From: Variovorax boronicumulans
GTDB taxonomy: Bacteria > Pseudomonadota > Gammaproteobacteria > Burkholderiales > Burkholderiaceae_C
Reading direction: 5' to 3'
Assembly (NCBI RefSeq): GCF_029892485.1
Contig: NZ_JARXVG010000009.1
Span: 124,001-188,000 of the forward strand
Length of the DNA stretch: 64,000 nucleotides
Shown here: in pieces, positions 1-64,000 of the stretch
How positions within the stretch are numbered: position 1 is the first letter of the stretch
How the letters are laid out: the number at the start of each line of letters is the position of its first letter
Notes under the pieces: model-generated
The model's input: the letters and a program-made list of their open reading frames with translations, nothing else
Told to the model about the DNA's origin: nothing
Databases searched by the model: none
Position numbers and translations under genes: made by a program

Positions 1-414
1 CAGCGCCTGCTGCAGGTAGACCGTGGGGCCGGGCGGGGTGTCGATGATCACCACCGTGTCTTGCGGCAGCGCGAAGCGTGCGAGCGTGTCGCCCAGCCAG
101 CCGGGGTGGCGCGCGAGATCGTGCTCGAAACCGATCTGCCGCTCGTCATCCACCGTGCCGAAAGGCAGCAGCACCACGCCGCCGTGCGCCGGACGCATCG
201 CCTGCGCCCAGGGCAACTGGCCGGACGCCGCGGCCAGCAGGCCCTCTTCGCAGGCGCCCGGATCGTTCGCCAGGTGGAAGCGCAGCGCGTTCTGCGGGTC
301 GAGGTCGATGGCCAGTACCTGGAACCCGCGCTCGGCCAGTGCCGTGCTCAGGTTCGCTGCAACGGTCGTCTTGCCGACACCACCCTTCGAGGAAATGACA
401 GGAATGACGAGCAT
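1..414 (-). CDS. bcsQ: Cellulose biosynthesis protein BcsQ, ParA/MinD-like ATPase (partial, 3' end outside window)
   Basis: Only the first 138 codons are visible; the gene runs off the left edge. The N-terminus carries a deviant Walker A motif (KGGVGKT, residues 10-16), a DLDPQ segment typical of ParA/MinD ATPases, and IIDTPPG (Walker B/switch region) near the truncation. BcsQ proteins are inner-membrane-associated ATPases needed for assembly or polar placement of the cellulose secretion complex (family knowledge). The ATG at 414 lies next to the bcsP stop (TGACGATG), so translation is probably coupled. The identification as BcsQ rather than another ParA protein rests on bcsD and bcsP upstream. 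Confidence 0.82.
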   Translation of the reverse strand, partial: MLVIPVISSKGGVGKTTVAANLSTALAERGFQVLAIDLDPQNALRFHLANDPGACEEGLLAAASGQLPWAQAMRPAHGGVVLLPFGTVDDERQIGFEHDLARHPGWLGDTLARFALPQDTVVIIDTPPGPTVYLQQAL

Positions 415-416
415 CG

Positions 417-800
417 TCACGTCGGCCGACGCCAGCGTGACATGGGACCTGCGGGCGGCGCGTGGCGCTGGGGATCGGCCAGTCGGGCAAAAAGAGCTTG
501 AAGTTCGCTGGTCGCGCGGCCAGGTGCCGGGGCGTGAACGGGGGCGTGATTGAACGGTGCCGCGGCGGACGAGGGCGGCGGGGTGGGCGCGACGGGGGCA
601 GCCGGGAGAACCGGGGCTGCGGAAAGTGCCGGCGCAGCCACCGGTGTGCGATCGATAGGGCCGCCCGACAGCAGCGGCCAGTTGTTCACGGCCTGTGCCT
701 CGGCCTCCGGCGCATCGAATTCCTTGTAGTTGTGTGCGTCGCCGCCGAACTTGCGGAACAGGCCGGCAACATCTTCCGCGGAGCGGTCGTTCTGGCTCAT
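417..800 (-). CDS. bcsP: Cellulose biosynthesis protein BcsP/BcsR-like
   Basis: This 127-residue protein has an N-terminal segment (about residues 8-48, with AGLFRKFGG and later NNWPLL) of the kind found in BcsR/BcsP proteins. A low-complexity Pro/Ala stretch (about 50-100) and a helical end containing ELQALFARLA follow. BcsR/BcsP proteins accompany BcsQ and regulate or place the cellulose synthase (family knowledge). The start codon overlaps the bcsD stop (ATGA) and the stop abuts the bcsQ start, so the three genes form one transcript. Function is assigned from context and the short N-terminal motif. Confidence 0.72.
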   Translation of the reverse strand: MSQNDRSAEDVAGLFRKFGGDAHNYKEFDAPEAEAQAVNNWPLLSGGPIDRTPVAAPALSAAPVLPAAPVAPTPPPSSAAAPFNHAPVHAPAPGRATSELQALFARLADPQRHAPPAGPMSRWRRPT

Positions 801-1270
801 GGCGAGGTCCTGCCCAGGCGCAACTCGACGACCGGGCCCGCCGGTTCATCGCCGCCGAGCGCTTTCACGCGCAGGGAGGAGGGCATCTGCTGGGCATCGA
901 ACCACGCCTGATAGACACCTTCGAAGAAGCCGCTGGTCCAGCCGGTCGCGTCAGGGCCGAAGGCCATCGCGATGGGGCTGCAGGCATGGGTGATGACAAC
1001 GCAGTCGGCCTCTTCGCGCAGGCTGCTGAAGCCCCAGTCGATGCCGTCCCAGCGCGCATTGAACTGCGACTGCAGGTCATCGAGCGTCTCGCATGTGGCC
1101 ACGGGCAAGGCGTCGGCCACGCGCTGGCCGATGCGAAAGAAGAGCTGATGCAGGTCTTCAGGCGGCAGGCCGGCGCTCAACTCGGCTGCCATGCCACGGT
1201 TGAATGCCAACCACTGCGCGCTGCAGGCGCGACGTTCGTAATGCTGAGGAACGGTCTCTGCGATGTCCAT
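797..1270 (-). CDS. bcsD: Cellulose synthase subunit D (BcsD)
   Basis: The 157-residue product matches the length of BcsD, the periplasmic ring-forming subunit of type I cellulose systems that organises glucan chains leaving the export pore (family knowledge). No signal peptide is visible, as is normal for BcsD. Characteristic features are the N-terminal QHYERRACSAQWLAF segment and the C-terminal half rich in Gly and aromatic residues (TGWTSGFFEGVYQAWF). It is the first gene of a bcsD-bcsP-bcsQ run; bcsA, bcsB and bcsC are expected beyond the left edge. A 207-bp gap with an inverted repeat separates it from the upstream diguanylate cyclase gene. Confidence 0.78.
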   Translation of the reverse strand: MDIAETVPQHYERRACSAQWLAFNRGMAAELSAGLPPEDLHQLFFRIGQRVADALPVATCETLDDLQSQFNARWDGIDWGFSSLREEADCVVITHACSPIAMAFGPDATGWTSGFFEGVYQAWFDAQQMPSSLRVKALGGDEPAGPVVELRLGRTSP

Positions 1271-1311
1271 GTTGGGGCATTGTGTTGGAGCAACTAACGA
1301 TTGGCAACGTG

Positions 1312-1329
1312 TGTGAACTTTGTTTCACA
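1312..1329. promoter_or_regulatory. Inverted repeat upstream of bcsD (candidate operator)
   Basis: TGTGAA, a 6-bp spacer, then TTCACA forms a perfect inverted repeat centred about 50 bp before the bcsD start, in the 207-bp gap to the diguanylate cyclase gene. It resembles a CRP/FNR-type site, but the TGTGA to TCACA spacing is 8 rather than 6, so the regulator is not identified. Nothing else is recognisable in this gap. Confidence 0.35.
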
Positions 1330-1477
1330 TTCGCAATCGGTTGTCGCTCCATACGAAGGAACGGCCGCACTGGATTCGGGAAACGCAGGATTTATTTGAC
1401 GGCCAGTTGCCGGGCCGTGTGGACCATGTCTCGGCCGGCACCGCGGATGGTCGTGGTGCCAGTCTGGCTGCTGTGCG

Positions 1478-2518
1478 TCAGGCGTGCGAGGCGCGCTCCC
1501 GCGTCAGGGCCCGGCGCGCACGCTTCGTTTCGTACATGGCGGCGTCCGCCTGCCGAAGGGCATCGCGGATCGACGTGACGCGGGGATCGACGGCGACCGC
1601 GCCCACGCTGGGGCCGCCATAGTCGATGACCAGCTGGGACAGCCTGAACTCGCCCGCGGCGCCGGCCATGACGCGCTGCGCGAGCGCCTGCGCCGCGGCT
1701 GCGCGCAGATCGTCGGGCGCATCCTGCGCGGGGCCGGGCCCGATCACCACGAATTCGTCGCCACCGAGCCGCGCGAGCATGTCGCTCGCGCGCAACGTGG
1801 CCTGGAGCCTCTCCGCCATGGCGAGCAGGAATTCGTCGCCGACCTCGTGGCCGTGCGCGTCGTTGATCTGCTTGAAGTCGTCCAGGTCGATGAAACCGAC
1901 CAGGACGCAGGTGCCGTCTCGCTCGCCCTGGGAGAGCATGCGGCCGAGCGCCTCTTCGAGCGAGCGGCGATTCGGCAAGCCGGTGAGCATGTCGGTCGCG
2001 GCATGGCTCGCCAGTTCGGTGTTGGCCTTGGCCAGGCGCTCGAAAAGCAGCTCGCGCTCCACGTGCTGCCCGATGAGCTTGGCAAACAGGCCCAGCACGT
2101 TCGCCGCATTGGGCGGCAGCGGCACCTGCTCGGCGCTGGCCGCGCACAGCGTGCCGTAGAGGCCGGTGCTGTCGGTGCGGACCGGCATGCTCACATAGGT
2201 CTGGATGCCCAGGTCGCGGGCCGCGGCCGAGTCGCCCCAGCACTGGGCAACGTCGCCGGTGTAGAAGCGGCCTTCGTCGAGGGCGCGCTTGCAGAGGGTG
2301 TCGTCCCAGGGCACGCAAAGTCCTTCGGGAATCTGCATCTGCCGGGCATTGCGCGCATACATCACATGCTGCAGGCCCTTGTCGACGTCGATCATCGTGA
2401 GATAGGTCGACTCCAGCCCGCTCACCGCCTCGAGCATCTCGAGCATCGGCCGCGTCAGGTCTTCGAGCGTCCTGGCGGAAGAAACGGAGTCGGAGAGCCG
2501 GAGAAGCAAGGGATCCAT
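1478..2518 (-). CDS. GAF-GGDEF diguanylate cyclase
   Basis: This protein of about 346 residues has an N-terminal GAF-like sensor (about 20-150) and a C-terminal GGDEF domain (about 170-335). The active-site motif GGDEF is intact at 252-256. RASD (243-246) sits exactly five residues before it, which is the position of the allosteric product-inhibition I-site (RxxD). The enzyme should make c-di-GMP from two GTP and be feedback inhibited. I chose ATG 2518 (MDPLLL) because an in-frame start 19 codons upstream would add only a Cys/His-rich tail. It lies upstream of bcsD on the same strand; c-di-GMP activates BcsA, so a functional link is plausible but inferred. Confidence 0.88.
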   Translation of the reverse strand: MDPLLLRLSDSVSSARTLEDLTRPMLEMLEAVSGLESTYLTMIDVDKGLQHVMYARNARQMQIPEGLCVPWDDTLCKRALDEGRFYTGDVAQCWGDSAAARDLGIQTYVSMPVRTDSTGLYGTLCAASAEQVPLPPNAANVLGLFAKLIGQHVERELLFERLAKANTELASHAATDMLTGLPNRRSLEEALGRMLSQGERDGTCVLVGFIDLDDFKQINDAHGHEVGDEFLLAMAERLQATLRASDMLARLGGDEFVVIGPGPAQDAPDDLRAAAAQALAQRVMAGAAGEFRLSQLVIDYGGPSVGAVAVDPRVTSIRDALRQADAAMYETKRARRALTRERASHA

Positions 2519-2609
2519 GAAGCAATTCTGAAGGTGGAGATGCAGAAAATGAATCTTTCGTTTGCAACAACTCATGCAAACGCCCGACGCCGAGCCCGCT
2601 GGGCCTGGC

Positions 2610-5213
2610 TCAGGCCAGCGCGTCCATCAAGTCCTTTTCGATCGCCAGCTGCGTCTTCTGGCCCTGGAGCTCGGGGCCGCTGATCAGGAAGGTGTCTTCC
2701 ACGCGCTCGCCCAGGGTCGTGACCTTGGCGAGCTGCAGGTTGAGGTGATGGCGTGCGAGCACCCGGGCCACTGAATACAGGAGGCCTGCGCGGTCGCTCG
2801 CCGAGATGTTGAGCAGCCACCGCTGCGCCTTGTCGTCGGGCAAGAGGCTGATGCGCGGCTTGATCGGAAAACTCCGCACCCGGCGCGACACCCGGCCCAT
2901 GCTGGGTGGGGGCAGGGCGCCGGCTTCGGTGAGCGTCTGCGCCAGGCCCGACTCCACCATGCTGATCAGGTCGCGGTAATGGTCGGGCAGGAAGGTGGTC
3001 ACGACCTGGAAGGTGTCCAGCGCATAGCCGTTGCTCGTGGTGTGCACCTTGGCATCCAGGATGCTGAACGACGACTGGTCGAAGTAGCCGCAGATGCGCG
3101 CGAACAGGTCGGGCTGGTCGGGCGTGTAGACCACCACCTGCAGGCCTTCGCCCACAGGCGACAGGTGCGCGCGCACGATGGGCGGGGCCTTCGGATCGAC
3201 GGGCACTTTGGCAGGCGGGACGAAGCGCGAGAGCTGCTTGGCGTGCCAGGCGATCTCGGTGGCGTCGTGGCGCATGAAGTAGCCGACGTCCAGCGTGTCC
3301 CACAGCGCCTTGTGCGCCTCGAAGCGCTGCGCGTGCAGGGCCAGCTGCACCAGCGCCTCGCGCTTGCGCGATTCGACTTCGGCGTCGGGGTCGGGCATGC
3401 GGCCGCCCAGGGCGCGCAGCGTGTAGCGGTACAGGTCTTCGAGCAGCTTGCCTTTCCATGCATTCCATACGCGCGGCGAGGTGCCCCGGATGTCGGCAAT
3501 GGTCAGGAGGTACAGGGCCGTGAGGTAGCGCTCGTTGCCCACGCGCCTGGCGAAGGCGCCGATCACCTCGGGGTCGCTCAGGTCCTGCTTCTGCGCCACC
3601 TGGCTCATCACTAGGTGCTCGGCCACGAGGAATTCGATGAGCCTGGAGTCTTCGCGCGCAATGCCGTGCTGCTTGCAGAAGCGCTGCACGTCGCGCGCGC
3701 CCAGCGTGGAATGGTCGCCGCCGCGGCCCTTGGCGATGTCGTGGAAGAGGGCCGCCACGTACAGGATCCAGGGCTTGTCCCAGCCCGCCGCGAGCTGCGA
3801 GCAGAACGGGTATTCGTGCGCATGCTCGGCAATGAAGAAGCGCCGCACGTTGCGCAGCACCATCAGGATGTGCTGGTCCACCGTGTACACGTGGAACAGG
3901 TCATGCTGCATCTGTCCCACGATGCTGCGGAACACGCGCAGGTACCGGCCCAGCACCGAAGTCTGGTTCATCAGCCGGAAGGCATGCGTGATGCCATAGG
4001 GCTGCTGAAGGATCCGCATGAAGGTCTGGTGGTTGACCGGATCGTTGCGGAACTTGCTGTCCATCACGTGGCGCGCGTTGTAGAGCGCCCGCAGCGTGCG
4101 TGCCGACAGGCCCTTCACGCCGATGGTCTTCTGGTACAGCAGGAAGGTCTCGAGCACCGCATGCGGCTCGCGCTCGTAGAGGTCGTCGCTCGCGATCTCG
4201 ATGAGGCCGGCGCGCTCGTAGAAGCGCTCGTTGATCGGCGTGTGCTGCTCGTCGCTCGGCTGAAGGCGCTCGGAGATGTTGAGCAGCAGGATCTGGTTGA
4301 GCTGCGACACGGCCTTGGCGGCCCAGTAGTAGCGGCGCATCAACGCTTCGCTGGACTTGCGCTGCGATTCGCTCTCGTAGCCGAAGCTCGCGGCCACGGC
4401 GGTCTGCAGGTCGAACACCAGCCGGTCTTCGCGCCGGTTGGCAATCACGTGCAGCCGGGCGCGAATGAGCGAGAGCAGCGCCTCGTTGCGCTTGATCTGC
4501 TGCGCCTCGAAGGAGGTGGCCAGGCCGTTCTTGGCCAGGTCGTCCCAGCGGCTGCCGTAGCCGGCGGCCTTGGTCATCCAGAGGATGGTCTGCAGGTCGC
4601 GCAGGCCCCCCGGCGATTCCTTGCAGTTGGGTTCGAGCGCGTAGGGCGTGTTGTCGAACTTCTGGTGGCGGTGCCGCATTTCCTGCGACTTGGCCACGAA
4701 GAAGGCCTGCGGATCGATGGCGCGCACGAAGCGGCGGCGAAAGGCGGTGAAGAGCTTCTTGTCGCCGGCGATCAGGCGGGCTTCGAGCAGCGAGGTCTGG
4801 ACGGTGACGTCCTTCTCGGCCTCGGCCAGGCACTCTTCGACGGTGCGCACGCTGGAGCCGATTTCGAGCCCGGCGTCCCAGCAATGGCCGATGAAGGCTT
4901 CGATTCGAGCCGGATCGATCTCGCTGGCATGGCCTTCGGGCGGCAGCAGCAGCAGCACGTCGACGTCGGAATACGGGAACAGCTCGCCGCGCCCGAAGCC
5001 GCCCACGGCCACCAGCGTCAGCGATTCACCGAAATCGGCGTCCCTCCACAGGGAGCACAGCGTCTGGTCGGCCAGCGCCGAGAGCTGGCGCAGCACCGTG
5101 TGCACGCTGCGTGTGGGGGCGCGCGCAAAGCGCAGGGTGTCGAAGAGGGCGAGCTTCTTCGCGCGATAGGCTTCGCGCAGCGTCGCCACGTCGATCTTGG
5201 CTGCTTCGATCAC
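2610..5213 (-). CDS. glnD: Bifunctional [protein-PII] uridylyltransferase/uridylyl-removing enzyme
   Basis: GlnD senses glutamine and adds or removes UMP on PII proteins to control nitrogen assimilation. The 867-residue length and domain order are standard: a nucleotidyltransferase domain with [15 protein letters not shown] (71-85), a long helical region, an HD domain ([13 protein letters not shown], about 490-502) for deuridylylation, and two C-terminal ACT domains (around 695-760 and 800-860) that bind glutamine. The start lies 19 bp after the map stop, giving a map-glnD transcript as in many proteobacteria. All key motifs look intact. Confidence 0.97.
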
Positions 5214-5232
5214 GGCCGGGCGCCTCGGCGCT

Positions 5233-6057
5233 TCAGGTTTTGGTCGAGGTGACGAAGGCGGGCGGCGGGGGGCTGCCTTCGGAGAGCGTCAGCACCTCGT
5301 AGCCGGTTTCGGTGACCAGCACCGTGTGCTCCCACTGGGCCGACAGCGAATGGTCGCGCGTGACGATGGTCCAGCCGTCGTACTGGCCGCCCTTGAAGTC
5401 TTCCTTCACGTCGCGCTTGCCGGCGTTGATCATCGGCTCGATGGTGAAGATCATGCCGGGCTTGAGCTCTTCCATGGTGCCCGGGCGGCCGTAGTGCAGC
5501 ACCTGGGGTTCTTCGTGAAAGCGCTGGCCCACGCCGTGGCCGCAGAACTCGCGCACCACCGAAAAGCCCTGGCCCTCGGCGAATTTCTGGATCGCATGGC
5601 CCACGTCGCCCAGATGCCCACCCGGGCGCACCTGCAGGATGCCGTGCCACATGGCCTCGTAGGTGACGCTGCACAGCCGCTTGGCGGCGATGGAGGCATC
5701 GCCGATCACGAACATGCGGCTGTTGTCGCCGAACCAGCCGTCCTTGATGACGGTGACGTCGACATTCATGATGTCGCCCTTCTTCAGGGGCTTGTCGTTG
5801 GGAATGCCGTGGCACACCACGTGGTTGACCGAGGTACAGAGCGACTTCGGGAAAGGGACGCTGCTGGCGCCCATGTAGCCCACCGTGGCCGAGGTGGTGC
5901 CCTGCTTGACCATGTATTCGGCGGCAAGCCGGTCCACGTCGTTGGTCGTGATGCCGGGCTTGATGAAGGGCGTGAGGTAGTCCAGCACCTCGGAGCCGAG
6001 GCGGCAGGCGACGCGCATGGCTTCGATGCCTGCAGCGTCTTTGTAGGTAATGCTCAT
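5233..6057 (-). CDS. map: Type I methionine aminopeptidase
   Basis: The enzyme removes the N-terminal Met from nascent proteins. The 274-residue product shows all five metal ligands expected for type I MetAP: the two Asp in [14 protein letters not shown], His in [12 protein letters not shown], Glu in FTIEPMIN and Glu in WEHTVLV. I chose the ATG at 6057 ([15 protein letters not shown]) because it matches the family N-terminus. A longer frame to 6144 would translate the hairpin-rich repeat upstream and is unlikely. It is transcribed divergently from purL and is followed closely by glnD. Confidence 0.97.
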
Positions 6058-6090
6058 GCCCGGAATTATCCCATCGCAGAACGAACCTGC

Positions 6091-6160
6091 CCCCAACGCG
6101 GGACACTTCGTGTTCCCGCTGCCCCCCCGAGGGGGGCGGGCCACTTGGGGCGGCCCGGCG
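6091..6160. repeat. Hairpin-rich intergenic element between map and purL
   Basis: Three stem-loops follow each other: GCGGGACAC with GTGTTCCCGC (one bulge), GCCCCCC-CGA-GGGGGGC at 6121-6137, and GGGCC with GGCCC just after. The element shares the CCCCCA start, the CACTTCGTGT core and the GCGGCCCGGC end with the repeats at 25491 and 30556, and looks like a diverged relative of them. Its right end overlaps the likely -35 box of purL. Confidence 0.6.
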
Positions 6161-6172
6161 TTGGCCTAAAAT
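6145..6172 (+). promoter_or_regulatory. Putative sigma-70 promoter of purL
   Basis: TTGGGG (6145-6150), a 16-bp spacer and TAAAAT (6167-6172) form a plausible -35/-10 pair, giving a leader of about 80 nt before the GTG start of purL. The -35 lies inside the hairpin-rich element. No PurR-type palindrome was recognised. Confidence 0.45.
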
Positions 6173-6259
6173 CCCGGGTTAACGCGGATGGCCCCAGTCA
6201 GCGACCCTCCGCCCTCGATTCCTTGATTCCCAACGCGGCCCCCGAGGCCCCCATCGACC

Positions 6260-9200
6260 GTGACGCAGCCCGCACCTCAAGCCCTTCCCGTCGTAACTCT
6301 TTTCGAGGGCGGCAGCGCGCTCAGCGATTTCCGCGCCCGGCAGTTGCTGCCGAAGCTGCAGGCCATCGAGCCGCGCATCGAGGGCATTTCGGCCCGTTTC
6401 GTCCATCTGGTGGTCACCGATGCCGCGCTCGATGCGGCCGAGCATGACCGCTTCGCCGCGCTGCTGACCTACGGCGAGCCCTTCGAGGCGCCGGCCAAGG
6501 CGGGCACCTCGGTGGTCGTCACGCCGCGCCTGGGCACCGTGTCGCCCTGGGCGTCCAAGGCGACCGACATCGCCCACAACTGCGGCCTGGCGCTGCGCCG
6601 CGTCGAGCGCGTCACGCAATATCACCTGAAGCTCAAGTCGCCGCTGATCGGCAAGGCGCCCGTCATCGAGGGCGACACGCTCGCCGCCGTGGCCGGCCCG
6701 CTGCACGACCGCATGACCGAATCGGTGCTCGCCACAGTCGCGCAGGCCGCCAGCCTGTTCAGCGAACTGCCGGCCCAGCCAATGGCGCAGGTCGATGTGC
6801 AAACCGGCGGCCGCGAGGCCCTGGTGGCCGCCAACACCGGCTTTGGCCTGGCGCTGGCCGAGGACGAGATCGACTACCTCGTCGAAGCCTTCACGCGCCT
6901 CGGCCGAAACCCCAGCGACGTCGAACTGATGATGTTCGCGCAGGCCAACAGCGAGCACTGCCGCCACAAGATCTTCAACGCCCAGTTCACCATCGACGGC
7001 AAGGCGCAGCCGCAAAGCCTGTTCTCGATGATCCGCCACACCGAAAAGCAGAACCCGCAGCACACGGTGATCGCCTATGCGGACAACGCTTCGGTGATGG
7101 AAGGCGCGACCATCGAGCGCTTCATTCCAGCCAGCGGTTCGCAGAGCTATCAAAAAAATAGCGCCCTGAGCCATGTGCTGATGAAGGTCGAGACGCACAA
7201 CCACCCGACCGCGATTTCGCCGTTCCCCGGCGCCTCGACCGGCGCGGGCGGCGAGATCCGCGACGAAGGCGCCACCGGCCGCGGCTCCAAGCCCAAGGCG
7301 GGGCTGACGGGCTTCACGGTCTCCAAGCTCTGGCCGGAAGACGGCCACTACGGCAAGCCCGAGCACATCGCGAGCCCGCTGCAGATCATGACCGAGGGCC
7401 CGCTGGGCGGCGCCGCGTTCAACAATGAATTCGGCCGGCCCAACCTGCTGGGCTACTTCCGCGAATACGAGCAGACCGTCTCGAGCGACCTCGACACCGT
7501 GCAGCGCGGCTATCACAAGCCCATCATGATCGCGGGCGGCCTCGGCAGCATCGATGCCACCCAGACCAAGAAGATCCAGTTCCCGGCCGGTTCGCTGCTG
7601 ATCCAGCTCGGCGGCCCCGGCATGCGCATCGGCATGGGCGGCAGCGCAGCCAGCTCGATGGCCACCGGCGCCAACGCGGCCGAGCTCGACTTCGACTCGG
7701 TGCAGCGCGGCAACCCCGAAATCGAGCGCCGCGCGCAGGAGGTCATCAATCACTGCTGGCAGCAGGGCGCCAACAACCCGATCCTCGCGATCCACGACGT
7801 GGGCGCGGGCGGCCTGAGCAATGCCTTCCCCGAGCTGACCAACGACGCTGGCCGGGGCGCGCGCTTCGACCTGCGCGCCGTGCCGCTCGAGGAATCGGGC
7901 ATGGCGCCCAAGGAAATCTGGTGCAACGAGAGCCAGGAGCGCTACGTGCTGGCCATTGCGCCAGAGTCGCTCGAACAGTTCAAGGCCTTCTGCGAGCGCG
8001 AGCGCTGCCCGTTCTCGGTGGTCGGCGTGGCGACCGAAGAGCGGCAACTGCTGGTGGCCGATGAAGGCGCGGCCGTGCAGCCCGTCGACATGCCCATGGA
8101 CGTGCTGCTCGGGAAGCCGCCCAAGATGCACCGCGACGTGAAGACCGTCGCCCGCACGTTCAAGCCGCTCGATCTCACGGGCGTCGATCTGCAGAAGGCC
8201 GCCATCGACGTGCTCGCGCATCCGACGGTTGCCTCCAAGCGCTTCCTCATCACCATCGGCGACCGCACCGTGGGCGGCATGAGCCACCGCGACCAGATGG
8301 TCGGCCCGTGGCAGGTGCCCGTGGCCGATTGCGCCGTGACACTGGCCGACTACAAGGGCTTCGCGGGCGAGGCCATGAGCATGGGCGAGCGCACGCCGCT
8401 GGCCGCGCTCGACGCGCCGGCCTCGGGCCGCATGGCCGTGGCCGAGGCCATCACCAACCTGCTGGCCGCGCCGATCGAGCTCTCGCGCGTCAAGCTGTCG
8501 GCCAACTGGATGGCTGCCTGCGGCGAACCCGGCGAAGACGCCGCGCTGTACGAAACCGTCAAGGCCGTGGGTCTGGAACTGTGTCCGGCGCTGGGCGTGT
8601 CGATTCCGGTCGGCAAGGATTCGCTGTCGATGCGCACGCAGTGGAAGGATGGCGACGAGGCCAAGAAGGTCACCTCGCCGGTCAGCCTGATCGTGACCGC
8701 CTTCGCGTCGCTGGCCGACGTGCGTGGCACGCTCACGCCGCAGCTCGATGCAGAAGAAGCCGACACCACGCTCGTGCTGATCGACCTGGGTCGTGGCCAG
8801 CACCGCATGGCCGGCAGCATCCTCTCGCAGACGCTCGGCCAGAGCGGCGACACCGTGCCCGACCTCGACGACCCGGCGCAGCTCGTTGCGCTGGTCAATG
8901 CGGTGAACGCAATGCGCGCCGACGGCAAGATCCTCGCAATGCACGACCGCAGCGATGGTGGCCTGTTCGCCACCGCTTGCGAAATGGCCTTTGCCGGCCA
9001 CGTCGGCGTGGCGCTCAACGTCGACATGCTGGTCACCGAAGGCGACGGCATCTCCGACAGCCGCATGGAAACCGGCGACGCCAAGAATTGGGCGCAGCAG
9101 GTCAGCGCGCGGCGCGAAGAACTCACGCTCAAGGCGCTGTTCAACGAAGAGCTCGGCATGGTGCTGCAAGTGCGCACCGCCGAGCGCAACGACGTGATGC

Positions 9201-10267
9201 AGGTGCTGCGCGCCCACGGCCTCAGCGCGCACAGCCATTTCGTCGGCAAGACGCGGCCCGTGAGCTCGACCATGGACGCGGGCAAGGGCAAGCTCGAAGT
9301 CTGGCGCGATGCCAAGTCGGTGTTCAGCGCGTCGCTGCACGACCTGCACCAGGTGTGGGACTCGGTCAGCTGGAAGATCGCCCGCGAGCGAGACAACCCG
9401 GCCTGCGCCGATGCCGAGCACGCCGCGGCCGGCGAGCCTTCGGACCCCGGCATGCATGTGTTCCTGCCGAACGCACAGCCTGCAGCGCCTGCCATCCTGC
9501 AGTCGCGCCCGAAGGTCGCGATCCTGCGGGAGCAAGGCGTGAACTCGCATGTCGAAATGGCCTATGCGTTCACCGAAGCGGGCTTCGAGGCCTACGACGT
9601 GCACATGACCGACCTGCAGACGGGCAGGGCGGACCTCGCCAACTTCAAGGGCGTGGTCGCCTGCGGCGGATTCAGCTACGGCGACACGCTGGGCGCCGGC
9701 ATCGGCTGGGCGCGCAGCATCACCTTCAACCCCAAGCTGGCCGAGCAGTTCAAGGCCTTCTTCGGCCGTGGAGACACCTTCGGCCTCGGCGTGTGCAACG
9801 GTTGCCAGATGTTCGCCGAACTGGCCGACATCATCCCCGGCGCCGAAGCCTGGCCGCGCTTCACCACCAACCAGAGCGAGCGCTTCGAGGCGCGCCTGTC
9901 GATGGTCGAGGTGCTCGAATCGCCGAGCCTCTTCTTCGCCGGCATGGCCGGCAGCCGCCTGCCGATCGCGGTGGCGCACGGCGAGGGCTACGCGAACTTC
10001 AAGCACCGCGGCGATGCGGCCAAGGCCATTGCGGCGATGCGTTTCGTCGACAACCACGGCAATGCGACCGAGCAGTACCCGTTCAATCCGAACGGCAGCG
10101 CCGGCGGCCTGACCTCGGTGACCACGCCCGACGGCCGCTTTACGGCCGTGATGCCGCACCCGGAGCGCGTGTTCCGCAACATCCAGATGAGCTGGACGCC
10201 GGGCGACCGGAGCGAACTCAGCCCCTGGATGCAGATCTGGCGCAACGCGCGCAAGTGGGTGGGTTGA
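6260..10267 (+). CDS. purL: Phosphoribosylformylglycinamidine synthase, single-chain type
   Basis: This enzyme catalyses the ATP- and glutamine-dependent conversion of FGAR to FGAM in purine synthesis. The 1335-residue length fits the large single-chain PurL: an N-terminal PurS-like region, two AIRS-like halves (with [16 protein letters not shown] and [10 protein letters not shown]) and a C-terminal class I glutamine amidotransferase with the nucleophile Cys in [11 protein letters not shown] and a late HPER. The start is the GTG at 6260, giving [18 protein letters not shown]; the only upstream in-frame ATG (6188) is closed by a stop. The gene stands alone between divergent map and the convergent foldase gene. 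Confidence 0.97.
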
Positions 10268-10291
10268 TCGCCTGAAAGGCTGCCGCGGCAG

Positions 10292-10331
10292 CCCCATGAA
10301 AAAACGGCCCGCAGGCCGTTTTTTCATGGGG
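10292..10331. terminator. Bidirectional rho-independent terminator between purL and the foldase gene
   Basis: Two 18-bp arms are perfectly complementary (10292-10309 and 10314-10331) around a CGCA loop. The stem holds GGCC pairs flanked by A6 on one side and T6 on the other, so it gives a U-tract for transcripts from either direction. It lies between the convergent ends of purL (10267) and the parvulin gene (10349). Confidence 0.93.
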
Positions 10332-10348
10332 GGAGAAAAGCCCGAGGC

Positions 10349-11134
10349 TTACTCGACCTTGGCCTTCGCGCGCAATTCTTCCTGGTACTTCTGCAGGCGT
10401 TGCTGCTGCAGCTGTTGCGTGACCTGCGGCTTCACTTCTTCCAGCTTCGGCAGTTGGGCCTGGCGGATGTCGTCCACGCGGATGATGTGATAACCGAACT
10501 GCGTCTTGACGGGCGCCGGGGTGGTTTCGCCCTTCTTGAGCTTGATCATCGCTTCCGAGAACTCGGGCACGAAGCTCGCGGGGTTGGCCCAGTCGAGGTC
10601 GCCGCCGTTGGCGCCCGATCCCGGGTCCTTGCTCTGCTTCTTGGCGATGTCTTCGAACTTGGCGCCCTTCTTCAGGTCGGCCATGATCTTCTTGGCCTGG
10701 TCTTCGGTCTCCACCAGGATGTGACGGGCCTTGTATTCCTTGCCGCCGTTGGCCGCGACGAACTTGTCGTACTCGGCCTTCACGTCGGCGTCCGAGACCG
10801 GGTTGGTCTTGCGGTAGTTGTCGAACAGCGCGCGGATCAGGATGGCCTGGCGGGCGAGTTCGAGCTGGTTCTTGTAGTCCTCGTTGGCGTCCAGGCCTTG
10901 CTTCTGCGCTTCCTGCATGAACACTTCGCGCGCCACGATTTCTTCGCGCAACTGGCTTTGCATCTCGGGGGTGACCGGACGGCCTGCGGCGGCGAGTTGC
11001 TGCGCCAGGACGTCCATGCGAGCCTTGGGCACCGGCTTGCCGTTCACGATGGCTGCGTTCTGCGCCAGAGCCGCCATGGGAATGGCACCGATCAGCGCTG
11101 CGGCCGCTACGGCCTGCAAGATGTGTTTTTTCAT
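10349..11134 (-). CDS. Periplasmic parvulin-type peptidyl-prolyl cis-trans isomerase
   Basis: The 261-residue protein starts with a Sec signal peptide (MKKHILQAVAAAALIGAIPMAALA, likely cleaved before QNA). A SurA-like helical N-terminal part (about 25-125) and a PpiC rotamase domain (about 135-230, with ARHILV near its start and FGYHIIRV near its end) follow, then a Gln-rich helix. Such proteins assist folding in the periplasm (family knowledge). The gene lies 137 bp downstream of bolA on the same strand and ends in the shared terminator. It could be called PpiC, PrsA-like or Cbf2-like; the exact client range is unknown. Confidence 0.88.
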   Translation of the reverse strand: MKKHILQAVAAAALIGAIPMAALAQNAAIVNGKPVPKARMDVLAQQLAAAGRPVTPEMQSQLREEIVAREVFMQEAQKQGLDANEDYKNQLELARQAILIRALFDNYRKTNPVSDADVKAEYDKFVAANGGKEYKARHILVETEDQAKKIMADLKKGAKFEDIAKKQSKDPGSGANGGDLDWANPASFVPEFSEAMIKLKKGETTPAPVKTQFGYHIIRVDDIRQAQLPKLEEVKPQVTQQLQQQRLQKYQEELRAKAKVE

Positions 11135-11271
11135 GGAATGAATATCAGGCTGGAGAGGAAATGCGCGTGTAGGAAAAGGCGCGTGAAAGAAAGCGGAGAG
11201 AGGCGAACAAAAGGGGGAAGGAAAGGGTCCCGGGGCATCGCGTGAAGACCGCGTGCAACCGATTGGACGAC

Positions 11272-11550
11272 TCAGAGCACCTCGATGGCGATGGCGTGCA
11301 GACCCTGTGCGATAAAAACCTGGAGGGCATCATACACAAGCCGATGCCGCGCCACGCGGGGCTTCCCGTCGAACTTCGGGGAGGCGATGCGGACCCGGAA
11401 ATGGGTGCCGTAGCCCTCCGCATTGGCGCCCGCGTGGCCGGCGTGCGCGGCGCTTTCGTCGATCACCTCCAACTGCGTGGGGAACAGCGCTTCGCGCAGC
11501 GCGCTCTCGAGCGCGGCGACAGTCGGCAGGGGAATGGTCGTGCTCGTCAT
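11272..11550 (-). CDS. BolA family protein
   Basis: This 92-residue protein has the BolA fold signature: the C-terminal half reads [20 protein letters not shown], with the conserved HR-x-VY segment. BolA proteins partner with monothiol glutaredoxins in iron-sulfur handling and also act in stress response and morphology (family knowledge). The start overlaps the yciB stop by ATGA, so the two are probably co-translated. It could be BolA or a YrbA/IbaG-type relative. Confidence 0.87.
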
Positions 11551-12086
11551 GCGGTTGGCTTGTCTTCTTTCAGGTGCGGCGCGATGTACAGGCCCTGCGC
11601 CACCAGGAAGACGATCGGGAACACATAGCCCCAGAGCTTGAAGTTGACCCAGGCCTCGGTGGTGAAGTACGCCGCCACGTAGCCGTTGATGAGCGCCATG
11701 AAGAGGCAATAGCCGATCCACGCGACATTCAGCCGGCCCCAGATGCGCTCGGGCAGCTCGAGTTGCGAGCCCAGCAGCATCTTCAGGAAGTTCTTCTTCA
11801 GCGCCCAGAGCGCCACAGCCAGCGCAATCGCCATCGCGCCGTAGAGCACGGTGGGCTTCCACTTGATGAAGCGGTCGTCGTGCAGCACCAGCGTGAGCGT
11901 GCCGAAGAGAAGGATCAGCACCAGCGTGGCCTTCTGCATCGCCTGGAGCTTGCGCTCCATCGCATAGATGATGGCCATCTGCACCACGGTGGCGGCCATC
12001 AGCACGCCGGTGGCGGTGTAGATGTCGGCGAGCTTGTAGGCGCCGAAGAACAGCAGGATCGGGAAGAAGTCGAGGATCAGTTTCAT
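11547..12086 (-). CDS. yciB: Inner-membrane septation protein YciB (IspZ)
   Basis: The 179-residue integral membrane protein begins [23 protein letters not shown], the hallmark of the YciB/IspZ family, and shows about five hydrophobic segments. Family members affect septation and cell-envelope integrity. Both ends overlap neighbours by ATGA: the start with msrB and the stop with bolA. The neighbours msrB and bolA are a common arrangement in Burkholderiales (recollection). No operon-internal promoter is visible. Confidence 0.92.
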
Positions 12087-12493
12087 TTTTTCTGGAAGTC
12101 GAGCGACGCCGAATTCATGCAGTAGCGCAGGCCCGTTTCGGTGGGGCCGTCGGGGAAAACGTGGCCGAGGTGTGCGCCGCAATTGGCACAGACATTCTCG
12201 GTGCGCACCATGCCATGCGAGCGGTCGACGATGTTCCGGATGGCGCCGGGCACCGCTTCTTCGGAGAAGCTGGGCCAGCCGCAGCCGGCGTCGAACTTGG
12301 TGCCCGATTCGAACAGCTTCGCACCGCAGCACACGCAGTGGTAGGTGCCGTCGTCCCAATGCGCTTCGTACTTGCCGGTGAAGGGACGCTCGGTGGCGGC
12401 GTGGCGGGTCACCTCGAAGGCGGCGGGTTCGGCGCCTTTTTCAGCGAGCAGGGCCTTCCATTCGGCGTCGGTTTTTTCAACAGGAGTGGTCAT
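12083..12493 (-). CDS. msrB: Peptide-methionine (R)-S-oxide reductase MsrB
   Basis: MsrB reduces the R-diastereomer of methionine sulfoxide in proteins. The 136-residue cytosolic form has the two zinc CxxC pairs (C53/C56 and C102/C105) and the catalytic Cys125 in [11 protein letters not shown], with GCGWPSF (C71) as the usual second Cys region. The start overlaps the selO stop and the stop overlaps the yciB start (ATGA in each case). Clustering with SelO suggests a redox-stress transcript. Confidence 0.97.
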
Positions 12494-13971
12494 GATGAGC
12501 AGCTGATTTCAATCGTCGAGGCCCAGTCGGGCGGGAAGCCGGCGTAAGCGTCGGCGCCGGGATGTTCTTCAAATGGGGTTTGGAGCAGCGCAAGCAAGGT
12601 TGCCACACCCGAGTGGTCCTTTTGCTGACTTGCTTCGATGGCTTGCTGTCCGAGGTGGTTCCGCAGCACGAACTTCGGGTTCGTCCTGAGCATCAGGTCG
12701 GCAGCCTGTGCGCGCCCAGCCGTCGCATGGCGCTCCGAAAAGGCTGTCAGCCAGGCATCGAAAGCCGCGCGGTCGAGGAACAGGTCGCGCACCGGCTCTG
12801 CATTGCCGTCGGCCATGTACTGCGAAAGGCGGCGCCAGAAGATCGTGTAGTCGACCTTGCCGGCAGCCAGCAGCTTGAGTACGCCCTCGATCAATGCGCG
12901 GTCGCCATCGGCCGTGTCAGCCAGGCCGAGCTTGGCGCGCATGCGGGCCTCGAATGCGTCCGGGAACACCGTCTTGTACGACTCCAGCGCGGCGACGGCG
13001 ACTTCCTGGTCGCCGATCAGCGGCAGCAGCGCCTGCGCCAGGCAGAAAAGGTTCCAGTACGCCACGTTCGGCTGCTGGTTGAAGGCATAGCGTCCGCTGG
13101 TGTCGCTGTGGTTGCAGATATGGCGCGGATCGAAGCCATCGAGGAACTGGAATGGCCCGTAGTCGATGGTGAGCCCGAGGATGCTCATGTTGTCGGTGTT
13201 CATCACCCCGTGGCAGAAGCCCACGGCCTGCCATTGGGCGAGCAGGGCGGCGGTGCGTTCGCTCACGGCTTCCAGAAACGCGGCGTACGCGTTGCCGTTG
13301 AAGCGGTCGGTGGTGCGGCAGGCCGGGTAATAGCGGTCGATGACGTAGTCGGCCAAGGCGCGCAACTCGTCTTCTCGCTGGTTGGCCGCGAAGTGCTCGA
13401 AGTGGCCGAAGCGGAGGAAGCTCGGCGCCACGCGGGTCACGACCGCGGCGCTCTCGGGTTCTTCGCGGAACACGCGGGCGTCCGAGCCGGTCACGCAGAG
13501 CGCGCGGGTGGTCGGGATGCCGAGGCCGTGCATGGCTTCGCTGCAGAGGAATTCGCGGATGCTGGAGCGCAGCACCGCGCGGCCGTCGCCGCCGCGTGAG
13601 TAGGGCGTGCGCCCCGCGCCCTTGAATTGCACGTCGAGTCCGCCGTCGGTTTCGCCGAGCATGATCGCCCGGCCATCGCCGAGCTGGCCGGCCCACACGC
13701 CGAACTGGTGGCCGCTGTAGACCGTGGCGAAGGGGTTGGTGCCGGCTACAGGCAGGCTGCCGGTCAGCGCCGCGAGCGTGGTGTCCGATTGCCGCCAGTC
13801 GGGCGGCAAGCCCAGGTCGCGGGCGACCGATTCGCTGTGGCCGACCCAGTACGGGTCGGGCAGGGGCGTCGGCCGCAGGTGGGTCAGAAAGGCGGGGCCG
13901 AGTGCCGCGAAACCGGGTTTCCAGCGCAATCCCAGGTCCGCGACGTCCGTGTCTTCAGCAAGCAGGCTCAT
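12490..13971 (-). CDS. selO: Protein adenylyltransferase SelO (YdiU family)
   Basis: SelO is a pseudokinase-fold enzyme that transfers AMP to proteins in response to oxidative stress (family knowledge). The product of about 493 residues contains typical family segments: [59 protein letters not shown] and [11 protein letters not shown]. It ends in SCSS, the Cys form of the C-terminal motif that carries selenocysteine in some eukaryotes. I chose ATG 13971 (MSLLAEDTD); a GTG six codons upstream is also possible. It is the first gene of a four-gene overlapping run. Confidence 0.95.
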
Positions 13972-14034
13972 GCCCGGATTGTCCGGCACCGGGCGTAACC
14001 CCTTGCCGAGCGGGCCATCGCGGCCCCTGGACGC

Positions 14035-15120
14035 TCAGTGGGCCAGCGCCGGCGCGTCCCAGGTTCCCCAGATCCGCGCCCGGTACTGCGCGGGCGGCAG
14101 GCCGAACCAGCGCTTGCAGGCCCGGAAGAAGTTGCTGCTGTCGACGAAGCCGAGCATGTCCGCCACGTCGGTGAGCGTGTGGCGGTCTTCGGCCAGGTAC
14201 TGCTGCGCGAGTTCCCGGCGGGTGCGGTCGAGCAGCGACTGGAACGACATCGACTCCTCCTGCAGCCGCCGCTGCAGCGTGCGCTCCGCGAGGCCCAGGC
14301 CCGCGGCCACGTCCTGCCGGCGCGGCTCGCCATGCGGCAGGCGGCGCGCGATTTCGGCGCACACCAGGGTGCTGGTGGTGGTCTGCCCGAGCAGGTTCAA
14401 CTGGTCGTCGAGCAGGTGCTCCTGCATCTCGCCCAGCACGGGGTGGTGGGTGGGCAGCGGCATGGCCATGTCGGCGGCCGACAGCAAGAGGCGATTGGCG
14501 GGCGCGTTGTAGCGGATCGGGCAACCGAAGGCCTCCCGGTGCAGCCGGTCGTCGGTCGGGGGCGGGTAGACGAACTCCATGGCCAGCGGCTGCAGCTCGC
14601 GCCGGGTGAGCCACTGGCACTGCATGAACACGGTCAGGAGCGCGTATTCGACGCGCTGGCGCGGGATCGGCAGGCTGCCGCCGGTGTGTTCCATCACCAT
14701 CCAGCAGCCGCGTGCCTCGGGCTGCATCGAGAAGGCGGTGGCGTCCGAGATCACCGCCATGTAGCGCGTGAGCCGGGTGAGCGCCGCGCCCAGGTCGGCG
14801 CTGCACGACATGGCGTGACCGACCGTGCCCAGTTTGCTGTGGGTGGCGGCCAGGTCGCGGTGCAGGCCCAGCGTGGGCTTGCCGGCGCGGGCCACGGCCA
14901 GTTGCCAGAGCACGGAGATCTCGTCGACCGGCACGCGCGCGTTCTGGCGGTGCAGGGAGTCGGGGTCGAAGCCGGCTTCACGCAGCAGCGAGGGCACGTC
15001 CAGCCCCTCGGCCTCGAACATCGAGAGCACACCTTCGAGCCAAGCGGCCGAGCTGGTCCGCAGTTCCGGCTGCTGGGTGCAGCCCGGCCGGCGTTGCGGC
15101 CGGCGCTGTGCATGCGGCAT
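14035..15120 (-). CDS. AraC family transcriptional regulator
   Basis: This regulator of about 361 residues has an N-terminal ligand-binding domain of the OruR/ArgR-like AraC class (about 45-240, with PTLGLHRD and GHAMSCSADLGAALTRL) and a C-terminal pair of helix-turn-helices (about 260-345, with LGLAERTLQRRLQEE and DMLGFVDSSNFFRACKRWFG). The ATG at 15120 has AGGAG five bases upstream, so I prefer it to the ATG at 15138. It is divergent from the carboxylesterase gene and probably controls it. Confidence 0.87.
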   Translation of the reverse strand: MPHAQRRPQRRPGCTQQPELRTSSAAWLEGVLSMFEAEGLDVPSLLREAGFDPDSLHRQNARVPVDEISVLWQLAVARAGKPTLGLHRDLAATHSKLGTVGHAMSCSADLGAALTRLTRYMAVISDATAFSMQPEARGCWMVMEHTGGSLPIPRQRVEYALLTVFMQCQWLTRRELQPLAMEFVYPPPTDDRLHREAFGCPIRYNAPANRLLLSAADMAMPLPTHHPVLGEMQEHLLDDQLNLLGQTTTSTLVCAEIARRLPHGEPRRQDVAAGLGLAERTLQRRLQEESMSFQSLLDRTRRELAQQYLAEDRHTLTDVADMLGFVDSSNFFRACKRWFGLPPAQYRARIWGTWDAPALAH

Positions 15121-15270
15121 GGAGGCTCCTGAAGTCATTGAATTGGCTCGCTTGCGATAGCGGGTGAAACGCGGTCCGTTCCTAGAATTTTTGAGCGGGT
15201 CCGGCCGGCCGGAGTATGGCCACCGGACACCGATGCAGGAATTCCGATTAACCCGGTGTGGAGACAAACA

Positions 15271-17055
15271 ATGAATACAGCAGAGACAACGGAAGATCAG
15301 GGCGCAACCCGGCCCACGGGAGCGGTGGCGCGAGCGATGGCGGTCGCGGCCTGCGTCGCGCTCTCGGCCTGCGGCGGCGGCTCGGACTCCGGTTTTTCCT
15401 TCACGCCGATCGCCCCCGTGACGTCGCCGCCACCAGCCCCGCCACCCGCCGCCGATGGCCCGATGGTGCGCCAGACCACCGCCGGCAAGATCGAAGGTGT
15501 GGACGACAGCGCCGGGACCGGCACCTGGTCCTGGAAGGGGGTTCCGTTCGCCCAGGCGCCGGTCGGCCCGCTGCGCTGGGCGCCGCCCGCCGATCCCAAG
15601 CCCTGGGAGGGCGTGCGCGCCGCGAGCCGGTTCGGCCGCAGTTGCGCCCAGGGCGGGCGCTATTTCAGCCCGGCACCCGGCGACGCACCCTTCGGCCTCG
15701 GCAACCGCGAGGGCTTCGGCAAGCCGGTGGGCGACGAGGACTGCCTCACGCTCAACATCTGGCGCCCGGCCGGCGACACCGCCAAGCTGCCGGTGATCGT
15801 CTACATCTACGGTGGCAGCAACATCTCGGGCTACACGGCCGATCCGGGCTATGACGGTGCCCAGCTTGCGAAGCGCGGCAACGCTGTGGTCGTGACGATC
15901 AACTACCGCCTGGGCGTGCTCGGCTGGCTCGACCTGCCGCAGCTGAAGACCGGCGAAGCGAAGAACGACTCGGGCAACTTCGCGCTGCTCGACCAGATGC
16001 AGGCCCTGAAGTTCGTCCAGGCCAACATCGGCGCCTTCGGTGGCGACGCGGGCAACGTCACGGTGATGGGGCAGTCGGCGGGCGCGGTCAACACCTGGGG
16101 GCTGGTCGTCTCTAGCGCATCGGCCGGCCTGCTGCACAAGGCGGCGCCGCTGAGCGGCGGCATGGCCTTCGCCTCGCGCGCCACCGCCCAGACCTATTCG
16201 AAGGCGCTGCTCAACGCGATCGCCATCGCCGAGGGCAAAGCCACCGACACCCCCTCGGCCAGCGCCTGGGTGGCTTCCCAGACCGATGCGCAGATCGCGA
16301 CCTACCTGCGCGGCCTGCCGGCGGACCGATTGCTGACCATCGTGCTCGCGAATCCGCAGCTGGGCAACGCGCCCGCGCCGATCGAGGACGGCACCATCCT
16401 GCCGGTGAACTCGCGCGCAGAGGTTGATGCCGGCCGGTTCAACAAGGTACCCATGCTGATCGGCAACACGCGCGACGAAGGCACGCTGTTCGCCAACCTG
16501 TTCGGGACCTTCACGGGGCAGGGCCTGGGTTTCAAGCCCACTGACTACGAGCGCTTCGGTCTGCAGTACAACTTCAACCCCGACGCAGCCGTGACGCTCA
16601 CCGAGGCCGACCTGATCAATGCACCCTACCTGCCGGTAGACAAGCCGTTGAACGGCTGGAAGGCGGCCTCGGATTTCGCCACCGACGCGATCTTCCTCAA
16701 CGGCCTGCCTGCGCAGATCGACTCGGTGGCCAAGTACCTGCCGACCAAGACCTGGTACTACCGCTTCGACTGGAGCCAGCAGGTGGCGCCGTTCAACACC
16801 GTCTACGGCGCCACGCACGGGCTGGACACGGCGTTCATGTTCCACAACTTCGGCACCAGCATCTTCTCGTTCTCCTTTGGCGAGGCGAATCGGCCGGGGC
16901 GCGAGGCGCTGTCGGACGCGATGGTGGGCAGCCTGTCCGCGTTCGCGCGCACCGGCAATCCCAACCATTCGGGCCTGGGCGTGACCTGGCCCACCTGGCC
17001 GCGCAAGCTTGTGCTCGACGCCAGCAAGACGCAATTGCAGAACAGCGCGCCTTGA
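15271..17055 (+). CDS. Secreted type B carboxylesterase, lipoprotein
   Basis: This 594-residue alpha/beta-hydrolase belongs to the carboxylesterase type B family. The N-terminus is basic then hydrophobic and ends in a lipobox (LSAC followed by GGG), followed by a Pro-rich linker, so the enzyme should be a lipoprotein exposed outside the inner membrane. The nucleophile is Ser269 in GQSAG; EDCLTLNIWRP and YIYGGSNISGY (oxyanion region) are family hallmarks. ATG 15271 follows GGAG; the upstream GTG 15256 is an alternative. The natural ester is unknown. An AraC regulator is encoded divergently. Confidence 0.87.
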   Translation: MNTAETTEDQGATRPTGAVARAMAVAACVALSACGGGSDSGFSFTPIAPVTSPPPAPPPAADGPMVRQTTAGKIEGVDDSAGTGTWSWKGVPFAQAPVGPLRWAPPADPKPWEGVRAASRFGRSCAQGGRYFSPAPGDAPFGLGNREGFGKPVGDEDCLTLNIWRPAGDTAKLPVIVYIYGGSNISGYTADPGYDGAQLAKRGNAVVVTINYRLGVLGWLDLPQLKTGEAKNDSGNFALLDQMQALKFVQANIGAFGGDAGNVTVMGQSAGAVNTWGLVVSSASAGLLHKAAPLSGGMAFASRATAQTYSKALLNAIAIAEGKATDTPSASAWVASQTDAQIATYLRGLPADRLLTIVLANPQLGNAPAPIEDGTILPVNSRAEVDAGRFNKVPMLIGNTRDEGTLFANLFGTFTGQGLGFKPTDYERFGLQYNFNPDAAVTLTEADLINAPYLPVDKPLNGWKAASDFATDAIFLNGLPAQIDSVAKYLPTKTWYYRFDWSQQVAPFNTVYGATHGLDTAFMFHNFGTSIFSFSFGEANRPGREALSDAMVGSLSAFARTGNPNHSGLGVTWPTWPRKLVLDASKTQLQNSAP

Positions 17056-17080
17056 ACCCAGCATGCGCCGGCGGCGCCGG

Positions 17081-17098
17081 CTGTCGTCTTGACGACAG
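17081..17098. promoter_or_regulatory. 18-bp palindrome upstream of the acyl-CoA ligase gene
   Basis: CTGTCGTCTTGACGACAG has perfect 8-bp arms around a 2-bp centre, 110 bp before the acyl-CoA ligase start and 26 bp after the esterase stop. The two-base centre is too tight for a good RNA hairpin and no T-run follows, so an operator for a dimeric repressor is more likely than a terminator. Confidence 0.5.
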
Positions 17099-17207
17099 TT
17101 CGGTGCCCGGAGACTGCGGGTTTCTGTCATTGTGCGAACGCACATAAATTGCGTGAATCGCCGTAGTCCGAGAAACACTGAATTCTGTTGAAACAAGGAG
17201 CCTGTAG

Positions 17208-18851
17208 ATGCTGGGTTTGATGCAAGACCAACCGCTTTTGATCTCGTCGCTGATCGAGTTCGTCGAGCGCCACAACGGCGACGGCGAGATCGTCTCGCGC
17301 CGTGTCGAAGGCGACATTCACCGCACCACATGGGGCGGCATCGCATCGCGTGCCCGGCAGGTGGCCAATGCGCTCGATGGCGAGCAGCTGCTCTTCAGCG
17401 ACCGCATCGCCACGCTGGCCTGGAACGGCTACCGCCACCTGGAGCTGTACTACGGCGTGAGCGGCAGCGGCCGCGTGCTGCACACCATCAACCCGCGCCT
17501 GCATCCCGACCAGATCGCCTGGATCGCCAACCACGCCGAAGACCAGATCCTGTGCTTCGACCTCACCTTCCTGCCGCTCGTGCAGGCGGTGCACGCCAAG
17601 TGCCCCACGATCCGGAAATGGATTGCACTGTGTGATGCCGACAAGCTGCCGGCCGACAGCGGCATCCCCAACCTCGTGAGCTACGAAAGCTGGATGGGCG
17701 CGCAGCCCAACAGCTACGACTGGCCCACCTTCGACGAGAACTCGGCCTCGAGCATGTGCTACACGAGCGGCACCACGGGCAACCCGAAGGCCGCGCTCTA
17801 CAGCCACCGCTCGACCATGCTGCACGCCTACGCCGCGGCCCTGCCCGACGTGATGCGCCTCTCGGCGCAAGACTCGGTGCTGCCGGTGGTGCCTATGTTC
17901 CACGTCAACGCCTGGGGCATTCCGTATTCGGCGGCGCTCGTGGGCTGCAAGCTCGTATTCCCCGGCCCGGCACTCGATGGCAAGTCGGTGTTCGAGCTGA
18001 TCGAGTTCGAAGGCGTGACCTTCGCGGCCGGCGTACCCACCGTCTGGCAGATGATGCTGGGCCACATGCAGGCCGGTGACCTGAAGTTCAGCAAGCTCAA
18101 CCGCACCGTCATCGGCGGCTCGGCCTGCCCGCCGGCCATGATCAAGGCGTTCCAGGAGAAGTTCAACGTCGAGGTGCTGCATGCCTGGGGCATGACCGAG
18201 ATGAGCCCGCTGGGCACCCTGTGCACGCTCAAGAACAAGCACCTGTCGCTGCCGCCCGACGCGCAGCTGCAGATCCGCATGAAGCAGGGCCGCGCGATCT
18301 TCGGCGTCGACATGAAGATCGTCGACGGCGACGGCAACGAACTGCCCTGGGACGGCAAGGCCTACGGCGACCTGCTGGTCAAGGGCCCGTGGATCGTGAA
18401 GGAGTACTTCAAGGGCGAGGGCGGCGATCCGCTGATCCCTGATGCGCAGGGCCGCGGCTGGTTCCCCACCGGCGACGTCGCCACCATCGACGCCGAGGGC
18501 TATTTGCAGATCACCGACCGCAGCAAGGACGTGATCAAGTCCGGCGGCGAATGGATCAGCTCCATCGAGATCGAGAACATTGCCGTCGCACACCCGGCCG
18601 TGGCCATGGCCGCCTGCATCGGCGTATTCCATCCGAAGTGGGACGAACGGCCGATCATCGCGGTGGTGAAGAAGCCCAACGCCGAAGTCTCGCGCGAGGA
18701 ACTGCTCAAGTTCTACGAAGGCAAGACCGCCAAATGGCAGATTCCCGATGACGTGGTCTTTGTCGAAGCCATTCCGATCGGCGCCACCGGAAAGATCCTG
18801 AAGACCCGGCTGCGCGAACTGCTCAAGGACTACAAGCTGTCGACGCTCTGA
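17208..18851 (+). CDS. Acyl-CoA synthetase, long-chain/DmdB-like
   Basis: This 547-residue ANL-superfamily ligase activates a carboxylic acid to its CoA thioester through an acyl-adenylate. The P-loop [12 protein letters not shown] lies around residue 183, the A5 segment [10 protein letters not shown] around 328, GWFPTGDVA around 420, and the conserved catalytic Lys is in [11 protein letters not shown] near the C-terminus. Overall it resembles medium/long-chain fatty acyl and 3-(methylthio)propionyl-CoA ligases (DmdB type). It starts the catabolic region and lies 150 bp upstream of two ABC binding-protein genes. Substrate is not determinable from the sequence alone. Confidence 0.88.
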
Positions 18852-18873
18852 ACACGCGGGACCGCCCGCCCGC

Positions 18874-18960
18874 ACTGTCGCGCAGGCGATAGGAAGGCCA
18901 CTTCGGCGGGCTTCCTTCCGGGCATTCCCTGTGCGTGGAAAAAAGGGGCACTTGTACGCT
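18874..18960 (+). promoter_or_regulatory. Leader block 1, duplicated upstream of both binding-protein genes
   Basis: CTGTCGC, GATAGGAA, GGGCATTCCCT (ending 18930) and CTTGTACGCT (18951-18960) recur in the same order before the second binding-protein gene. The 20-bp gap between the last two words is identical in both copies, and the distance to the start codon is 41 versus 43 bp. The conservation suggests a shared promoter or operator. Confidence 0.55.
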
Positions 18961-19001
18961 GGCATCCCGCTTCATACCGCCTTTCATCCAGGAGACTCTT
19001 C

Positions 19002-20231
19002 ATGCAATTTGCCCTCAAGTCAGTCGCTGCCTGTGCCATGTTGGTGAGCGTGACCGCCGCCTTTGCCCAGAAGGGCGAGACGGTCAAGATCGCCTGGCTC
19101 GATCCGCTGTCGGGCCTGATGGCCGCGGTGGGCACCAACCAGCTCAAGACCACGCAGTTCCTGGCCGAGGAGTTCAACAAGAAGAATGCGTCGGGCGTGA
19201 AGTTCGAGATCATCGCCATCGACAACAAGCTCAGCCCGCAGGAAACCACCGCCGCGCTGCGCTCGGCGCAGGACCAGGGCGCGCGATACATCACCCAGGG
19301 CAACGGCTCGGGCCCGGCGCTGGCGATCATCGACGCCATCGAGAAGAACAATGCGCGCAATCCAGGCAAGGAACTGCTCTACCTGAACTATGCGGCGGTG
19401 GACCCGGACCTCACCAACAGCAAGTGCAGCTACTGGCACTTTCGCCTCGACGCCGACACCTCCATGAAGATGGAGGCGCTGACCACCTGGATGAAGGACC
19501 AGGCCGACATCAAGAAGGTCTACATCCTCGGGCAGAACTACGCGCACGGCGTGCAGGTGTCGAAGTTCGCCAAGGAAGACCTGAAGATCAAGCGCCCCGA
19601 CATCCAGATCGTGGGCGACGACCTGCATCCGCTCGCGCAGGTGCGCGACTTCGCGCCGTACGTCGCCAAGATCAAGGCCTCGGGCGCAGACACCGTCATC
19701 ACCGGCAACTGGGGCTCCGACCTGTCGCTGCTCATCAAGGCGGCGAACGACTCGGGCCTGGACGTCAAGTTCCTGACCTACTACGCGCCGGGCGCCGGCA
19801 CGCCCACGGCCATGGGCGCCACCTCGGCCGGCAAGGTCTACACCGTGGCCTATGCCCACTACAACATGGGCGGCGAGATCCAGAAGCTGCTGGCCGGCTA
19901 CAAGAAGAAGATGAACGACGACCTGACGCAGTCGTCGATCTATCACACCTTCGCATTGCTCGATGCGGCCTTCGTGCAGACCAAGTCGACCGATCCCGTG
20001 AAGGTCGCGGCCGCACTCGAAGGCATGAAGATCAAGAGCTTCAACGGCGAGGTCGAGATGCGCAAGGCCGACCACCAGCTGCAGCAGGGCCTCTACATCT
20101 CGCGCTGGGAGAAGGCCAGCGCCAAGTACCCGTACGACGCCGAGAACACCGGCTACACGAACGTCCCCGTGAAGTACTACGAGTCGTATGTGGCGAGCAC
20201 GCCCACGACCTGCCAGATGAAGCGCCCCTGA
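19002..20231 (+). CDS. Branched-chain amino acid-type ABC transporter substrate-binding protein, copy 1
   Basis: This 409-residue periplasmic protein has a Sec signal peptide (cleavage after AFA, before QKGE) and the two-lobed type I binding fold of LivJ-like proteins. The mature N-terminus contains VKIAWLDPLSGLMAAVG. It is a close paralogue of the next gene and shares whole blocks such as NPGKE, SKCSYWHFRLDADTSMKME and LHPLAQVRDFAPY. Ligands of such proteins range from amino acids to aromatic and aliphatic acids. The acyl-CoA ligase upstream and beta-oxidation genes downstream favour an organic acid (inference). Confidence 0.92.
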   Translation: MQFALKSVAACAMLVSVTAAFAQKGETVKIAWLDPLSGLMAAVGTNQLKTTQFLAEEFNKKNASGVKFEIIAIDNKLSPQETTAALRSAQDQGARYITQGNGSGPALAIIDAIEKNNARNPGKELLYLNYAAVDPDLTNSKCSYWHFRLDADTSMKMEALTTWMKDQADIKKVYILGQNYAHGVQVSKFAKEDLKIKRPDIQIVGDDLHPLAQVRDFAPYVAKIKASGADTVITGNWGSDLSLLIKAANDSGLDVKFLTYYAPGAGTPTAMGATSAGKVYTVAYAHYNMGGEIQKLLAGYKKKMNDDLTQSSIYHTFALLDAAFVQTKSTDPVKVAAALEGMKIKSFNGEVEMRKADHQLQQGLYISRWEKASAKYPYDAENTGYTNVPVKYYESYVASTPTTCQMKRP

Positions 20232-20245
20232 GGGCCTTTGTGAAC

Positions 20246-20302
20246 GCATTTCCTACTCGGCGGTAGCAAGGCTCTACCGGCGGGTAGCAATTGGAGAAAT
20301 GC
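20246..20302. repeat. Nested inverted repeats between the two binding-protein genes
   Basis: GCATTTC (20246-20252) pairs with GAAATGC (20296-20302) and encloses two small hairpins, CTAC-TCGGCG-GTAG and CTACC-GGCG-GGTAG. Each hairpin is followed by CAA, so they also form a direct repeat (CGGCGGTAGCAA and CGGCGGGTAGCAA). It could be an mRNA-stabilising cloverleaf at the end of the first gene or a tandem operator for the second. Confidence 0.5.
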
Positions 20303-20303
20303 G

Positions 20304-20390
20304 CTGTCGCCTGCGCGATAGAAACGGGCCTTCGCGGCCACCCCCTTACGGGCATTCCCTGAGGGGAGGGGCTGGGAACGCTTGTACGCT
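20304..20390 (+). promoter_or_regulatory. Leader block 2, duplicated upstream of the second binding-protein gene
   Basis: This block repeats the words CTGTCGC, GATAGAAA, GGGCATTCCCT (ending 20360) and CTTGTACGCT (20381-20390) of the block before copy 1, with the same 20-bp internal gap. The bases between the words differ, so the words appear to be selected rather than simply left from a recent duplication. Confidence 0.55.
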
Positions 20391-20433
20391 CGTGCAAGGC
20401 TTTTTGATTCGGTTTGACCAGGAGATATAGATC

Positions 20434-21678
20434 GTGAAGTTCGCTCTGAAAATCGCTACCGCAGCCATCCTTGCCGCGAGTGCCTCCGGCGCTCTGGCCC
20501 AGAAGGGTGAAACCGTCAAGATCGCATGGCTGGACCCGCTCTCGGGCCTCATGGCCGCGGTGGGCACGAACCAGCTCAAGACCTTCCAGTTCCTGGCCGA
20601 AGAATTCAACAAGAAGAACGTGGCCGGCGTGAAGTTCGAAGTCATCGGGATCGACAACAAGCTCAGCCCCCAGGAAACCACCAGCGCACTGCGCTCGGCC
20701 ATGGACCAGGGCGCGCGCTACGTGGTGCAGGGCAACGGCTCGGGCCCGGCGCTCGCCATCATCGATGCGCTGGAAAAGCACAACGCCCGCAACCCGGGCA
20801 AGGAAGTGCTCTACATCAACTACGCAGCGGTCGATCCCGACCTCACCAACAGCAAGTGCAGCTACTGGCACTTCCGCCTCGATGCCGACACCTCCATGAA
20901 GATGGAGGCGCTCACCACCTTCATGAAGGACCAGACCGACATCAAGAAGGTCTACCTCATCAACCAGAACTACTCGCACGGCCAGCAGGTCTCCAAGTAC
21001 GCCAAGGACAACCTGAAGAGCAAGCGCCCCGACGTCGAGATCGTCGGCGACGACCTGCATCCGCTGGCCCAGGTGCGCGACTTCGCGCCGTACATCGCCA
21101 AGATCAAGGCCTCGGGCGCCGACACGGTCATCACCGGCAACTGGGGCTCCGACCTCGCGCTGCTCATCAAGTCGGCCAACGATGCGGGCCTGAACGTCAA
21201 GTTCTACACCTACTACGCCGTGACCAACGGCACCCCGACCGCCATGGGCGCAGCCTCGGACGGCAAGGTCTACCAGGTGGGCTACAGCCACTACAACGCG
21301 CCGGGACCGGTGCAGCCGCTGATGGGCGAGTTCAAGAAGCGCTTCAACGACGACATGTACACCACCGATATCTACACGGTGTATGCCATGCTGAGCGAAG
21401 CGTTCGCGCGCACCAAGTCGACCGAGCCGGTGAAGGTCGCGGCCGCGATGGAAGGCATGAAGTTCAAGAGCTTCAACGGCGACGTCGAAATGCGCAAGGC
21501 CGACCACCAGCTGCAGCAGGGCTTGTGGATCACGCGCTGGCAGAAGGCCGACGCCAAGAACCCGTACAGCCCGGAAAACACCGGCTACACGCTGGCCCCG
21601 GTGAAGTACTACGAGCCCTACGTCTCGAGCACCCCGACGACGTGCCAGATGAAGCGACCCGGCGCCGCGGCTTCCTGA
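20434..21678 (+). CDS. Branched-chain amino acid-type ABC transporter substrate-binding protein, copy 2
   Basis: This 414-residue paralogue of the preceding gene starts at GTG with AGGAG about ten bases upstream. The signal peptide ends SGALA before QKGE. The mature proteins are near-identical over long stretches and differ mainly around residues 260-310 (for example YYAVTNGTPT against YYAPGAGTPT), a region of the second lobe, so ligand preference may differ. A strong terminator follows and separates it from livH, which should make the binding protein more abundant than the permease. Confidence 0.92.
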   Translation: MKFALKIATAAILAASASGALAQKGETVKIAWLDPLSGLMAAVGTNQLKTFQFLAEEFNKKNVAGVKFEVIGIDNKLSPQETTSALRSAMDQGARYVVQGNGSGPALAIIDALEKHNARNPGKEVLYINYAAVDPDLTNSKCSYWHFRLDADTSMKMEALTTFMKDQTDIKKVYLINQNYSHGQQVSKYAKDNLKSKRPDVEIVGDDLHPLAQVRDFAPYIAKIKASGADTVITGNWGSDLALLIKSANDAGLNVKFYTYYAVTNGTPTAMGAASDGKVYQVGYSHYNAPGPVQPLMGEFKKRFNDDMYTTDIYTVYAMLSEAFARTKSTEPVKVAAAMEGMKFKSFNGDVEMRKADHQLQQGLWITRWQKADAKNPYSPENTGYTLAPVKYYEPYVSSTPTTCQMKRPGAAAS

Positions 21679-21696
21679 TCTGTCGCCTAGCTGGTC

Positions 21697-21732
21697 GAGG
21701 CCCGACTTCAACACTCGGGCCTCTTTCTTTTT
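21697..21732 (+). terminator. Rho-independent terminator between binding-protein and permease genes
   Basis: GAGGCCCGA (21697-21705), a 9-nt loop and TCGGGCCTC (21715-21723) form a perfect 9-bp stem, followed by TTTCTTTTT. It lies 18 bp after the stop of the second binding-protein gene and 18 bp before livH, so livHMGF must be reached by read-through or from a promoter not seen here. Confidence 0.9.
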
Positions 21733-21750
21733 CACGCATCCGAAAGACCG

Positions 21751-22704
21751 ATGAACGTCGAATTCTTCGTCATCTCGCTGCTCAACGGCGTCAGCTACGG
21801 CTTGCTGTTGTTCATGCTGAGCTCTGGCCTTACGCTGATCTTCAGCATGATGGGCGTGCTCAACTTCGCGCACGCCAGCTTCTACATGCTCGGCGCCTAC
21901 ATTGCGTACACGCTGTCGAACATCATCGGCTTCTGGCCGGCGCTGTTCATCGCGCCGCTGCTGGTGGGCCTGCTGGGTGCCGCGTTCGAGCGCTACAGCC
22001 TGCGCCGGGTCCACAAGTTCGGCCACGTGCCCGAACTGCTGGTGACCTTCGGCCTGTCGTACCTCATCCTCGAGCTCGTGCAGTTGGCATGGGGCCGCTC
22101 GACCGTGCCTTACGGCCTGCCGACGCAACTGCAGGGCCCGCTGTTCTCGCTGTACGGCACGCAGTTTCCGAAATCGCGCTCCTTCATCATGCTGGTGGCG
22201 GTGCTGATGCTCATCTCGGTGTGGCTGCTGCTCACGCGCACCCGCATCGGCCTGGTGATCCAGGCGGCGCTCAAGCACCCCGACATGGTCGAGGCGCTGG
22301 GCCACAACGTGCCGCGCGTGTTCATGCTGGTGTTCGGCGGCGGCGCCGCGCTCGCGGGCCTCGCGGGCGTGGTCGGCGGCAACACCTATGTCACCGAGCC
22401 CGCGATGGCGGCCTCGGTCGGCTCGATCATCTTCGTGGTGGTTGTGGTCGGCGGCATGGGCTCGCTGGCCGGTGCGTTCCTCGCGTCGCTGCTGATCGGC
22501 ATCATCCAGACCTTCGCGGTCGCCATGGACCAATCGCTGGCCACGGGCCTGCGCGCCATCGGCATGACGGTGACCGACCAGACCTTCGGCTACGAGCTCC
22601 TCAAGCTCACGATCTCGCAGGTTGCGCCGATCCTTCCGTACCTGTTCCTGGTGCTGATCCTCATCTTCCGGCCCAAGGGTCTTCTGGGCACGCGAGAGGA
22701 CTGA
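21751..22704 (+). CDS. livH: ABC transporter permease, LivH family
   Basis: This 317-residue inner-membrane protein has about eight hydrophobic segments and the LivH signature near the N-terminus (SSGLTLIFSMMGVLNFAHASFYMLGAY). The cytoplasmic coupling loop near GLVIQAALKHPDMVEALGHN is typical. It pairs with the LivM-like permease starting 4 bp after its stop. Together with LivG and LivF they form the importer served by the two upstream binding proteins. The symbol reflects family membership, not proven amino-acid transport. Confidence 0.93.
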   Translation: MNVEFFVISLLNGVSYGLLLFMLSSGLTLIFSMMGVLNFAHASFYMLGAYIAYTLSNIIGFWPALFIAPLLVGLLGAAFERYSLRRVHKFGHVPELLVTFGLSYLILELVQLAWGRSTVPYGLPTQLQGPLFSLYGTQFPKSRSFIMLVAVLMLISVWLLLTRTRIGLVIQAALKHPDMVEALGHNVPRVFMLVFGGGAALAGLAGVVGGNTYVTEPAMAASVGSIIFVVVVVGGMGSLAGAFLASLLIGIIQTFAVAMDQSLATGLRAIGMTVTDQTFGYELLKLTISQVAPILPYLFLVLILIFRPKGLLGTRED

Positions 22705-22708
22705 CACC

Positions 22709-24013
22709 ATGACCACAGCAACCACACAGTACTACCGCTTCAAGCCCTGGAACATCGGGCGCTACCTGATCTGGACGCTCTTCGCGGTCGTGCTGATCAT
22801 TTCGCCGCTGCTGTTCAAGAGCAGCCTGGCACTCACGATGCTCTCGCAGATGGGCTACCTCATCATCATCTGCCTGAGCTACAACATCCTCCTGGGGCAG
22901 GGCGGCATGCTGAGCTTCGGCCATGCGGTGTACGTCGGGCTCGGCTCGTTCCTGGCGATCCATGCGATGAACATGGGCGCCAAGGGCGGCATGCAGATTC
23001 CACTGGTGCTCATTCCGCTGGTGGGCGGCCTGGCCGGCATGTTCTTCGCAATCTTGCTGGGCTTTGTGACCACCAAGAAGTCGGGCACCACCTTCGCGAT
23101 GATCACGATGGGCATCGGCGAACTGGTGGCCTCGATGGCGCTGATGTTCCCGAGCTTCTTCGGCGGCGAGGGCGGCATCACCACCGACCGCGTGTACGGC
23201 CCGACTTTCTTCGGCTTCAACTTCGGTTCGCAGATCCAGGTGTACTACCTGATCGCCGCGTACTGCTTCGTCTGCACCGCGCTCATGTATGCCTTCACCG
23301 GCACGCCGCTCGGCCGCATGCTGAATGCGGTGCGCGACAACCCGGAGCGCGTGGAGTTCATCGGCTACAACACGCAGCGCGTGCGCTACTTCGCGTTCAT
23401 CATCGCGGGCTTTTTCGCCGGCATCGGCGGTGGCCTGGCCTCGATCAACTTCGAGATCGTGAACGCCGCCGACAGCTTGAACGCCATCCGCTCGGGCGGC
23501 TACCTGCTGTTCACCTTCCTGGGTGGCGCGGTGTTCTTCTTCGGGCCGATCATCGGCGCGGTGCTGCTGGTGTTCGCATCGATCCTGCTGTCGGAACTGT
23601 CGAAGGCCTGGCAGCTGTACTTCGGCCTGGTGTTCGTGTTCATGGTGATGTTCGCCCCCGGCGGCATCGCGAGCCTGATCATGATGAACCTGCGCGTGGC
23701 CAAGTTCGGCAAGTTCGACCGCTTCTGGTGGTTGTACCTCGCGCTCGCGGTAGCGCTGGTTCCGGTCGTCGTCGGCGCGGCTGCGCTGATCGAGATGATC
23801 TATCACATCCAGCTGAATGCGGCGATGGGCCCGACGCTGAACTTCTTCGGTGTGGCGCTCGATACCGCGGGTGTCGGCAGCTGGCTGGGCGCAGCGGTGA
23901 TCCTGGCCATCGGCCTGGGCGCGCTGGAAGTGGCACGGCGCCGCTTCGTGCGCGTCTGGGGCCATGCGCAAGAAGAAATCGAAGCAGAAATCAAACGTCG
24001 GGAGGCGGCGTAA
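22709..24013 (+). CDS. livM: ABC transporter permease, LivM family, with C-terminal membrane extension
   Basis: This 434-residue permease has the LivM core (YNILLGQGGMLSFGHAVY near residues 59-76 and the coupling motif GRMLNAVRDNPERVEFIGYN around 205-223). After the core (about residue 330) come two more hydrophobic segments (about 343-363 and 388-406) and a charged tail ending EIEAEIKRREAA. Typical LivM proteins are nearer 320-360 residues, so the C-terminal extension is noteworthy. Its TAA stop overlaps the livG start (TAATG). Confidence 0.92.
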   Translation: MTTATTQYYRFKPWNIGRYLIWTLFAVVLIISPLLFKSSLALTMLSQMGYLIIICLSYNILLGQGGMLSFGHAVYVGLGSFLAIHAMNMGAKGGMQIPLVLIPLVGGLAGMFFAILLGFVTTKKSGTTFAMITMGIGELVASMALMFPSFFGGEGGITTDRVYGPTFFGFNFGSQIQVYYLIAAYCFVCTALMYAFTGTPLGRMLNAVRDNPERVEFIGYNTQRVRYFAFIIAGFFAGIGGGLASINFEIVNAADSLNAIRSGGYLLFTFLGGAVFFFGPIIGAVLLVFASILLSELSKAWQLYFGLVFVFMVMFAPGGIASLIMMNLRVAKFGKFDRFWWLYLALAVALVPVVVGAAALIEMIYHIQLNAAMGPTLNFFGVALDTAGVGSWLGAAVILAIGLGALEVARRRFVRVWGHAQEEIEAEIKRREAA

Positions 24014-24789
24014 TGAGCGCGCAACACGCACTGGAACTGAAGGCGCTGCGCAAGAACTTCGGCAAGACCGAGATCATTCGCGGCGTGGACCTGGCGGTGA
24101 ACGCCGGCGAACGCGTGGCCATCATCGGCCCGAACGGGGCGGGCAAGTCGACGCTGTTCAACCTGATCAGCGGTCGCCTCACGCCCACCAGCGGCGAGGT
24201 GCTGCTGAACGGCGAGCGCATCGACGGCAAGAAGCCCTACGAGATCAACCGGCTGGGGCTCTCGCGCAGCTTCCAGATCACGAACATCTTCCCGAAGCTG
24301 AGCGTGTTCGAGAACCTGCGCTGCGGGGTGCTGTGGAGCCTGGGCTACAAGTACACGTTCCTGCGCTTTCTCTCGAACCTGGACGACGCGAATGCGCGCA
24401 CCGAGGAGCTCATCAAGCAGATCGGCCTGGAGCGCAAGCGCGACGTGCATGCGGTGAACCTCACCTATGCCGAGCAGCGCGCACTGGAAATCGGCGTGAC
24501 GATCGCGGGCGGTGCGGGCGTGATCCTGCTGGACGAGCCCACGGCCGGCATGAGCAAGACCGAGACCTCGCACTTCATCTCGCTCATCAAGCAGGTGACG
24601 GTCGGCAAGACGCTGCTGACGGTGGAGCACGACATGGGCGTGGTCTTCGGCCTCGCCGACAAGATCGCGGTGGTGGTGTATGGCGAGGTGATCGCCTTCG
24701 ACACGCCCGCCGCCGTTCGCGCCAATGCGCGGGTTCAAGAGGCGTATCTGGGTTCGTCGGTCGCCGACGCGCAAGGGGCGGGACACTGA
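24013..24789 (+). CDS. livG: ABC transporter ATP-binding protein, LivG family
   Basis: This 258-residue ATPase has a standard Walker A (GPNGAGKST, around residue 42) and Walker B (VILLDEPTAG). The signature region reads LTYAEQRALEIG instead of the usual LSYGQQR of LivG proteins, and the D-loop region reads GMSKTET rather than GLNPxET. The start overlaps the livM stop and the gene is one base from livF. It should pair with LivF to power the LivHM permease. Confidence 0.93.
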   Translation: MSAQHALELKALRKNFGKTEIIRGVDLAVNAGERVAIIGPNGAGKSTLFNLISGRLTPTSGEVLLNGERIDGKKPYEINRLGLSRSFQITNIFPKLSVFENLRCGVLWSLGYKYTFLRFLSNLDDANARTEELIKQIGLERKRDVHAVNLTYAEQRALEIGVTIAGGAGVILLDEPTAGMSKTETSHFISLIKQVTVGKTLLTVEHDMGVVFGLADKIAVVVYGEVIAFDTPAAVRANARVQEAYLGSSVADAQGAGH

Positions 24790-24790
24790 C

Positions 24791-25486
24791 ATGCTGAAGC
24801 TTCACGACATCCACGCCTACTACGGCAAGAGCCATGTGCTGCATGGCGTTTCCTTCGACGTCGGCCCCGGCGAGATCGTCGCGCTGCTGGGCCGCAACGG
24901 CTCGGGTCGCTCGACCACTGCCAAGGCCATCATGGGTCTGGTGCATGCCGAGGGCACGCTGCGCTGGAAGGACCAGGACATCCTGCGCAAGAAGGCTTAC
25001 GAAATCGCCCACCTGGGCATCGGCTACGTGCCCGAGAACCGCGACATCTTCCCCAAGCTCACGGTGCACCAGAACCTGCTCTTGGGGCAGAAGGGCACGG
25101 GCAAAGGCAGCCGCTGGCAGTTCGACGACATGTACAACATGTTCCCGCGCCTGAAGGAGCGCCAGCACACCGAAGCGGGCGTGCTCTCGGGCGGCGAGCA
25201 GCAGATGCTCACGCTGTGCCGCACGCTGATGGGCGACCCCGACCTGATCATCATCGACGAGCCGACCGAAGGCCTTGCGCCCAAGATCGTCGAGCTGGTG
25301 GGGCAGTACCTGCGCACGCTCAAGGACAAGGGCATCTCGGTGCTGCTGATCGAGCAGAAGCTCACCATCGCGATGCAGATCTCCGACCGTGCGCTCGTCA
25401 TGGGCCACGGCAGCATTGTGTTCGACGGCACGCCCGACAGCCTGCGCGCCGATGCCACCACTCGCAAAGAGTGGCTGGAGGTTTAG
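24791..25486 (+). CDS. livF: ABC transporter ATP-binding protein, LivF family, with Arg in Walker A
   Basis: This 231-residue ATPase has a normal signature (LSGGEQQ), Walker B (LIIIDEPTEGLAP) and H-loop-like region. Walker A, however, reads GRNGSGRST at residues 34-42: the invariant Lys is replaced by Arg40 (codon CGC at 24908-24910). In most ABC ATPases the Lys contacts ATP phosphates, so this site may bind or hydrolyse ATP differently from the LivG site. ATG 24791 follows the livG stop by one base. Confidence 0.93.
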   Translation: MLKLHDIHAYYGKSHVLHGVSFDVGPGEIVALLGRNGSGRSTTAKAIMGLVHAEGTLRWKDQDILRKKAYEIAHLGIGYVPENRDIFPKLTVHQNLLLGQKGTGKGSRWQFDDMYNMFPRLKERQHTEAGVLSGGEQQMLTLCRTLMGDPDLIIIDEPTEGLAPKIVELVGQYLRTLKDKGISVLLIEQKLTIAMQISDRALVMGHGSIVFDGTPDSLRADATTRKEWLEV

Positions 25487-25490
25487 CAAA

Positions 25491-25581
25491 CCCCCAGGCT
25501 TCGCGCACTTCGTGTCGCTAGGCCAACCCCCTTGCAGGGGGCAACACCAGCGGCCCGGCAAAGCCGGTTCCGCGGTGTTCC
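25491..25581. repeat. Interspersed intergenic repeat, copy A
   Basis: About 91 bp, starting CCCCCAGGCTTCGCGC and ending GGTTCCGCGGTGTTCC, with internal hairpins around CCCCCTTGCAGGGGG and GGCCCGGCAAAGCCGG. A copy of about 92 bp in the same orientation lies at 30556-30647, and a diverged relative at 6091-6160. No coding potential is seen; it resembles a REP-like dispersed element. Confidence 0.8.
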
Positions 25582-25636
25582 CCCAAAAGTCCCGCCCTCC
25601 GCACGAAGGGCTTGTCGCTACAGCGACTGCATGCCA

Positions 25637-25664
25637 TTGTTGCGTCGCGACAAAAGCCTAGAAT
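25637..25664 (+). promoter_or_regulatory. Putative promoter of the hydratase/dehydrogenase gene
   Basis: TTGTTG (25637-25642), 16 bp and TAGAAT (25659-25664) form a plausible -35/-10 pair, giving a leader of about 55 nt that includes a pyrimidine-rich run (about 25688-25706). A short inverted repeat GTCGCT-AC-AGCGAC (25614-25627) lies just upstream and could be an operator. Confidence 0.5.
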
Positions 25665-25724
25665 CCCTCGAAAAAGAACACTCGTGCTTTTTCTTCTTTT
25701 TCTTCACACACCAAGGAACGCAGC

Positions 25725-27830
25725 ATGACGGCTGAATACAAAGTGCTCGGCGATGTCGCCGTGATCACACTGACCAACCCTCCGGTCAACGGTCTCGGTT
25801 TCTCGACCCGCATCGGCATCACCGATGGCTTGGCCAAGGCCAATGCCGACGACGCCGTCAGGGCCATCGTCATCACCGGCGCCGGCAAGGCGTTCTCCGG
25901 CGGTGCGGACATCAAGGAATTCGGCACGCCCAAGGCGCTGCAAGAGCCCAACCTGCTGAGCGTGATCCTCACGCTCGAAGCCTCTCCCAAGCCCATCGTT
26001 GCAGCCATCCACTCCGTGTGCATGGGCGGCGGCCTCGAGCTGGCGCTCGGCTGCCACTACCGCGTGGCAGCACCCGGCACCAGCATCGCGCTGCCCGAAG
26101 TCAAGCTCGGCCTCATTCCAGGCGCTGGCGGCACGCAGCGCCTGCCGCGCGTGATCGGCGTGGAAACCGCCCTCAACATGATCGTGAGCGGCGAGCCGGT
26201 GAAGAGCGAACTGCTCGCGAGCCTGCCGGGCCAGAAGCTGTTCGACAAGCTGGCCGCATCGGCCGAATCGGTGTTCGACGAAGCCGTGGCCTTCGCCAAG
26301 AGCGTGGCTGGCAAGACAGGCGAGGCGCTGCCGCTGGTGCGCAACCTGCCGTGCAAGCACCCGCAAGGCGACGCCTACTTCCAGTTCACCAAGAACATGG
26401 TGGGCGGCATGTCCAAGAACTACCCGGCGCCGCTGATGTGCATCGACGCCGTGCAGGCCGCGACGAAGATGAAGTTTGACCAAGGCATGGCCGAGGAGCG
26501 CCGCATCTTCACCGCGCTGATGTTCACGCCCGAATCGCTGGCACTGCGCCACCTGTTCATGGCCGAGCGCGCAGCTTCGAAGATTCCCGATGTGGCTGAC
26601 GACACCCCCAAGCGCGAAATCAAGGCCGTGGGCGTGATCGGCGCCGGCACCATGGGCGGCGGCATCTCGATGAATTTCCTGAACGCGGGCATCCCCGTGA
26701 AGATTCTCGAGATGAAGCAGGAGGCGCTCGACCGCGGCATTGCCACCATCAAGAAGAACTACGAAGCCCAGGTCAAGAAGGGCAAGCTCAAGCAGGACAA
26801 GTACGAGCAACGCATGGCGCTGCTGAGCACCACGCTGAGCTACGACGACCTGAAGGATGCCGACCTCATCATCGAAGCGGTGTTCGAGGAAATCGGCGTC
26901 AAGGAAAAGGTCTTCAAGGAACTCGACCGCGTGGCCAAGAAGGGCGCGATCCTGGCCTCCAACACCTCGACGCTGGACGTCGACAAGATCGCCTCGTTCA
27001 CCGACCGTCCGCAGGACGTGGTCGGCATGCACTTCTTCAGCCCGGCCAACGTGATGAAGCTGCTCGAAGTGGTGCGCGGCAAGGCCACCGCCAAGGACGT
27101 GCTCGCCACGGTCATGGCCATCGGCAAGAAGATCAAGAAGACCTCGGTGGTCTCGGGCGTGTGCGACGGCTTCATCGGCAACCGCATGATCGAGCAGTAC
27201 TCGCGTCAGGCCGGCTTCCTGCTCGACGAAGGCGCGACGCCGCAGCAGGTGGACAAGGCCGTCGAGAAGTTCGGCTTTGCCATGGGCCCGTTCCGCATGG
27301 GCGACCTGGCCGGCAACGACATCGGCTGGGCGATTCGCAAGCGCCGCGCCACCGAACGCGCCGACATGAAGTACAGCCGCACGGCCGACAAGCTCTGCGA
27401 ACTGGGCCGCTTCGGCCAGAAGACCGGGGCAGGGTGGTACGACTACCAGGCCGGCAAGCGCGATGCGATTCCCTCGGAACTCGTCAACAAGATGATCGAG
27501 GACCACCGCAAGGAACTGGGCATCACGCCGCGCAAGATCTCCGACGAAGAGATCGTGCAACGCCTGGTGTACGCCCTCGTCAACGAAGGCGCGCATATCC
27601 TGGAAGACGGCATTGCCTCGAAGTCCGGCGACATCGACATGGTGTACCTCACGGGCTACGGTTTCCCGATCTGGCGCGGCGGCCCGATGCACTACGCATC
27701 GCAGGTGGGCCTCTACAACGTGGCCGAGTCGATGAAGCGCTTTGCGAAGAACCCGCGCGACGACGCCGAGTTCTGGCAGCCGGCGCCGCTGATCCAGAAG
27801 CTGGTGGCCGAAGGCAAGTCCTTCAGCTGA
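25725..27830 (+). CDS. Bifunctional enoyl-CoA hydratase/3-hydroxyacyl-CoA dehydrogenase (FadB/FadJ-like)
   Basis: This 701-residue fusion performs two beta-oxidation steps: hydration of enoyl-CoA and NAD-dependent oxidation of 3-hydroxyacyl-CoA. The N-terminal crotonase domain has the oxyanion segment [10 protein letters not shown] and catalytic Glu105 and Glu125 (GGGLE and [20 protein letters not shown]). The NAD-binding motif [11 protein letters not shown] starts near residue 303, and the dehydrogenase His is in [15 protein letters not shown]. FadB proteins are usually about 715-730 residues. The thiolase partner is two genes downstream, separated by an M20 peptidase gene. Confidence 0.95.
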
Positions 27831-27856
27831 GACTGATCCGGGAGTCCTGACCGCCT

Positions 27857-29332
27857 ATGTTGAAACGCATCTTCCTCGGGCTGCTGCTGGCAATCCTGTT
27901 GCTGGTGGCCGCCGTGGCGGTCAAGACCTGGACCACGCCATCGCAGCAACTGGCGGTGGCGCCCGCACCCAAGCTGGACATCGACCTGCAGGCAGCCGCC
28001 AAGCGGCTTTCCACGGCGATCACGTTCCGCACGGTGTCGGGCCTCGATGACCCCGCCGCCAACGCGGCCGAGTTCGACAAGCTGCACGCCTACCTCGAAC
28101 AGCAGTACCCGAAGGTCCACGCCACCCTCAAGAAGGAAGTGGTGGGCAACAAGGCGCTGCTCTACACATGGACCGGCACCGACCCGTCGGCCAAGCCCAT
28201 CGCGTTGATGGCGCACCAGGACATGGTGCCCATCGCCCCCGGCACCGAGAAGGCCTGGACGGTCGACCCCTTCGCGGGCGAGATCAAGGACGGCTTCGTC
28301 TGGGGCCGCGGCACGCTCGACAACAAGAGCAATCTTTTCGCGCAGATGGAAGCCATCGAGCTGCTCATCGGCGCCGGCTTCAAGCCGAAGCAGACCGTCT
28401 ACCTCGTGATGGGCGACGACGAAGAGGTGAGCGGCCTGCGCGGTGCGCTGCCCATCGCCGAATTGCTCAAGTCGCGCAATGTGCGCCTCGACTGGGTGCT
28501 CGACGAAGGCCTGCTGGTGCTCGACGGCGTGCTGCCTGGCCTGTCCAAGCCCGCGGCGCTGATTGGCCTGGCCGAGAAGGGCTACGGCACCTTCTTTCTT
28601 TCGCTCGACACCGCCCCCGGCCATTCGTCGATGCCACCGCAGCACAGCGCCATCGGCAGCATGAGCGCCGCGCTCGCGCGGCTCGAAGCCAACCCGATGC
28701 CCGGTGGCATCAAAGGCGTGGCGGGCCAGATGTTCGGCGCGCTCGCACCCGAGATGAGCGGCGTCAACCGCGTGATGCTCTCCAACCTGTGGCTCACCGA
28801 GCCGCTGGTGCGCGGCCAGCTCGAGAAGAGCCCGAGCAGCAACGCGATGCTGCGCACGACCACCGCGCTCACCATCGTGCGCGCCGGCAACAAGGACAAC
28901 GTGCTGCCCGGCCGCGCCGAGGCTGCGGTCAACTTCCGCATCCTGCCGGGCGACTCGATCGACAGCGTCGAGGCCCACCTGCGCAAGGCTTTGGCCAACG
29001 ATGACATCAAGATCAAGCGGTATCCGGGCAACTCCGAGCCGTCGCCCGTGTCACCGACCGACAGCACAGGCTATCGGGCGATCCAGCAGGCCGTGCGCCA
29101 GACCTTTCCGGACGCCGTCGTGGCCCCGGGCCTGATGACCGCCGCCACCGATTCGCGCCACTTCAGCCTCGTGAGCGACGCCGTCTTCCGCTTCTCGCCG
29201 TTCCGCGTCAAGGGCGAAGACCTCGCGCGCTTTCACGGCAACAACGAACGCCTGGCCATCTCCAACTACGGCGAGATGATCGGCTTCTATCACCAGCTCC
29301 TGAGCAACACCAACGCTGCTCCGGCGCAATGA
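27857..29332 (+). CDS. Membrane-anchored M20 family metallopeptidase
   Basis: This 491-residue protein has an N-terminal hydrophobic anchor (about 5-23), so the catalytic domain should be periplasmic. Expected di-zinc ligands are visible: His120 in MAHQDMVP, Asp155 in [10 protein letters not shown], the Glu189/Glu190 pair in GDDEE, and a late His in TDSRHF. It resembles carboxypeptidase S-type M20 enzymes, which cleave dipeptides or N-acyl amino acids. It sits 26 bp after the hydratase/dehydrogenase and 43 bp before the thiolase, so it appears co-transcribed with them. The substrate is unknown. Confidence 0.88.
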
Positions 29333-29375
29333 CGACCAACCCTCTTTTCCCCTTCCATCTTCAAAGGACCTCACC

Positions 29376-30551
29376 ATGACCAGCGCCGTCATTGTTTCCA
29401 CCGCCCGCACGCCGCTCGCGAAGAGCTGGAAGGGTGCCTTCAACATGACGCACGGCGCCACGCTCGGCGGCCATGCCGTTCAGCACGCCATTTCGCGGGC
29501 CGGCATCGAAGCCGCCGAAGTCGATGACGTCATCATGGGTTGCGCCACGCCCGAAGGCGCCACCGGCTCCAACATCGCGCGCCAGATCGCGCTGCGCGCC
29601 GGCTGCCCGGTCACCACCTCGGGCATGACGATCAATCGCTTCTGCTCCTCGGGCCTGCAGACCATCGCCACCGCCGCGCAACGCATCATCGCGGGCGAAG
29701 GCGACGTGTACGTGGCCGGCGGCGTCGAGAGCATTTCGTGCGTGCAGAACGAAGCCAACAAGCACATGCTGGCCGACCCGTGGCTCGTGAAGCACAAGCC
29801 CGAGATCTACTGGAACATGCTGCAGACGGCCGAGCAGGTCGCCAAGCGCTACAACATCGGCCGCGACGCCATGGACGAGTACGGCGCAGCGAGCCAGCAG
29901 AAGGCCACCGCCGCGCTCGAAGCCGGCCGCTTCAAGGAAGAAATCGCCCCCATCACCGTGCTGGCCGGCGTGGCCGACCCGGTGCTGGGCCTGCGCACCA
30001 AGGAAGTGACGATCGAGAACGACGAAGGCATCCGCCCCGGCACCACCAAGGAAGGCATCAGCGGCATCCGCTCGGCCATGCCCGGCGGCCTGATTTCGGC
30101 CGGCAATGCCAGCCAGTTCTCCGACGGCGGTGGCGCCTGCGTGGTGGTCGACGAGAAGTACGCGCAGCAAAAGGGCCTCAAGCCCCTCGGCCGCTTCCTC
30201 GGCTTTGCCGTGGCCGGCTGCGAGCCCGACGAGATGGGCATCGGCCCCGTCTTCGCGATTCCCAAGGTGCTCAAGCGCCTGGGCCTCACGGTCAACGACA
30301 TCGACCTGTGGGAACTGAACGAAGCCTTCGCGGTGCAGGTGATTTACTGCCGCGACAAGCTGGGCATCCCGGCCGACCGCCTCAACGTGGACGGCGGCGC
30401 CATCGCCGTGGGCCACCCCTACGGCGTGAGCGGCCAGCGCCTGACAGGCCACGCACTCATCGAAGGCAAGCGCCGCGGCGCGAAGAAGGTGCTGGTCACC
30501 ATGTGCATCGGCGGCGGCATGGGTGCTGCGGGCGTGTTCGAGGTTCTCTGA
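29376..30551 (+). CDS. Acetyl-CoA C-acyltransferase (thiolase)
   Basis: This 391-residue enzyme cleaves 3-ketoacyl-CoA with CoA to acetyl-CoA and a shortened acyl-CoA. The acyl-accepting Cys90 (NRFCSSG), NEAFA at 315-319, His347 ([11 protein letters not shown]) and Cys377 (MCIGGGMG) are all present. It completes the beta-oxidation set with the upstream bifunctional enzyme. Sequence style is closer to degradative FadA-type thiolases than to biosynthetic PhaA, but this cannot be proved here. Confidence 0.94.
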
Positions 30552-30555
30552 CTCT

Positions 30556-30647
30556 CCCCCAGCCTGCGGCGCACTGCGTGTCGCCTTTGCCAACCCCCTT
30601 CCGGGGGCAACACCAGCAGCCCGGCTGAGCCGGTTCCGCGGTGTTCC
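30556..30647. repeat. Interspersed intergenic repeat, copy B
   Basis: About 92 bp starting CCCCCAGCCTGCGGCGC and ending GGTTCCGCGGTGTTCC, aligned almost base for base with copy A at 25491-25581 and in the same orientation. Copies A and B bracket the hydratase/dehydrogenase, peptidase and thiolase genes. Confidence 0.8.
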
Positions 30648-30721
30648 ACGAACGGGCCCGGCTTCGCCGGCCGACGAGCGCTGCCGGTGGAGATCGGCAG
30701 CCTCACCATCAAGACCCAATC

Positions 30722-32578
30722 ATGAGCCTGCGTCCCACCCTCGACTTCCTTCTCTACGACTGGCTCGATGCCGAGTCGCTCAACCAGAGCAGGCGTTTCG
30801 CCGACCATTCACGCGAAACCTTCGATGCTGTGCTCGACACCTGCGAGCGCATCGCGCGCGAGAAGTACGCGCCGTTCAACCGCACGGTCGATACGCAGGA
30901 GCCGCACTTCGACGGCGAGAAAGTCATCCTGCCGAAGGCCACGCACGACGCGCACAAGGCCTTCGTCGAGTCGGGAATGATGAGCGCCGCGCAGGACTAC
31001 GACATCGGCGGCATGCAGCTGCCCTACACGCTCTCGGCCGCGGCCAACAGCTTCTTCGCGATGGCCTCGGTGAGCATTGGCTCCAACATGCTTACCAGCG
31101 GCAACGCCAACCTGCTGATGGTGCATGGCACCGAGATGCAGAAAGAGGTGTTCGCGAAGAACGAGTTCTCGGGCCGCTGGGCGGGCACCATGTGCCTGTC
31201 GGAGCCGCAGGCAGGCTCGTCGCTGAGCGACGTGGCCACGCGGGCCGTGCCCGATGGCGCGGACTATCAAAACGATCCGCTGGGTCCGCGTTATCGCCTC
31301 ACCGGCAACAAGATGTGGATCTCGTCCGGCGACCATGAGCTGACCGAGAACATCGTGCACATCGTGCTCGCCAAGATCCCCGACGAGAACGGCAAGCTGG
31401 TGCCGGGCACGCGCGGCATTTCGCTCTTTATCGTGCCCAAGCGGATGGTCAACACCAAGGGCGAACTGACCGGCGAGCGCAACGACGTGGCGCTCGCGGG
31501 CCTGAACCACAAGCTGGGCTGGCGCGGCACGACCAACACGCTGCTGAACTTCGGTGAGGGCAAGTACCCGGTCGATGGCAAGGCGGGCGCCGTGGGCTAC
31601 CTCGTCGGCGCGCCCGGCAAGGGCCTGCACTGCATGTTCCACATGATGAACGAGGCCCGCATCGGCGTGGGCACGGCTGCGACCATGCTCGGCATGGCGG
31701 GTTACTACGCCTCGCTGGACTACGCGAAGAGCCGCCCACAGGGCCGCCTAGTGAAGAAGCCCGAGGCGGGTGCAGGCAGCCAGGTGGCAAAGGACTCGGC
31801 CAGCCCGCAGGTGCGCATCATCGAACACGCCGACGTGCGCCGCATGCTGCTCGCGCAGAAGTCGTATTGCGAAGGCGCGCTGGCGCTGGAGCTGTACTGC
31901 GCCCGGCTGGTCGACACGCAGAAGACCGGCGACGCGCAGGCCGCCGACGACGCGCGCCTGCTGCTGGAAGTGCTCACGCCCATCGCCAAGAGCTGGCCCA
32001 GCGAGTGGTGCCTCGAGGCCAATTCGCTCGCGATCCAGGTGTACGGTGGCTACGGCTACACGCGCGACTTTCCGGTGGAGCAGTACTGGCGCGACAACCG
32101 CCTGAACATGATCCACGAGGGCACGCACGGCATCCAGGCGGCCGACCTGCTGGGCCGCAAGGTGCTGATGGAAAAGGGCCGCGGCATGCAGCTGCTGGCC
32201 GGCCGCATCACCGAGACCATCGCCCGCACGTCCAAGGTGCCAGCGCTCGTGGCGCATGCCAAGGCGCTGGGGGCCGCGCTGCAGCGCATCGGCAGCGCGA
32301 CCGAAGCGGCCTGGTCCACCGGCGACCCGGCCGACGCCCTCGCCAACGCCGTGCCGTACATGCAGGCCTTCGGCCACACGGTGCTCGCCTGGCTCTGGCT
32401 GGACGTGGCGCGGCGGGCGCTCGAGATCGACGCAGACAAGGCGAGGGCGGTAACAGCTGGCAAGATCGGCGCCACGGACTACTTCTTCCACTACGAGCTG
32501 CCCAAAATCGGTGCCTGGCTCAACGTGGTCGAGAGCCGCGACCCCACCTGTACCGCTTTGCCCGAGGACGCTTTCTGA
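30722..32578 (+). CDS. Acyl-CoA dehydrogenase, long DmdC-like type
   Basis: This 618-residue flavoprotein is longer than classical acyl-CoA dehydrogenases (about 380) because of an N-terminal cap and a C-terminal helical extension after about residue 470, as in 3-methylmercaptopropionyl-CoA dehydrogenase (DmdC). Core motifs include GTMCLSEPQAGSSLSDV (FAD/substrate region), YRLTGNKMWISSGDHE and VYGGYGYTRDFPVEQYWRDNR. It should introduce the alpha-beta double bond into an acyl-CoA. ATG 30722 was chosen over an in-frame upstream start at 30641 that lies in the repeat. A small membrane protein gene follows immediately. Confidence 0.92.
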   Translation: MSLRPTLDFLLYDWLDAESLNQSRRFADHSRETFDAVLDTCERIAREKYAPFNRTVDTQEPHFDGEKVILPKATHDAHKAFVESGMMSAAQDYDIGGMQLPYTLSAAANSFFAMASVSIGSNMLTSGNANLLMVHGTEMQKEVFAKNEFSGRWAGTMCLSEPQAGSSLSDVATRAVPDGADYQNDPLGPRYRLTGNKMWISSGDHELTENIVHIVLAKIPDENGKLVPGTRGISLFIVPKRMVNTKGELTGERNDVALAGLNHKLGWRGTTNTLLNFGEGKYPVDGKAGAVGYLVGAPGKGLHCMFHMMNEARIGVGTAATMLGMAGYYASLDYAKSRPQGRLVKKPEAGAGSQVAKDSASPQVRIIEHADVRRMLLAQKSYCEGALALELYCARLVDTQKTGDAQAADDARLLLEVLTPIAKSWPSEWCLEANSLAIQVYGGYGYTRDFPVEQYWRDNRLNMIHEGTHGIQAADLLGRKVLMEKGRGMQLLAGRITETIARTSKVPALVAHAKALGAALQRIGSATEAAWSTGDPADALANAVPYMQAFGHTVLAWLWLDVARRALEIDADKARAVTAGKIGATDYFFHYELPKIGAWLNVVESRDPTCTALPEDAF

Positions 32579-32580
32579 CA

Positions 32581-32817
32581 ATGGCCAACGCCGCTCCCAA
32601 CACTCCCACCCCCGTCAACCCCCCGAAGCCGCACGCCCGGCTCGAGAAGTGGATCTGGATCCTGATCTACGGCGGCCTGTTCCTGGTGATCCTGGGCATC
32701 GCCACGGGCCGCACCGACGCTACGCTGGGCTGGTCGATGGCCGCGCCCGGCGGCGTGGTCGCGCTGGTGGGCGTGGTGCTCATCTACGTGCGCTCGCGCC
32801 TGAACGACAAGAAATAG
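32581..32817 (+). CDS. Small two-helix membrane protein of unknown function
   Basis: This 78-residue protein has a Pro-rich N-terminus, then two predicted membrane helices (about 25-43 and 51-71) and a short basic tail ending RSRLNDKK. The ATG is two bases after the acyl-CoA dehydrogenase stop, so translation is likely coupled. I do not recognise a family. The position suggests it travels with the acyl-CoA dehydrogenase. Confidence 0.75.
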   Translation: MANAAPNTPTPVNPPKPHARLEKWIWILIYGGLFLVILGIATGRTDATLGWSMAAPGGVVALVGVVLIYVRSRLNDKK

Positions 32818-32832
32818 GCAGAAGGCCAGACC

Positions 32833-33135
32833 ATGCTCAAGCACATCGTGATGTGGAAGTTCAAGGAGCACGCCGAGGGCGCCGACAAGGCGACCAACCT
32901 GCTGAAGGCCAAGGCGCTGCTCGATGCCTGCGCGAAGCTCTCGCCCGGCACGCACCGTTTCGAGGTGGCCATTGCCCAGCCCGGGTTGGAGGCCACCTAC
33001 GACCTGGTGCTGTACTCGGAATTCACCGATGCCGCCGCGCTCGCAGCCTATGCGGACCATCCGCAGCACGTGGCGCTCAAGCCCTTCATCGGTGCCGTGC
33101 GTGAAGCCCGCCAGTGCATGGATTACGAGATCTGA
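32833..33135 (+). CDS. Dabb (stress-responsive alpha/beta barrel) family protein
   Basis: The 100-residue protein starts MLKHIVMWKFKEH and contains YDLVLYSEFTDAAALAAYADHPQH, the typical pattern of dimeric alpha-beta barrel Dabb proteins. Some relatives are small cyclases or decarboxylases, but most have no known reaction. It lies 15 bp after the small membrane protein and 31 bp before an SDR gene, so it is part of the catabolic transcript. Confidence 0.88.
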   Translation: MLKHIVMWKFKEHAEGADKATNLLKAKALLDACAKLSPGTHRFEVAIAQPGLEATYDLVLYSEFTDAAALAAYADHPQHVALKPFIGAVREARQCMDYEI

Positions 33136-33166
33136 CCACCCCCTCACAGAACACCGGAGACAACCC

Positions 33167-33964
33167 ATGACCGCCCGCACCACCCAGCAACTCTTCGACC
33201 TCACCGGCAAGACCGCCCTCATCACCGGCGGCTCGCGCGGCCTGGGCCTGCAGATGGCCCATGCGCTCGGCGAAGCGGGCGCCAGGATCATGCTGAGCTC
33301 GCGCAAGGCCGACGACCTGGAGCAGGCCGCCGCCGAACTGCAGGCGGCCGGCATCGACGCGCGCTGGATCGCCGCCGATTGCTCGAAGGAAGAAGACACC
33401 CGCCGCCTGGCCGACGAGACGCTGCAGCGCATGGGCGCGGTCGACATCCTGATCAACAACGCCGGCGCGAGCTGGGGTTCGCCCGCCGAGAGCCACCCGG
33501 TCGAAGCGTGGGACAAGGTGATGAACCTCAACGTGCGCGGCTATTTCATCCTGTCGCAGCAGATCGCCAACGGCTACATGATCCCCAAGAAGACGGGCCG
33601 CATCATCAACATCGCCTCGGTCGCCGGCCTGAACGGCAATCCGCCCGAGATGCAGACGCTGGCCTACAACACCTCCAAGACGGCGGTGATCGGCTTCACG
33701 CGCACGCTGGCGGCCGAATGGGGCAAGTACAACATCACGGTGAACGCGATCTGCCCCGGCTTCTTCATGACGAAGATGGCCGCCGGCCTGATCAAGTCGT
33801 TGGGCGAAGAAAAAATGGCTGCCAAGGCGCCGCTCGGCCGCCTGGGCGACGACGAAGACCTGAAGGGCCTGACGCTGCTCTACGCGAGCGATGCCGGCAA
33901 GCACATCACCGGCCAGTGGCTGGCGGTGGACGGCGGCGTGAGCGTTGTCCTCGGCGCGGCATAG
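33167..33964 (+). CDS. SDR family oxidoreductase (1)
   Basis: This 265-residue classical short-chain dehydrogenase has the cofactor motif TGGSRGLG (residues 20-27), NNAG, and the active-site pair in YNTSK, with Ser in NIASVAG. Arg in the segment SSRKADD after the second strand favours NADP. The ending LAVDGGVSVVLGA is typical. It could reduce or oxidise a 3-keto/3-hydroxy intermediate of the neighbouring pathway. The ATG at 33167 follows GGAGA. Confidence 0.92.
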   Translation: MTARTTQQLFDLTGKTALITGGSRGLGLQMAHALGEAGARIMLSSRKADDLEQAAAELQAAGIDARWIAADCSKEEDTRRLADETLQRMGAVDILINNAGASWGSPAESHPVEAWDKVMNLNVRGYFILSQQIANGYMIPKKTGRIINIASVAGLNGNPPEMQTLAYNTSKTAVIGFTRTLAAEWGKYNITVNAICPGFFMTKMAAGLIKSLGEEKMAAKAPLGRLGDDEDLKGLTLLYASDAGKHITGQWLAVDGGVSVVLGAA

Positions 33965-33976
33965 AAACTGGATTCC

Positions 33977-34438
33977 ATGACCATCGATTCCAACGACATC
34001 AACATCCGCTCCTACACGAGCCAGATTCCGTTTGCGCGCCACCTGGGCTTCGAGCTCACGAAGTTCGAGGGCGGCGAGTCCGAGATCGTCTACACCGCCA
34101 AGCCCGAGCACCTGAACACCTTCGACGTGACGCACGGCGGCGCCTGCATGACGCTGCTGGACATCACGATGGCGGCCGCCGCGCGCAGCGTGGCGCCCGA
34201 GACGGGCGTGGTCACCATCGAGATGAAGACCAGCTTCATGCAGCCTTCGGTCGGCCCGCTGCATGCGCGCGGCACGCTCATTCACCGCACCGCGACGCTG
34301 GCCTTCACCGAAGCGAAGATCTACGACGAGCAGGAGCGCGTGTGCGCCCATGCCACCGGCACCTTCAAGTACGTGAAGCGCCGCCTGCCCACGGGCCCGG
34401 CCAGCGCGAACGAGATGCGGCCGCCTTCCACCGACTGA
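33977..34438 (+). CDS. PaaI-type hotdog thioesterase (1)
   Basis: This 153-residue single-hotdog protein has FDVTHGGACMTLLDITMAAAARS, the central-helix pattern of PaaI/YbgC-like acyl-CoA thioesterases, with the HGG turn and a catalytic acidic residue in the helix. Such enzymes release CoA from stalled acyl-CoA intermediates. It lies 12 bp after the SDR gene and 21 bp before the MDR reductase gene. Confidence 0.88.
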   Translation: MTIDSNDINIRSYTSQIPFARHLGFELTKFEGGESEIVYTAKPEHLNTFDVTHGGACMTLLDITMAAAARSVAPETGVVTIEMKTSFMQPSVGPLHARGTLIHRTATLAFTEAKIYDEQERVCAHATGTFKYVKRRLPTGPASANEMRPPSTD

Positions 34439-34459
34439 ACGAATTCCCAGGAGATACAC

Positions 34460-35476
34460 ATGCCCACGAACAAACAGATCCATCTCGACAACCGCCCCGA
34501 TGGCGAAGCCACGGCGAGCAACTTCAAGCTGGTGACCGTCGAGACGCCCGCGCTCGCCGACAACCAGGTGCTGGTGCGCCACCACTACATGAGCCTCGAT
34601 CCGTACATGCGCGGCCGCATGAACGATTCGAAGAGCTACACCGCCAACCAGCCCGTGGGCCAGGTGTTCCAGGGCGGCACGGTCGGCGAAGTGGTCGAGA
34701 GCAAGCACCCGAAGTTCGCCGTTGGCGACAAGGTGGTCGGCTTCGGCGGCTGGCAGGAATACAGCGTGGTCGATGCCTCGCAGCCCGGCTCGCTGAAGAA
34801 GGTCGACACCACGCATGTGCCGCTGTCGCACTACCTCGGCGCTGTCGGCATGCCGGGCGTCACGGCCTGGTACGGCCTGGTGAAGATCATTGCGCCCAAG
34901 GCCGGCGAAACCGTGGTCATCACGGCCGCGAGTGGTGCGGTCGGCAGTGCCTTCGGTGCGCTGGCCAAGGCGCGTGGCCTTCGCGTGGTGGGTATTGCCG
35001 GCGGCCCGGACAAGTGCAAGTACGTGACCGACGAACTGGGCTTCGACGCCTGCATCGACTACAAGCAGCACCCCGACGTCAAGAGCATGAGCGCCGCACT
35101 GAAGGAAGCCTGCCCGGACGGCATCGACGGCTACTTCGAGAACGTCGGCGGCTACATCTTCGATGCGGTGCTGCTGCGCTGCAACGCCTTCGCCCGCGTG
35201 GCGCTGTGCGGAATGATCGCTGGCTACGACGGCCAGCCGTTGCCGCTCGCGAACCCTGCGCTGATCCTCATCAACCGCCTGAAGATCGAGGGCTTCATCG
35301 TCAGCGAGCATATGGAAGTGTGGCCCGAGGCGCTGACCGAACTCGGCACGCTGGTGGGCACGGGCAAGCTCAAGCCGCGTGAATCGGTGGCGCAGGGCAT
35401 CGAATCCGCCCCTGAAGCCTTCCTGGGTTTGCTCAAGGGCAAGAATTTCGGCAAGCAGCTGGTCAAGCTGATCTGA
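34460..35476 (+). CDS. NADP-dependent MDR-family oxidoreductase (CurA/leukotriene B4 dehydrogenase-like)
   Basis: This 338-residue zinc-independent medium-chain reductase begins with PTNKQIHLDNRPDG and has LDPYMRGRMND and the nucleotide-binding segment ITAASGAVGSAFGALAKARG. The group reduces alpha-beta double bonds of enones (for example CurA). It could act on an unsaturated intermediate or on reactive enal products. The RBS AGGAG lies a few bases before ATG 34460. Confidence 0.92.
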   Translation: MPTNKQIHLDNRPDGEATASNFKLVTVETPALADNQVLVRHHYMSLDPYMRGRMNDSKSYTANQPVGQVFQGGTVGEVVESKHPKFAVGDKVVGFGGWQEYSVVDASQPGSLKKVDTTHVPLSHYLGAVGMPGVTAWYGLVKIIAPKAGETVVITAASGAVGSAFGALAKARGLRVVGIAGGPDKCKYVTDELGFDACIDYKQHPDVKSMSAALKEACPDGIDGYFENVGGYIFDAVLLRCNAFARVALCGMIAGYDGQPLPLANPALILINRLKIEGFIVSEHMEVWPEALTELGTLVGTGKLKPRESVAQGIESAPEAFLGLLKGKNFGKQLVKLI

Positions 35477-35543
35477 ATGCACTGAAACGCACGGCAAGAA
35501 GGCCGGTCGTGCGCACCGCAGTGCAGAGCACGGAGGTATTCGA

Positions 35544-37184
35544 ATGAATTCGACGCACGAGGTGTTCAACCAGCCCGCGCCGCTGGCGGACTACAACCTC
35601 TTCGAAACCAACCGGCCGCTGCGCGATGCGTTGAAGTTCAATGCGCCGCAGCTGCAGGTGGCGCCGTTGCAGGAACTGGGCGTGACCATCGGCTCGGCCG
35701 AGATGCAGACGCATGCGCGCCTGGCCAACATCCACACGCCCGAGCTGCACACGCACGATCGCTTTGGACGGCGCATCGACGAGGTGGAGTTTCATCCGAG
35801 CTATCACGTGCTCATGTCGGCTGCGGTGGGCGCGGGCCTGCACGGCACGCCTTGGGCCGGCACCTCCGCCTCGCCGCATGTGCTGCGCGCGGCCGGCTTC
35901 ATGCTCTTCACCGAGCTGGAGCCGTCGATGCTGTGCCCGATCTCGATGAGCTACGCGGTCACGCCCGCGCTACGCGGCAATGCGGCCGTGTACGCCGACT
36001 GGGGCCCGAAGCTCACGAGCCTCTGGTACGACCCGGCGCTCAAGTCTTTCAAGGACAAGCCCGGCGTGACCATGGGCATGGGCATGACCGAGAAGCAGGG
36101 CGGCTCTGACGTGCGCGCCAACACGACGAAGGCCGTGCGCGATGGCAGCGATGCCTGGGGCGAGCGCTATGCGATCACCGGCCACAAGTGGTTTTTCTCG
36201 GCGCCGATGTGCGATGCCTTCCTGGTGCTAGCGCAGGCCGAGGCCGGACTGAGCTGCTTCTTCCTGCCGCGCGTGCTGCCCGATGGAACGCGCAACGCCA
36301 TCCACATCCAGCGCCTGAAGGACAAGATGGGCAACAAGGCCAACGCGAGTTCGGAGGTCGAGTTCCACGGCGCCAGCGCCTGGCTCGTGGGCGAGGAGGG
36401 GCGCGGCATTCCGCAGATCCTCGAGATGGGCACGATGACCCGGCTCGACTGTGCGCTGGGCACCAGCGGCCTGATGCGGCAGGCGCTCGGCATCGCCATC
36501 AATCACGCATCGCAGCGCAACGCTTTCGGCAAGCCGCTGATCGAGCAGCCGCTCATGAAAAACGTGCTGGCCGACCTCGCGCTCGAGAGCGAAGCCTCGA
36601 CCGCGCTGGCGATTCGCCTGGCCCGTGCCTTCGACCATCCCGACGACGAACATGAGCGCCTGATGGCGCGCCTGCTCACGCCGGTCGCCAAGTTCTGGAT
36701 CTGCAAGCGCGGCAGCCACTTCGCGCAGGAAGCGATGGAGTGCCTGGGCGGCAACGGCTATGTGGAAGAGGGCGGCGAAGGCGTCATGGCGCGCATCTAC
36801 CGCGAGATGCCGCTCAACTCGATCTGGGAGGGGGCCGGCAACATCATGGCGCTCGACCTGCTGCGGGGCCTGCGCAAGGGCGACGCGGTGGCGGCGCTCT
36901 CTAAGGAACTGGCGCCCGCGCGCGGCCAGCACGCCGCGCTCGACCACATGGCCGACGCGCTGCCGGCGCGCATCGAGGCGATGGCCTCCGAGGTGGAGGC
37001 GCGTCGTCTAGCACAGGACGTCGCGCTCGCCGTGCAGGCTTCGCTGCTTGCACAGACCGCACCGGCCGCGGTGGTCGGCGCGTTCTGCGCATCGCGCCTG
37101 GGCGGCGACTGGGGCAATGCCTTCGGCACGCTGGGCGCGGGCACCGATTTCGATTCGATCATCCAGCGGGCCCAGCCGCGCTGA
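35544..37184 (+). CDS. AidB-like acyl-CoA dehydrogenase family protein
   Basis: The 546-residue flavoprotein matches AidB in length and order: N-terminal TSTHEVFNQP-like segment (here STHEVFNQPAPLADYNLF), then RFGRRIDEVEFHPSYHVLM, the FAD region GMGMTEKQGGSDVRANTT, and ECLGGNGYVEEG with IWEGAGNIMALD near the C-terminus. E. coli AidB binds DNA and responds to alkylation damage, but relatives in catabolic clusters may act as isovaleryl-CoA-type dehydrogenases. Context here favours a metabolic role. The symbol is left empty for that reason. Confidence 0.88.
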   Translation: MNSTHEVFNQPAPLADYNLFETNRPLRDALKFNAPQLQVAPLQELGVTIGSAEMQTHARLANIHTPELHTHDRFGRRIDEVEFHPSYHVLMSAAVGAGLHGTPWAGTSASPHVLRAAGFMLFTELEPSMLCPISMSYAVTPALRGNAAVYADWGPKLTSLWYDPALKSFKDKPGVTMGMGMTEKQGGSDVRANTTKAVRDGSDAWGERYAITGHKWFFSAPMCDAFLVLAQAEAGLSCFFLPRVLPDGTRNAIHIQRLKDKMGNKANASSEVEFHGASAWLVGEEGRGIPQILEMGTMTRLDCALGTSGLMRQALGIAINHASQRNAFGKPLIEQPLMKNVLADLALESEASTALAIRLARAFDHPDDEHERLMARLLTPVAKFWICKRGSHFAQEAMECLGGNGYVEEGGEGVMARIYREMPLNSIWEGAGNIMALDLLRGLRKGDAVAALSKELAPARGQHAALDHMADALPARIEAMASEVEARRLAQDVALAVQASLLAQTAPAAVVGAFCASRLGGDWGNAFGTLGAGTDFDSIIQRAQPR

Positions 37185-37217
37185 CCACACAAGAACACCC
37201 CACAGGAAAAACGAACC

Positions 37218-38156
37218 ATGGCCGACCTGATCCTCCACCACTACACCACCTCGCCGTTCTCGGAAAAGGTGCGGCTGATCCTCGGCGCCAAGAAGCTGCC
37301 GTGGAAGTCGGTCTTCATCCCGCCGATCATGCCCAAGCCCGATGTGGAACTGCTCACCGGCGGCTACCGCAAGACGCCGTTCCTGCAGATCGGTGCCGAC
37401 ATGTACTGCGACAGCGCGCTCATCGCCGACGTGCTGGAGCATCTGCAGCCCGAGCCCACGCTGTACCCCGAGCCCGAGAAGGGCCTGTCGCGCATCCTCG
37501 CGCAGTGGGCCGACACCACGCTGTTCTGGGCCGCGATGGCCTGGAACCTGCAGCCCAGGGGCGCGGCCGAGGTGTTCGCCAAGGCGCCGCCCGAAGCCGC
37601 CAAGGCCTTCGGCGAAGACCGCGGCAAGATGAGCGCCGGCAACATGACGCGCCTGCGCCCGGCCGATGCCACCAGCGCCTACAAGTCGTACCTCCGGCGA
37701 CTGTCGGACATGCTCGACGACAGGCACTACCTGCTCGGCGAGGTGCCTAGCATCAGCGACTTCGCGGCCTATCACCCGCTCTGGTACACGCGCCGCATCG
37801 AGTCGGTCCGCACCATCCTCGACCTCACGCCCGCGGTGGTCGACTGGATGGACCGCATGGCCGCCATCGGCCATGGCGCGCCCGAGAAATTCACGTCGGA
37901 CGAGGCCATCGCCGTGGCCAAGGCCGCGACGCCGCACACGGTTCTGACCGACAGCACCTTTCAGGACGACCACGGCATCCCGCTCGGCAGCGCGGTGACG
38001 ATTCGCGCCGAGAGCTTCGGCCTGGAGGAAACGACGGGCACGCTGGTGGCTGCCACGCGCACGCACTACACGCTGGAACGCAGCGGCGAGCGCATCGGCA
38101 CGGTGCATGTGCACTTCCCGCGCATCGGCTACGTGCTGAAAAAAGCGGAAGCCTGA
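37218..38156 (+). CDS. Glutathione S-transferase-like protein with C-terminal extension
   Basis: The N-terminal thioredoxin-like domain (about 1-80) has HHYTTSPFSEKVRLIL, TPFLQIG and a DSALI segment in place of the usual ES-AI glutathione motif. A helical GST C-terminal domain follows (about 90-225). The protein then continues for roughly 85 residues with a beta-rich segment (GSAVTIRAESFGLEETTGTL onward), making 312 residues instead of the usual 200-230. Function of the extension is unknown. It is the last gene before a second SDR in the catabolic run. Confidence 0.85.
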   Translation: MADLILHHYTTSPFSEKVRLILGAKKLPWKSVFIPPIMPKPDVELLTGGYRKTPFLQIGADMYCDSALIADVLEHLQPEPTLYPEPEKGLSRILAQWADTTLFWAAMAWNLQPRGAAEVFAKAPPEAAKAFGEDRGKMSAGNMTRLRPADATSAYKSYLRRLSDMLDDRHYLLGEVPSISDFAAYHPLWYTRRIESVRTILDLTPAVVDWMDRMAAIGHGAPEKFTSDEAIAVAKAATPHTVLTDSTFQDDHGIPLGSAVTIRAESFGLEETTGTLVAATRTHYTLERSGERIGTVHVHFPRIGYVLKKAEA

Positions 38157-38268
38157 AACGTACGCAGCCGGGGCACCTTCGTGACTGCGCGGCGGCGCGT
38201 TCCGTATTTCAATAGCGCCTCCAACCTCTCAGCCTCAGAGACATTCAACGCAAGAAGGACACCGGCAA

Positions 38269-39171
38269 ATGATTCAGGACTTCAAGGGCAAGACCGCCGT
38301 TCTCACCGGCGCGGGCTCGGGCTTCGGCCTCGAGTGCGCGCGCATCGGCGCCGCACGCGGCATGAACCTCGTGCTGGTCGACGTGCAGCAGGACGCGCTG
38401 GACAAGGCCGCGGCCGAAATGGAAGCCGCCGGCGTGCAGGTGCTGGCCCGCAAGGTTGATGTGTCCGATGCCGCGCAAATGGAGGCGCTGGCCGCCGCCG
38501 TGAAGGAGCGCTTCGGTGCGCCGCATTTCGTGTTCAACAACGCCGGCGTGGGCGCGGGCGGACTGGTGTGGGAGAACACGGTGTCCGACTGGGAATGGGT
38601 GCTGGGCGTGGACCTCTGGGGTGTGATCCATGGCGTGCGCCTGTTCACGCCGATGATGCTCGAAGCCGCCGCCAAAGACCCGGCCTACCGCGGCCACATC
38701 ACCAACACCGCCAGCATGGCGGGCCTGCTCACGCCGCCCAACATGGGCATCTACAACGCCGCCAAGGCCGCGGTCGTGAGCCTCACCGAGACGCTCTATC
38801 AAGACCTGACGCTGGTCACCGACCAGATCGGCGCGAGCCTCTTGTGCCCGTACTTCGTGCCCACCGGCATCACGAGCAGCGAGCGCAACCGCCCGAATGC
38901 GCCCAAGGACACCGAGCTCACCAAGAGCCAGCTGATCGGCCAGGCCATGAGCAACAAGGCGGTGAGCAGCGGCAAAATCACCGCGGCCGAAGTCGCTGCG
39001 AAGGTGTTCGACGCCATCAGCGACAACCAGTTCTACGTGTTCAGCCACCCCAAGGCATTGGGCAATGTGCGCGCCCGCATGGAGAACATCGTGGCGGTCG
39101 TGAACCCGGCCGACCCGTTCCTCGAGCGGCCGGAGATCGGCCAGAAGCTGCGCGAGCAGCTTCGCGCCTAG
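38269..39171 (+). CDS. SDR family oxidoreductase (2)
   Basis: This 300-residue short-chain dehydrogenase has TGAGSGFG for cofactor binding, VDVQQD after the second strand (an acidic residue that favours NAD), NNAG, and YNAAK with Ser in NTASMAG. The ending LDLS-type Rossmann pattern is followed by a longer C-terminal tail. The upstream gap of 112 bp suggests its own promoter. Its stop codon overlaps the stop of the convergent fimbrillin-like gene by four bases (CTAG). Confidence 0.92.
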   Translation: MIQDFKGKTAVLTGAGSGFGLECARIGAARGMNLVLVDVQQDALDKAAAEMEAAGVQVLARKVDVSDAAQMEALAAAVKERFGAPHFVFNNAGVGAGGLVWENTVSDWEWVLGVDLWGVIHGVRLFTPMMLEAAAKDPAYRGHITNTASMAGLLTPPNMGIYNAAKAAVVSLTETLYQDLTLVTDQIGASLLCPYFVPTGITSSERNRPNAPKDTELTKSQLIGQAMSNKAVSSGKITAAEVAAKVFDAISDNQFYVFSHPKALGNVRARMENIVAVVNPADPFLERPEIGQKLREQLRA

Positions 39172-39608
39172 TTGTAGCTGACCGTCACCATCGCGGCCGC
39201 GACGCGGCCCGCGGACGGCCGCTGTTGCGCCGCGATGGACAACGTGCCGCCGTCCAGTCCGATCGCCTGCGCTTGCGCCGAATCGACGTGATGCCGTCGA
39301 CCCCGGGCGTCGGTGAACATGGTGCGCAGGGGCAGGGCGCCGAGCCCATCGACGCGGACGCTGGCGCTGGGCCGGTCCACGTATTGCCGCAAGAAGGAGA
39401 GTTCGGCGACGGGGCCTCCACCGCGTGTGCCGTGGGCCACCGTTGGCGCCGGTGCCGGCACGCGCGCCGCGATGCGCATCTCGTAGGGGGCAGCGACGAT
39501 CTCACCCGTGAAATGAATGGTGCCGTCGGCAGCGTGCGCATCGATCGATGCCATGCAGGTGGACAGCAATGCCAGCGCGGCGAGTCCGCGCGAGTCGTGG
39601 TGCTTCAT
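39168..39608 (-). CDS. Orphan fimbrial-subunit-like secreted protein
   Basis: The product of about 146 residues has a signal peptide (likely cut after AHA, before ADGTIHF) and the type 1 pilin N-terminal pattern GTIHFTGEIV. The C-terminus GRVAAAMVTVSYN resembles the donor-strand end of chaperone-usher subunits. The mature part contains no Cys, whereas classical FimA-like subunits have a conserved disulfide; the first Cys position is occupied by Tyr (APYEM). No usher or chaperone gene is in the window. I chose ATG 39608 because it starts a good signal peptide. Confidence 0.65.
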   Translation of the reverse strand: MKHHDSRGLAALALLSTCMASIDAHAADGTIHFTGEIVAAPYEMRIAARVPAPAPTVAHGTRGGGPVAELSFLRQYVDRPSASVRVDGLGALPLRTMFTDARGRRHHVDSAQAQAIGLDGGTLSIAAQQRPSAGRVAAAMVTVSYN

Positions 39609-39705
39609 CTTGATCCTCTCCCAGAAGAGTACTTCCAGCTGCTGTTTATTGTTGTTCTGATTCGATGAAATCACGTTCCATCTGCGAGCGCAAGCTGCAA
39701 AGCAC

Positions 39706-40629
39706 CTATGCGGCGGCCTGCGATTCGATCCATTGCCAGACGGCGCGGATCGCAGGCTCGTTCTCTCGCCCGCTTGCGGTTGCTAGGAAATAGCTCCCCG
39801 TATCGAGCGCTGGCCCGAAGGGCTGCACCAGGGCGCCGCTGCGCAACTCCTCGGCCGCGAGCGTGAGGCTCAGCAGCGCGACGCCATGGCCCGCCAGCGC
39901 GGCGAGCATTGCGTGCGTCTCGTCCGAAAACGACAGGCCCGCTGCCTTGGCAGACCGGCCGCGCGGCTGCGCGATACCTGCTTCACGAAACCATCGCGAC
40001 CACAACGCCGGCGCGAGCGCCTGCGGCTGCCAGTCGCAGTGGATCAGCTGGTGCTTCGGCAGATCGCCCGCGCGGCGCAGGCCCAGCATCGGGCTGCACA
40101 AGGGCGCATAGCGCTCGGCCATCAGTTCGCCGGCCACCAGCCCCGGCCAGTTGCCGCTGCCCGAGCGCACCGCGATGTCCGCATCGCCGCGCGCCAGGTC
40201 GACCACCGTGTCGCCCGCATGCAGCCGCAACTCGATGCCGGGGCAGGCCTTGCGGAAGGCTGCCATGCGCGGCAGCACCCAGCGCGCCGCGAAGGCCGTG
40301 TTGGTCGTGAGCGTGACCGACCGCGAAGCCGTGGGCCGGCGCAGCCTGTCGACGCCCGCTTCGAGTGCATCGAAGCCCAGGCGCAGGTCGTCGAAGAGCC
40401 GCTGGCCCGCGGGCGTCAGCGCGAGCTGCCGCGTGAGCCGGCGAAACAGCGGCTGGCCCAGTGTGTCTTCGAGCGCGCGCACCTGGTGGCTGATGGCCGA
40501 GGGCGTGACCGAGAGCTCGACCGCCGCGCGCTGGAAGCTCAGGTGCGCGGCCGCCGCCTCGAAGGCCCGCAACGAGAGCAGGGGAGGCAGGCGGCGCGGC
40601 TGGCGAATGGATGAGCCAATCTCTTGCAT
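39706..40629 (-). CDS. LysR family regulator (GcvA-like)
   Basis: This 307-residue regulator starts with an RLPPLLSLRAFEAAAAHLSF helix-turn-helix region typical of GcvA-type LysR proteins (about 12-70) and has a substrate-binding domain of periplasmic-binding fold (about 95-295). It is divergent from the azoreductase-like gene across 117 bp and is a natural candidate to control it. The fimbrillin-like gene lies 97 bp downstream on the same strand. Confidence 0.92.
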   Translation of the reverse strand: MQEIGSSIRQPRRLPPLLSLRAFEAAAAHLSFQRAAVELSVTPSAISHQVRALEDTLGQPLFRRLTRQLALTPAGQRLFDDLRLGFDALEAGVDRLRRPTASRSVTLTTNTAFAARWVLPRMAAFRKACPGIELRLHAGDTVVDLARGDADIAVRSGSGNWPGLVAGELMAERYAPLCSPMLGLRRAGDLPKHQLIHCDWQPQALAPALWSRWFREAGIAQPRGRSAKAAGLSFSDETHAMLAALAGHGVALLSLTLAAEELRSGALVQPFGPALDTGSYFLATASGRENEPAIRAVWQWIESQAAA

Positions 40630-40746
40630 GACGGGAGAAATGATCGTTTGTGAAGACCCACGGCTGTCCATAGATTCAGGGCCTGTGCGGTCATTCTGAC
40701 AGCGCAACACAGCGTAGATCAACTCATCCATCGAAGAACCGACGAC

Positions 40747-41430
40747 ATGACACTCAACCTGCTTCACATCGACGCCAGCGCCCGCCCGGGCATCTCGGGC
40801 TCCGACCCTCACGGCTCGCACACGCGGCGGCTCTCGGCACGCTTCGTCGAACGCTGGCGCAAGGCGCGGCCCGACGACCTCATCGACTACCTCGACGTCG
40901 GCCGGCACGCGCCCGCCTATGTCGACAGCCGCTGGATCCACGCCGCCTTCACCGCGCCGGCCGACCGCGAAGCCTGGATGGCCGACGTGCTCGCCGAAAG
41001 CGACCGCCTCGTCGACCAGCTCGTCGCGGCCGACCTGATCGTGGTCGGACTGCCGATGTACAACTTCAGCGTGCCCGCGCAGTTCAAGGCGTACATCGAC
41101 AACATCGTGCGCGTGGGCCGCACCTTCGGTTTCGACCGCGCGCGCGGCGCGGTGCCGTACTGGCCGATGCTCGCCGACGCCGGCAAGCGCATGGTGCTGC
41201 TGGGCGCGCGCGGCGACCACGGCTACGACCCGGGCGGGCGCATCGCGCACCTGAACCACACGGAGGCTTCGGTGCGCTCGGTGTTCGGCTACATCGGCAT
41301 CACCGATGTGCATGAGGCGGCCGTCGAGTGCGACGAGTTCGGCGGCGAGCAGCTTGTGCAATCGATGCGAAAGGCCGAGGCTGCGGTCGATCGCCTTGCC
41401 GACGAACTCGGCGGTACGACAGCCAGGTAG
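40747..41430 (+). CDS. FMN-dependent NADH-azoreductase/quinone reductase family protein
   Basis: This 227-residue flavodoxin-like protein has the AzoR pattern: LLHIDASAR with a following Ser-rich phosphate loop, PMYNFSVPAQFKAYIDNIVRVGRTF and LGARGDHGYDPGG. Such enzymes reduce quinones and azo compounds by two-electron transfer with NAD(P)H and FMN. The divergent LysR gene suggests induction by an electrophile or quinone. It converges on an AraC regulator gene 51 bp downstream. Confidence 0.9.
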   Translation: MTLNLLHIDASARPGISGSDPHGSHTRRLSARFVERWRKARPDDLIDYLDVGRHAPAYVDSRWIHAAFTAPADREAWMADVLAESDRLVDQLVAADLIVVGLPMYNFSVPAQFKAYIDNIVRVGRTFGFDRARGAVPYWPMLADAGKRMVLLGARGDHGYDPGGRIAHLNHTEASVRSVFGYIGITDVHEAAVECDEFGGEQLVQSMRKAEAAVDRLADELGGTTAR

Positions 41431-41481
41431 ATGATGAAGCCGATCCGGACGCGAGCCTGCGATGCAAACCCCTGGACCGAT

Positions 41482-42360
41482 CTATCCGGCGATGCCGTTC
41501 CGGGCCGAAGCCGGCTGCAGCGCATCGAGCGCGGAGAGCCTGCGGTAATCGCCGGGCATCACCGCATAGGTGCCAAGGAAGGTCTTGTGCAGGTGGCTCT
41601 GGTCGGCGAAGCCGGCCGCATGCGCTGCATAGGTCACGCGCGAGCCACCCGCGATCAGGTCGCGTGCGTATTCGATGCGGTGGCCGACCAGCATCTCGTG
41701 CGGCGTGAATCCCAGCGCGCCCCGAAAACGCCGCTGCAGGTGCACCGGATGCAGGCCCGCGGCCTCGGCAAGGCTGTCGAGCGTCATGCGTTGCTGGAAG
41801 CCGGAGGCGATGAGCTCATAGAGCCGGTTCATGCGCGCATCGCCGCTGTCGATTGCGCGCGGGGGAGGGGGCTGCAGGGGAATCCACTGCGCGAGGCGCT
41901 GGCGCAGCAGGGCGCGACCGGCGGCCACATCTTCTTCGTTGCCGATGCGCGAGGATTCGTGCAGCAGCCGGTGGCACTGGAGGAATTCAAGCGCGGCCGA
42001 GGGATCGAGAAAAACAGCGATGCCCGAAGCGTCTTCCACGCGGGCCGGGGAGAAGCTTGCGTTGGCCGCGCTGATGCAGCGGGCGACGGCGGAGCTGCAA
42101 TACATCGCGTCTTCGCGCCATGGCGCGCTGCGCGCCTGCACAGAATGCCAGACCTGCGGCGCAATGCGCACAAGCGTGCCCGGTGGCACGACCGTCACGC
42201 CGTTGCCGCTGCGCACATGCAATTCGGTGTCGGACACCGAGAGCGTGAATCCGACGTGCCGATGCGGCCGGATCTCGCGATGCAGCAGCCGGTTGGCGGT
42301 GAACTGAAGACCGGCGAGGTCGACGTCTCGCCAATAGCGAGTGGCGGCCAGGATTTCCAT
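41482..42360 (-). CDS. AraC family transcriptional regulator with cupin-like N-terminus
   Basis: This 292-residue protein has an N-terminal sensor domain (about 10-100, with HREIRPHRHVGFTLSV and VVPPGTLVRIAPQVWHS, a cupin-like pattern) and a C-terminal AraC DNA-binding domain (about 190-280, with LDSLAEAAGLHPVHLQRRF and HAAGFADQSHLHKTF). I chose ATG 42360; longer frames add a basic tail without motif. Its target is not obvious: the divergent neighbour is a LuxR gene. Confidence 0.9.
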   Translation of the reverse strand: MEILAATRYWRDVDLAGLQFTANRLLHREIRPHRHVGFTLSVSDTELHVRSGNGVTVVPPGTLVRIAPQVWHSVQARSAPWREDAMYCSSAVARCISAANASFSPARVEDASGIAVFLDPSAALEFLQCHRLLHESSRIGNEEDVAAGRALLRQRLAQWIPLQPPPPRAIDSGDARMNRLYELIASGFQQRMTLDSLAEAAGLHPVHLQRRFRGALGFTPHEMLVGHRIEYARDLIAGGSRVTYAAHAAGFADQSHLHKTFLGTYAVMPGDYRRLSALDALQPASARNGIAG

Positions 42361-42447
42361 CGGACGCGGGACTCCTCGATGTTGTCGTTCTGCTGAGGGA
42401 ACGCGCGCAGCATGCCAGCGCAACCTGCGGCTGTGAAGCACTCATTT

Positions 42448-42467
42448 CACGTGCATTGATGCACGTG
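42448..42467. promoter_or_regulatory. 20-bp perfect palindrome, tra/lux-box-like
   Basis: CACGTGCATTGATGCACGTG has 9-bp arms around TG. The core GTGCA-N4-TGCAC has the same half-sites and spacing as the TraR tra box (ATGTGCAGATCTGCACAT). It lies 186 bp before the LuxR start and 87 bp before the AraC start, in the 293-bp divergent gap. Apart from this site I see nothing definite in the gap. Confidence 0.6.
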
Positions 42468-42653
42468 CCGCATCGGTCATGCGAAGGTATTCATTGCCGT
42501 GCAGGATGCGATGCCGCGGCCCGCGCTCACTGGCGCAGACCCCACAAGCGGCTGTCGGAAGTTAAGAATCTACAAGGCGGCACCCGCACCCTTTGGTACT
42601 TTGCCCTCACGCTGCGGCGTCTGCAGGCACGCGGCATTTCAAACAGGCATTCC

Positions 42654-43619
42654 ATGATTCTCGATACCTTGTTGCAACGCGTCGCGGCGTCATCGCTGTC
42701 GCACGCGCGGGATCACGACACCGACGCGGCCGCGCCTTTGGGCGACCCGCCCGCGCTGCCGGCCGGCGGCCCGTTTCCGCAGCTCTACGCGGAAGATCAG
42801 CTGTACCTGCCGCCATCGGCGGACCGGCGTGCGGAGGGTGCGCCGAGCATCGTCGGCGAGCTGCTGGACGCCGGCAGCCCGGAGGAGCGCCGCCGTCTCG
42901 TCCAGGGGATGCTGAACGCCCTGGGCTTCGACTGGCTCGGCTACGGAACCATCGCCTTCCTGCGCGGGCGCTGGTGGCCGCTGAGCTTCTTCACCGCGCA
43001 CGCAAACCCCGAATGGGTGCAGCGCTACTTCTCGCACCGCCTCTACGAGATGGACCCGCGCCAGCAGGGCGTGCCGGCGTCCAGCCTGCCGATGGTGTGG
43101 GATGTGGAGCAGGTCGAGTCGTCGCCGCTGCCCACAGCAGCCACCACGGCGAGCGAGGACGCGGCGGGCCGGCGGCAACGCTTTGTCGACGACCTGCACG
43201 CGAGCGGCATCCGCAGCGGGTTGATCTTTCGCCTGGCTTCGCCCACGCACGTGAACCAGTCCACCGTCATCAGCCTGCAATCGAGTGAGCGGGGCCGCCG
43301 CTGGATCACCGACGACGTGGTCGGACAGGCCTTGACCCTGGGCCTGAGCCTGCATGAATACCTGTCGCGTCATTCGCGCATGCCGGGCGAGACCGGCGGG
43401 CCGCGCATGGAGATCTCGACGACGCAGCAGCACATCCTGCAGCACCTGCTGCAGGGCCGCAGCGACAAGGAAATCGCCAACCGGCTCGACCTGTCGGCCC
43501 ATACCGTGGACTACCACATGCGGCAACTGCGCCGACGCTTCGCGGCGCGCAACCGGGTGCAGCTGGTGAACGCAGTGCAGCAAGGCGACAGCGACTTCGG
43601 CGTGCTGCGCGAGATATAG
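42654..43619 (+). CDS. LuxR-family regulator with autoinducer-binding domain (LuxR solo)
   Basis: The 321-residue protein has an N-terminal autoinducer-binding domain (about 70-235) and a GerE-type helix-turn-helix (about 257-312). Residues that contact acyl-homoserine lactone in TraR (W57, Y61, D70, P71, W85) match W121, Y125, D134, P135 and W149 with identical spacing. No luxI-like synthase gene is in the window, so it is locally an orphan. ATG 42654 was chosen because upstream in-frame starts add about 66 residues without recognisable domain. A thioesterase gene follows by 95 bp. Confidence 0.9.
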   Translation: MILDTLLQRVAASSLSHARDHDTDAAAPLGDPPALPAGGPFPQLYAEDQLYLPPSADRRAEGAPSIVGELLDAGSPEERRRLVQGMLNALGFDWLGYGTIAFLRGRWWPLSFFTAHANPEWVQRYFSHRLYEMDPRQQGVPASSLPMVWDVEQVESSPLPTAATTASEDAAGRRQRFVDDLHASGIRSGLIFRLASPTHVNQSTVISLQSSERGRRWITDDVVGQALTLGLSLHEYLSRHSRMPGETGGPRMEISTTQQHILQHLLQGRSDKEIANRLDLSAHTVDYHMRQLRRRFAARNRVQLVNAVQQGDSDFGVLREI

Positions 43620-43714
43620 CGGGCATCGGCGCGGGCCGCCTGCTGACACCACGCTGTCAGGAGCGTCGGCCCAAGATCTGGCTGTCTGCCTGCCTTGCAG
43701 TGCGAAGGATCATG

Positions 43715-44152
43715 ATGGCCTCGGACCCGTTGATGCAGCGTTTCCCCAGTTCCGCAACCGCCCGGTTGTTCGGGCAGCGCATCCTTGAATTCGACACCAC
43801 GAAGGGCTGGGTACGGATGAGCTTCGTCGCGACCGAAGACTTCCTGAATCCCGCGGGCTCTGTGCAGGGCGGCATCCTCGGCGCGATGCTCGACGACACC
43901 ATGGGGCCTGCGCTGTGGCTCATGAACGGCGCGGGCGCGTTCTCGGCCACGATCGATCTCAACGTGTCGTTTCTGGCGGCTGCTTCACCCGGGCTCTTGT
44001 ACGCGGAGGGCAGGGTCGTGCAGCTTGGCAAGACCATCTCGTTCCTGGAAGCGCATCTGAGCGATGCGCAAGGGCGGATGGTGGCGCGTTCGACGGCGAG
44101 TGCGCGAATGATCCGGCCGCTGGCCGCGGAGCCTTCGCTCACGCCGCCTTGA
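43715..44152 (+). CDS. PaaI-type hotdog thioesterase (2)
   Basis: The protein of about 145 residues has the PaaI-like hotdog pattern: FLNPAGSVQGGILGAMLDDTMGPAL (turn and central helix) and ATIDLNVSFL. It should hydrolyse an acyl-CoA thioester. Of the two adjacent ATGs (43712 and 43715) the second has AAGGA at a spacing of five bases. It converges on the MFS gene, with 29 bp between stops and no terminator hairpin seen. Confidence 0.87.
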   Translation: MASDPLMQRFPSSATARLFGQRILEFDTTKGWVRMSFVATEDFLNPAGSVQGGILGAMLDDTMGPALWLMNGAGAFSATIDLNVSFLAAASPGLLYAEGRVVQLGKTISFLEAHLSDAQGRMVARSTASARMIRPLAAEPSLTPP

Positions 44153-44181
44153 TGTGCGGCAGCGCCAGGAAGCGCGAGAAC

Positions 44182-45372
44182 TCAGGCCCGTACCGAGGCG
44201 CAATCGGCCACGGGCCGGCCGGTTTCGCGCCGGTCGAGCGAGCGGCTCCAGAACGCGATGGCCAGGCCCACGAGCGTGAGCAGTGCGGCCACCCAGCCCA
44301 GTGCGCGCAGGCCGGGCCCGTGGTCGATCACCATGCCGCCGACCCACGCACCGAGTGCGTTGCCGAGATTGAAGGCTGCGATGTTGAGGCTCGACGCGAG
44401 GTTCTGGCCGGCGCCCGAGGCCTTCTCCAGCACCCGCAGCTGCATCGGCGCCACGGTCGCGAACGAGGCCACGCCGAGCAGCCCGACGAAGACCACCGCG
44501 GTGAACGGCGTGCCGATGGTGAACTGCATCGCGCCGAGCACGATGGCCAGCGCCACCAGCGTGCCGAGCACGGCCGCCATCGGCGCGCGATCGGCCAGCT
44601 TGCCGCCGAGGATGTTGCCGACGGCCAGGCCGCCGCCGAACACCAGCAGGATCGGCGACACGGCCGATTCCGAGAGCCCGGTGATCTGCGTCAGCAGCGG
44701 CTGGATGTAGGTGAACACCACGAACACGCCGGCAAAGCCCAGCACCGTCATCGCCAGGCCCAGCAGCACCTGCGGGCGGGCCAGCACGGCCAGCTCTTCG
44801 CGCAGCGGTGCGGGCCTGGTTTCGCCCTTCACGCGGGGCACGAACACGGCGAGCACGACGAGGGCCAGCACGCCGATCAGCGTCACCGCCCAGAAGGCCG
44901 AGCGCCAGCCGAACTGCAGGCCCAGCCAGGCGCCGGCCGGCACGCCCAGCAGCGTGGCGGCGGTGAGGCCGGTGAACATGATCGCGATGGCCGAGGCGCG
45001 GCGCTCGGGCGCGACGAGCCCGGTGGCCACCACCGAGCCGACGCCGAAGAAGGTGCCGTGCGCGAGCGAGGTGACGACGCGCGCAGCCATCAGCATCTCG
45101 TAGTTGGGCGCCAGCGCACAGGCCAGGTTGCCGAGCGTGAAGATCGCCATCAGCGCGAGCAGCACGGTCTTGCGCGGAAGCTTCCGGGTGGCGATGGTGA
45201 GCACGGGCGCGCCGACCGCAACGCCGAGCGCGTAGCCCGAAATCAGCAGGCCGGCCATGGTGATGGAGACATGAAGGTCCGTCGACACCTGCATCAGCAG
45301 GCCCATGATGACGAACTCGGTGGTGCCGATCCCGAAGGCACCGGCGGTGAGGGCAAGTAGAGCGATTGGCAT
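44182..45372 (-). CDS. MFS transporter, DHA1 family (AraJ/YdhP-like)
   Basis: This 396-residue protein has twelve predicted membrane segments. The first helix carries GAFGIGTTEFVIMGLLMQV, a sequence pattern of AraJ/YdhP/sugar-efflux-type drug:H+ antiporters, and the loop between helices 2 and 3 has the expected basic residues (ATRKLPRKT). Likely role is proton-coupled efflux of a small molecule. It is divergent from a LysR gene with an inverted repeat between them. Confidence 0.92.
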   Translation of the reverse strand: MPIALLALTAGAFGIGTTEFVIMGLLMQVSTDLHVSITMAGLLISGYALGVAVGAPVLTIATRKLPRKTVLLALMAIFTLGNLACALAPNYEMLMAARVVTSLAHGTFFGVGSVVATGLVAPERRASAIAIMFTGLTAATLLGVPAGAWLGLQFGWRSAFWAVTLIGVLALVVLAVFVPRVKGETRPAPLREELAVLARPQVLLGLAMTVLGFAGVFVVFTYIQPLLTQITGLSESAVSPILLVFGGGLAVGNILGGKLADRAPMAAVLGTLVALAIVLGAMQFTIGTPFTAVVFVGLLGVASFATVAPMQLRVLEKASGAGQNLASSLNIAAFNLGNALGAWVGGMVIDHGPGLRALGWVAALLTLVGLAIAFWSRSLDRRETGRPVADCASVRA

Positions 45373-45433
45373 GATGCCCTGTACTGTGCGGACATTCGCA
45401 GCCTGTGACTAGAATGCCGCCGCTACATGCAGT

Positions 45434-45450
45434 TGTGATTTGAAGTCACA
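45434..45450. promoter_or_regulatory. Inverted repeat between MFS and LysR genes
   Basis: TGTGA, 7 bp and TCACA form a perfect inverted repeat (45434-45450), 14 bp before the LysR start. It fits a T-N11-A LysR-box geometry and could be the autoregulatory site that also controls the divergent MFS gene. A TAGAAT -10-like box lies upstream at about 45411-45416. Confidence 0.45.
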
Positions 45451-45464
45451 GAAATAGGAAATCC

Positions 45465-46427
45465 ATGCCGCGCATCGACGTCAACCGCTCCGGTGAAATG
45501 GAAGCCTTCGTGCAGGTGGTCGAATCCGGCGGTTTCTCCGCGGCGGCGCGCCTCCTGGACATGACGCCTTCTGCCATCAGCAAGCTGGTGGCGCGGCTCG
45601 AACTGCGGCTGGGCATCCAGCTCGTGCATCGCTCAACCCGAAAGCTGCAGCTCACGCCCGAAGGTCTGCATTTCTACGAGCGCAGCACGCGCGTGCTGGC
45701 CGACATGGACGAAGCCGAGCGCTGCGCCGCCGCCGGTGCGGCGCCGCGCGGGCGGGTGAGCATCAACGCCAGCGTGTCGTTCGGCCATCACATGCTGGTT
45801 CCGCTGGTGCCGCGCTTGCTCGAGATGCATCCGCAAATCACGTTGGACATCGCGCTCACCGACCGCATCGTCGACCTGATGGACGAGCGCGCGGACATCG
45901 CGATCCGCTGGGGCCAGCTGCCATCGTCCGAACTGGTGGCGCGGCGCCTGGGTGAAACGAGCCAGGCCATCGTGGCCTCGCCCGGTTACTTGGCGAAGTA
46001 CGGCACGCCGCGCACGCCGCAGGAACTGGAGGCGCACAACCGGCTCGGGTGGACCTTCCGGCGCAACACGCCCGACTGGCCGTTGCGCGTGGACGGCCGG
46101 ACGATCGCGATGCCGGTGGCCGGCCCGGTGCGCGCAAGCGACGGAGAGACGCTGCGGCAACTGGCCATCGCGGGCGCGGGCGTGGCGCGGCTGTCGCTGT
46201 ATCACATCCAGCACGACATCGATGCCGGACGGCTGGTGCCGGTGCTCGAGGAGTTCAACCCGGGCGAGATCGAGCCGATCCACGCGGTGTACATCGGCAA
46301 GGCCGGCACGCTGCCCGCGCGGGTGCGTGCGGTGCTCGACTTCCTGGTGGCGTGCTCGGGCGTGGGAGACGGGCGCTACACGCGCAAGCGAACGGCGCCG
46401 ATGCCGGCGAACTCGGCCGTCACCTGA
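45465..46427 (+). CDS. LysR family regulator (AaeR/DmlR-like subgroup)
   Basis: The 320-residue regulator begins with a winged helix (about 1-65, GGFSAAARLLDMTPSAISKLVARLE) followed by an effector domain containing RGRVSINASVSFGHHMLVP. It is divergent from an MFS efflux gene and probably regulates it. Its 3' end overlaps the convergent hydratase gene by 52 bp; both frames look genuine by homology up to their ends. Confidence 0.92.
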   Translation: MPRIDVNRSGEMEAFVQVVESGGFSAAARLLDMTPSAISKLVARLELRLGIQLVHRSTRKLQLTPEGLHFYERSTRVLADMDEAERCAAAGAAPRGRVSINASVSFGHHMLVPLVPRLLEMHPQITLDIALTDRIVDLMDERADIAIRWGQLPSSELVARRLGETSQAIVASPGYLAKYGTPRTPQELEAHNRLGWTFRRNTPDWPLRVDGRTIAMPVAGPVRASDGETLRQLAIAGAGVARLSLYHIQHDIDAGRLVPVLEEFNPGEIEPIHAVYIGKAGTLPARVRAVLDFLVACSGVGDGRYTRKRTAPMPANSAVT

Positions 46428-47149
46428 TCGCCGCGGCGGCAGGGCAGCACGCCGACCCAGGAGCCGGTGGTGACGACTGTGCCGGCGCGCGCGGTCTGGC
46501 CATGGCGTGTGATGTGGCGCAGCCAGATCGGCAAAAGCCACGCCGGGTCCGCGAGCGGATGGGTGCCTTCGCGAACGACGACTTCGCCGTCGCCGATGCG
46601 CGTTTCGCAGCGTTGCGAGGCCCAGTCGATGGCGACGTAGGGTTGCCATTCGCCGAGCACGAGCGCGCCGTGCACTTGCGAGTCGGCAAGGCGAAGCAGG
46701 GCGGGCGTGGAAGCCAGGTCTTGCCAGCGCGAATCGACGATCTCGATGGAGACGGCCATCGCGTCGATGAGCGCAGCCGCGTTGTCGTGGTCCAGCTTCG
46801 CGGCTTGTTCGGGCGTCACGTCCTGGCCGAGCCGCAGCGCGACCTCCGATTCGATGCCGGGCGTGTGGAACACCAGGTCGTCGAAATTCGCCGGGCTCTG
46901 ACGCACGCCAGAAGGGGGAAGCGGTGCGTGCGTGAGCGTCACGCTGCGCGAGCCGCCGCCGGATTTCCAGTGGCCTGCAACGGCGCCGTCGTCACCGAAC
47001 CAGTCGAGTGCCGCGGCCACGGCGTCCTGCACTTCGTAAGCCTGGCCGGCGTCCTGCAACGCATCGGTCCAGGGGGCGGCGTCGAGGGTGCGGTTGCTGC
47101 GGCGTGCGGCGATCAGGGCATCGGCGAGGGCGGTCATGGATGGGTTCAT
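46376..47149 (-). CDS. 2-keto-4-pentenoate hydratase-like protein (FAH superfamily)
   Basis: This 257-residue protein resembles MhpD/2-oxopent-4-enoate hydratases: an N-terminal helical part, then GIESEVALRLGQDV (metal-site ExE-like region), SIEIVDSRW, and a late GTVVTTGSWVGVLPC. The group hydrates 2-keto-enoic acids or decarboxylates related keto acids. It lies 31 bp downstream of the Bug binding-protein gene and is the last gene of the leftward arm of the GntR divergon. Its 3' end overlaps the LysR gene on the other strand. Confidence 0.82.
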   Translation of the reverse strand: MNPSMTALADALIAARRSNRTLDAAPWTDALQDAGQAYEVQDAVAAALDWFGDDGAVAGHWKSGGGSRSVTLTHAPLPPSGVRQSPANFDDLVFHTPGIESEVALRLGQDVTPEQAAKLDHDNAAALIDAMAVSIEIVDSRWQDLASTPALLRLADSQVHGALVLGEWQPYVAIDWASQRCETRIGDGEVVVREGTHPLADPAWLLPIWLRHITRHGQTARAGTVVTTGSWVGVLPCRRGDQVTAEFAGIGAVRLRV

Positions 47150-47180
47150 CCGGCGATTCTGTCAGTTGCGAGGCGGCACA

Positions 47181-48161
47181 TCAGGTTTCCACGTGCACGT
47201 TGCCGTCCTTCACCACCTTCGCCCACTTGGCAATTTCAGTGCTGATGAACTGCTTGAACTTGTCCTGCGAACCGCCGCCGTCTTCCGCACCGTAGGTGTC
47301 CATGCGCTCCTGCACATCGGGCATTGCAAGCACCGTGTTCACATCGCGATTCACTTTCTGCGCAATTGCGGCCGGCAGCTTGCCCGGGCCGACCAGCCCG
47401 TACCACGTGGTGGCCTCGAAGCCTGCGAAGCCTTGCTCCTGCATCGTCGGCACGTTCGGGTGACCCTTGGCGCGCTTGGTGCGCGTTTGGGCGACAGCAA
47501 TCACTCGGCCGTTCTTCACGTGCGGCGTGGCGGCCGTCATGGTCTCGAAGCTGTACTGGATCTGTCCCCCCATCAGGTCGGCGAGCAACGGGCCGCTGCC
47601 CTTGTACGGCACGTGCAGCGCATCGACGCCGCCTTGCAGCTTGAACATTTCCAGCGCCAGATGCTGCGCAGAACCCGCGCCGGCCGAGCCGAAGCTCACG
47701 GTGCCGGGCGCGGCCTTGCAGGCGGCGACGATGTCCTTCACCGTGAGCCCCTTCTGCGACGGGCCGGCGATCAGCAGGTTGGGCGTGACGCCCACCAGCA
47801 CGATCGGCACGAAGTCGCGCTCCACGTTGTAGCGCAGCTTGGGCTGCAGGCTGGGCGCGAGTGCGTGGCTGTTGATGTGCGCCATCAGCAGCGTGCTGCC
47901 GTCGCTGGGCTGCTGGGCCACGTAGTCGGCCGCGAGCACGCCGGCAACGCCGCCCTTGTTCTCGACGATGACCTGCTGGCCCCACATGATCGTGAGCTTC
48001 TGCGCGACCACGCGCGCGAGCGCATCGGTGCCGCCGCCCGGTGGAAAGCCCACCACGATGCGAACCGGCCCCGAGGGCCACTCCTGCGCGAAGAGCCGGG
48101 GCACGCCCAGCGTGGCGGCCGCGGCGCCTGCGGCCTGGATGAGGGAACGTCTTTGCATCAT
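47181..48161 (-). CDS. Bug/TctC-family periplasmic substrate-binding protein
   Basis: The 326-residue protein has an RR-containing signal (QRRSLIQAAGAAAATLGVPRLFA) and the Bug hallmark WPSGPVRIVVGFPPGGGTDALAR at the mature N-terminus. Bug proteins bind carboxylates and serve tripartite TctABC carriers, but many, as here, are orphans without permease genes nearby. The first of two ATGs (48161) has GGAG at good spacing. It lies between an aminotransferase and a hydratase gene, which suggests a carboxylate substrate. Confidence 0.93.
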   Translation of the reverse strand: MMQRRSLIQAAGAAAATLGVPRLFAQEWPSGPVRIVVGFPPGGGTDALARVVAQKLTIMWGQQVIVENKGGVAGVLAADYVAQQPSDGSTLLMAHINSHALAPSLQPKLRYNVERDFVPIVLVGVTPNLLIAGPSQKGLTVKDIVAACKAAPGTVSFGSAGAGSAQHLALEMFKLQGGVDALHVPYKGSGPLLADLMGGQIQYSFETMTAATPHVKNGRVIAVAQTRTKRAKGHPNVPTMQEQGFAGFEATTWYGLVGPGKLPAAIAQKVNRDVNTVLAMPDVQERMDTYGAEDGGGSQDKFKQFISTEIAKWAKVVKDGNVHVET

Positions 48162-48273
48162 CTTTGTCTCCGTGGTGTTGGGGGTCCGATGCGTGCCGGC
48201 CTGTTGACAGGTCCGGCAAGGTAGGGGCCGCCGCATCGTTCGAGCGATGCGTTGCGGACGGTGTGTCGCAGGT

Positions 48274-49518
48274 CTATGCGGCTTTCTGCAAGCCGACCGG
48301 CGCCGCCGCGTGATTCGCGAAATGGTCCATCGCCGCCTGCACGCCGCTGCCCGCGAGCTTGATGCCCGAGAGCTTCATGCCCATCTCGACGCCCGCGACC
48401 ATGGCCACGAGCGTCAGGTCGTTGCTGTCGCCCAGGTGCCCCATGCGGAACATGCGGCCCTTGAGCTTGCCAAGGCCCGTGCCGAGCGAGAGGTCGAAGC
48501 GCTGGTGGATCAAGCGGCGCAGTGCGTCGGCATCGATGCCTTCGGGCGTGATCACGCCGGTGAGCACGGGCGAATACACGGCCGGGTCGGCGCACTGGAT
48601 CGGCAGGCCCCAGGCGTTGACCGCCGCACGCACGCCGGCGGCCCAGCGCTGGTGGCGCGCGAACACGTTGTCCAGCCCTTCGCCGAGGATCATGTCGAGC
48701 GATTCCGACAGGCCGTACAGCAGGTTCGTGTTGGGCGTATAGGGCCAGTAGCCGTCCTTGTTCATCTCGACGATTTCGTCCCAGGCCCAGAAGGCGCGCG
48801 GAAGCTTTGCGGTCTTCGAGACTTCGAGCGCGCGCGGCGAGAGCGCGTTGAAGCTGATGCCGGGCGGCAGCATCAGGCCCTTCTGCGAGCCGCTGATGGT
48901 GACGTCCACGCCCCATTCGTCATGCCGGAAATCCGCGCTCGCGAGGCCCGAGATGCTGTCGACCATCAAGAGAGCAGGGTGGCCGGCTGCATCGATGGCC
49001 TTGCGTACCGAGGCGATGTCGGAGGTGACGCCAGTGGAGGTCTCGTTGTGCACCACGCACACGGCCTTGATCTTCTTCTCGGTGTCCTTGCGCAGGCGCG
49101 CCTCGATGAGTTCGGCCTGCACGCCGCGGCGCCAGCTCGGCGCATTGGGCAAGTGTTCGTCGGTGCCGGCCACGGCCAGGAATTCGGTCGAGAGGCCCAG
49201 GCGCGTGGCCATCTTCTGCCAGAGCGAGGCGAAGTGGCCGGTCTCGTACATGAGCACGTGGTCGCCCGGGCTCAACGTGTTGGCGAGCGCGGCCTCCCAG
49301 GCGCCGGTGCCTGACGCGGGGTAGATGGCAACCGGATGCTTCGTCTTGAAGATCTGCTTGATGCCGCCTAGCACCTTCAAACCCAGCGTGCCGAACTCGG
49401 GCCCGCGATGGTCGATGGTGGGGAGGCTCATGGCCCGCAGGATGCGGTCGGGCACCGGGCTCGGGCCGGGAATCTGGAGGAAATGGCGGCCGGTGGGGTG
49501 GATGTCGAGTTGCAGCAT
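48274..49518 (-). CDS. Serine/alanine-glyoxylate aminotransferase family protein
   Basis: This 414-residue class V PLP enzyme has IPGPSPVPDRILRAM at the N-terminus, YPASGTGAWEAAL, MVDSISG (the PLP ring-nitrogen Asp187) and SGSQKGLMLPPG with the Schiff-base Lys213. The family transfers an amino group from serine or alanine to glyoxylate. ATG 49518 has AAGGA six bases upstream; a start 11 codons earlier would begin inside the operator. It opens the leftward arm of the GntR divergon. Confidence 0.92.
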   Translation of the reverse strand: MLQLDIHPTGRHFLQIPGPSPVPDRILRAMSLPTIDHRGPEFGTLGLKVLGGIKQIFKTKHPVAIYPASGTGAWEAALANTLSPGDHVLMYETGHFASLWQKMATRLGLSTEFLAVAGTDEHLPNAPSWRRGVQAELIEARLRKDTEKKIKAVCVVHNETSTGVTSDIASVRKAIDAAGHPALLMVDSISGLASADFRHDEWGVDVTISGSQKGLMLPPGISFNALSPRALEVSKTAKLPRAFWAWDEIVEMNKDGYWPYTPNTNLLYGLSESLDMILGEGLDNVFARHQRWAAGVRAAVNAWGLPIQCADPAVYSPVLTGVITPEGIDADALRRLIHQRFDLSLGTGLGKLKGRMFRMGHLGDSNDLTLVAMVAGVEMGMKLSGIKLAGSGVQAAMDHFANHAAAPVGLQKAA

Positions 49519-49539
49519 GGACTGTCCTTTCACTTTCAG

Positions 49540-49557
49540 TTTTGCATTCAAAATGCA
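49540..49557. promoter_or_regulatory. GntR-type operator, copy 1
   Basis: TTTTGCATTCAAAATGCA contains the inverted repeat TGCATT-CAA-AATGCA. It is 22 bp from the aminotransferase start. An identical 18-bp copy lies at 49606. This is the expected layout for a FadR/VanR-type repressor controlling both arms. Confidence 0.75.
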
Positions 49558-49585
49558 TTTATGTTCGATGGTTTACCCTTAATCC

Positions 49586-49609
49586 ATGGGGTTGTGAGCC
49601 CCATTTTTT
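49586..49609 (+). terminator. Attenuator-like hairpin in the GntR leader
   Basis: ATGGGG (49586-49591), loop TTGTGAG and CCCCAT (49599-49604) followed by a short T-run that merges into operator copy 2. The stem is short and has an AT base pair at its foot, so termination may be partial. It lies between the two operators. Confidence 0.35.
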
Positions 49610-49623
49610 GCATTCAAAATGCA
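49606..49623. promoter_or_regulatory. GntR-type operator, copy 2
   Basis: Second exact copy of TTTTGCATTCAAAATGCA, 66 bp from the first (start to start) and 16 bp before the GntR start codon. Binding here should repress the regulator gene and the downstream dehydrogenase. Confidence 0.75.
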
Positions 49624-49639
49624 CTCAAAGGGAACACCC

Positions 49640-50335
49640 ATGACCGCCGAAATCATCGAAATCTCCAGGCTCGCCCTCCATGACCAAGTCGCTGCGCGCC
49701 TTCGCACCATGCTGGTCGAAGGGCACATCGCACCCGGCGCCAAGCTCAACGAGCGCGAGCTGTGCCTGCAACTGCGCGTGTCGCGCACGCCGCTGCGCGA
49801 AGCCATCAAGCTGCTCGCGGCCGAGGGGCTGGTCGACCTGTTGCCGAATCGCGGCGCTGTAGCGGTGAAGCTCACCGAGGCCAACGTGCTTGACACCTTC
49901 GAGGTGCTGGCGATGCTCGAAGGCATGTCGGGCGAGCTGGCCGCCAAGCGCATCACCGACGAAGAACTGGCCGAGGTGCGCGCGCTGCACTACGAAATGC
50001 TGGCCTGCTTTTCGCGGCGCGATCTCTCGGGCTACTACCGGCTGAACGCGCGCATCCATACGGCCATCAACGAGGCCGCGGGCAATCCGGTGCTCGCGAG
50101 CACCTACCGCTCGATCAATGCGCGCGTGCAGTCGTTGCGCTTTCGCACGAACCAGAACGAGACAAAGTGGAAGCACGCGGTCGACGAGCACGAACAGATG
50201 ATCCAGGCGCTGGCCGCACGCGATGCGCCGGCGATGCGCAAGGTTCTCATCGCGCACGTGCTGCGCAAGCGCGACACGGTGCTGGAGCTCCTGCGGGCCG
50301 GCGAAATCTATCCACAAGCCAACAAAGCGAGCTGA
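49640..50335 (+). CDS. GntR family regulator, FCD/FadR type
   Basis: This 231-residue repressor has an N-terminal winged helix (about 8-72, with LNERELCLQLRVSRTPLREAIKLLAAEGLVDLLPNRGAVV-like pattern) and an all-helical FCD effector domain (about 80-215) with metal/ligand-binding His residues (for example HTAINEAAGN). Such regulators usually sense a carboxylic or hydroxy acid. ATG 49640 has AAGGGA upstream; an in-frame start at 49619 lies inside operator copy 2. It is divergent from the aminotransferase gene and 10 bp upstream of the dehydrogenase gene. Confidence 0.93.
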   Translation: MTAEIIEISRLALHDQVAARLRTMLVEGHIAPGAKLNERELCLQLRVSRTPLREAIKLLAAEGLVDLLPNRGAVAVKLTEANVLDTFEVLAMLEGMSGELAAKRITDEELAEVRALHYEMLACFSRRDLSGYYRLNARIHTAINEAAGNPVLASTYRSINARVQSLRFRTNQNETKWKHAVDEHEQMIQALAARDAPAMRKVLIAHVLRKRDTVLELLRAGEIYPQANKAS

Positions 50336-50345
50336 ACGCCACGCC

Positions 50346-53300
50346 ATGCGCATAGATCCCGCCAGCCACATGCAGCCAGCCGGAACCGTTCTTCCGCCCA
50401 ATGACACCTGCGAGCTGCTCGCGCGCCGGCTGCGTGCCGAGACGCAAGGCAAGGTGCTGTTCGACGACGGCTCGCGCGGGCGCTACGCCACCGACGCGTC
50501 GATCTACCAGATCACGCCGGTCGGCGCCTTCGTGCCGACCAACGACAGCGACATCGCCACAGCCATCGACATCGCACGCGACCTGAAGGTGCCCGTGCTG
50601 GCGCGCGGCGGTGGTACCAGCCAATGCGGACAGACCACGGGCGCCGCGCTGGTCATCGACAACAGCAAGCATTTCCGGCGCGTGCTCGACGTGAACGTGG
50701 AGGAGGGCACTGCGACCGTCGAGCCCGGCCTCGTGCTCGATCACCTGAACGCGAAGCTCAAGCCGCTCGGGCTCTGGTACCCGGTCGATGTGTCGACGAG
50801 CGCGCAGGCCACGCTGGGCGGCATGGCGGGCAACAACTCCTGCGGCTCGCGCTCCATCGCCTACGGGAACATGGTGCACAACGTGCTGGGCGCGAGCGCG
50901 TGGCTGTCGAGCGGCGAGCTGGTCGACTTCGGCCCGACGAGCACGCTCGGCGTAGGCGCAGCCGGCATCGCGCAGTTCGTGCGCAGCCTCGCGCGGCAGC
51001 ATCGCGATGCGATGGCGGAGAACTGGCCCAAGGTGATGCGCCGCGTGGCCGGCTACAACCTCGACATCTTCGACAACCAGAGCGAGAAGCCGTACACGGC
51101 CGATGGCAGCGTGAACCTCGCGCATCTGCTGATCGGTTCGGAAGGCACGCTCGCCTATACGAAGAGCCTGAAGCTCAAGCTCGCGCCGCTGCCGCGCGCG
51201 AAGGTGCTGGGCATCGTGAACTTCCCGACCTTCCATGCGGCCATGGATGCAGCGCAGCACATCGTGAAGCTCGGGCCCACGGCGGTGGAGCTGGTCGATC
51301 GCACGATGATCGAGCTGAGCCTCGCGAACCCGGCTTTCAAGCCGACCGTGGAGACTGCGCTGATCGGCAAGCCTGCGGCCATCCTGCTGGTCGAGTTCTC
51401 GGGCGCCGACAAGGCCGCGCTGCTGCCGCAGCTGAAACAGCTCGTCGAACTGATGGGCGACCTGGGCCTTCCGGGCAGCGTGGTCCAGATGCCCGACGAC
51501 GCACGCCAGAAGAACCTGTGGGAAGTGCGCAAGGCCGGCCTCAACATCATGATGAGCCTCAAGGGCGACGGTAAACCCGTGAGCTTCATCGAGGACTGCG
51601 CGGTGCCGCTCGAACACCTGGCCGAATACACGGATGCGCTGACCGAGGTGTTCGCGAGACACGGCAGCCGCGGCACCTGGTACGCGCACGCCTCGGTCGG
51701 CACGCTGCACGTGCGGCCGATCCTCGACATGCGCGCCGACGGCGCCACGAAGATGCGCGCCATCGCCGAAGAAGCCAGCGCGCTGGTGCGCAAGTACAAG
51801 GGCGCGTTCAGCGGCGAGCATGGCGACGGCCTGTGCCGCGGCGAGTGGATCGAATGGCAGTTCGGCCCGGCCATCAACGAGGCCTTTCGCGCGATCAAGA
51901 AGAAGCTCGACCCGATCGACCTGTTCAACCCCGGCAAGATCATCGACCCGCCGCGCATGGACGACGGCTCGCTGTTCCGCTTCGCGCCGCCGACCGCGCC
52001 CAAGCCTTACCGCCGCATCGAACTCAAGCCGGTGCTCGACTGGTCGTCCTGGAACGTCAACGCCGACCCCGTGACCGAGGTGGCCACCGCACCCGGCACC
52101 GGCGGCGACAGCACCGGCGGCCTCGCCAAGGCCGTGGAGATGTGCAACAACAACGGCCACTGCCGCAAGTTCGATGCAGGCACCATGTGCCCGAGCTACC
52201 GCGTGACGCGCGACGAGCAGCATCTCACGCGTGGTCGCGCCAACACGCTGCGCCTCGCGCTCTCGGGTCAGCTCGGCGCCGACGCCTTCACCAGCGAGGC
52301 CATGCACGAGACCATGGACCTGTGCGTCGGCTGCAAGGGCTGCAAACGCGATTGCCCCACGGGCGTGGACATGGCGAAGATGAAGATCGAGTTTCTCGAC
52401 CACTACAAGAAGCGCCATGGCCACACGCTGAAAGACAAACTCGTGGCCTACATGCCCGACTACGCGCACAGGGCGAGCCGCATGCCGTGGCTGCTGAACC
52501 TGCGCAACAGCGTGCCGGGTGCGGCGTGGCTCGGCGAAAAGCTGCTGGGTTTCTCCGCGAAGCGCTCGCTGCCCGAGTGGCGCAGCGACACCTTCTGGCG
52601 CGCGAAGGGCAACGAGCCCGGATTGTTCGCCGACCAGGCCTCGGTGCTGTCGGTGGCGGCGCGGGGCGGCAAGGCGGCGGTGCTCTTCGTCGACACCTTC
52701 AACGGCACCTTCGAGAGCGAGAACGCCTTTGCGGCGGCGCGCGTGCTCGAAGCGGCCGGGTATGTGCTGCACACCGTCGAGAAAAGCGGCGGCCACCATT
52801 GCTGCGGCCGGACTTTCCTGGCCAGCGGCATGGTGGACGAAGCCAAGGTGCGCGCCGAGGCGCTGATCGATGCGCTGCTGCCGCTCGCCCAGGCCGGCAT
52901 CCCCATCGTCGGCCTGGAGCCTTCGTGCCTGCTCACGCTGCGCGACGAGACGCTGGTGATGGGCTTCGGCGACAAGGCGCAGATCGTGGCGAAGCAGGCG
53001 CTGCTGTTCGAGGAATTCATCGCACGCGAAATCAAGGCAGCCCGGTTCAAACTGGCGCTCAAGCCGTCCACGACACCGATCCTCCTGCACGGCCATTGCC
53101 ATCAGAAGGCCTTCGGCGCGGTGAGCCCGATTCTGGAAGTGCTCAAGCTGATTCCCGGTGCCGAGCCCGAGCTGATCGAGAGCTCCTGCTGCGGCATGGC
53201 CGGCAGCTTCGGCTACGAGGCGAGCCACTTCGACGTCTCGATGCAGATGGCCGAGGCGAGCCTGTTGCCCGCGATCCGCGCGAAGCCCGATGCGGTGGTG

Positions 53301-53408
53301 GTGGCCGATGGCACCAGCTGCCGCCACCAGATCGGCGACGGCGCGCAGCGCGAGGCGGTGCATGTGGCCGTGTTGCTGGCGCGGCACCTGATTCCGGCGA
53401 GGCGGTAA
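50346..53408 (+). CDS. FAD-linked/Fe-S 2-hydroxyacid dehydrogenase (YdiJ-like)
   Basis: This 1020-residue protein combines a PCMH-type FAD-binding domain (about 60-270, RGGGTSQCGQTTG), an FAD-oxidase C-terminal domain (to about 545, with GEHGDGLCRGEW), a pair of 4Fe-4S clusters (Cys in CNNNGHC and MCPS near 599-615; CVGCKGCKRDCP near 657-668) and a C-terminal CCG region (HHCCGRTF near 817, SSCCGMAGSFGYE near 947). E. coli YdiJ has the same length and layout and oxidises D-2-hydroxyglutarate-like acids; D-lactate or glycolate are alternatives. ATG 50346 was chosen after the GntR stop. Electrons probably go to the quinone pool. Confidence 0.92.
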   Translation: MRIDPASHMQPAGTVLPPNDTCELLARRLRAETQGKVLFDDGSRGRYATDASIYQITPVGAFVPTNDSDIATAIDIARDLKVPVLARGGGTSQCGQTTGAALVIDNSKHFRRVLDVNVEEGTATVEPGLVLDHLNAKLKPLGLWYPVDVSTSAQATLGGMAGNNSCGSRSIAYGNMVHNVLGASAWLSSGELVDFGPTSTLGVGAAGIAQFVRSLARQHRDAMAENWPKVMRRVAGYNLDIFDNQSEKPYTADGSVNLAHLLIGSEGTLAYTKSLKLKLAPLPRAKVLGIVNFPTFHAAMDAAQHIVKLGPTAVELVDRTMIELSLANPAFKPTVETALIGKPAAILLVEFSGADKAALLPQLKQLVELMGDLGLPGSVVQMPDDARQKNLWEVRKAGLNIMMSLKGDGKPVSFIEDCAVPLEHLAEYTDALTEVFARHGSRGTWYAHASVGTLHVRPILDMRADGATKMRAIAEEASALVRKYKGAFSGEHGDGLCRGEWIEWQFGPAINEAFRAIKKKLDPIDLFNPGKIIDPPRMDDGSLFRFAPPTAPKPYRRIELKPVLDWSSWNVNADPVTEVATAPGTGGDSTGGLAKAVEMCNNNGHCRKFDAGTMCPSYRVTRDEQHLTRGRANTLRLALSGQLGADAFTSEAMHETMDLCVGCKGCKRDCPTGVDMAKMKIEFLDHYKKRHGHTLKDKLVAYMPDYAHRASRMPWLLNLRNSVPGAAWLGEKLLGFSAKRSLPEWRSDTFWRAKGNEPGLFADQASVLSVAARGGKAAVLFVDTFNGTFESENAFAAARVLEAAGYVLHTVEKSGGHHCCGRTFLASGMVDEAKVRAEALIDALLPLAQAGIPIVGLEPSCLLTLRDETLVMGFGDKAQIVAKQALLFEEFIAREIKAARFKLALKPSTTPILLHGHCHQKAFGAVSPILEVLKLIPGAEPELIESSCCGMAGSFGYEASHFDVSMQMAEASLLPAIRAKPDAVVVADGTSCRHQIGDGAQREAVHVAVLLARHLIPARR

Positions 53409-53467
53409 ACCGCCCGGCTGGCGGGCAGGATCGCGCAGGCTGCCGCAGAATGGGCGCCCCAGATCCG

Positions 53468-54715
53468 ATGTCCTCCGCGCTCACTTCTTCCTCCCTCCGC
53501 GCGCAGCCCACGCTGCGGCTTGCGTTCGCGCTGTCGATGGGCGCGGCAGTCTCGCTCGGCATCACCCGCTTTGCCTACGCGCTGTTGTTGCCGCCGATGC
53601 GCGACGACCTCGGCTGGAGCTACGCGCTGGCCGGCGGCATGAACACCGCCAACGCGGTCGGCTACCTCGTGGGTGCGCTGGTCACGCCGACGCTGATGCG
53701 GCGCTTCGGCGTGGCGCGGCTCCTGATCGTCGGCGCCGTGCTGGCCAGCGTGTTCATGGCGGGCAGCGGCTTCGTGACCGATGCGCCGGCCTTGCTGCTG
53801 CAGCGCTTGCTGGCCGGCGTGGCCAGTGCCTGGGTGTTCGTGGCGGGCGGGTTGCTGGCTGCGCGGCTCGGCGAAGCGGACGCACGAACCGGCGGGGCCG
53901 CGCGCGGCGGGCTGCTGCTGGGCATCTACTACGGCGGCACCGGCTTCGGCATTTTGTTGTCGGCGTTGCTCGTGCCGCAGGTGCTGCGCTGGGCGTCAGA
54001 TGTGCCGCACGGATGGACCTGGGCGTGGTGGGCGCTTGCGCTTGCGAGTGCCGCTGCGACCTGCCTGCTGGCCTGGGCCGCACGCGCAATGCCCGATCCG
54101 CCGGCCGCGGCAACACCGTCTGCCGTCAGTGCGATGCAGTCCGAGGCCGAGGCCGCGGCGCTGCGTCAATTCGGCTGGGCGCTCGCGGGTTACGCGCTCT
54201 TCGGCATGGGCTACATCGGCTACATGACCTTCGTGATCGCGCTGCTGTGGGAGCAGGGCGCCAGCGCCGGCTTCGTCACCTTGTTCTATGCCTTGCTGGG
54301 CATCGCTTGCGTGGCCTCGTCGCGCCTGTGGGCCGGGCTGCTCGACCGCTACCGCGGCGGCCAGCCGCAGGCGCTGCTGAACGGGCTGCTCGGCGTGGCC
54401 ACGTTGCTGCCGGTGCTGAGCCCCTCGGCGCCGGTGGCGTTGGCCTCGGGCGTGCTGTTCGGCGGCGTGTTCCTGTCGGTGGTGGCCTCGACTACCGCGC
54501 TGGTGCGCCACAACCTGCCGCCGGCACGCTGGGCGCAGGGCATCAGCCTGTTCACCATCGTCTTCGCGCTCGGGCAGATCGTCGGGCCGACGGTGACGGG
54601 CTGGATTTCGGATGGCCCGGGCGGCCTCGCGCGCGGGTTGGTGGCCTCGGCGATCGCGCTGTGGATCGCGGCGGTGCTGGCGTCGCGCCAGCATGCGTTG
54701 AAGGAGATTGGATGA
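53468..54715 (+). CDS. MFS transporter (YbfB/YjiJ family)
   Basis: This 415-residue protein has twelve predicted membrane segments. The first helix has SLGITRFAYALLLPPMRDDLGWSY, the recognisable YbfB/YjiJ N-terminal pattern. Transport substrate is unknown. Its stop overlaps the ogt start by ATGA. ATG 53468 was preferred over 53450, but neither has a clear ribosome binding site. Confidence 0.88.
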   Translation: MSSALTSSSLRAQPTLRLAFALSMGAAVSLGITRFAYALLLPPMRDDLGWSYALAGGMNTANAVGYLVGALVTPTLMRRFGVARLLIVGAVLASVFMAGSGFVTDAPALLLQRLLAGVASAWVFVAGGLLAARLGEADARTGGAARGGLLLGIYYGGTGFGILLSALLVPQVLRWASDVPHGWTWAWWALALASAAATCLLAWAARAMPDPPAAATPSAVSAMQSEAEAAALRQFGWALAGYALFGMGYIGYMTFVIALLWEQGASAGFVTLFYALLGIACVASSRLWAGLLDRYRGGQPQALLNGLLGVATLLPVLSPSAPVALASGVLFGGVFLSVVASTTALVRHNLPPARWAQGISLFTIVFALGQIVGPTVTGWISDGPGGLARGLVASAIALWIAAVLASRQHALKEIG

Positions 54716-55263
54716 CGGGACAAGACGACAACGGCTTCGCACTGTTCGAGACCTCGATCGGCATGTGCGCCCTGGCCTGGGGACCGCTCGGACTGGTCGG
54801 CGTGCAACTGCCCGCCGACGAGGGCGGCCCGGCCACGCGGGCGCGCATGCGGCACCGCTTTCCGGACCTGCAGGAAGGGCCACCGAACGACATGGCGCAG
54901 CGCGCCATCGCCGCCATCCAGGGCCTGTTGCAGGGCGTGCACGACGACCTGAGCCACATCGTGCTCGACATGCGCGGCGTGTCGGAGTTTCACCAGCGGA
55001 TCTACGCCATCGCGCGAAGCATTCCGCCGGGGCAGACGCGCACCTACGGCGAGATTGCGGAGGAGCTCGGTGACAAGGGCCTGTCGCGTGCCGTGGGCCA
55101 GGCGATGGGGCACAACCCCTTCGCACCCGTGGTGCCTTGCCATCGCGTGCTCGCGGCGGGCAACAAGCCCGGAGGGTTCTCGGCTGGCGGTGGCGCGCTG
55201 ACCAAGCTGCGCATGCTGGGCATCGAGGACGCGCGGCCGAACGGGATGGCGTCGCTGTTCTGA
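54712..55263 (+). CDS. ogt: Methylated-DNA--protein-cysteine methyltransferase
   Basis: This 183-residue repair protein removes alkyl groups from O6-alkylguanine by transfer to its own Cys143 (VPCHRVLAAG). The DNA-binding/active-site region includes FHQRIYAIARSIPPGQTRTYGEIA and SRAVGQAMGHNPF. There is no Ada-type N-terminal domain. Translation is probably coupled to the MFS gene by the ATGA overlap and AAGGAG upstream. The symbol could be ogt or ada-like; length fits Ogt. Confidence 0.93.
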   Translation: MTGQDDNGFALFETSIGMCALAWGPLGLVGVQLPADEGGPATRARMRHRFPDLQEGPPNDMAQRAIAAIQGLLQGVHDDLSHIVLDMRGVSEFHQRIYAIARSIPPGQTRTYGEIAEELGDKGLSRAVGQAMGHNPFAPVVPCHRVLAAGNKPGGFSAGGGALTKLRMLGIEDARPNGMASLF

Positions 55264-55296
55264 GGCCTCTCGTTCAGAGGCCTGCGAGCCGTTGTC

Positions 55297-56223
55297 TCAT
55301 CGACGCGATCCGGGCTTCGCTGCCGGGGCAATCGCCGCCAACACGAAATCGATGAACGCCCGCACCTTCGCCGCCGGCAGATGCCGCGACGGGTACAGCG
55401 CATAGAGCGGGAATCGCTCGTCGGGCCAGTCGGGAAACAGGTCGATGAACTCGCCGCTGTCGAGCTGCGACTGGATGCCCACCGCCTTGATCTGTGCCAC
55501 GCCGACACCCGCGAGCGCGGTGGCGAGGATGGTGCCGGCATCGGTCAGCAGCAGCCGGCCGGTGGTCGGCACCTTGACCAGCTTGCGGCCGCGCTGGAAC
55601 TCCCATGCGTAAGGCTGCCCCGTGACCGGGTTGCGCACCTGGATGCATGCGTGGTTCACCAGGTCCGCCGGCTTTGCAGGGCGGCCGTGCCGCTTCAGGT
55701 AGCCCGGCGTTGCGACGGTGACGATGCGCGTGTCCATGAGCTTGCGCGCCACCAGCGACGACGAAGGCGGCTCGCCGAAACGCACCGCGATGTCGAAGCC
55801 CTCGGCCACCAGGTCGCCGAGCTGGTCGCGTGCGACGAGCTCGAGCGAGAGCTCCGGGTGCAGTTCGAGAAAACGCGGGATGTGCGGTGCCAGCAGCAGG
55901 CGCGAGGTGAAGGCATCGGTGTTGACACGCAAGCGCCCGCGTACCGCACCGGATGAGCCCGAAGCGATCGTCACCGCGTCTTCGATGCCCAGCACCAGCG
56001 GATTGACGTTGGCGTAGAGCAGCCGTCCTTCGTCGGTGAGGTTGAGCGAGCGCGTGGTGCGGTCGAACAGGCGCACGCCGATGCGTGCCTCCAGCCGTGC
56101 AATGGCGCGGCTGACGCCCGAGGGGGTGAGGCCGAGGGCAGTGGCTGCGCTCGCGAAGCTGCCGCCTTCGACGACTGCGGCGAGCACGCCCACGTTGGAG
56201 AGAAGCCGTCCATCGAGCGCCAT
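55297..56223 (-). CDS. LysR family regulator (divergent from NmrA-like gene)
   Basis: This 308-residue LysR protein has the helix-turn-helix segment GGSFASAATALGLTPSGVSRAIARLEARIGVRLF and a typical effector domain. It is divergent from the NAD(P)-binding protein gene across 120 bp, which contains TCATTC and GAATGA half-sites 15 bp apart close to the LysR start. It probably controls itself and that gene. It converges on ogt with 33 bp between stops. Confidence 0.92.
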   Translation of the reverse strand: MALDGRLLSNVGVLAAVVEGGSFASAATALGLTPSGVSRAIARLEARIGVRLFDRTTRSLNLTDEGRLLYANVNPLVLGIEDAVTIASGSSGAVRGRLRVNTDAFTSRLLLAPHIPRFLELHPELSLELVARDQLGDLVAEGFDIAVRFGEPPSSSLVARKLMDTRIVTVATPGYLKRHGRPAKPADLVNHACIQVRNPVTGQPYAWEFQRGRKLVKVPTTGRLLLTDAGTILATALAGVGVAQIKAVGIQSQLDSGEFIDLFPDWPDERFPLYALYPSRHLPAAKVRAFIDFVLAAIAPAAKPGSRR

Positions 56224-56343
56224 GTGTTCATTCGTGATCAGGTGTCATGAATGATATGCCACCAGGTCGCTTTACTCAAAGGCGGGCGCTTTCTACATTC
56301 GTTCCATCGCATTCACTCATTCACTGGAACAAAGGTAAATCTC

Positions 56344-57201
56344 ATGTACGCAATCACCGGTATCACCGGCAATGTCGGCGACGCCGTCGCGCGCAGCTTG
56401 CTGGCGCAAGGCCATCCCGTTCGCGCGGTGGTCCGCGATGCGGCCAAGGGCAAGGCCTGGGTCGACCTAGGCTGCGAAATCGCCATCGCAGAAATGGAAG
56501 ACGCCCAGGCGCTGACGCACGCGTTCACGGGCGCTCGAGGCGTCTTCGTGCTGCCGCCGCCGAACTTCGACCCCACGCCCGGGTTTCCGGAGGCAAAGGC
56601 CGTCATCACTGCAGTGAGCCGGGCGCTTGTTGTGGCGCGGCCGGCTCGCGTGATCTGCCTTTCGACCGTCGGCGCGCAAGCCGCCCAGTCGAACCTGCTG
56701 AGCCAGCGCACCTTGATGGAAGAAGCGTTGGCGGCATTGCCGCTGCCGGTCTCGTTCCTGCGGCCTGCATGGTTTCTCGACAACGTGAGCTGGGACATTC
56801 CGCAAGCGCGGGAGCGGGGCGTGCTCTCCAGCTTCCTGCAGCCGCTCGACAGGGCCGTGCCCATGGTCGCCGCGGCGGATGTGGGACGGGTTGCTGCGGA
56901 GTTGATGGTGCAGGTGGGCGCTGTCGAACGCATCGTCGAGCTCGAAGGTCCCGAGCGTGTGAGCCCGAATTCGATCGCTGCGGCACTCGCAGAGGTTCTG
57001 GGCCGCGCGGTTCAGGCCGAAGCGGTGCCGCGCGAAACCTGGGGTGCACTCTTTCGCGCGCAGGGTGCGAGAGACCCGATGCCGCGCATCCAGATGCTCG
57101 ACGGCTTCAATGAAGGATGGATCACCTTCGAAGGCGGCGATTCGACCGTGCGCAAGGGCAAGCTCGGGCTGGTGGAGGTCATCCGCTCGCTGGCGGGCTG
57201 A
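56344..57201 (+). CDS. NmrA-like NAD(P)-binding oxidoreductase
   Basis: This 285-residue protein starts with the dinucleotide-binding motif GITGNVGDAVARSLLAQGHPVRAVVRD and follows the NmrA/azoreductase-like atypical SDR pattern, with PRVICLSTVGAQ-type strand and FLRPAWFLDN. Relatives act as NAD(P)H:quinone oxidoreductases or redox sensors. The reaction is not determinable here. The last 23 bases overlap the convergent LysR gene. Confidence 0.88.
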   Translation: MYAITGITGNVGDAVARSLLAQGHPVRAVVRDAAKGKAWVDLGCEIAIAEMEDAQALTHAFTGARGVFVLPPPNFDPTPGFPEAKAVITAVSRALVVARPARVICLSTVGAQAAQSNLLSQRTLMEEALAALPLPVSFLRPAWFLDNVSWDIPQARERGVLSSFLQPLDRAVPMVAAADVGRVAAELMVQVGAVERIVELEGPERVSPNSIAAALAEVLGRAVQAEAVPRETWGALFRAQGARDPMPRIQMLDGFNEGWITFEGGDSTVRKGKLGLVEVIRSLAG

Positions 57202-58081
57202 GCGGCGAGAGCATCTCCTCGAACCACGCCGCCACATGCCGTGCCTCGGGCGCCGCATCGGGCGCAAGCCCGTAGTAGTAGCGGTCGAGCGTCATGCGCA
57301 GCGCAGGCAGCGGCGATTGCAGCCGCCCCGAAGCCAGGTCGTGCGACACCAGCGATGTCGGCGCGAGCGCGATGCCGAGGCCATCGACCGCGGCCTGCAG
57401 CACGAAATGCAGGTGATCGAACTGCAAGCGGCCCGCTGGCTTGGTGCGCGGTGCGCCGACCTGTTTCTTCCACGCGTCCCAGTCGTCCTTGCGCGTCTTC
57501 GCCGACAACTGAACGTGCGACGACAGCGCGCGCAGGTCCGCGAGCGGATGGGCCTTGAACAGGGCCGGCGCACCGACGACGAGCACCTCGTCTTCGAGAA
57601 AGGGATGCACGGCGATGGAGGAGGGCCAGCCTTCGAGCCCGCGGCGCACGGCGATGTCGAAACTGCCCGCTGCCTGCTCGGGCATCACCGTGCTGGTGAC
57701 CACCTGCGGTTCGATGTCGGGATGGCGCTCGACGAACGAGGGCAGCCGTGGAATCAGCCAGCGCACCGCGAACGAAGGCCGCACGTTGATCCGCACTGCG
57801 CGGGCCGGGCCTTGCGCCTGCAGCGCCTGTGCGGCCGCATTGATCTGCGCCAGCGCCGGTCCCGCCTCGGCAAAGAACTGCTGGCCTTCCGCAGTCAGCG
57901 TGACCTGGCGGATGCGGCGCTCGAAGAGTGCGACGCCCAGGCATTCTTCGAGGCTCTTGATCTGCCGGCTCACCGCACTGTGCGTGACATGAAGCTCCTG
58001 CGCCGCGCGCGTGAAGCTCTGGTGGCGCGCCGCAGCGACGAAGGCGCGCACGGCATTGAGGGGCGGTTCTCGGAGCGGCAT
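57179..58081 (-). CDS. LysR family regulator (GcvA-like, divergent from MFS gene)
   Basis: The regulator of about 300 residues starts MPLREPPLNAVRAFVAAARHQSFTRAAQELHVTHSAVSRQIKSLE, a GcvA-type LysR N-terminus, and has a standard effector domain. An alternative start seven codons upstream (58102) is possible. It is divergent from an MFS gene and probably regulates the MFS-PPOX pair. Confidence 0.91.
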   Translation of the reverse strand: MPLREPPLNAVRAFVAAARHQSFTRAAQELHVTHSAVSRQIKSLEECLGVALFERRIRQVTLTAEGQQFFAEAGPALAQINAAAQALQAQGPARAVRINVRPSFAVRWLIPRLPSFVERHPDIEPQVVTSTVMPEQAAGSFDIAVRRGLEGWPSSIAVHPFLEDEVLVVGAPALFKAHPLADLRALSSHVQLSAKTRKDDWDAWKKQVGAPRTKPAGRLQFDHLHFVLQAAVDGLGIALAPTSLVSHDLASGRLQSPLPALRMTLDRYYYGLAPDAAPEARHVAAWFEEMLSPLSPPASG

Positions 58082-58159
58082 GTGTGCAATTTTCTCACGC
58101 ATGAGGGGCGTTAATCTCGTTTGTCAGCCTGCGGTGCCGCGGCGCACCATGCGGTCTCG

Positions 58160-59332
58160 ATGTCTTCCATGCCCCCCCCGCCAACGCCCCGCGCCACCGA
58201 CCTGGACTCCCGCCACGCGGCCATCGCGCTCGGGCTTTCGCTGCCGGCCGACGTCGTTCTCTACCTGCTGCTGCCGATGTACGCCGGGCAGTTCGGCGTG
58301 TCGCTGGCCGAAGTCGGCATGCTGCTCGCGGCCAACCGGCTGGTGCGCATCGCGGGGTACCGCTGGGTTGCGCGCTTCTATGCGCGCAACGGCGACCGGC
58401 CGACCTGCACCATCGCCGTCGTGGCCGCCGCCGTCTGCGGCGTGGGCTACGCGACGCTCTCGGGTTTCTGGGCGCTGCTGCCGCTGCGGCTGATGTGGGG
58501 GCTGTGCTTCGCGGCGCTCAATCTTTCCACGCAGGCGCTGGCCACGGCCGACCCGATCGGCGCGGCGCGCCGCAACGGGCGGTCGCGTGCCTTCATCGCG
58601 ATGGGGCCGGTGCTGGCGCTGCCGCTGGGCGCGGTAATGGCGCACTGGGTCGGGCCGCGCGCGATCTTCGGCGTTCTTGCGGTGTTCTCGCTGCTGGCGG
58701 TGTTCGCGACACGGCGGCTGCCGGCGGCACCGCATCGCGTGGAGAGGCCGGCGCGTCGCTTCAAGCGGCCCGACAGCCTCGACGGCTGGTCGTTCATGGA
58801 AGGGCTGGCGCTCGACGGGCTCTTCATCGTCGGCCTGTCCTATCTCGGCAAGGACCTGCTGCCGGGCAGCGCGGTGATCGTGGCCGGCCTGCTGCTGGCG
58901 TTGCGCTACCTCGCGGAGATCTTCCTGAGCCCGGTCGGCGGACACCTGGCGGAACGCTTCGGTGCCGAGCGCCTGCTGGTGAGTCTTTCGCTCATGACGG
59001 CCATCGCGCTCGTGGGTTTCGGCTTCGGCTGGCTCTGGAGCTGCGCCGCGCTGATCGTGGTGCTGCGCGCGTTGCAGTTGCCCTTGCTGCCGCCCATCGT
59101 GGCGCGCCGCACGCCGGGGCCCGAACGCGTGCATGCGCTGGCCGCGCGCTCGGTGTGGCGCGACATCGGCGCCGGCACCGGGCCGCTCATCGCGGGGCTG
59201 CTGCTGCCGGTCGCGTCGCCGCCGTGGGTCTACGGCATTGCCGCATTGCTGCTGGCGGGCATGGCGCTGGCCTGCGGCCGGAATCCATCGCACCATCCGA
59301 CATCCCACACGCAGGAGCGAACTTCAAGATGA
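58160..59332 (+). CDS. MFS transporter
   Basis: The protein of about 390 residues has roughly twelve hydrophobic segments after a Pro-rich N-terminus (first helix YLLLPMYAGQFGVSLAEVGMLL). No substrate-specific motif was recognised. Its stop overlaps the start of the PPOX gene by ATGA. ATG 58160 was chosen; an in-frame alternative at 58121 would lengthen the tail. Confidence 0.85.
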   Translation: MSSMPPPPTPRATDLDSRHAAIALGLSLPADVVLYLLLPMYAGQFGVSLAEVGMLLAANRLVRIAGYRWVARFYARNGDRPTCTIAVVAAAVCGVGYATLSGFWALLPLRLMWGLCFAALNLSTQALATADPIGAARRNGRSRAFIAMGPVLALPLGAVMAHWVGPRAIFGVLAVFSLLAVFATRRLPAAPHRVERPARRFKRPDSLDGWSFMEGLALDGLFIVGLSYLGKDLLPGSAVIVAGLLLALRYLAEIFLSPVGGHLAERFGAERLLVSLSLMTAIALVGFGFGWLWSCAALIVVLRALQLPLLPPIVARRTPGPERVHALAARSVWRDIGAGTGPLIAGLLLPVASPPWVYGIAALLLAGMALACGRNPSHHPTSHTQERTSR

Positions 59333-59949
59333 CGACTTCCCATGCCATCGACACCGTGGCCCGGCTCGAAGCCCTGTTCGGCCAGCCCGGCGAAGCCTCG
59401 CTCAGGAAGGAGGTGCCGTACCTGCATCCGAGCTACCAAGCGCTGATTGCCGCATCGCCGTTCGCGGTGCTCGCGACGACCGGCCCCGAGGGGCTGGATG
59501 CATCGCCGCGCGGCGATGCGCCGGGTTTCGTGGCGGTGCAGGACGAGAAGACGCTGCTGCTGCCCGAGCGCCGCGGCAACAACCGCCTCGACAGCCTGCG
59601 CAACATCGTGACCGATCCGCGCGTGGCCTTGCTCTTCCTGATTCCCGGCGTCGGCGAAACGCTGCGCGTGAACGGAAGAGGGCGCATCACCGTCGATCCG
59701 GGCGTCATGGCGCGCTTTGCCGTGGAAGGCAAGCTACCGCAATGCGTGATCGAAATCCAGGTGGAGACGGTCTACTTCCAATGCGCCCGCGCGATCCAGC
59801 GCTCGAAGCTCTGGGCACCAATGGCTGCGGACGCAAAGCGCGAAGTGCCGACGGCCGGGGCCATTCTTTCTGCGCTGACCAATGCGGCGTTCGACGGCGC
59901 GGCATACGACCGGGAACTGCCGGCGAGGCAGCAGGCAACTTTGTACTGA
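59329..59949 (+). CDS. Pyridoxamine 5'-phosphate oxidase-family flavoprotein
   Basis: This 206-residue split-barrel protein has PFAVLATTGPEGLDASPRGDAPGFV and LPERRGNNRLDSLRNIV, the pattern of MSMEG_1061-type FMN-dependent PPOX proteins, and CARAIQRSKLW near the C-terminus. These are probable FMN- or F420-type oxidoreductases of unknown substrate, not the vitamin B6 enzyme itself. It is co-translated with the MFS gene upstream. Confidence 0.88.
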   Translation: MTTSHAIDTVARLEALFGQPGEASLRKEVPYLHPSYQALIAASPFAVLATTGPEGLDASPRGDAPGFVAVQDEKTLLLPERRGNNRLDSLRNIVTDPRVALLFLIPGVGETLRVNGRGRITVDPGVMARFAVEGKLPQCVIEIQVETVYFQCARAIQRSKLWAPMAADAKREVPTAGAILSALTNAAFDGAAYDRELPARQQATLY

Positions 59950-60027
59950 GGACCATTGTGTTTCCAAGGTTCAGCAACATGTCACGCAAAGCAACCGCCA
60001 GGGGTGGCAGGGCCTTCCAGGGAGGGG

Positions 60028-60052
60028 TGGCAGTGTAGACTGCCAGGTTTTT
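60028..60052 (+). terminator. Intrinsic terminator/attenuator just before the DUF3348 gene
   Basis: TGGCAG, loop TGTAGA and CTGCCA form a perfect 6-bp stem (60028-60045), followed by GG and five T. It lies 78 bp after the PPOX stop and only 14 bp before the DUF3348 start codon. It either ends the MFS-PPOX transcript or acts as an attenuator for the motor operon; the loop itself contains a -10-like TAGACT. Confidence 0.55.
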
Positions 60053-60065
60053 CCAATTGGCGGTA

Positions 60066-60731
60066 ATGGTGCAAGTGTCAAGGCGCACAGGCTTCACCGG
60101 CTCGGCGCTGATTCGCTTGCTCGCTCGACTGACCGACATCGAAGTCCCCGAGCCCAGACAGGCTTTCGCGGATCGATTGAGCCAATGGCTCGGCTGGACC
60201 GATGCCATCTCCCTGTCTGCGGCGCTGAACGGCGGCGTGGCGCCAGCGTCTTCCGGCGTGCGTTCGGCCGGCAATCCCGAAGAACGCGAATGCAACCGCG
60301 TGCGCGCCGCGCTGGCCAGCGCCATCGCGCAAGACATGCAAGGCGCCGCACGGGACGCCACGGCCGACTTTGCGGCCTGTCGCCGGCGCTACCACGCCAG
60401 GCAGCAGGCGATGCAGTCGAGCATCGGCCCCTTGCGGGGGCGCATGCGGTCGACGCTGGCAACGCGTTCGCCGGACATGGCACGGCTCGCGGCGGTGGAT
60501 GTGGTCATGGAGCAGGTGCTGGGTGCACAGGAGCATCGATTGCTGGCGACCGTGCCCGCGATGCTCGAGAAGCACTTCGAGCGGCTGCGGCAGGCCGATA
60601 CAGATACCGAGGGCGAGCCCGGCGCGTGGCTGGGCGTGTTCCGCAAGGACATGAACGACGTGCTGCTCGCCGAGATGGAAATCCGATTTCAACCGGTCGA
60701 AGGGCTGCTCGAAGCCCTTCGCGCAAGGTAA
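60066..60731 (+). CDS. DUF3348 family protein, first gene of a putative motor operon
   Basis: This 221-residue soluble, mostly helical protein starts VSRRTGFTGSALIRLLARLTD, which I recognise as the DUF3348 family (from memory). It has no signal peptide, no membrane segment and no catalytic motif that I can see; charged heptad-like helices dominate residues 75-210. The stop is 10 bp before the DUF802 gene. A cytoplasmic partner or adaptor of the membrane complex is the simplest guess (inference). Confidence 0.8.
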   Translation: MVQVSRRTGFTGSALIRLLARLTDIEVPEPRQAFADRLSQWLGWTDAISLSAALNGGVAPASSGVRSAGNPEERECNRVRAALASAIAQDMQGAARDATADFAACRRRYHARQQAMQSSIGPLRGRMRSTLATRSPDMARLAAVDVVMEQVLGAQEHRLLATVPAMLEKHFERLRQADTDTEGEPGAWLGVFRKDMNDVLLAEMEIRFQPVEGLLEALRAR

Positions 60732-60741
60732 CCAGAGTTTC

Positions 60742-62841
60742 ATGACCCAACTTCTTCATCGCATCGTCTTCGTCGTCGGCCTGGCCGTCGTTTGCTGGGT
60801 CGGCATCGGATACATCGGCTCGAACCCGCTGGCGCTGGCGATCACCGTGCTCATCGGCGCGTTCTACGTGGTGGGCGCGCTGGAGCTGCACCGCTTCGGA
60901 CAGGCGACGACCACGCTGACAAGGGCCGTCACCGACATGCCCGCGCCGCCGACCAGCCTGGGCGAATGGCTCGACAAGCTGCATCCTTCATTGCGCAACG
61001 CGGTGCGCCTGCGCATCGAGGGCGAGCGCGTCGGCCTGCCCGGCCCGGGCCTCGCTCCGTACCTCGCGGGCCTGCTCGTGCTGCTGGGCATGCTGGGCAC
61101 CTTCCTCGGCATGGTGGTCACGCTGAACGGCACGGGCACGGCGCTTGAAGGCGCGTCGGACCTGCAGGCCATGCGCGCCTCGCTGGCCGCGCCGGTCAAG
61201 GGCCTGGGCGTGGCCTTCGGCACCTCGCTCGCGGGCGTGGCAACCTCGGCGACGCTCGGTCTTCTCTCGGCCCTGAGCCGGCGCGACCGGCTGCAGGCCG
61301 CGCAGCTGCTCGACACGCGGATCGCGACCACCTTGCGCGTTTTCTCGCTGGCGCATCAGCGCGAGGAGTCCTTCAAGCTGCTGCAGCGCCAGGGCGAGGC
61401 GATGCCCGCCCTGGTCGACCGGCTGCAACTGATGATGGCGACGATGGAGCGCCACAGCCAGGCGCTGAACGAGCGCCTGATTTCCAGCCAGGACAGCTTC
61501 CACGGCAAGGCCGAGGCCGCGTATGCGGGCCTGGCGTCTTCCGTCGGCCAGTCGCTCAAAGATGGCCTCGCCGACAGCGCCCGCATCGCCGGCGCGACGA
61601 TCCAGCCGGTGGTCGAAGCCACCATGGCCGGCATCGCCCGCGAGACCGCCTCGCTGCACCACACCATCGAACAGAGCGTGCAACGGCAGCTCGACGGACT
61701 CTCCACCCGCTTCGAGGCCAGCACCACCACCGTGGCCGACATCTGGAAGACCGCGCTCACTGGCCAGCAACGCACGAGCGAAGCGCAAGCCAAGGATTTG
61801 CGCGCCACGCTCGACCAGTTCGCGCAGACCTTCGAGCAGCGTTCGGCTTCGCTGGTGGACGGTGTCGCCACGCGCCTTGAAACCACGGTCGAGCGCATGT
61901 CGGACAACTGGCGCAGTGCGCTCGCACAGCATGAGCGCGCGAGCGAAACCCTCTCGGGCGACACGCACCGCGCGCTGACCGCAGCAGCCGCCACCTTCGA
62001 GCAGCATTCGGCATCGCTGCTCGGCACCGTGGGCCAGGCGCACGCCGACCTGCAGGCCGAGATGGCTTCGCGCGACCAGCAACGCCTGTCCGCCTGGACC
62101 CAGGCGCTCGAAGCGATGGCCGTGTCGCTCCAGCAAGAGTGGCAGCAGGCGGGCGCGCGCAGCGAGAACCAGCAGCAGGAAATCTGCACGACGCTGGCGC
62201 AGACCGCCAAAGACATTTCCGCCCAGAGCGAAGCGCATGCGAAGAGCACCATCGCCGAGATCGGTCAGCTGATGCAGGCCGCCTCCGAGGCGCCCCGCGC
62301 CGCCGCCGAGGTGATCGCCGAGCTGCGCCAGAAGCTCTCGGACAGCATGGCGCGCGACAACGCGATGCTCGACGAGCGCAGCCGCATCCTCGGAACACTT
62401 GAAACGCTGCTCGATGCCGTGAACCACGCATCGACCGAACAGCGCTCGGCCATCGATGCGCTCGTGGCCACGTCGGCCGACCTGCTGGACCGCGTCGGCA
62501 CGCGCTTCACCGACAAGGTCGACACCGAAACCGGAAAGATGGCCGACGTGGCCGCGCAGATCACCGGCAGCGCCGTCGAAGTGGCGAGCCTGGGCGAGGC
62601 CTTCGGTTTCGCGGTGAAGCTGTTCACCGAATCGAACGACAAGATGAGCGCGCACCTGCAGCGCATCGAAAGCGCGCTGGGCAAATCGATGGTGCGCAGC
62701 GACGAGCAACTGGCCTACTACGTGGCGCAAGCCCGCGAGGTCATCGACCTGAGCATCTCGTCGCAGAAGCAGATCGTCGAAGACCTGCAGCAGCTCGCTG
62801 CGCAACGCGATCACCGCGCAACAGCGGGCAGCGAAGCGTGA
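60742..62841 (+). CDS. DUF802 protein: MotA/ExbB/ZorA-like membrane protein with long helical tail
   Basis: The 699-residue protein has four predicted membrane helices (about 8-27, 29-48, 106-128, 153-178). APYLAGLLVLLGMLGTFLG resembles the TolQ/ExbB/MotA core, and Thr120 and Thr161 fall where ExbB/TolQ have their channel Thr residues. From about 180 to the end it is almost entirely predicted helix. Repeats are visible around W335 (KTAL..FEQRSASL) and W390 (RSAL..FEQHSASL), about 55 residues apart, as known for DUF802. Length and layout match ZorA (about 700 residues with a long cytoplasmic tail). Role: ion-driven stator/motor, inferred. Confidence 0.82.
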   Translation: MTQLLHRIVFVVGLAVVCWVGIGYIGSNPLALAITVLIGAFYVVGALELHRFGQATTTLTRAVTDMPAPPTSLGEWLDKLHPSLRNAVRLRIEGERVGLPGPGLAPYLAGLLVLLGMLGTFLGMVVTLNGTGTALEGASDLQAMRASLAAPVKGLGVAFGTSLAGVATSATLGLLSALSRRDRLQAAQLLDTRIATTLRVFSLAHQREESFKLLQRQGEAMPALVDRLQLMMATMERHSQALNERLISSQDSFHGKAEAAYAGLASSVGQSLKDGLADSARIAGATIQPVVEATMAGIARETASLHHTIEQSVQRQLDGLSTRFEASTTTVADIWKTALTGQQRTSEAQAKDLRATLDQFAQTFEQRSASLVDGVATRLETTVERMSDNWRSALAQHERASETLSGDTHRALTAAAATFEQHSASLLGTVGQAHADLQAEMASRDQQRLSAWTQALEAMAVSLQQEWQQAGARSENQQQEICTTLAQTAKDISAQSEAHAKSTIAEIGQLMQAASEAPRAAAEVIAELRQKLSDSMARDNAMLDERSRILGTLETLLDAVNHASTEQRSAIDALVATSADLLDRVGTRFTDKVDTETGKMADVAAQITGSAVEVASLGEAFGFAVKLFTESNDKMSAHLQRIESALGKSMVRSDEQLAYYVAQAREVIDLSISSQKQIVEDLQQLAAQRDHRATAGSEA

Positions 62842-63488
62842 TGACCGAGGACATCGACGCCGGCACCGAGGCCTCGGTGCCGGTATGGGCCGTCTTCGGC
62901 GACCTGATGTCGGGTTTGCTGGGCGCCTTCGTGCTGATCCTGGTGTGCGTGATCGGCATGCAGCTCGAACTCGCGACCAAGCTCGAGGCCGAGGTCAAGC
63001 AGCGCAAGGTCGAGGCCGAGCGGCTGCAGACGCTCGAGCAGGCACTGGCCGGGCCGCTCGCGGCGGGCCGGGTGACGCTGAACAACGGGCGCATCGGCAT
63101 CAGCGGCAGCGTGCTGTTCGCGTTGAACTCCGCGGAATTGCAGCCCGAAGGCCGGCAGTTGCTCAAGAGCCTGGCGGCACCGCTGACCGCGTACCTCCAG
63201 GCCCGCGACGAGATGCTGATGGTGAGCGGCTTCACCGACGACCGGCAGGTGCGCGGCGGCAACCGCCAGTTCGCGGACAACTGGGAGCTGTCGGCCCAGC
63301 GCGCCTTGACGGTGACGCGCACGCTGATCGAGGAGGGCATTCCGTCGTCGTCGGTCTTTGCTGCGGCGTTCGGTGCCGAGCAGGCGGTTGCGTCGAATGC
63401 CGATGCCGACGGGCGATCGAAAAACCGGCGCGTGGAGATGGCGCCCACGCCGAAGCGTTCGGACCTGAAGACAAAGCCTCGTGAGTAG
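62841..63488 (+). CDS. OmpA/MotB-like peptidoglycan-binding protein with intramembrane Asp (ZorB-like)
   Basis: This 215-residue protein has one N-terminal membrane helix (about 22-40) preceded by WAVFGDLMSGLLG. Asp21 sits at the helix start as in ZorB and MotB, where it carries the ion. A coiled segment (45-70) leads to an OmpA domain (about 85-200) with SGFTDDR, NWELSAQRALTV and GRSKNRRVEM, the peptidoglycan-binding signature. Its ATG overlaps the DUF802 stop (TGATG). Together they look like a ZorAB/MotAB-type ion channel pair. Confidence 0.88.
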   Translation: MTEDIDAGTEASVPVWAVFGDLMSGLLGAFVLILVCVIGMQLELATKLEAEVKQRKVEAERLQTLEQALAGPLAAGRVTLNNGRIGISGSVLFALNSAELQPEGRQLLKSLAAPLTAYLQARDEMLMVSGFTDDRQVRGGNRQFADNWELSAQRALTVTRTLIEEGIPSSSVFAAAFGAEQAVASNADADGRSKNRRVEMAPTPKRSDLKTKPRE

Positions 63489-64000
63489 CGACGAAGCCAA
63501 CGGTGTCGACGCGACGCTCGACGCATGGCGCGAGCGCGGGGCACATCGCCTCGACCCGGTCCGTTTTCATTTCATCGAGACGCTGGCCAGGCGCGCCGCA
63601 GACCACGGCGGGGATGCGCGGCGCATGCTGGACGAGCGGGTGGCCGCACTGCTTGCGGCTTATGGCGAGGAATTCGAAAGCGCGCCAGACACGGCAACTG
63701 CTGCTGTCAGGCAGTCCGTACGCGGGCCGCTCGCGGAGCTGACCGACCACTTGGCGAAGCACGCTTCGTCCGATCGGATGGACCCGGCGACCAACGAGCT
63801 GAAGATGCTCCAGTTCTTCCGGAGCACCTGGTCGAAGCTGAGCGCCGAACGCCGCCTCACGCAATCGCTGGCCAGGCTACCGCAGAACGCCGGCCCGCTC
63901 AACTCGCACAACCTCGTGCACCAATCGCTCACGCTGATGCGCGAGCTGTCGCCCGAGTACCTCAACAAATTCGTGTCGTATGTCGACGCCTTGCTGTGGG
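63481..64000 (+). CDS. DUF2894 family protein (partial, runs off right edge)
   Basis: An open frame starts at GTG 63481, overlapping the end of the OmpA-like gene by eight bases, and stays open for 173 codons to the window edge. The start SSDEANGVDATLDAWRERGA and the segment LDPVRFHFIETLARRAADHGGDARRMLDERVAALLAAY resemble the DUF2894 family (from memory). The visible part is helical and soluble, with the conserved LRELSPEYLNKFVSYVDALLW-like end pattern. It belongs to the motor operon; the function is unknown. Confidence 0.78.
   Translation, partial: MSSDEANGVDATLDAWRERGAHRLDPVRFHFIETLARRAADHGGDARRMLDERVAALLAAYGEEFESAPDTATAAVRQSVRGPLAELTDHLAKHASSDRMDPATNELKMLQFFRSTWSKLSAERRLTQSLARLPQNAGPLNSHNLVHQSLTLMRELSPEYLNKFVSYVDALLW

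What the first reader, a model, noticed from the sequence alone, without database searches (positions are those of the whole stretch)
60066..64000. Four-gene ZorAB-like motor operon with two uncharacterised partner proteins
The genes are translationally packed (gaps of 10 bp, -1 and -8). They encode a 699-residue MotA/ExbB-like protein with a roughly 500-residue helical tail, a 215-residue OmpA protein with an Asp at the start of its only membrane helix, and soluble DUF3348 and DUF2894 proteins. Sizes and layout of the membrane pair match the Zorya ZorA/ZorB motor, but ZorC/D/E are absent and no other defence gene is nearby. This could be a proton-driven machine that transmits force from the peptidoglycan to DUF3348/DUF2894, with a defence, envelope or surface role.
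Basis: partly seen in the sequence, partly recalled or inferred. Interest (0 to 1): 0.85.

Follow-up and report, generated by a model that had tools for sequence, protein, structure and literature searches.

The report
A once-per-genome Zorya type III motor
This four-gene cluster is a known kind of bacterial anti-phage machine (Zorya type III, an ion-driven membrane motor with two helper proteins); what is unusual is that nearly every species of the genus examined carries one copy, at changing chromosome sites, usually behind the same short leader sequence.

Summary
Four packed genes start at 60066; the last runs off the window and ends 92 bases beyond it. It was described and shown to restrict phages in 2021 (PMC8565338) and has been reported in Variovorax (PMC11953036), the genus here.

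Three points go beyond what I found in print. (1) DUF3348 is in 97 of 100 species of this genus, none with two full copies (HsdR control 47 of 100), and in 84 of 87 species of a second genus of another family, although the 2021 paper calls these systems patchy at genus level. (2) The 41 genus loci examined lie in about 20 neighbourhoods; five genomes show the window's site empty and carry the operon elsewhere. (3) A leader, TGTARAMT-N6-TTTT, lies just upstream. In 27 genomes chosen among those that have it, it occurs nowhere else. It looks like a promoter core whose start falls in a T-run.

DUF3348 and DUF2894 are predicted all-helical, with no recognisable nuclease, so the type III effector step remains unknown. 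Membership is near certain; the mechanism is inference.

The parts
60034..60052 (+). Leader element TGTAGACT-N6-TTTTT; probable promoter -10 core (TAGACT 60036-60041) with the predicted start in the T-run (60048-60052)
   Evidence: in 27 chosen genomes that have it, the only match in the genome; strict form in 95 of 130 distinct leaders against 0 of 684 other upstream regions. Promoter role is inferred.
60066..60731 (+). DUF3348 protein, 221 aa (ZorF in the papers; labelled ZorG3 in PADLOC-DB)
   Evidence: Pfam 1.6e-79, PADLOC 2.9e-90; AlphaFold2 all-helical, pLDDT 85.5, pTM 0.79
60742..62841 (+). ZorA3, 699 aa: MotA/ExbB/TolQ-like membrane part, then a long tail with two 55-residue-spaced DUF802 repeats (residues 320-372 and 375-427)
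   Evidence: PADLOC ZorA3, E 0; Pfam DUF802; repeats; match to solved ZorA 8vvn_C
62841..63488 (+). ZorB3, 215 aa: one membrane helix with Asp21, then an OmpA-type peptidoglycan-binding domain
   Evidence: PADLOC ZorB3 6.6e-115; OmpA 1.3e-18; matches to 8vvn_B and 8qyd_F; the membrane Asp in 161 of 161
63481..64000 (+). DUF2894 protein, first 173 of 203 codons (ZorG in the papers; labelled ZorF3 in PADLOC-DB); it ends beyond the window, at L001 8093
   Evidence: Pfam 3.5e-57, PADLOC 2.3e-70; completed in L001

Best explanation
The cluster is a complete Zorya type III anti-phage operon of a Variovorax species. Shown here by sequence: ZorA3 and ZorB3 have the residues of an ion-driven, peptidoglycan-anchored motor, and they come with DUF3348 and DUF2894. 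Shown in print for another member: the four genes together restrict phages in E. coli. Inferred: ZorA and ZorB form a 5:2 inner-membrane motor as in types I and II; ZorB holds the cell wall and senses its local disturbance when a phage injects; ion flow turns or shifts the long ZorA tail; the two all-helical cytosolic proteins dock on the tail and carry out or pass on the response. As neither looks like a nuclease, they more probably block or mark the incoming genome, or recruit a host enzyme, than cut DNA themselves. Expression is probably driven by a short leader that travels with the genes. The module is kept at one copy per genome while its site and allele are exchanged within the genus.
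For:: all four proteins match the PADLOC type III models (ZorA3 E 0; ZorB3 6.6e-115; DUF3348 2.9e-90; DUF2894 2.3e-70). Searches (PMC8565338; PMC11890865): definition, restriction assay, motor model of types I and II; matches to solved ZorB and ZorA. (161 sequences each, some from the same genome twice): ZorA Thr120 154 of 154 and Thr161 151 of 156 without gap, the ZorB membrane Asp 161 of 161. The four genes in one order: 61 of 61, 76 of 80 (the other four are loci of which only 5.6-6.8 kb is held, each lacking one end gene) and 20 of 20 loci; near-fixation against the HsdR control; about 20 neighbourhoods, tree conflict, empty sites; leader element.
Against: Nothing here shows phage restriction by this very operon. 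No defence genes lie next to it. Near-universal presence (97 of 100 species) is unlike most defence systems and would also suit a physiological envelope role. No type III complex was predicted, so the 5:2 motor and the docking of DUF3348 and DUF2894 are inference. The DUF2894 model is only moderate (pTM 0.49). PMC11890865 proposes that all Zorya subtypes recruit a nuclease-like complex, which the two partners do not resemble. The leader is not universal: 3 of 41 genus loci and 15 of 20 loci from other genera of the family lack the exact pattern.
Confidence: 0.75

Rival explanations
1. The operon is mainly a physiological envelope or cell-wall surveillance motor of these genera; phage restriction is a side effect seen on expression in E. 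coli.
For: Presence in 97 of 100 species of the genus and 84 of 87 of a second genus, without a second full copy, no defence neighbours, no match in 50,697 phage records, and only 27 of 72,556 plasmid records, all of them 366 kb or larger.
Against: Two 98-99% complete genomes of the genus lack it (G047, G080); only 44 of 150 genomes of the family and 8 of 370 of the class have DUF3348, so it is not generally needed; its site and allele turn over within the genus, which suits an arms race better; published restriction.
Confidence: 0.2
2. A flagellar or gliding stator or a Tol/Exb-type energiser.
For: MotB and OmpA family matches of ZorB and a MotA/TolQ-like match of ZorA.
Against: The flagellar MotB, MotD and MotS models among the 25 of 40 NCBIfam rows shown are all far below their cut-offs, while the PADLOC type III models match along nearly the whole proteins. 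NCBIfam's ZorA_1, ZorA_2 and ZorA_4 models are below their cut-offs too, as expected for another type. The constant DUF3348 and DUF2894 partners fit no stator.
Confidence: 0.03
3. A type III variant that kills or arrests the infected cell by opening the ZorAB ion path, with DUF3348 and DUF2894 as gatekeepers and no DNA-directed step.
For: No nuclease-like family or fold found in either partner; PMC8565338 proposes that the two proteins regulate ZorAB.
Against: PMC11890865 saw no depolarisation with types I and II, before or during infection (passage), and proposes that all subtypes recruit a nuclease-like complex. Absence of a fold match is weak evidence. I lowered these odds from 0.25 to 0.2 after reading the passage.
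Confidence: 0.2

Closest known systems
Zorya type III (ZorA3-ZorB3-DUF3348-DUF2894; PMC8565338)
   Same: Same four families; model matches along nearly the whole proteins.
   Different: Nothing tested sets the proteins apart. New here are the near-fixation per genus, the site turnover and the leader.
Zorya types I and II (ZorAB + ZorCD or ZorE; PMC11890865)
   Same: MotA/MotB-like pair, long ZorA tail, membrane Asp, peptidoglycan-binding ZorB; matches to 8vvn (chains B, C) and 8qyd.
   Different: No ZorC, ZorD or ZorE and no recognised nuclease or helicase in the operon; ZorA tail with DUF802 repeats.
UTP-sensitive (reiterative) promoters such as carAB P1, codBA, upp, pyrBI
   Same: A T-run at the predicted start, 6 nt (89 of 95) or 7 nt (6 of 95) behind a -10-like hexamer; for the E. 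coli promoters see PMC6245113 (passages).
   Different: No transcript start has been mapped; any nucleotide sensing here is a guess.

Membership tests
Zorya type III | ZorA and ZorB of type III | tested here: met
   ZorA3 E 0, ZorB3 6.6e-115
Zorya type III | DUF3348 and DUF2894 genes flanking the pair | tested here: met
Zorya type III | Motor residues: Asp in the ZorB helix, Thr in the ZorA pore helices | tested here: met
   Asp 161 of 161, Thr120 154 of 154, Thr161 151 of 156 (gaps set aside)
Zorya type III | Peptidoglycan-binding OmpA domain on ZorB | tested here: met
   (OmpA 1.3e-18); Leu150 and Arg154 of the motif 161 of 161 (numbered there one higher). Binding itself not tested.
Zorya type III | ZorA5B2 assembly with a rod-like tail | not testable with these tools
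   No complex prediction offered; tail length and repeats only
Zorya type III | Restricts phage | not testable with these tools
   Shown in print for the S. nitritireducens operon only
Zorya type I / II | ZorC and ZorD, or ZorE, in the operon | tested here: not met
   0 of 10 flanking proteins hit PADLOC; the two partners match the DUF3348 and DUF2894 models
Flagellar MotAB stator | Curated MotB model above its cut-off | tested here: not met
   MotB, MotD and MotS models among the 25 of 40 rows shown are all far below cut-off; PRK09040.1 'hypothetical protein' is above its own

The most novel reading that the evidence does not exclude
In these genera Zorya type III is no longer an optional defence but a near-obligate, one-per-genome surveillance motor. 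It is swapped between strains as a four-gene cassette with its own dedicated promoter, whose start lies in a conserved T-run, so that expression may follow nucleotide (UTP) levels and rise or fall when infection drains the pool. Two copies may exclude each other.
Probability: 0.2. Interest if true: 0.75.

Novelty: new member of a known kind. Interest (0 to 1): 0.45.

Why it matters
The distribution raises a testable question: why does an anti-phage system sit, once, in almost every species of two genera of different families, when its discoverers described patchy distribution at genus level (PMC8565338, section 16)? The leader gives a handle: a short sequence that, in the 27 genomes searched, occurs only at this operon suggests dedicated expression control; I saw no description of it. 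Of the three published Zorya types, type III is the one without a recognisable DNA-acting partner, so its effector step is open.

Tried and rejected
No structural relative: Foldseek against the PDB gave no match at E <= 0.001 for DUF3348 or DUF2894. VIA-align gave only helical-bundle scores (best Z 9.7 and 5.7), within what the tool calls common for helical bundles. A missing match does not show a new fold.

An RNA hairpin as the conserved leader feature: the window's leader folds (z -2.24) and has the palindrome GGCAGT-GTAG-ACTGCC, but the palindrome is not kept in many relatives whose TGTARACT and T-run are (read by eye), so I prefer a DNA (promoter) element. I ran no covariation test; one of the 18 rows of the alignment (L222) had wrong coordinates and that alignment was not used.

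A fixed core locus: rejected for the genus, flanks are not shared genus-wide. The site grouping rests on a rough gene caller of my own and may split some sites. In the second genus 20 loci fall in only four site groups, so turnover is less marked there. An ordinary mobile element: no phage record, only large replicons among plasmids; integrases at the junctions were not sought beyond the PADLOC and Pfam scans of ten neighbours.

A first rpoB tree was wrong, because I guessed strands by counting stops; one search replaces it. Two of 61 genomes (G054, G057) were dropped from the trees because their rpoB match was partial.

A first, tighter leader pattern (TAGACTNNNNGGTTTTT) was found in only 6 of 10 genomes, each time once and at the operon.

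Full report
What is there. The fourth gene continues 92 bases past the window and is 203 aa in the genome. Pfam names DUF3348, DUF802, OmpA and DUF2894.

What it is. PADLOC-DB has models for exactly this set: ZorA3, ZorB3 and the two DUF proteins, all matched. Payne et al. 2021 (PMC8565338; passages, section 16) named it Zorya type III. They report that each of their three new systems, the S. nitritireducens type III operon among them, significantly reduced plaquing of at least one phage in E. coli BL21-AI and protected liquid cultures from phage PVP-SE1 at MOI below 0.1. Mariano et al. 2025 (PMC11890865; passages) describe types I and II as 5:2 motors; in the passages I saw, type III appears only as a locus and in its distribution (Burkholderia, Xanthomonas, Stenotrophomonas, Ralstonia, Paraburkholderia). 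A Variovorax paper lists 'Zorya Type III' among PADLOC calls in its strain (PMC11953036, passage). Names differ between sources: the papers call DUF3348 ZorF and DUF2894 ZorG; the PADLOC-DB models are labelled the other way round.

Organism. G014 contig C2 has 2,479,635 bases, the length of CP063167.1 Variovorax paradoxus, with DUF3348 at the same place; G059 contig C11 has the length of a Variovorax sp. ZS18.2.2 contig. Both are genus-mates of the window, so the genus is Variovorax (inference from these matches).

Motor features. A profile of ZorA N-termini finds solved type I ZorA (8vvn_C, E 1.3e-6); a ZorB profile finds 8vvn_B (2.7e-7) and 8qyd_F (4.9e-7) below many MotB/OmpA chains. That 8vvn and 8qyd are Zorya type I structures is recalled; the tool names them MotA/TolQ/ExbB, MotB-related and membrane proteins. 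Over 161 sequences each (61 + 80 + 20, some from the same genome twice), ZorA Thr120 is kept in 154 of 154 and Thr161 in 151 of 156 without gap; the ZorB membrane Asp in 161 of 161 (that script numbers ZorB from one codon earlier, so Asp21 is its residue 22). ZorA length varies from 602 to 1048 aa in the 61 genome loci and up to 1229 aa in the named loci (starts chosen by my script, and the shortest, 578 aa, is cut by a contig edge). The tail carries DUF802 repeats, commonest spacing 55 residues, then 131 (133 distinct proteins, two fragments left out).

Partners. AlphaFold2 gives DUF3348 as an all-helical protein (pLDDT 85.5, pTM 0.79) and DUF2894 as all-helical with less certain packing (80.5, 0.49; first 173 residues only). 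No structural or family match suggests an enzyme.

Distribution. DUF3348 is in 97 of 100 genomes of the genus. In three of these there are two partial matches: side by side in one (G017, a split gene) and on separate contigs in two (G028, G058); so no genome shows two full copies. HsdR_N in the same 100 genomes: 47 (46 over the cut-off); Fisher p 1e-16, which ignores relatedness. The three genomes without DUF3348 also lack a close ZorB (best E 1e-12); one of them is only 62% complete. In the family 44 of 150 genomes and 39 of 126 genera have it (this sample includes the window's genome and one genus-mate); in the class 8 of 370 (also with the window's genome). In the genus of G393, another family of the class, 84 of 87 have it, and one of the three misses has a full ZorB. 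Copy number is far from Poisson (again ignoring relatedness). The 2021 paper says of its systems that distribution at genus level is patchy. Plasmids: 27 of 72,556 records, all 366 kb or larger. Phages: 0 of 50,697. I checked DUF3348, not all four genes, in these counts; the four-gene check was made on the fetched loci.

Site and allele turnover. I fetched 40 genus loci on long contigs, of the 96 other genomes with a match, and 20 of the 42 from other genera of the family. All 61, with the window's own, have the four genes in order. By shared flanking genes the 41 genus loci form 8 shared sites and 12 singletons. The window's site reads upstream MFS - FMN-binding (PNPOx) gene - operon - downstream MFS - M48 peptidase; in G089, G086, G062 and G093 the same genes lie together without the operon, and in G014 all but the M48 gene were seen within the 4.3 kb held, while their operons are elsewhere. 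An rpoB tree and the Zor tree (39 genus members) correlate (r 0.59, Mantel p 0.001) but conflict: of 28 supported Zor splits 9 are shared and 14 contradicted by supported rpoB splits. Single-gene trees of the operon's own genes also conflict in part (4 to 7 supported splits in the genus), so some of this is tree error or exchange within the operon. G038 and G048 group with the window's clade by rpoB but carry a ZorA only about 50% identical over its best segment, at another site. So the module is kept while place and allele change.

Leader. Upstream of DUF3348, whatever the flank, most loci have TGTARACT, six bases, then a T-run. The strict form is in 95 of 130 distinct leaders and 0 of 684 upstream regions of other genes in the same loci; a relaxed form in 110 of 130 and 3 of 684; the T-run begins 6 nt after the hexamer in 89 of 95. 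The pattern was drawn from these leaders, so only the control counts are independent. TGTARAMT-N6-TTTT fits 38 of 41 genus leaders, 20 of 20 of the second genus, 5 of 20 of other genera of the family and 53 of 75 named leaders. It was then sought in 27 whole genomes (12 Variovorax, 15 of the second genus) chosen from those whose leader had been seen and fits: each has exactly one match, 10-39 bases upstream of the DUF3348 match. That it is there is by choice; that it is nowhere else in 27 genomes is the result. The pattern read backwards matched in 3 of 27, once each. In the second genus 20 of 20 loci have the four genes and the relaxed leader, in four site groups. No -35 box is conserved and the simple scan finds no sigma-70 promoter. 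Taking TARAMT as the -10 hexamer puts the start in the T-run; T-runs at the start allow slippage controlled by UTP in E. coli (PMC6245113, passages). That last step is a hypothesis.

Verdict. Membership in Zorya type III is as sure as sequence allows. The mechanism is transferred from types I and II up to the motor; what DUF3348 and DUF2894 do is inference. New and worth testing are the one-per-genome near-fixation and the leader.

Noticed in passing
window 60742-62841 (residues 320-427): The ZorA tail holds DUF802 repeats 55 residues apart; in relatives ZorA length varies from 602 to 1229 aa, with 55- and 131-residue repeat spacings.
   Followed up: partly
window 59329-59949 and L158-L161, L163: The gene before the operon is an FMN-binding (PNPOx) protein; in five genomes this site is empty, with PNPOx beside the MFS gene that follows the operon here.
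   Followed up: yes
G017:C8:92070-92882; G065:C112:31532-32140: Probably broken DUF3348 copies: split in two pieces in G017, an in-frame TAA in G065, while a long ZorB match remains in both.
   Followed up: partly
PADLOC-DB models PDLC00652-PDLC00658: The labels ZorF and ZorG are exchanged between the PADLOC-DB models and the two papers.
   Followed up: no
Plasmid records: Type III Zorya genes on large replicons (366 kb to 3.5 Mb) of Caballeronia, Paraburkholderia, Burkholderia, Cupriavidus and others; none of the 27 records is smaller.
   Followed up: no
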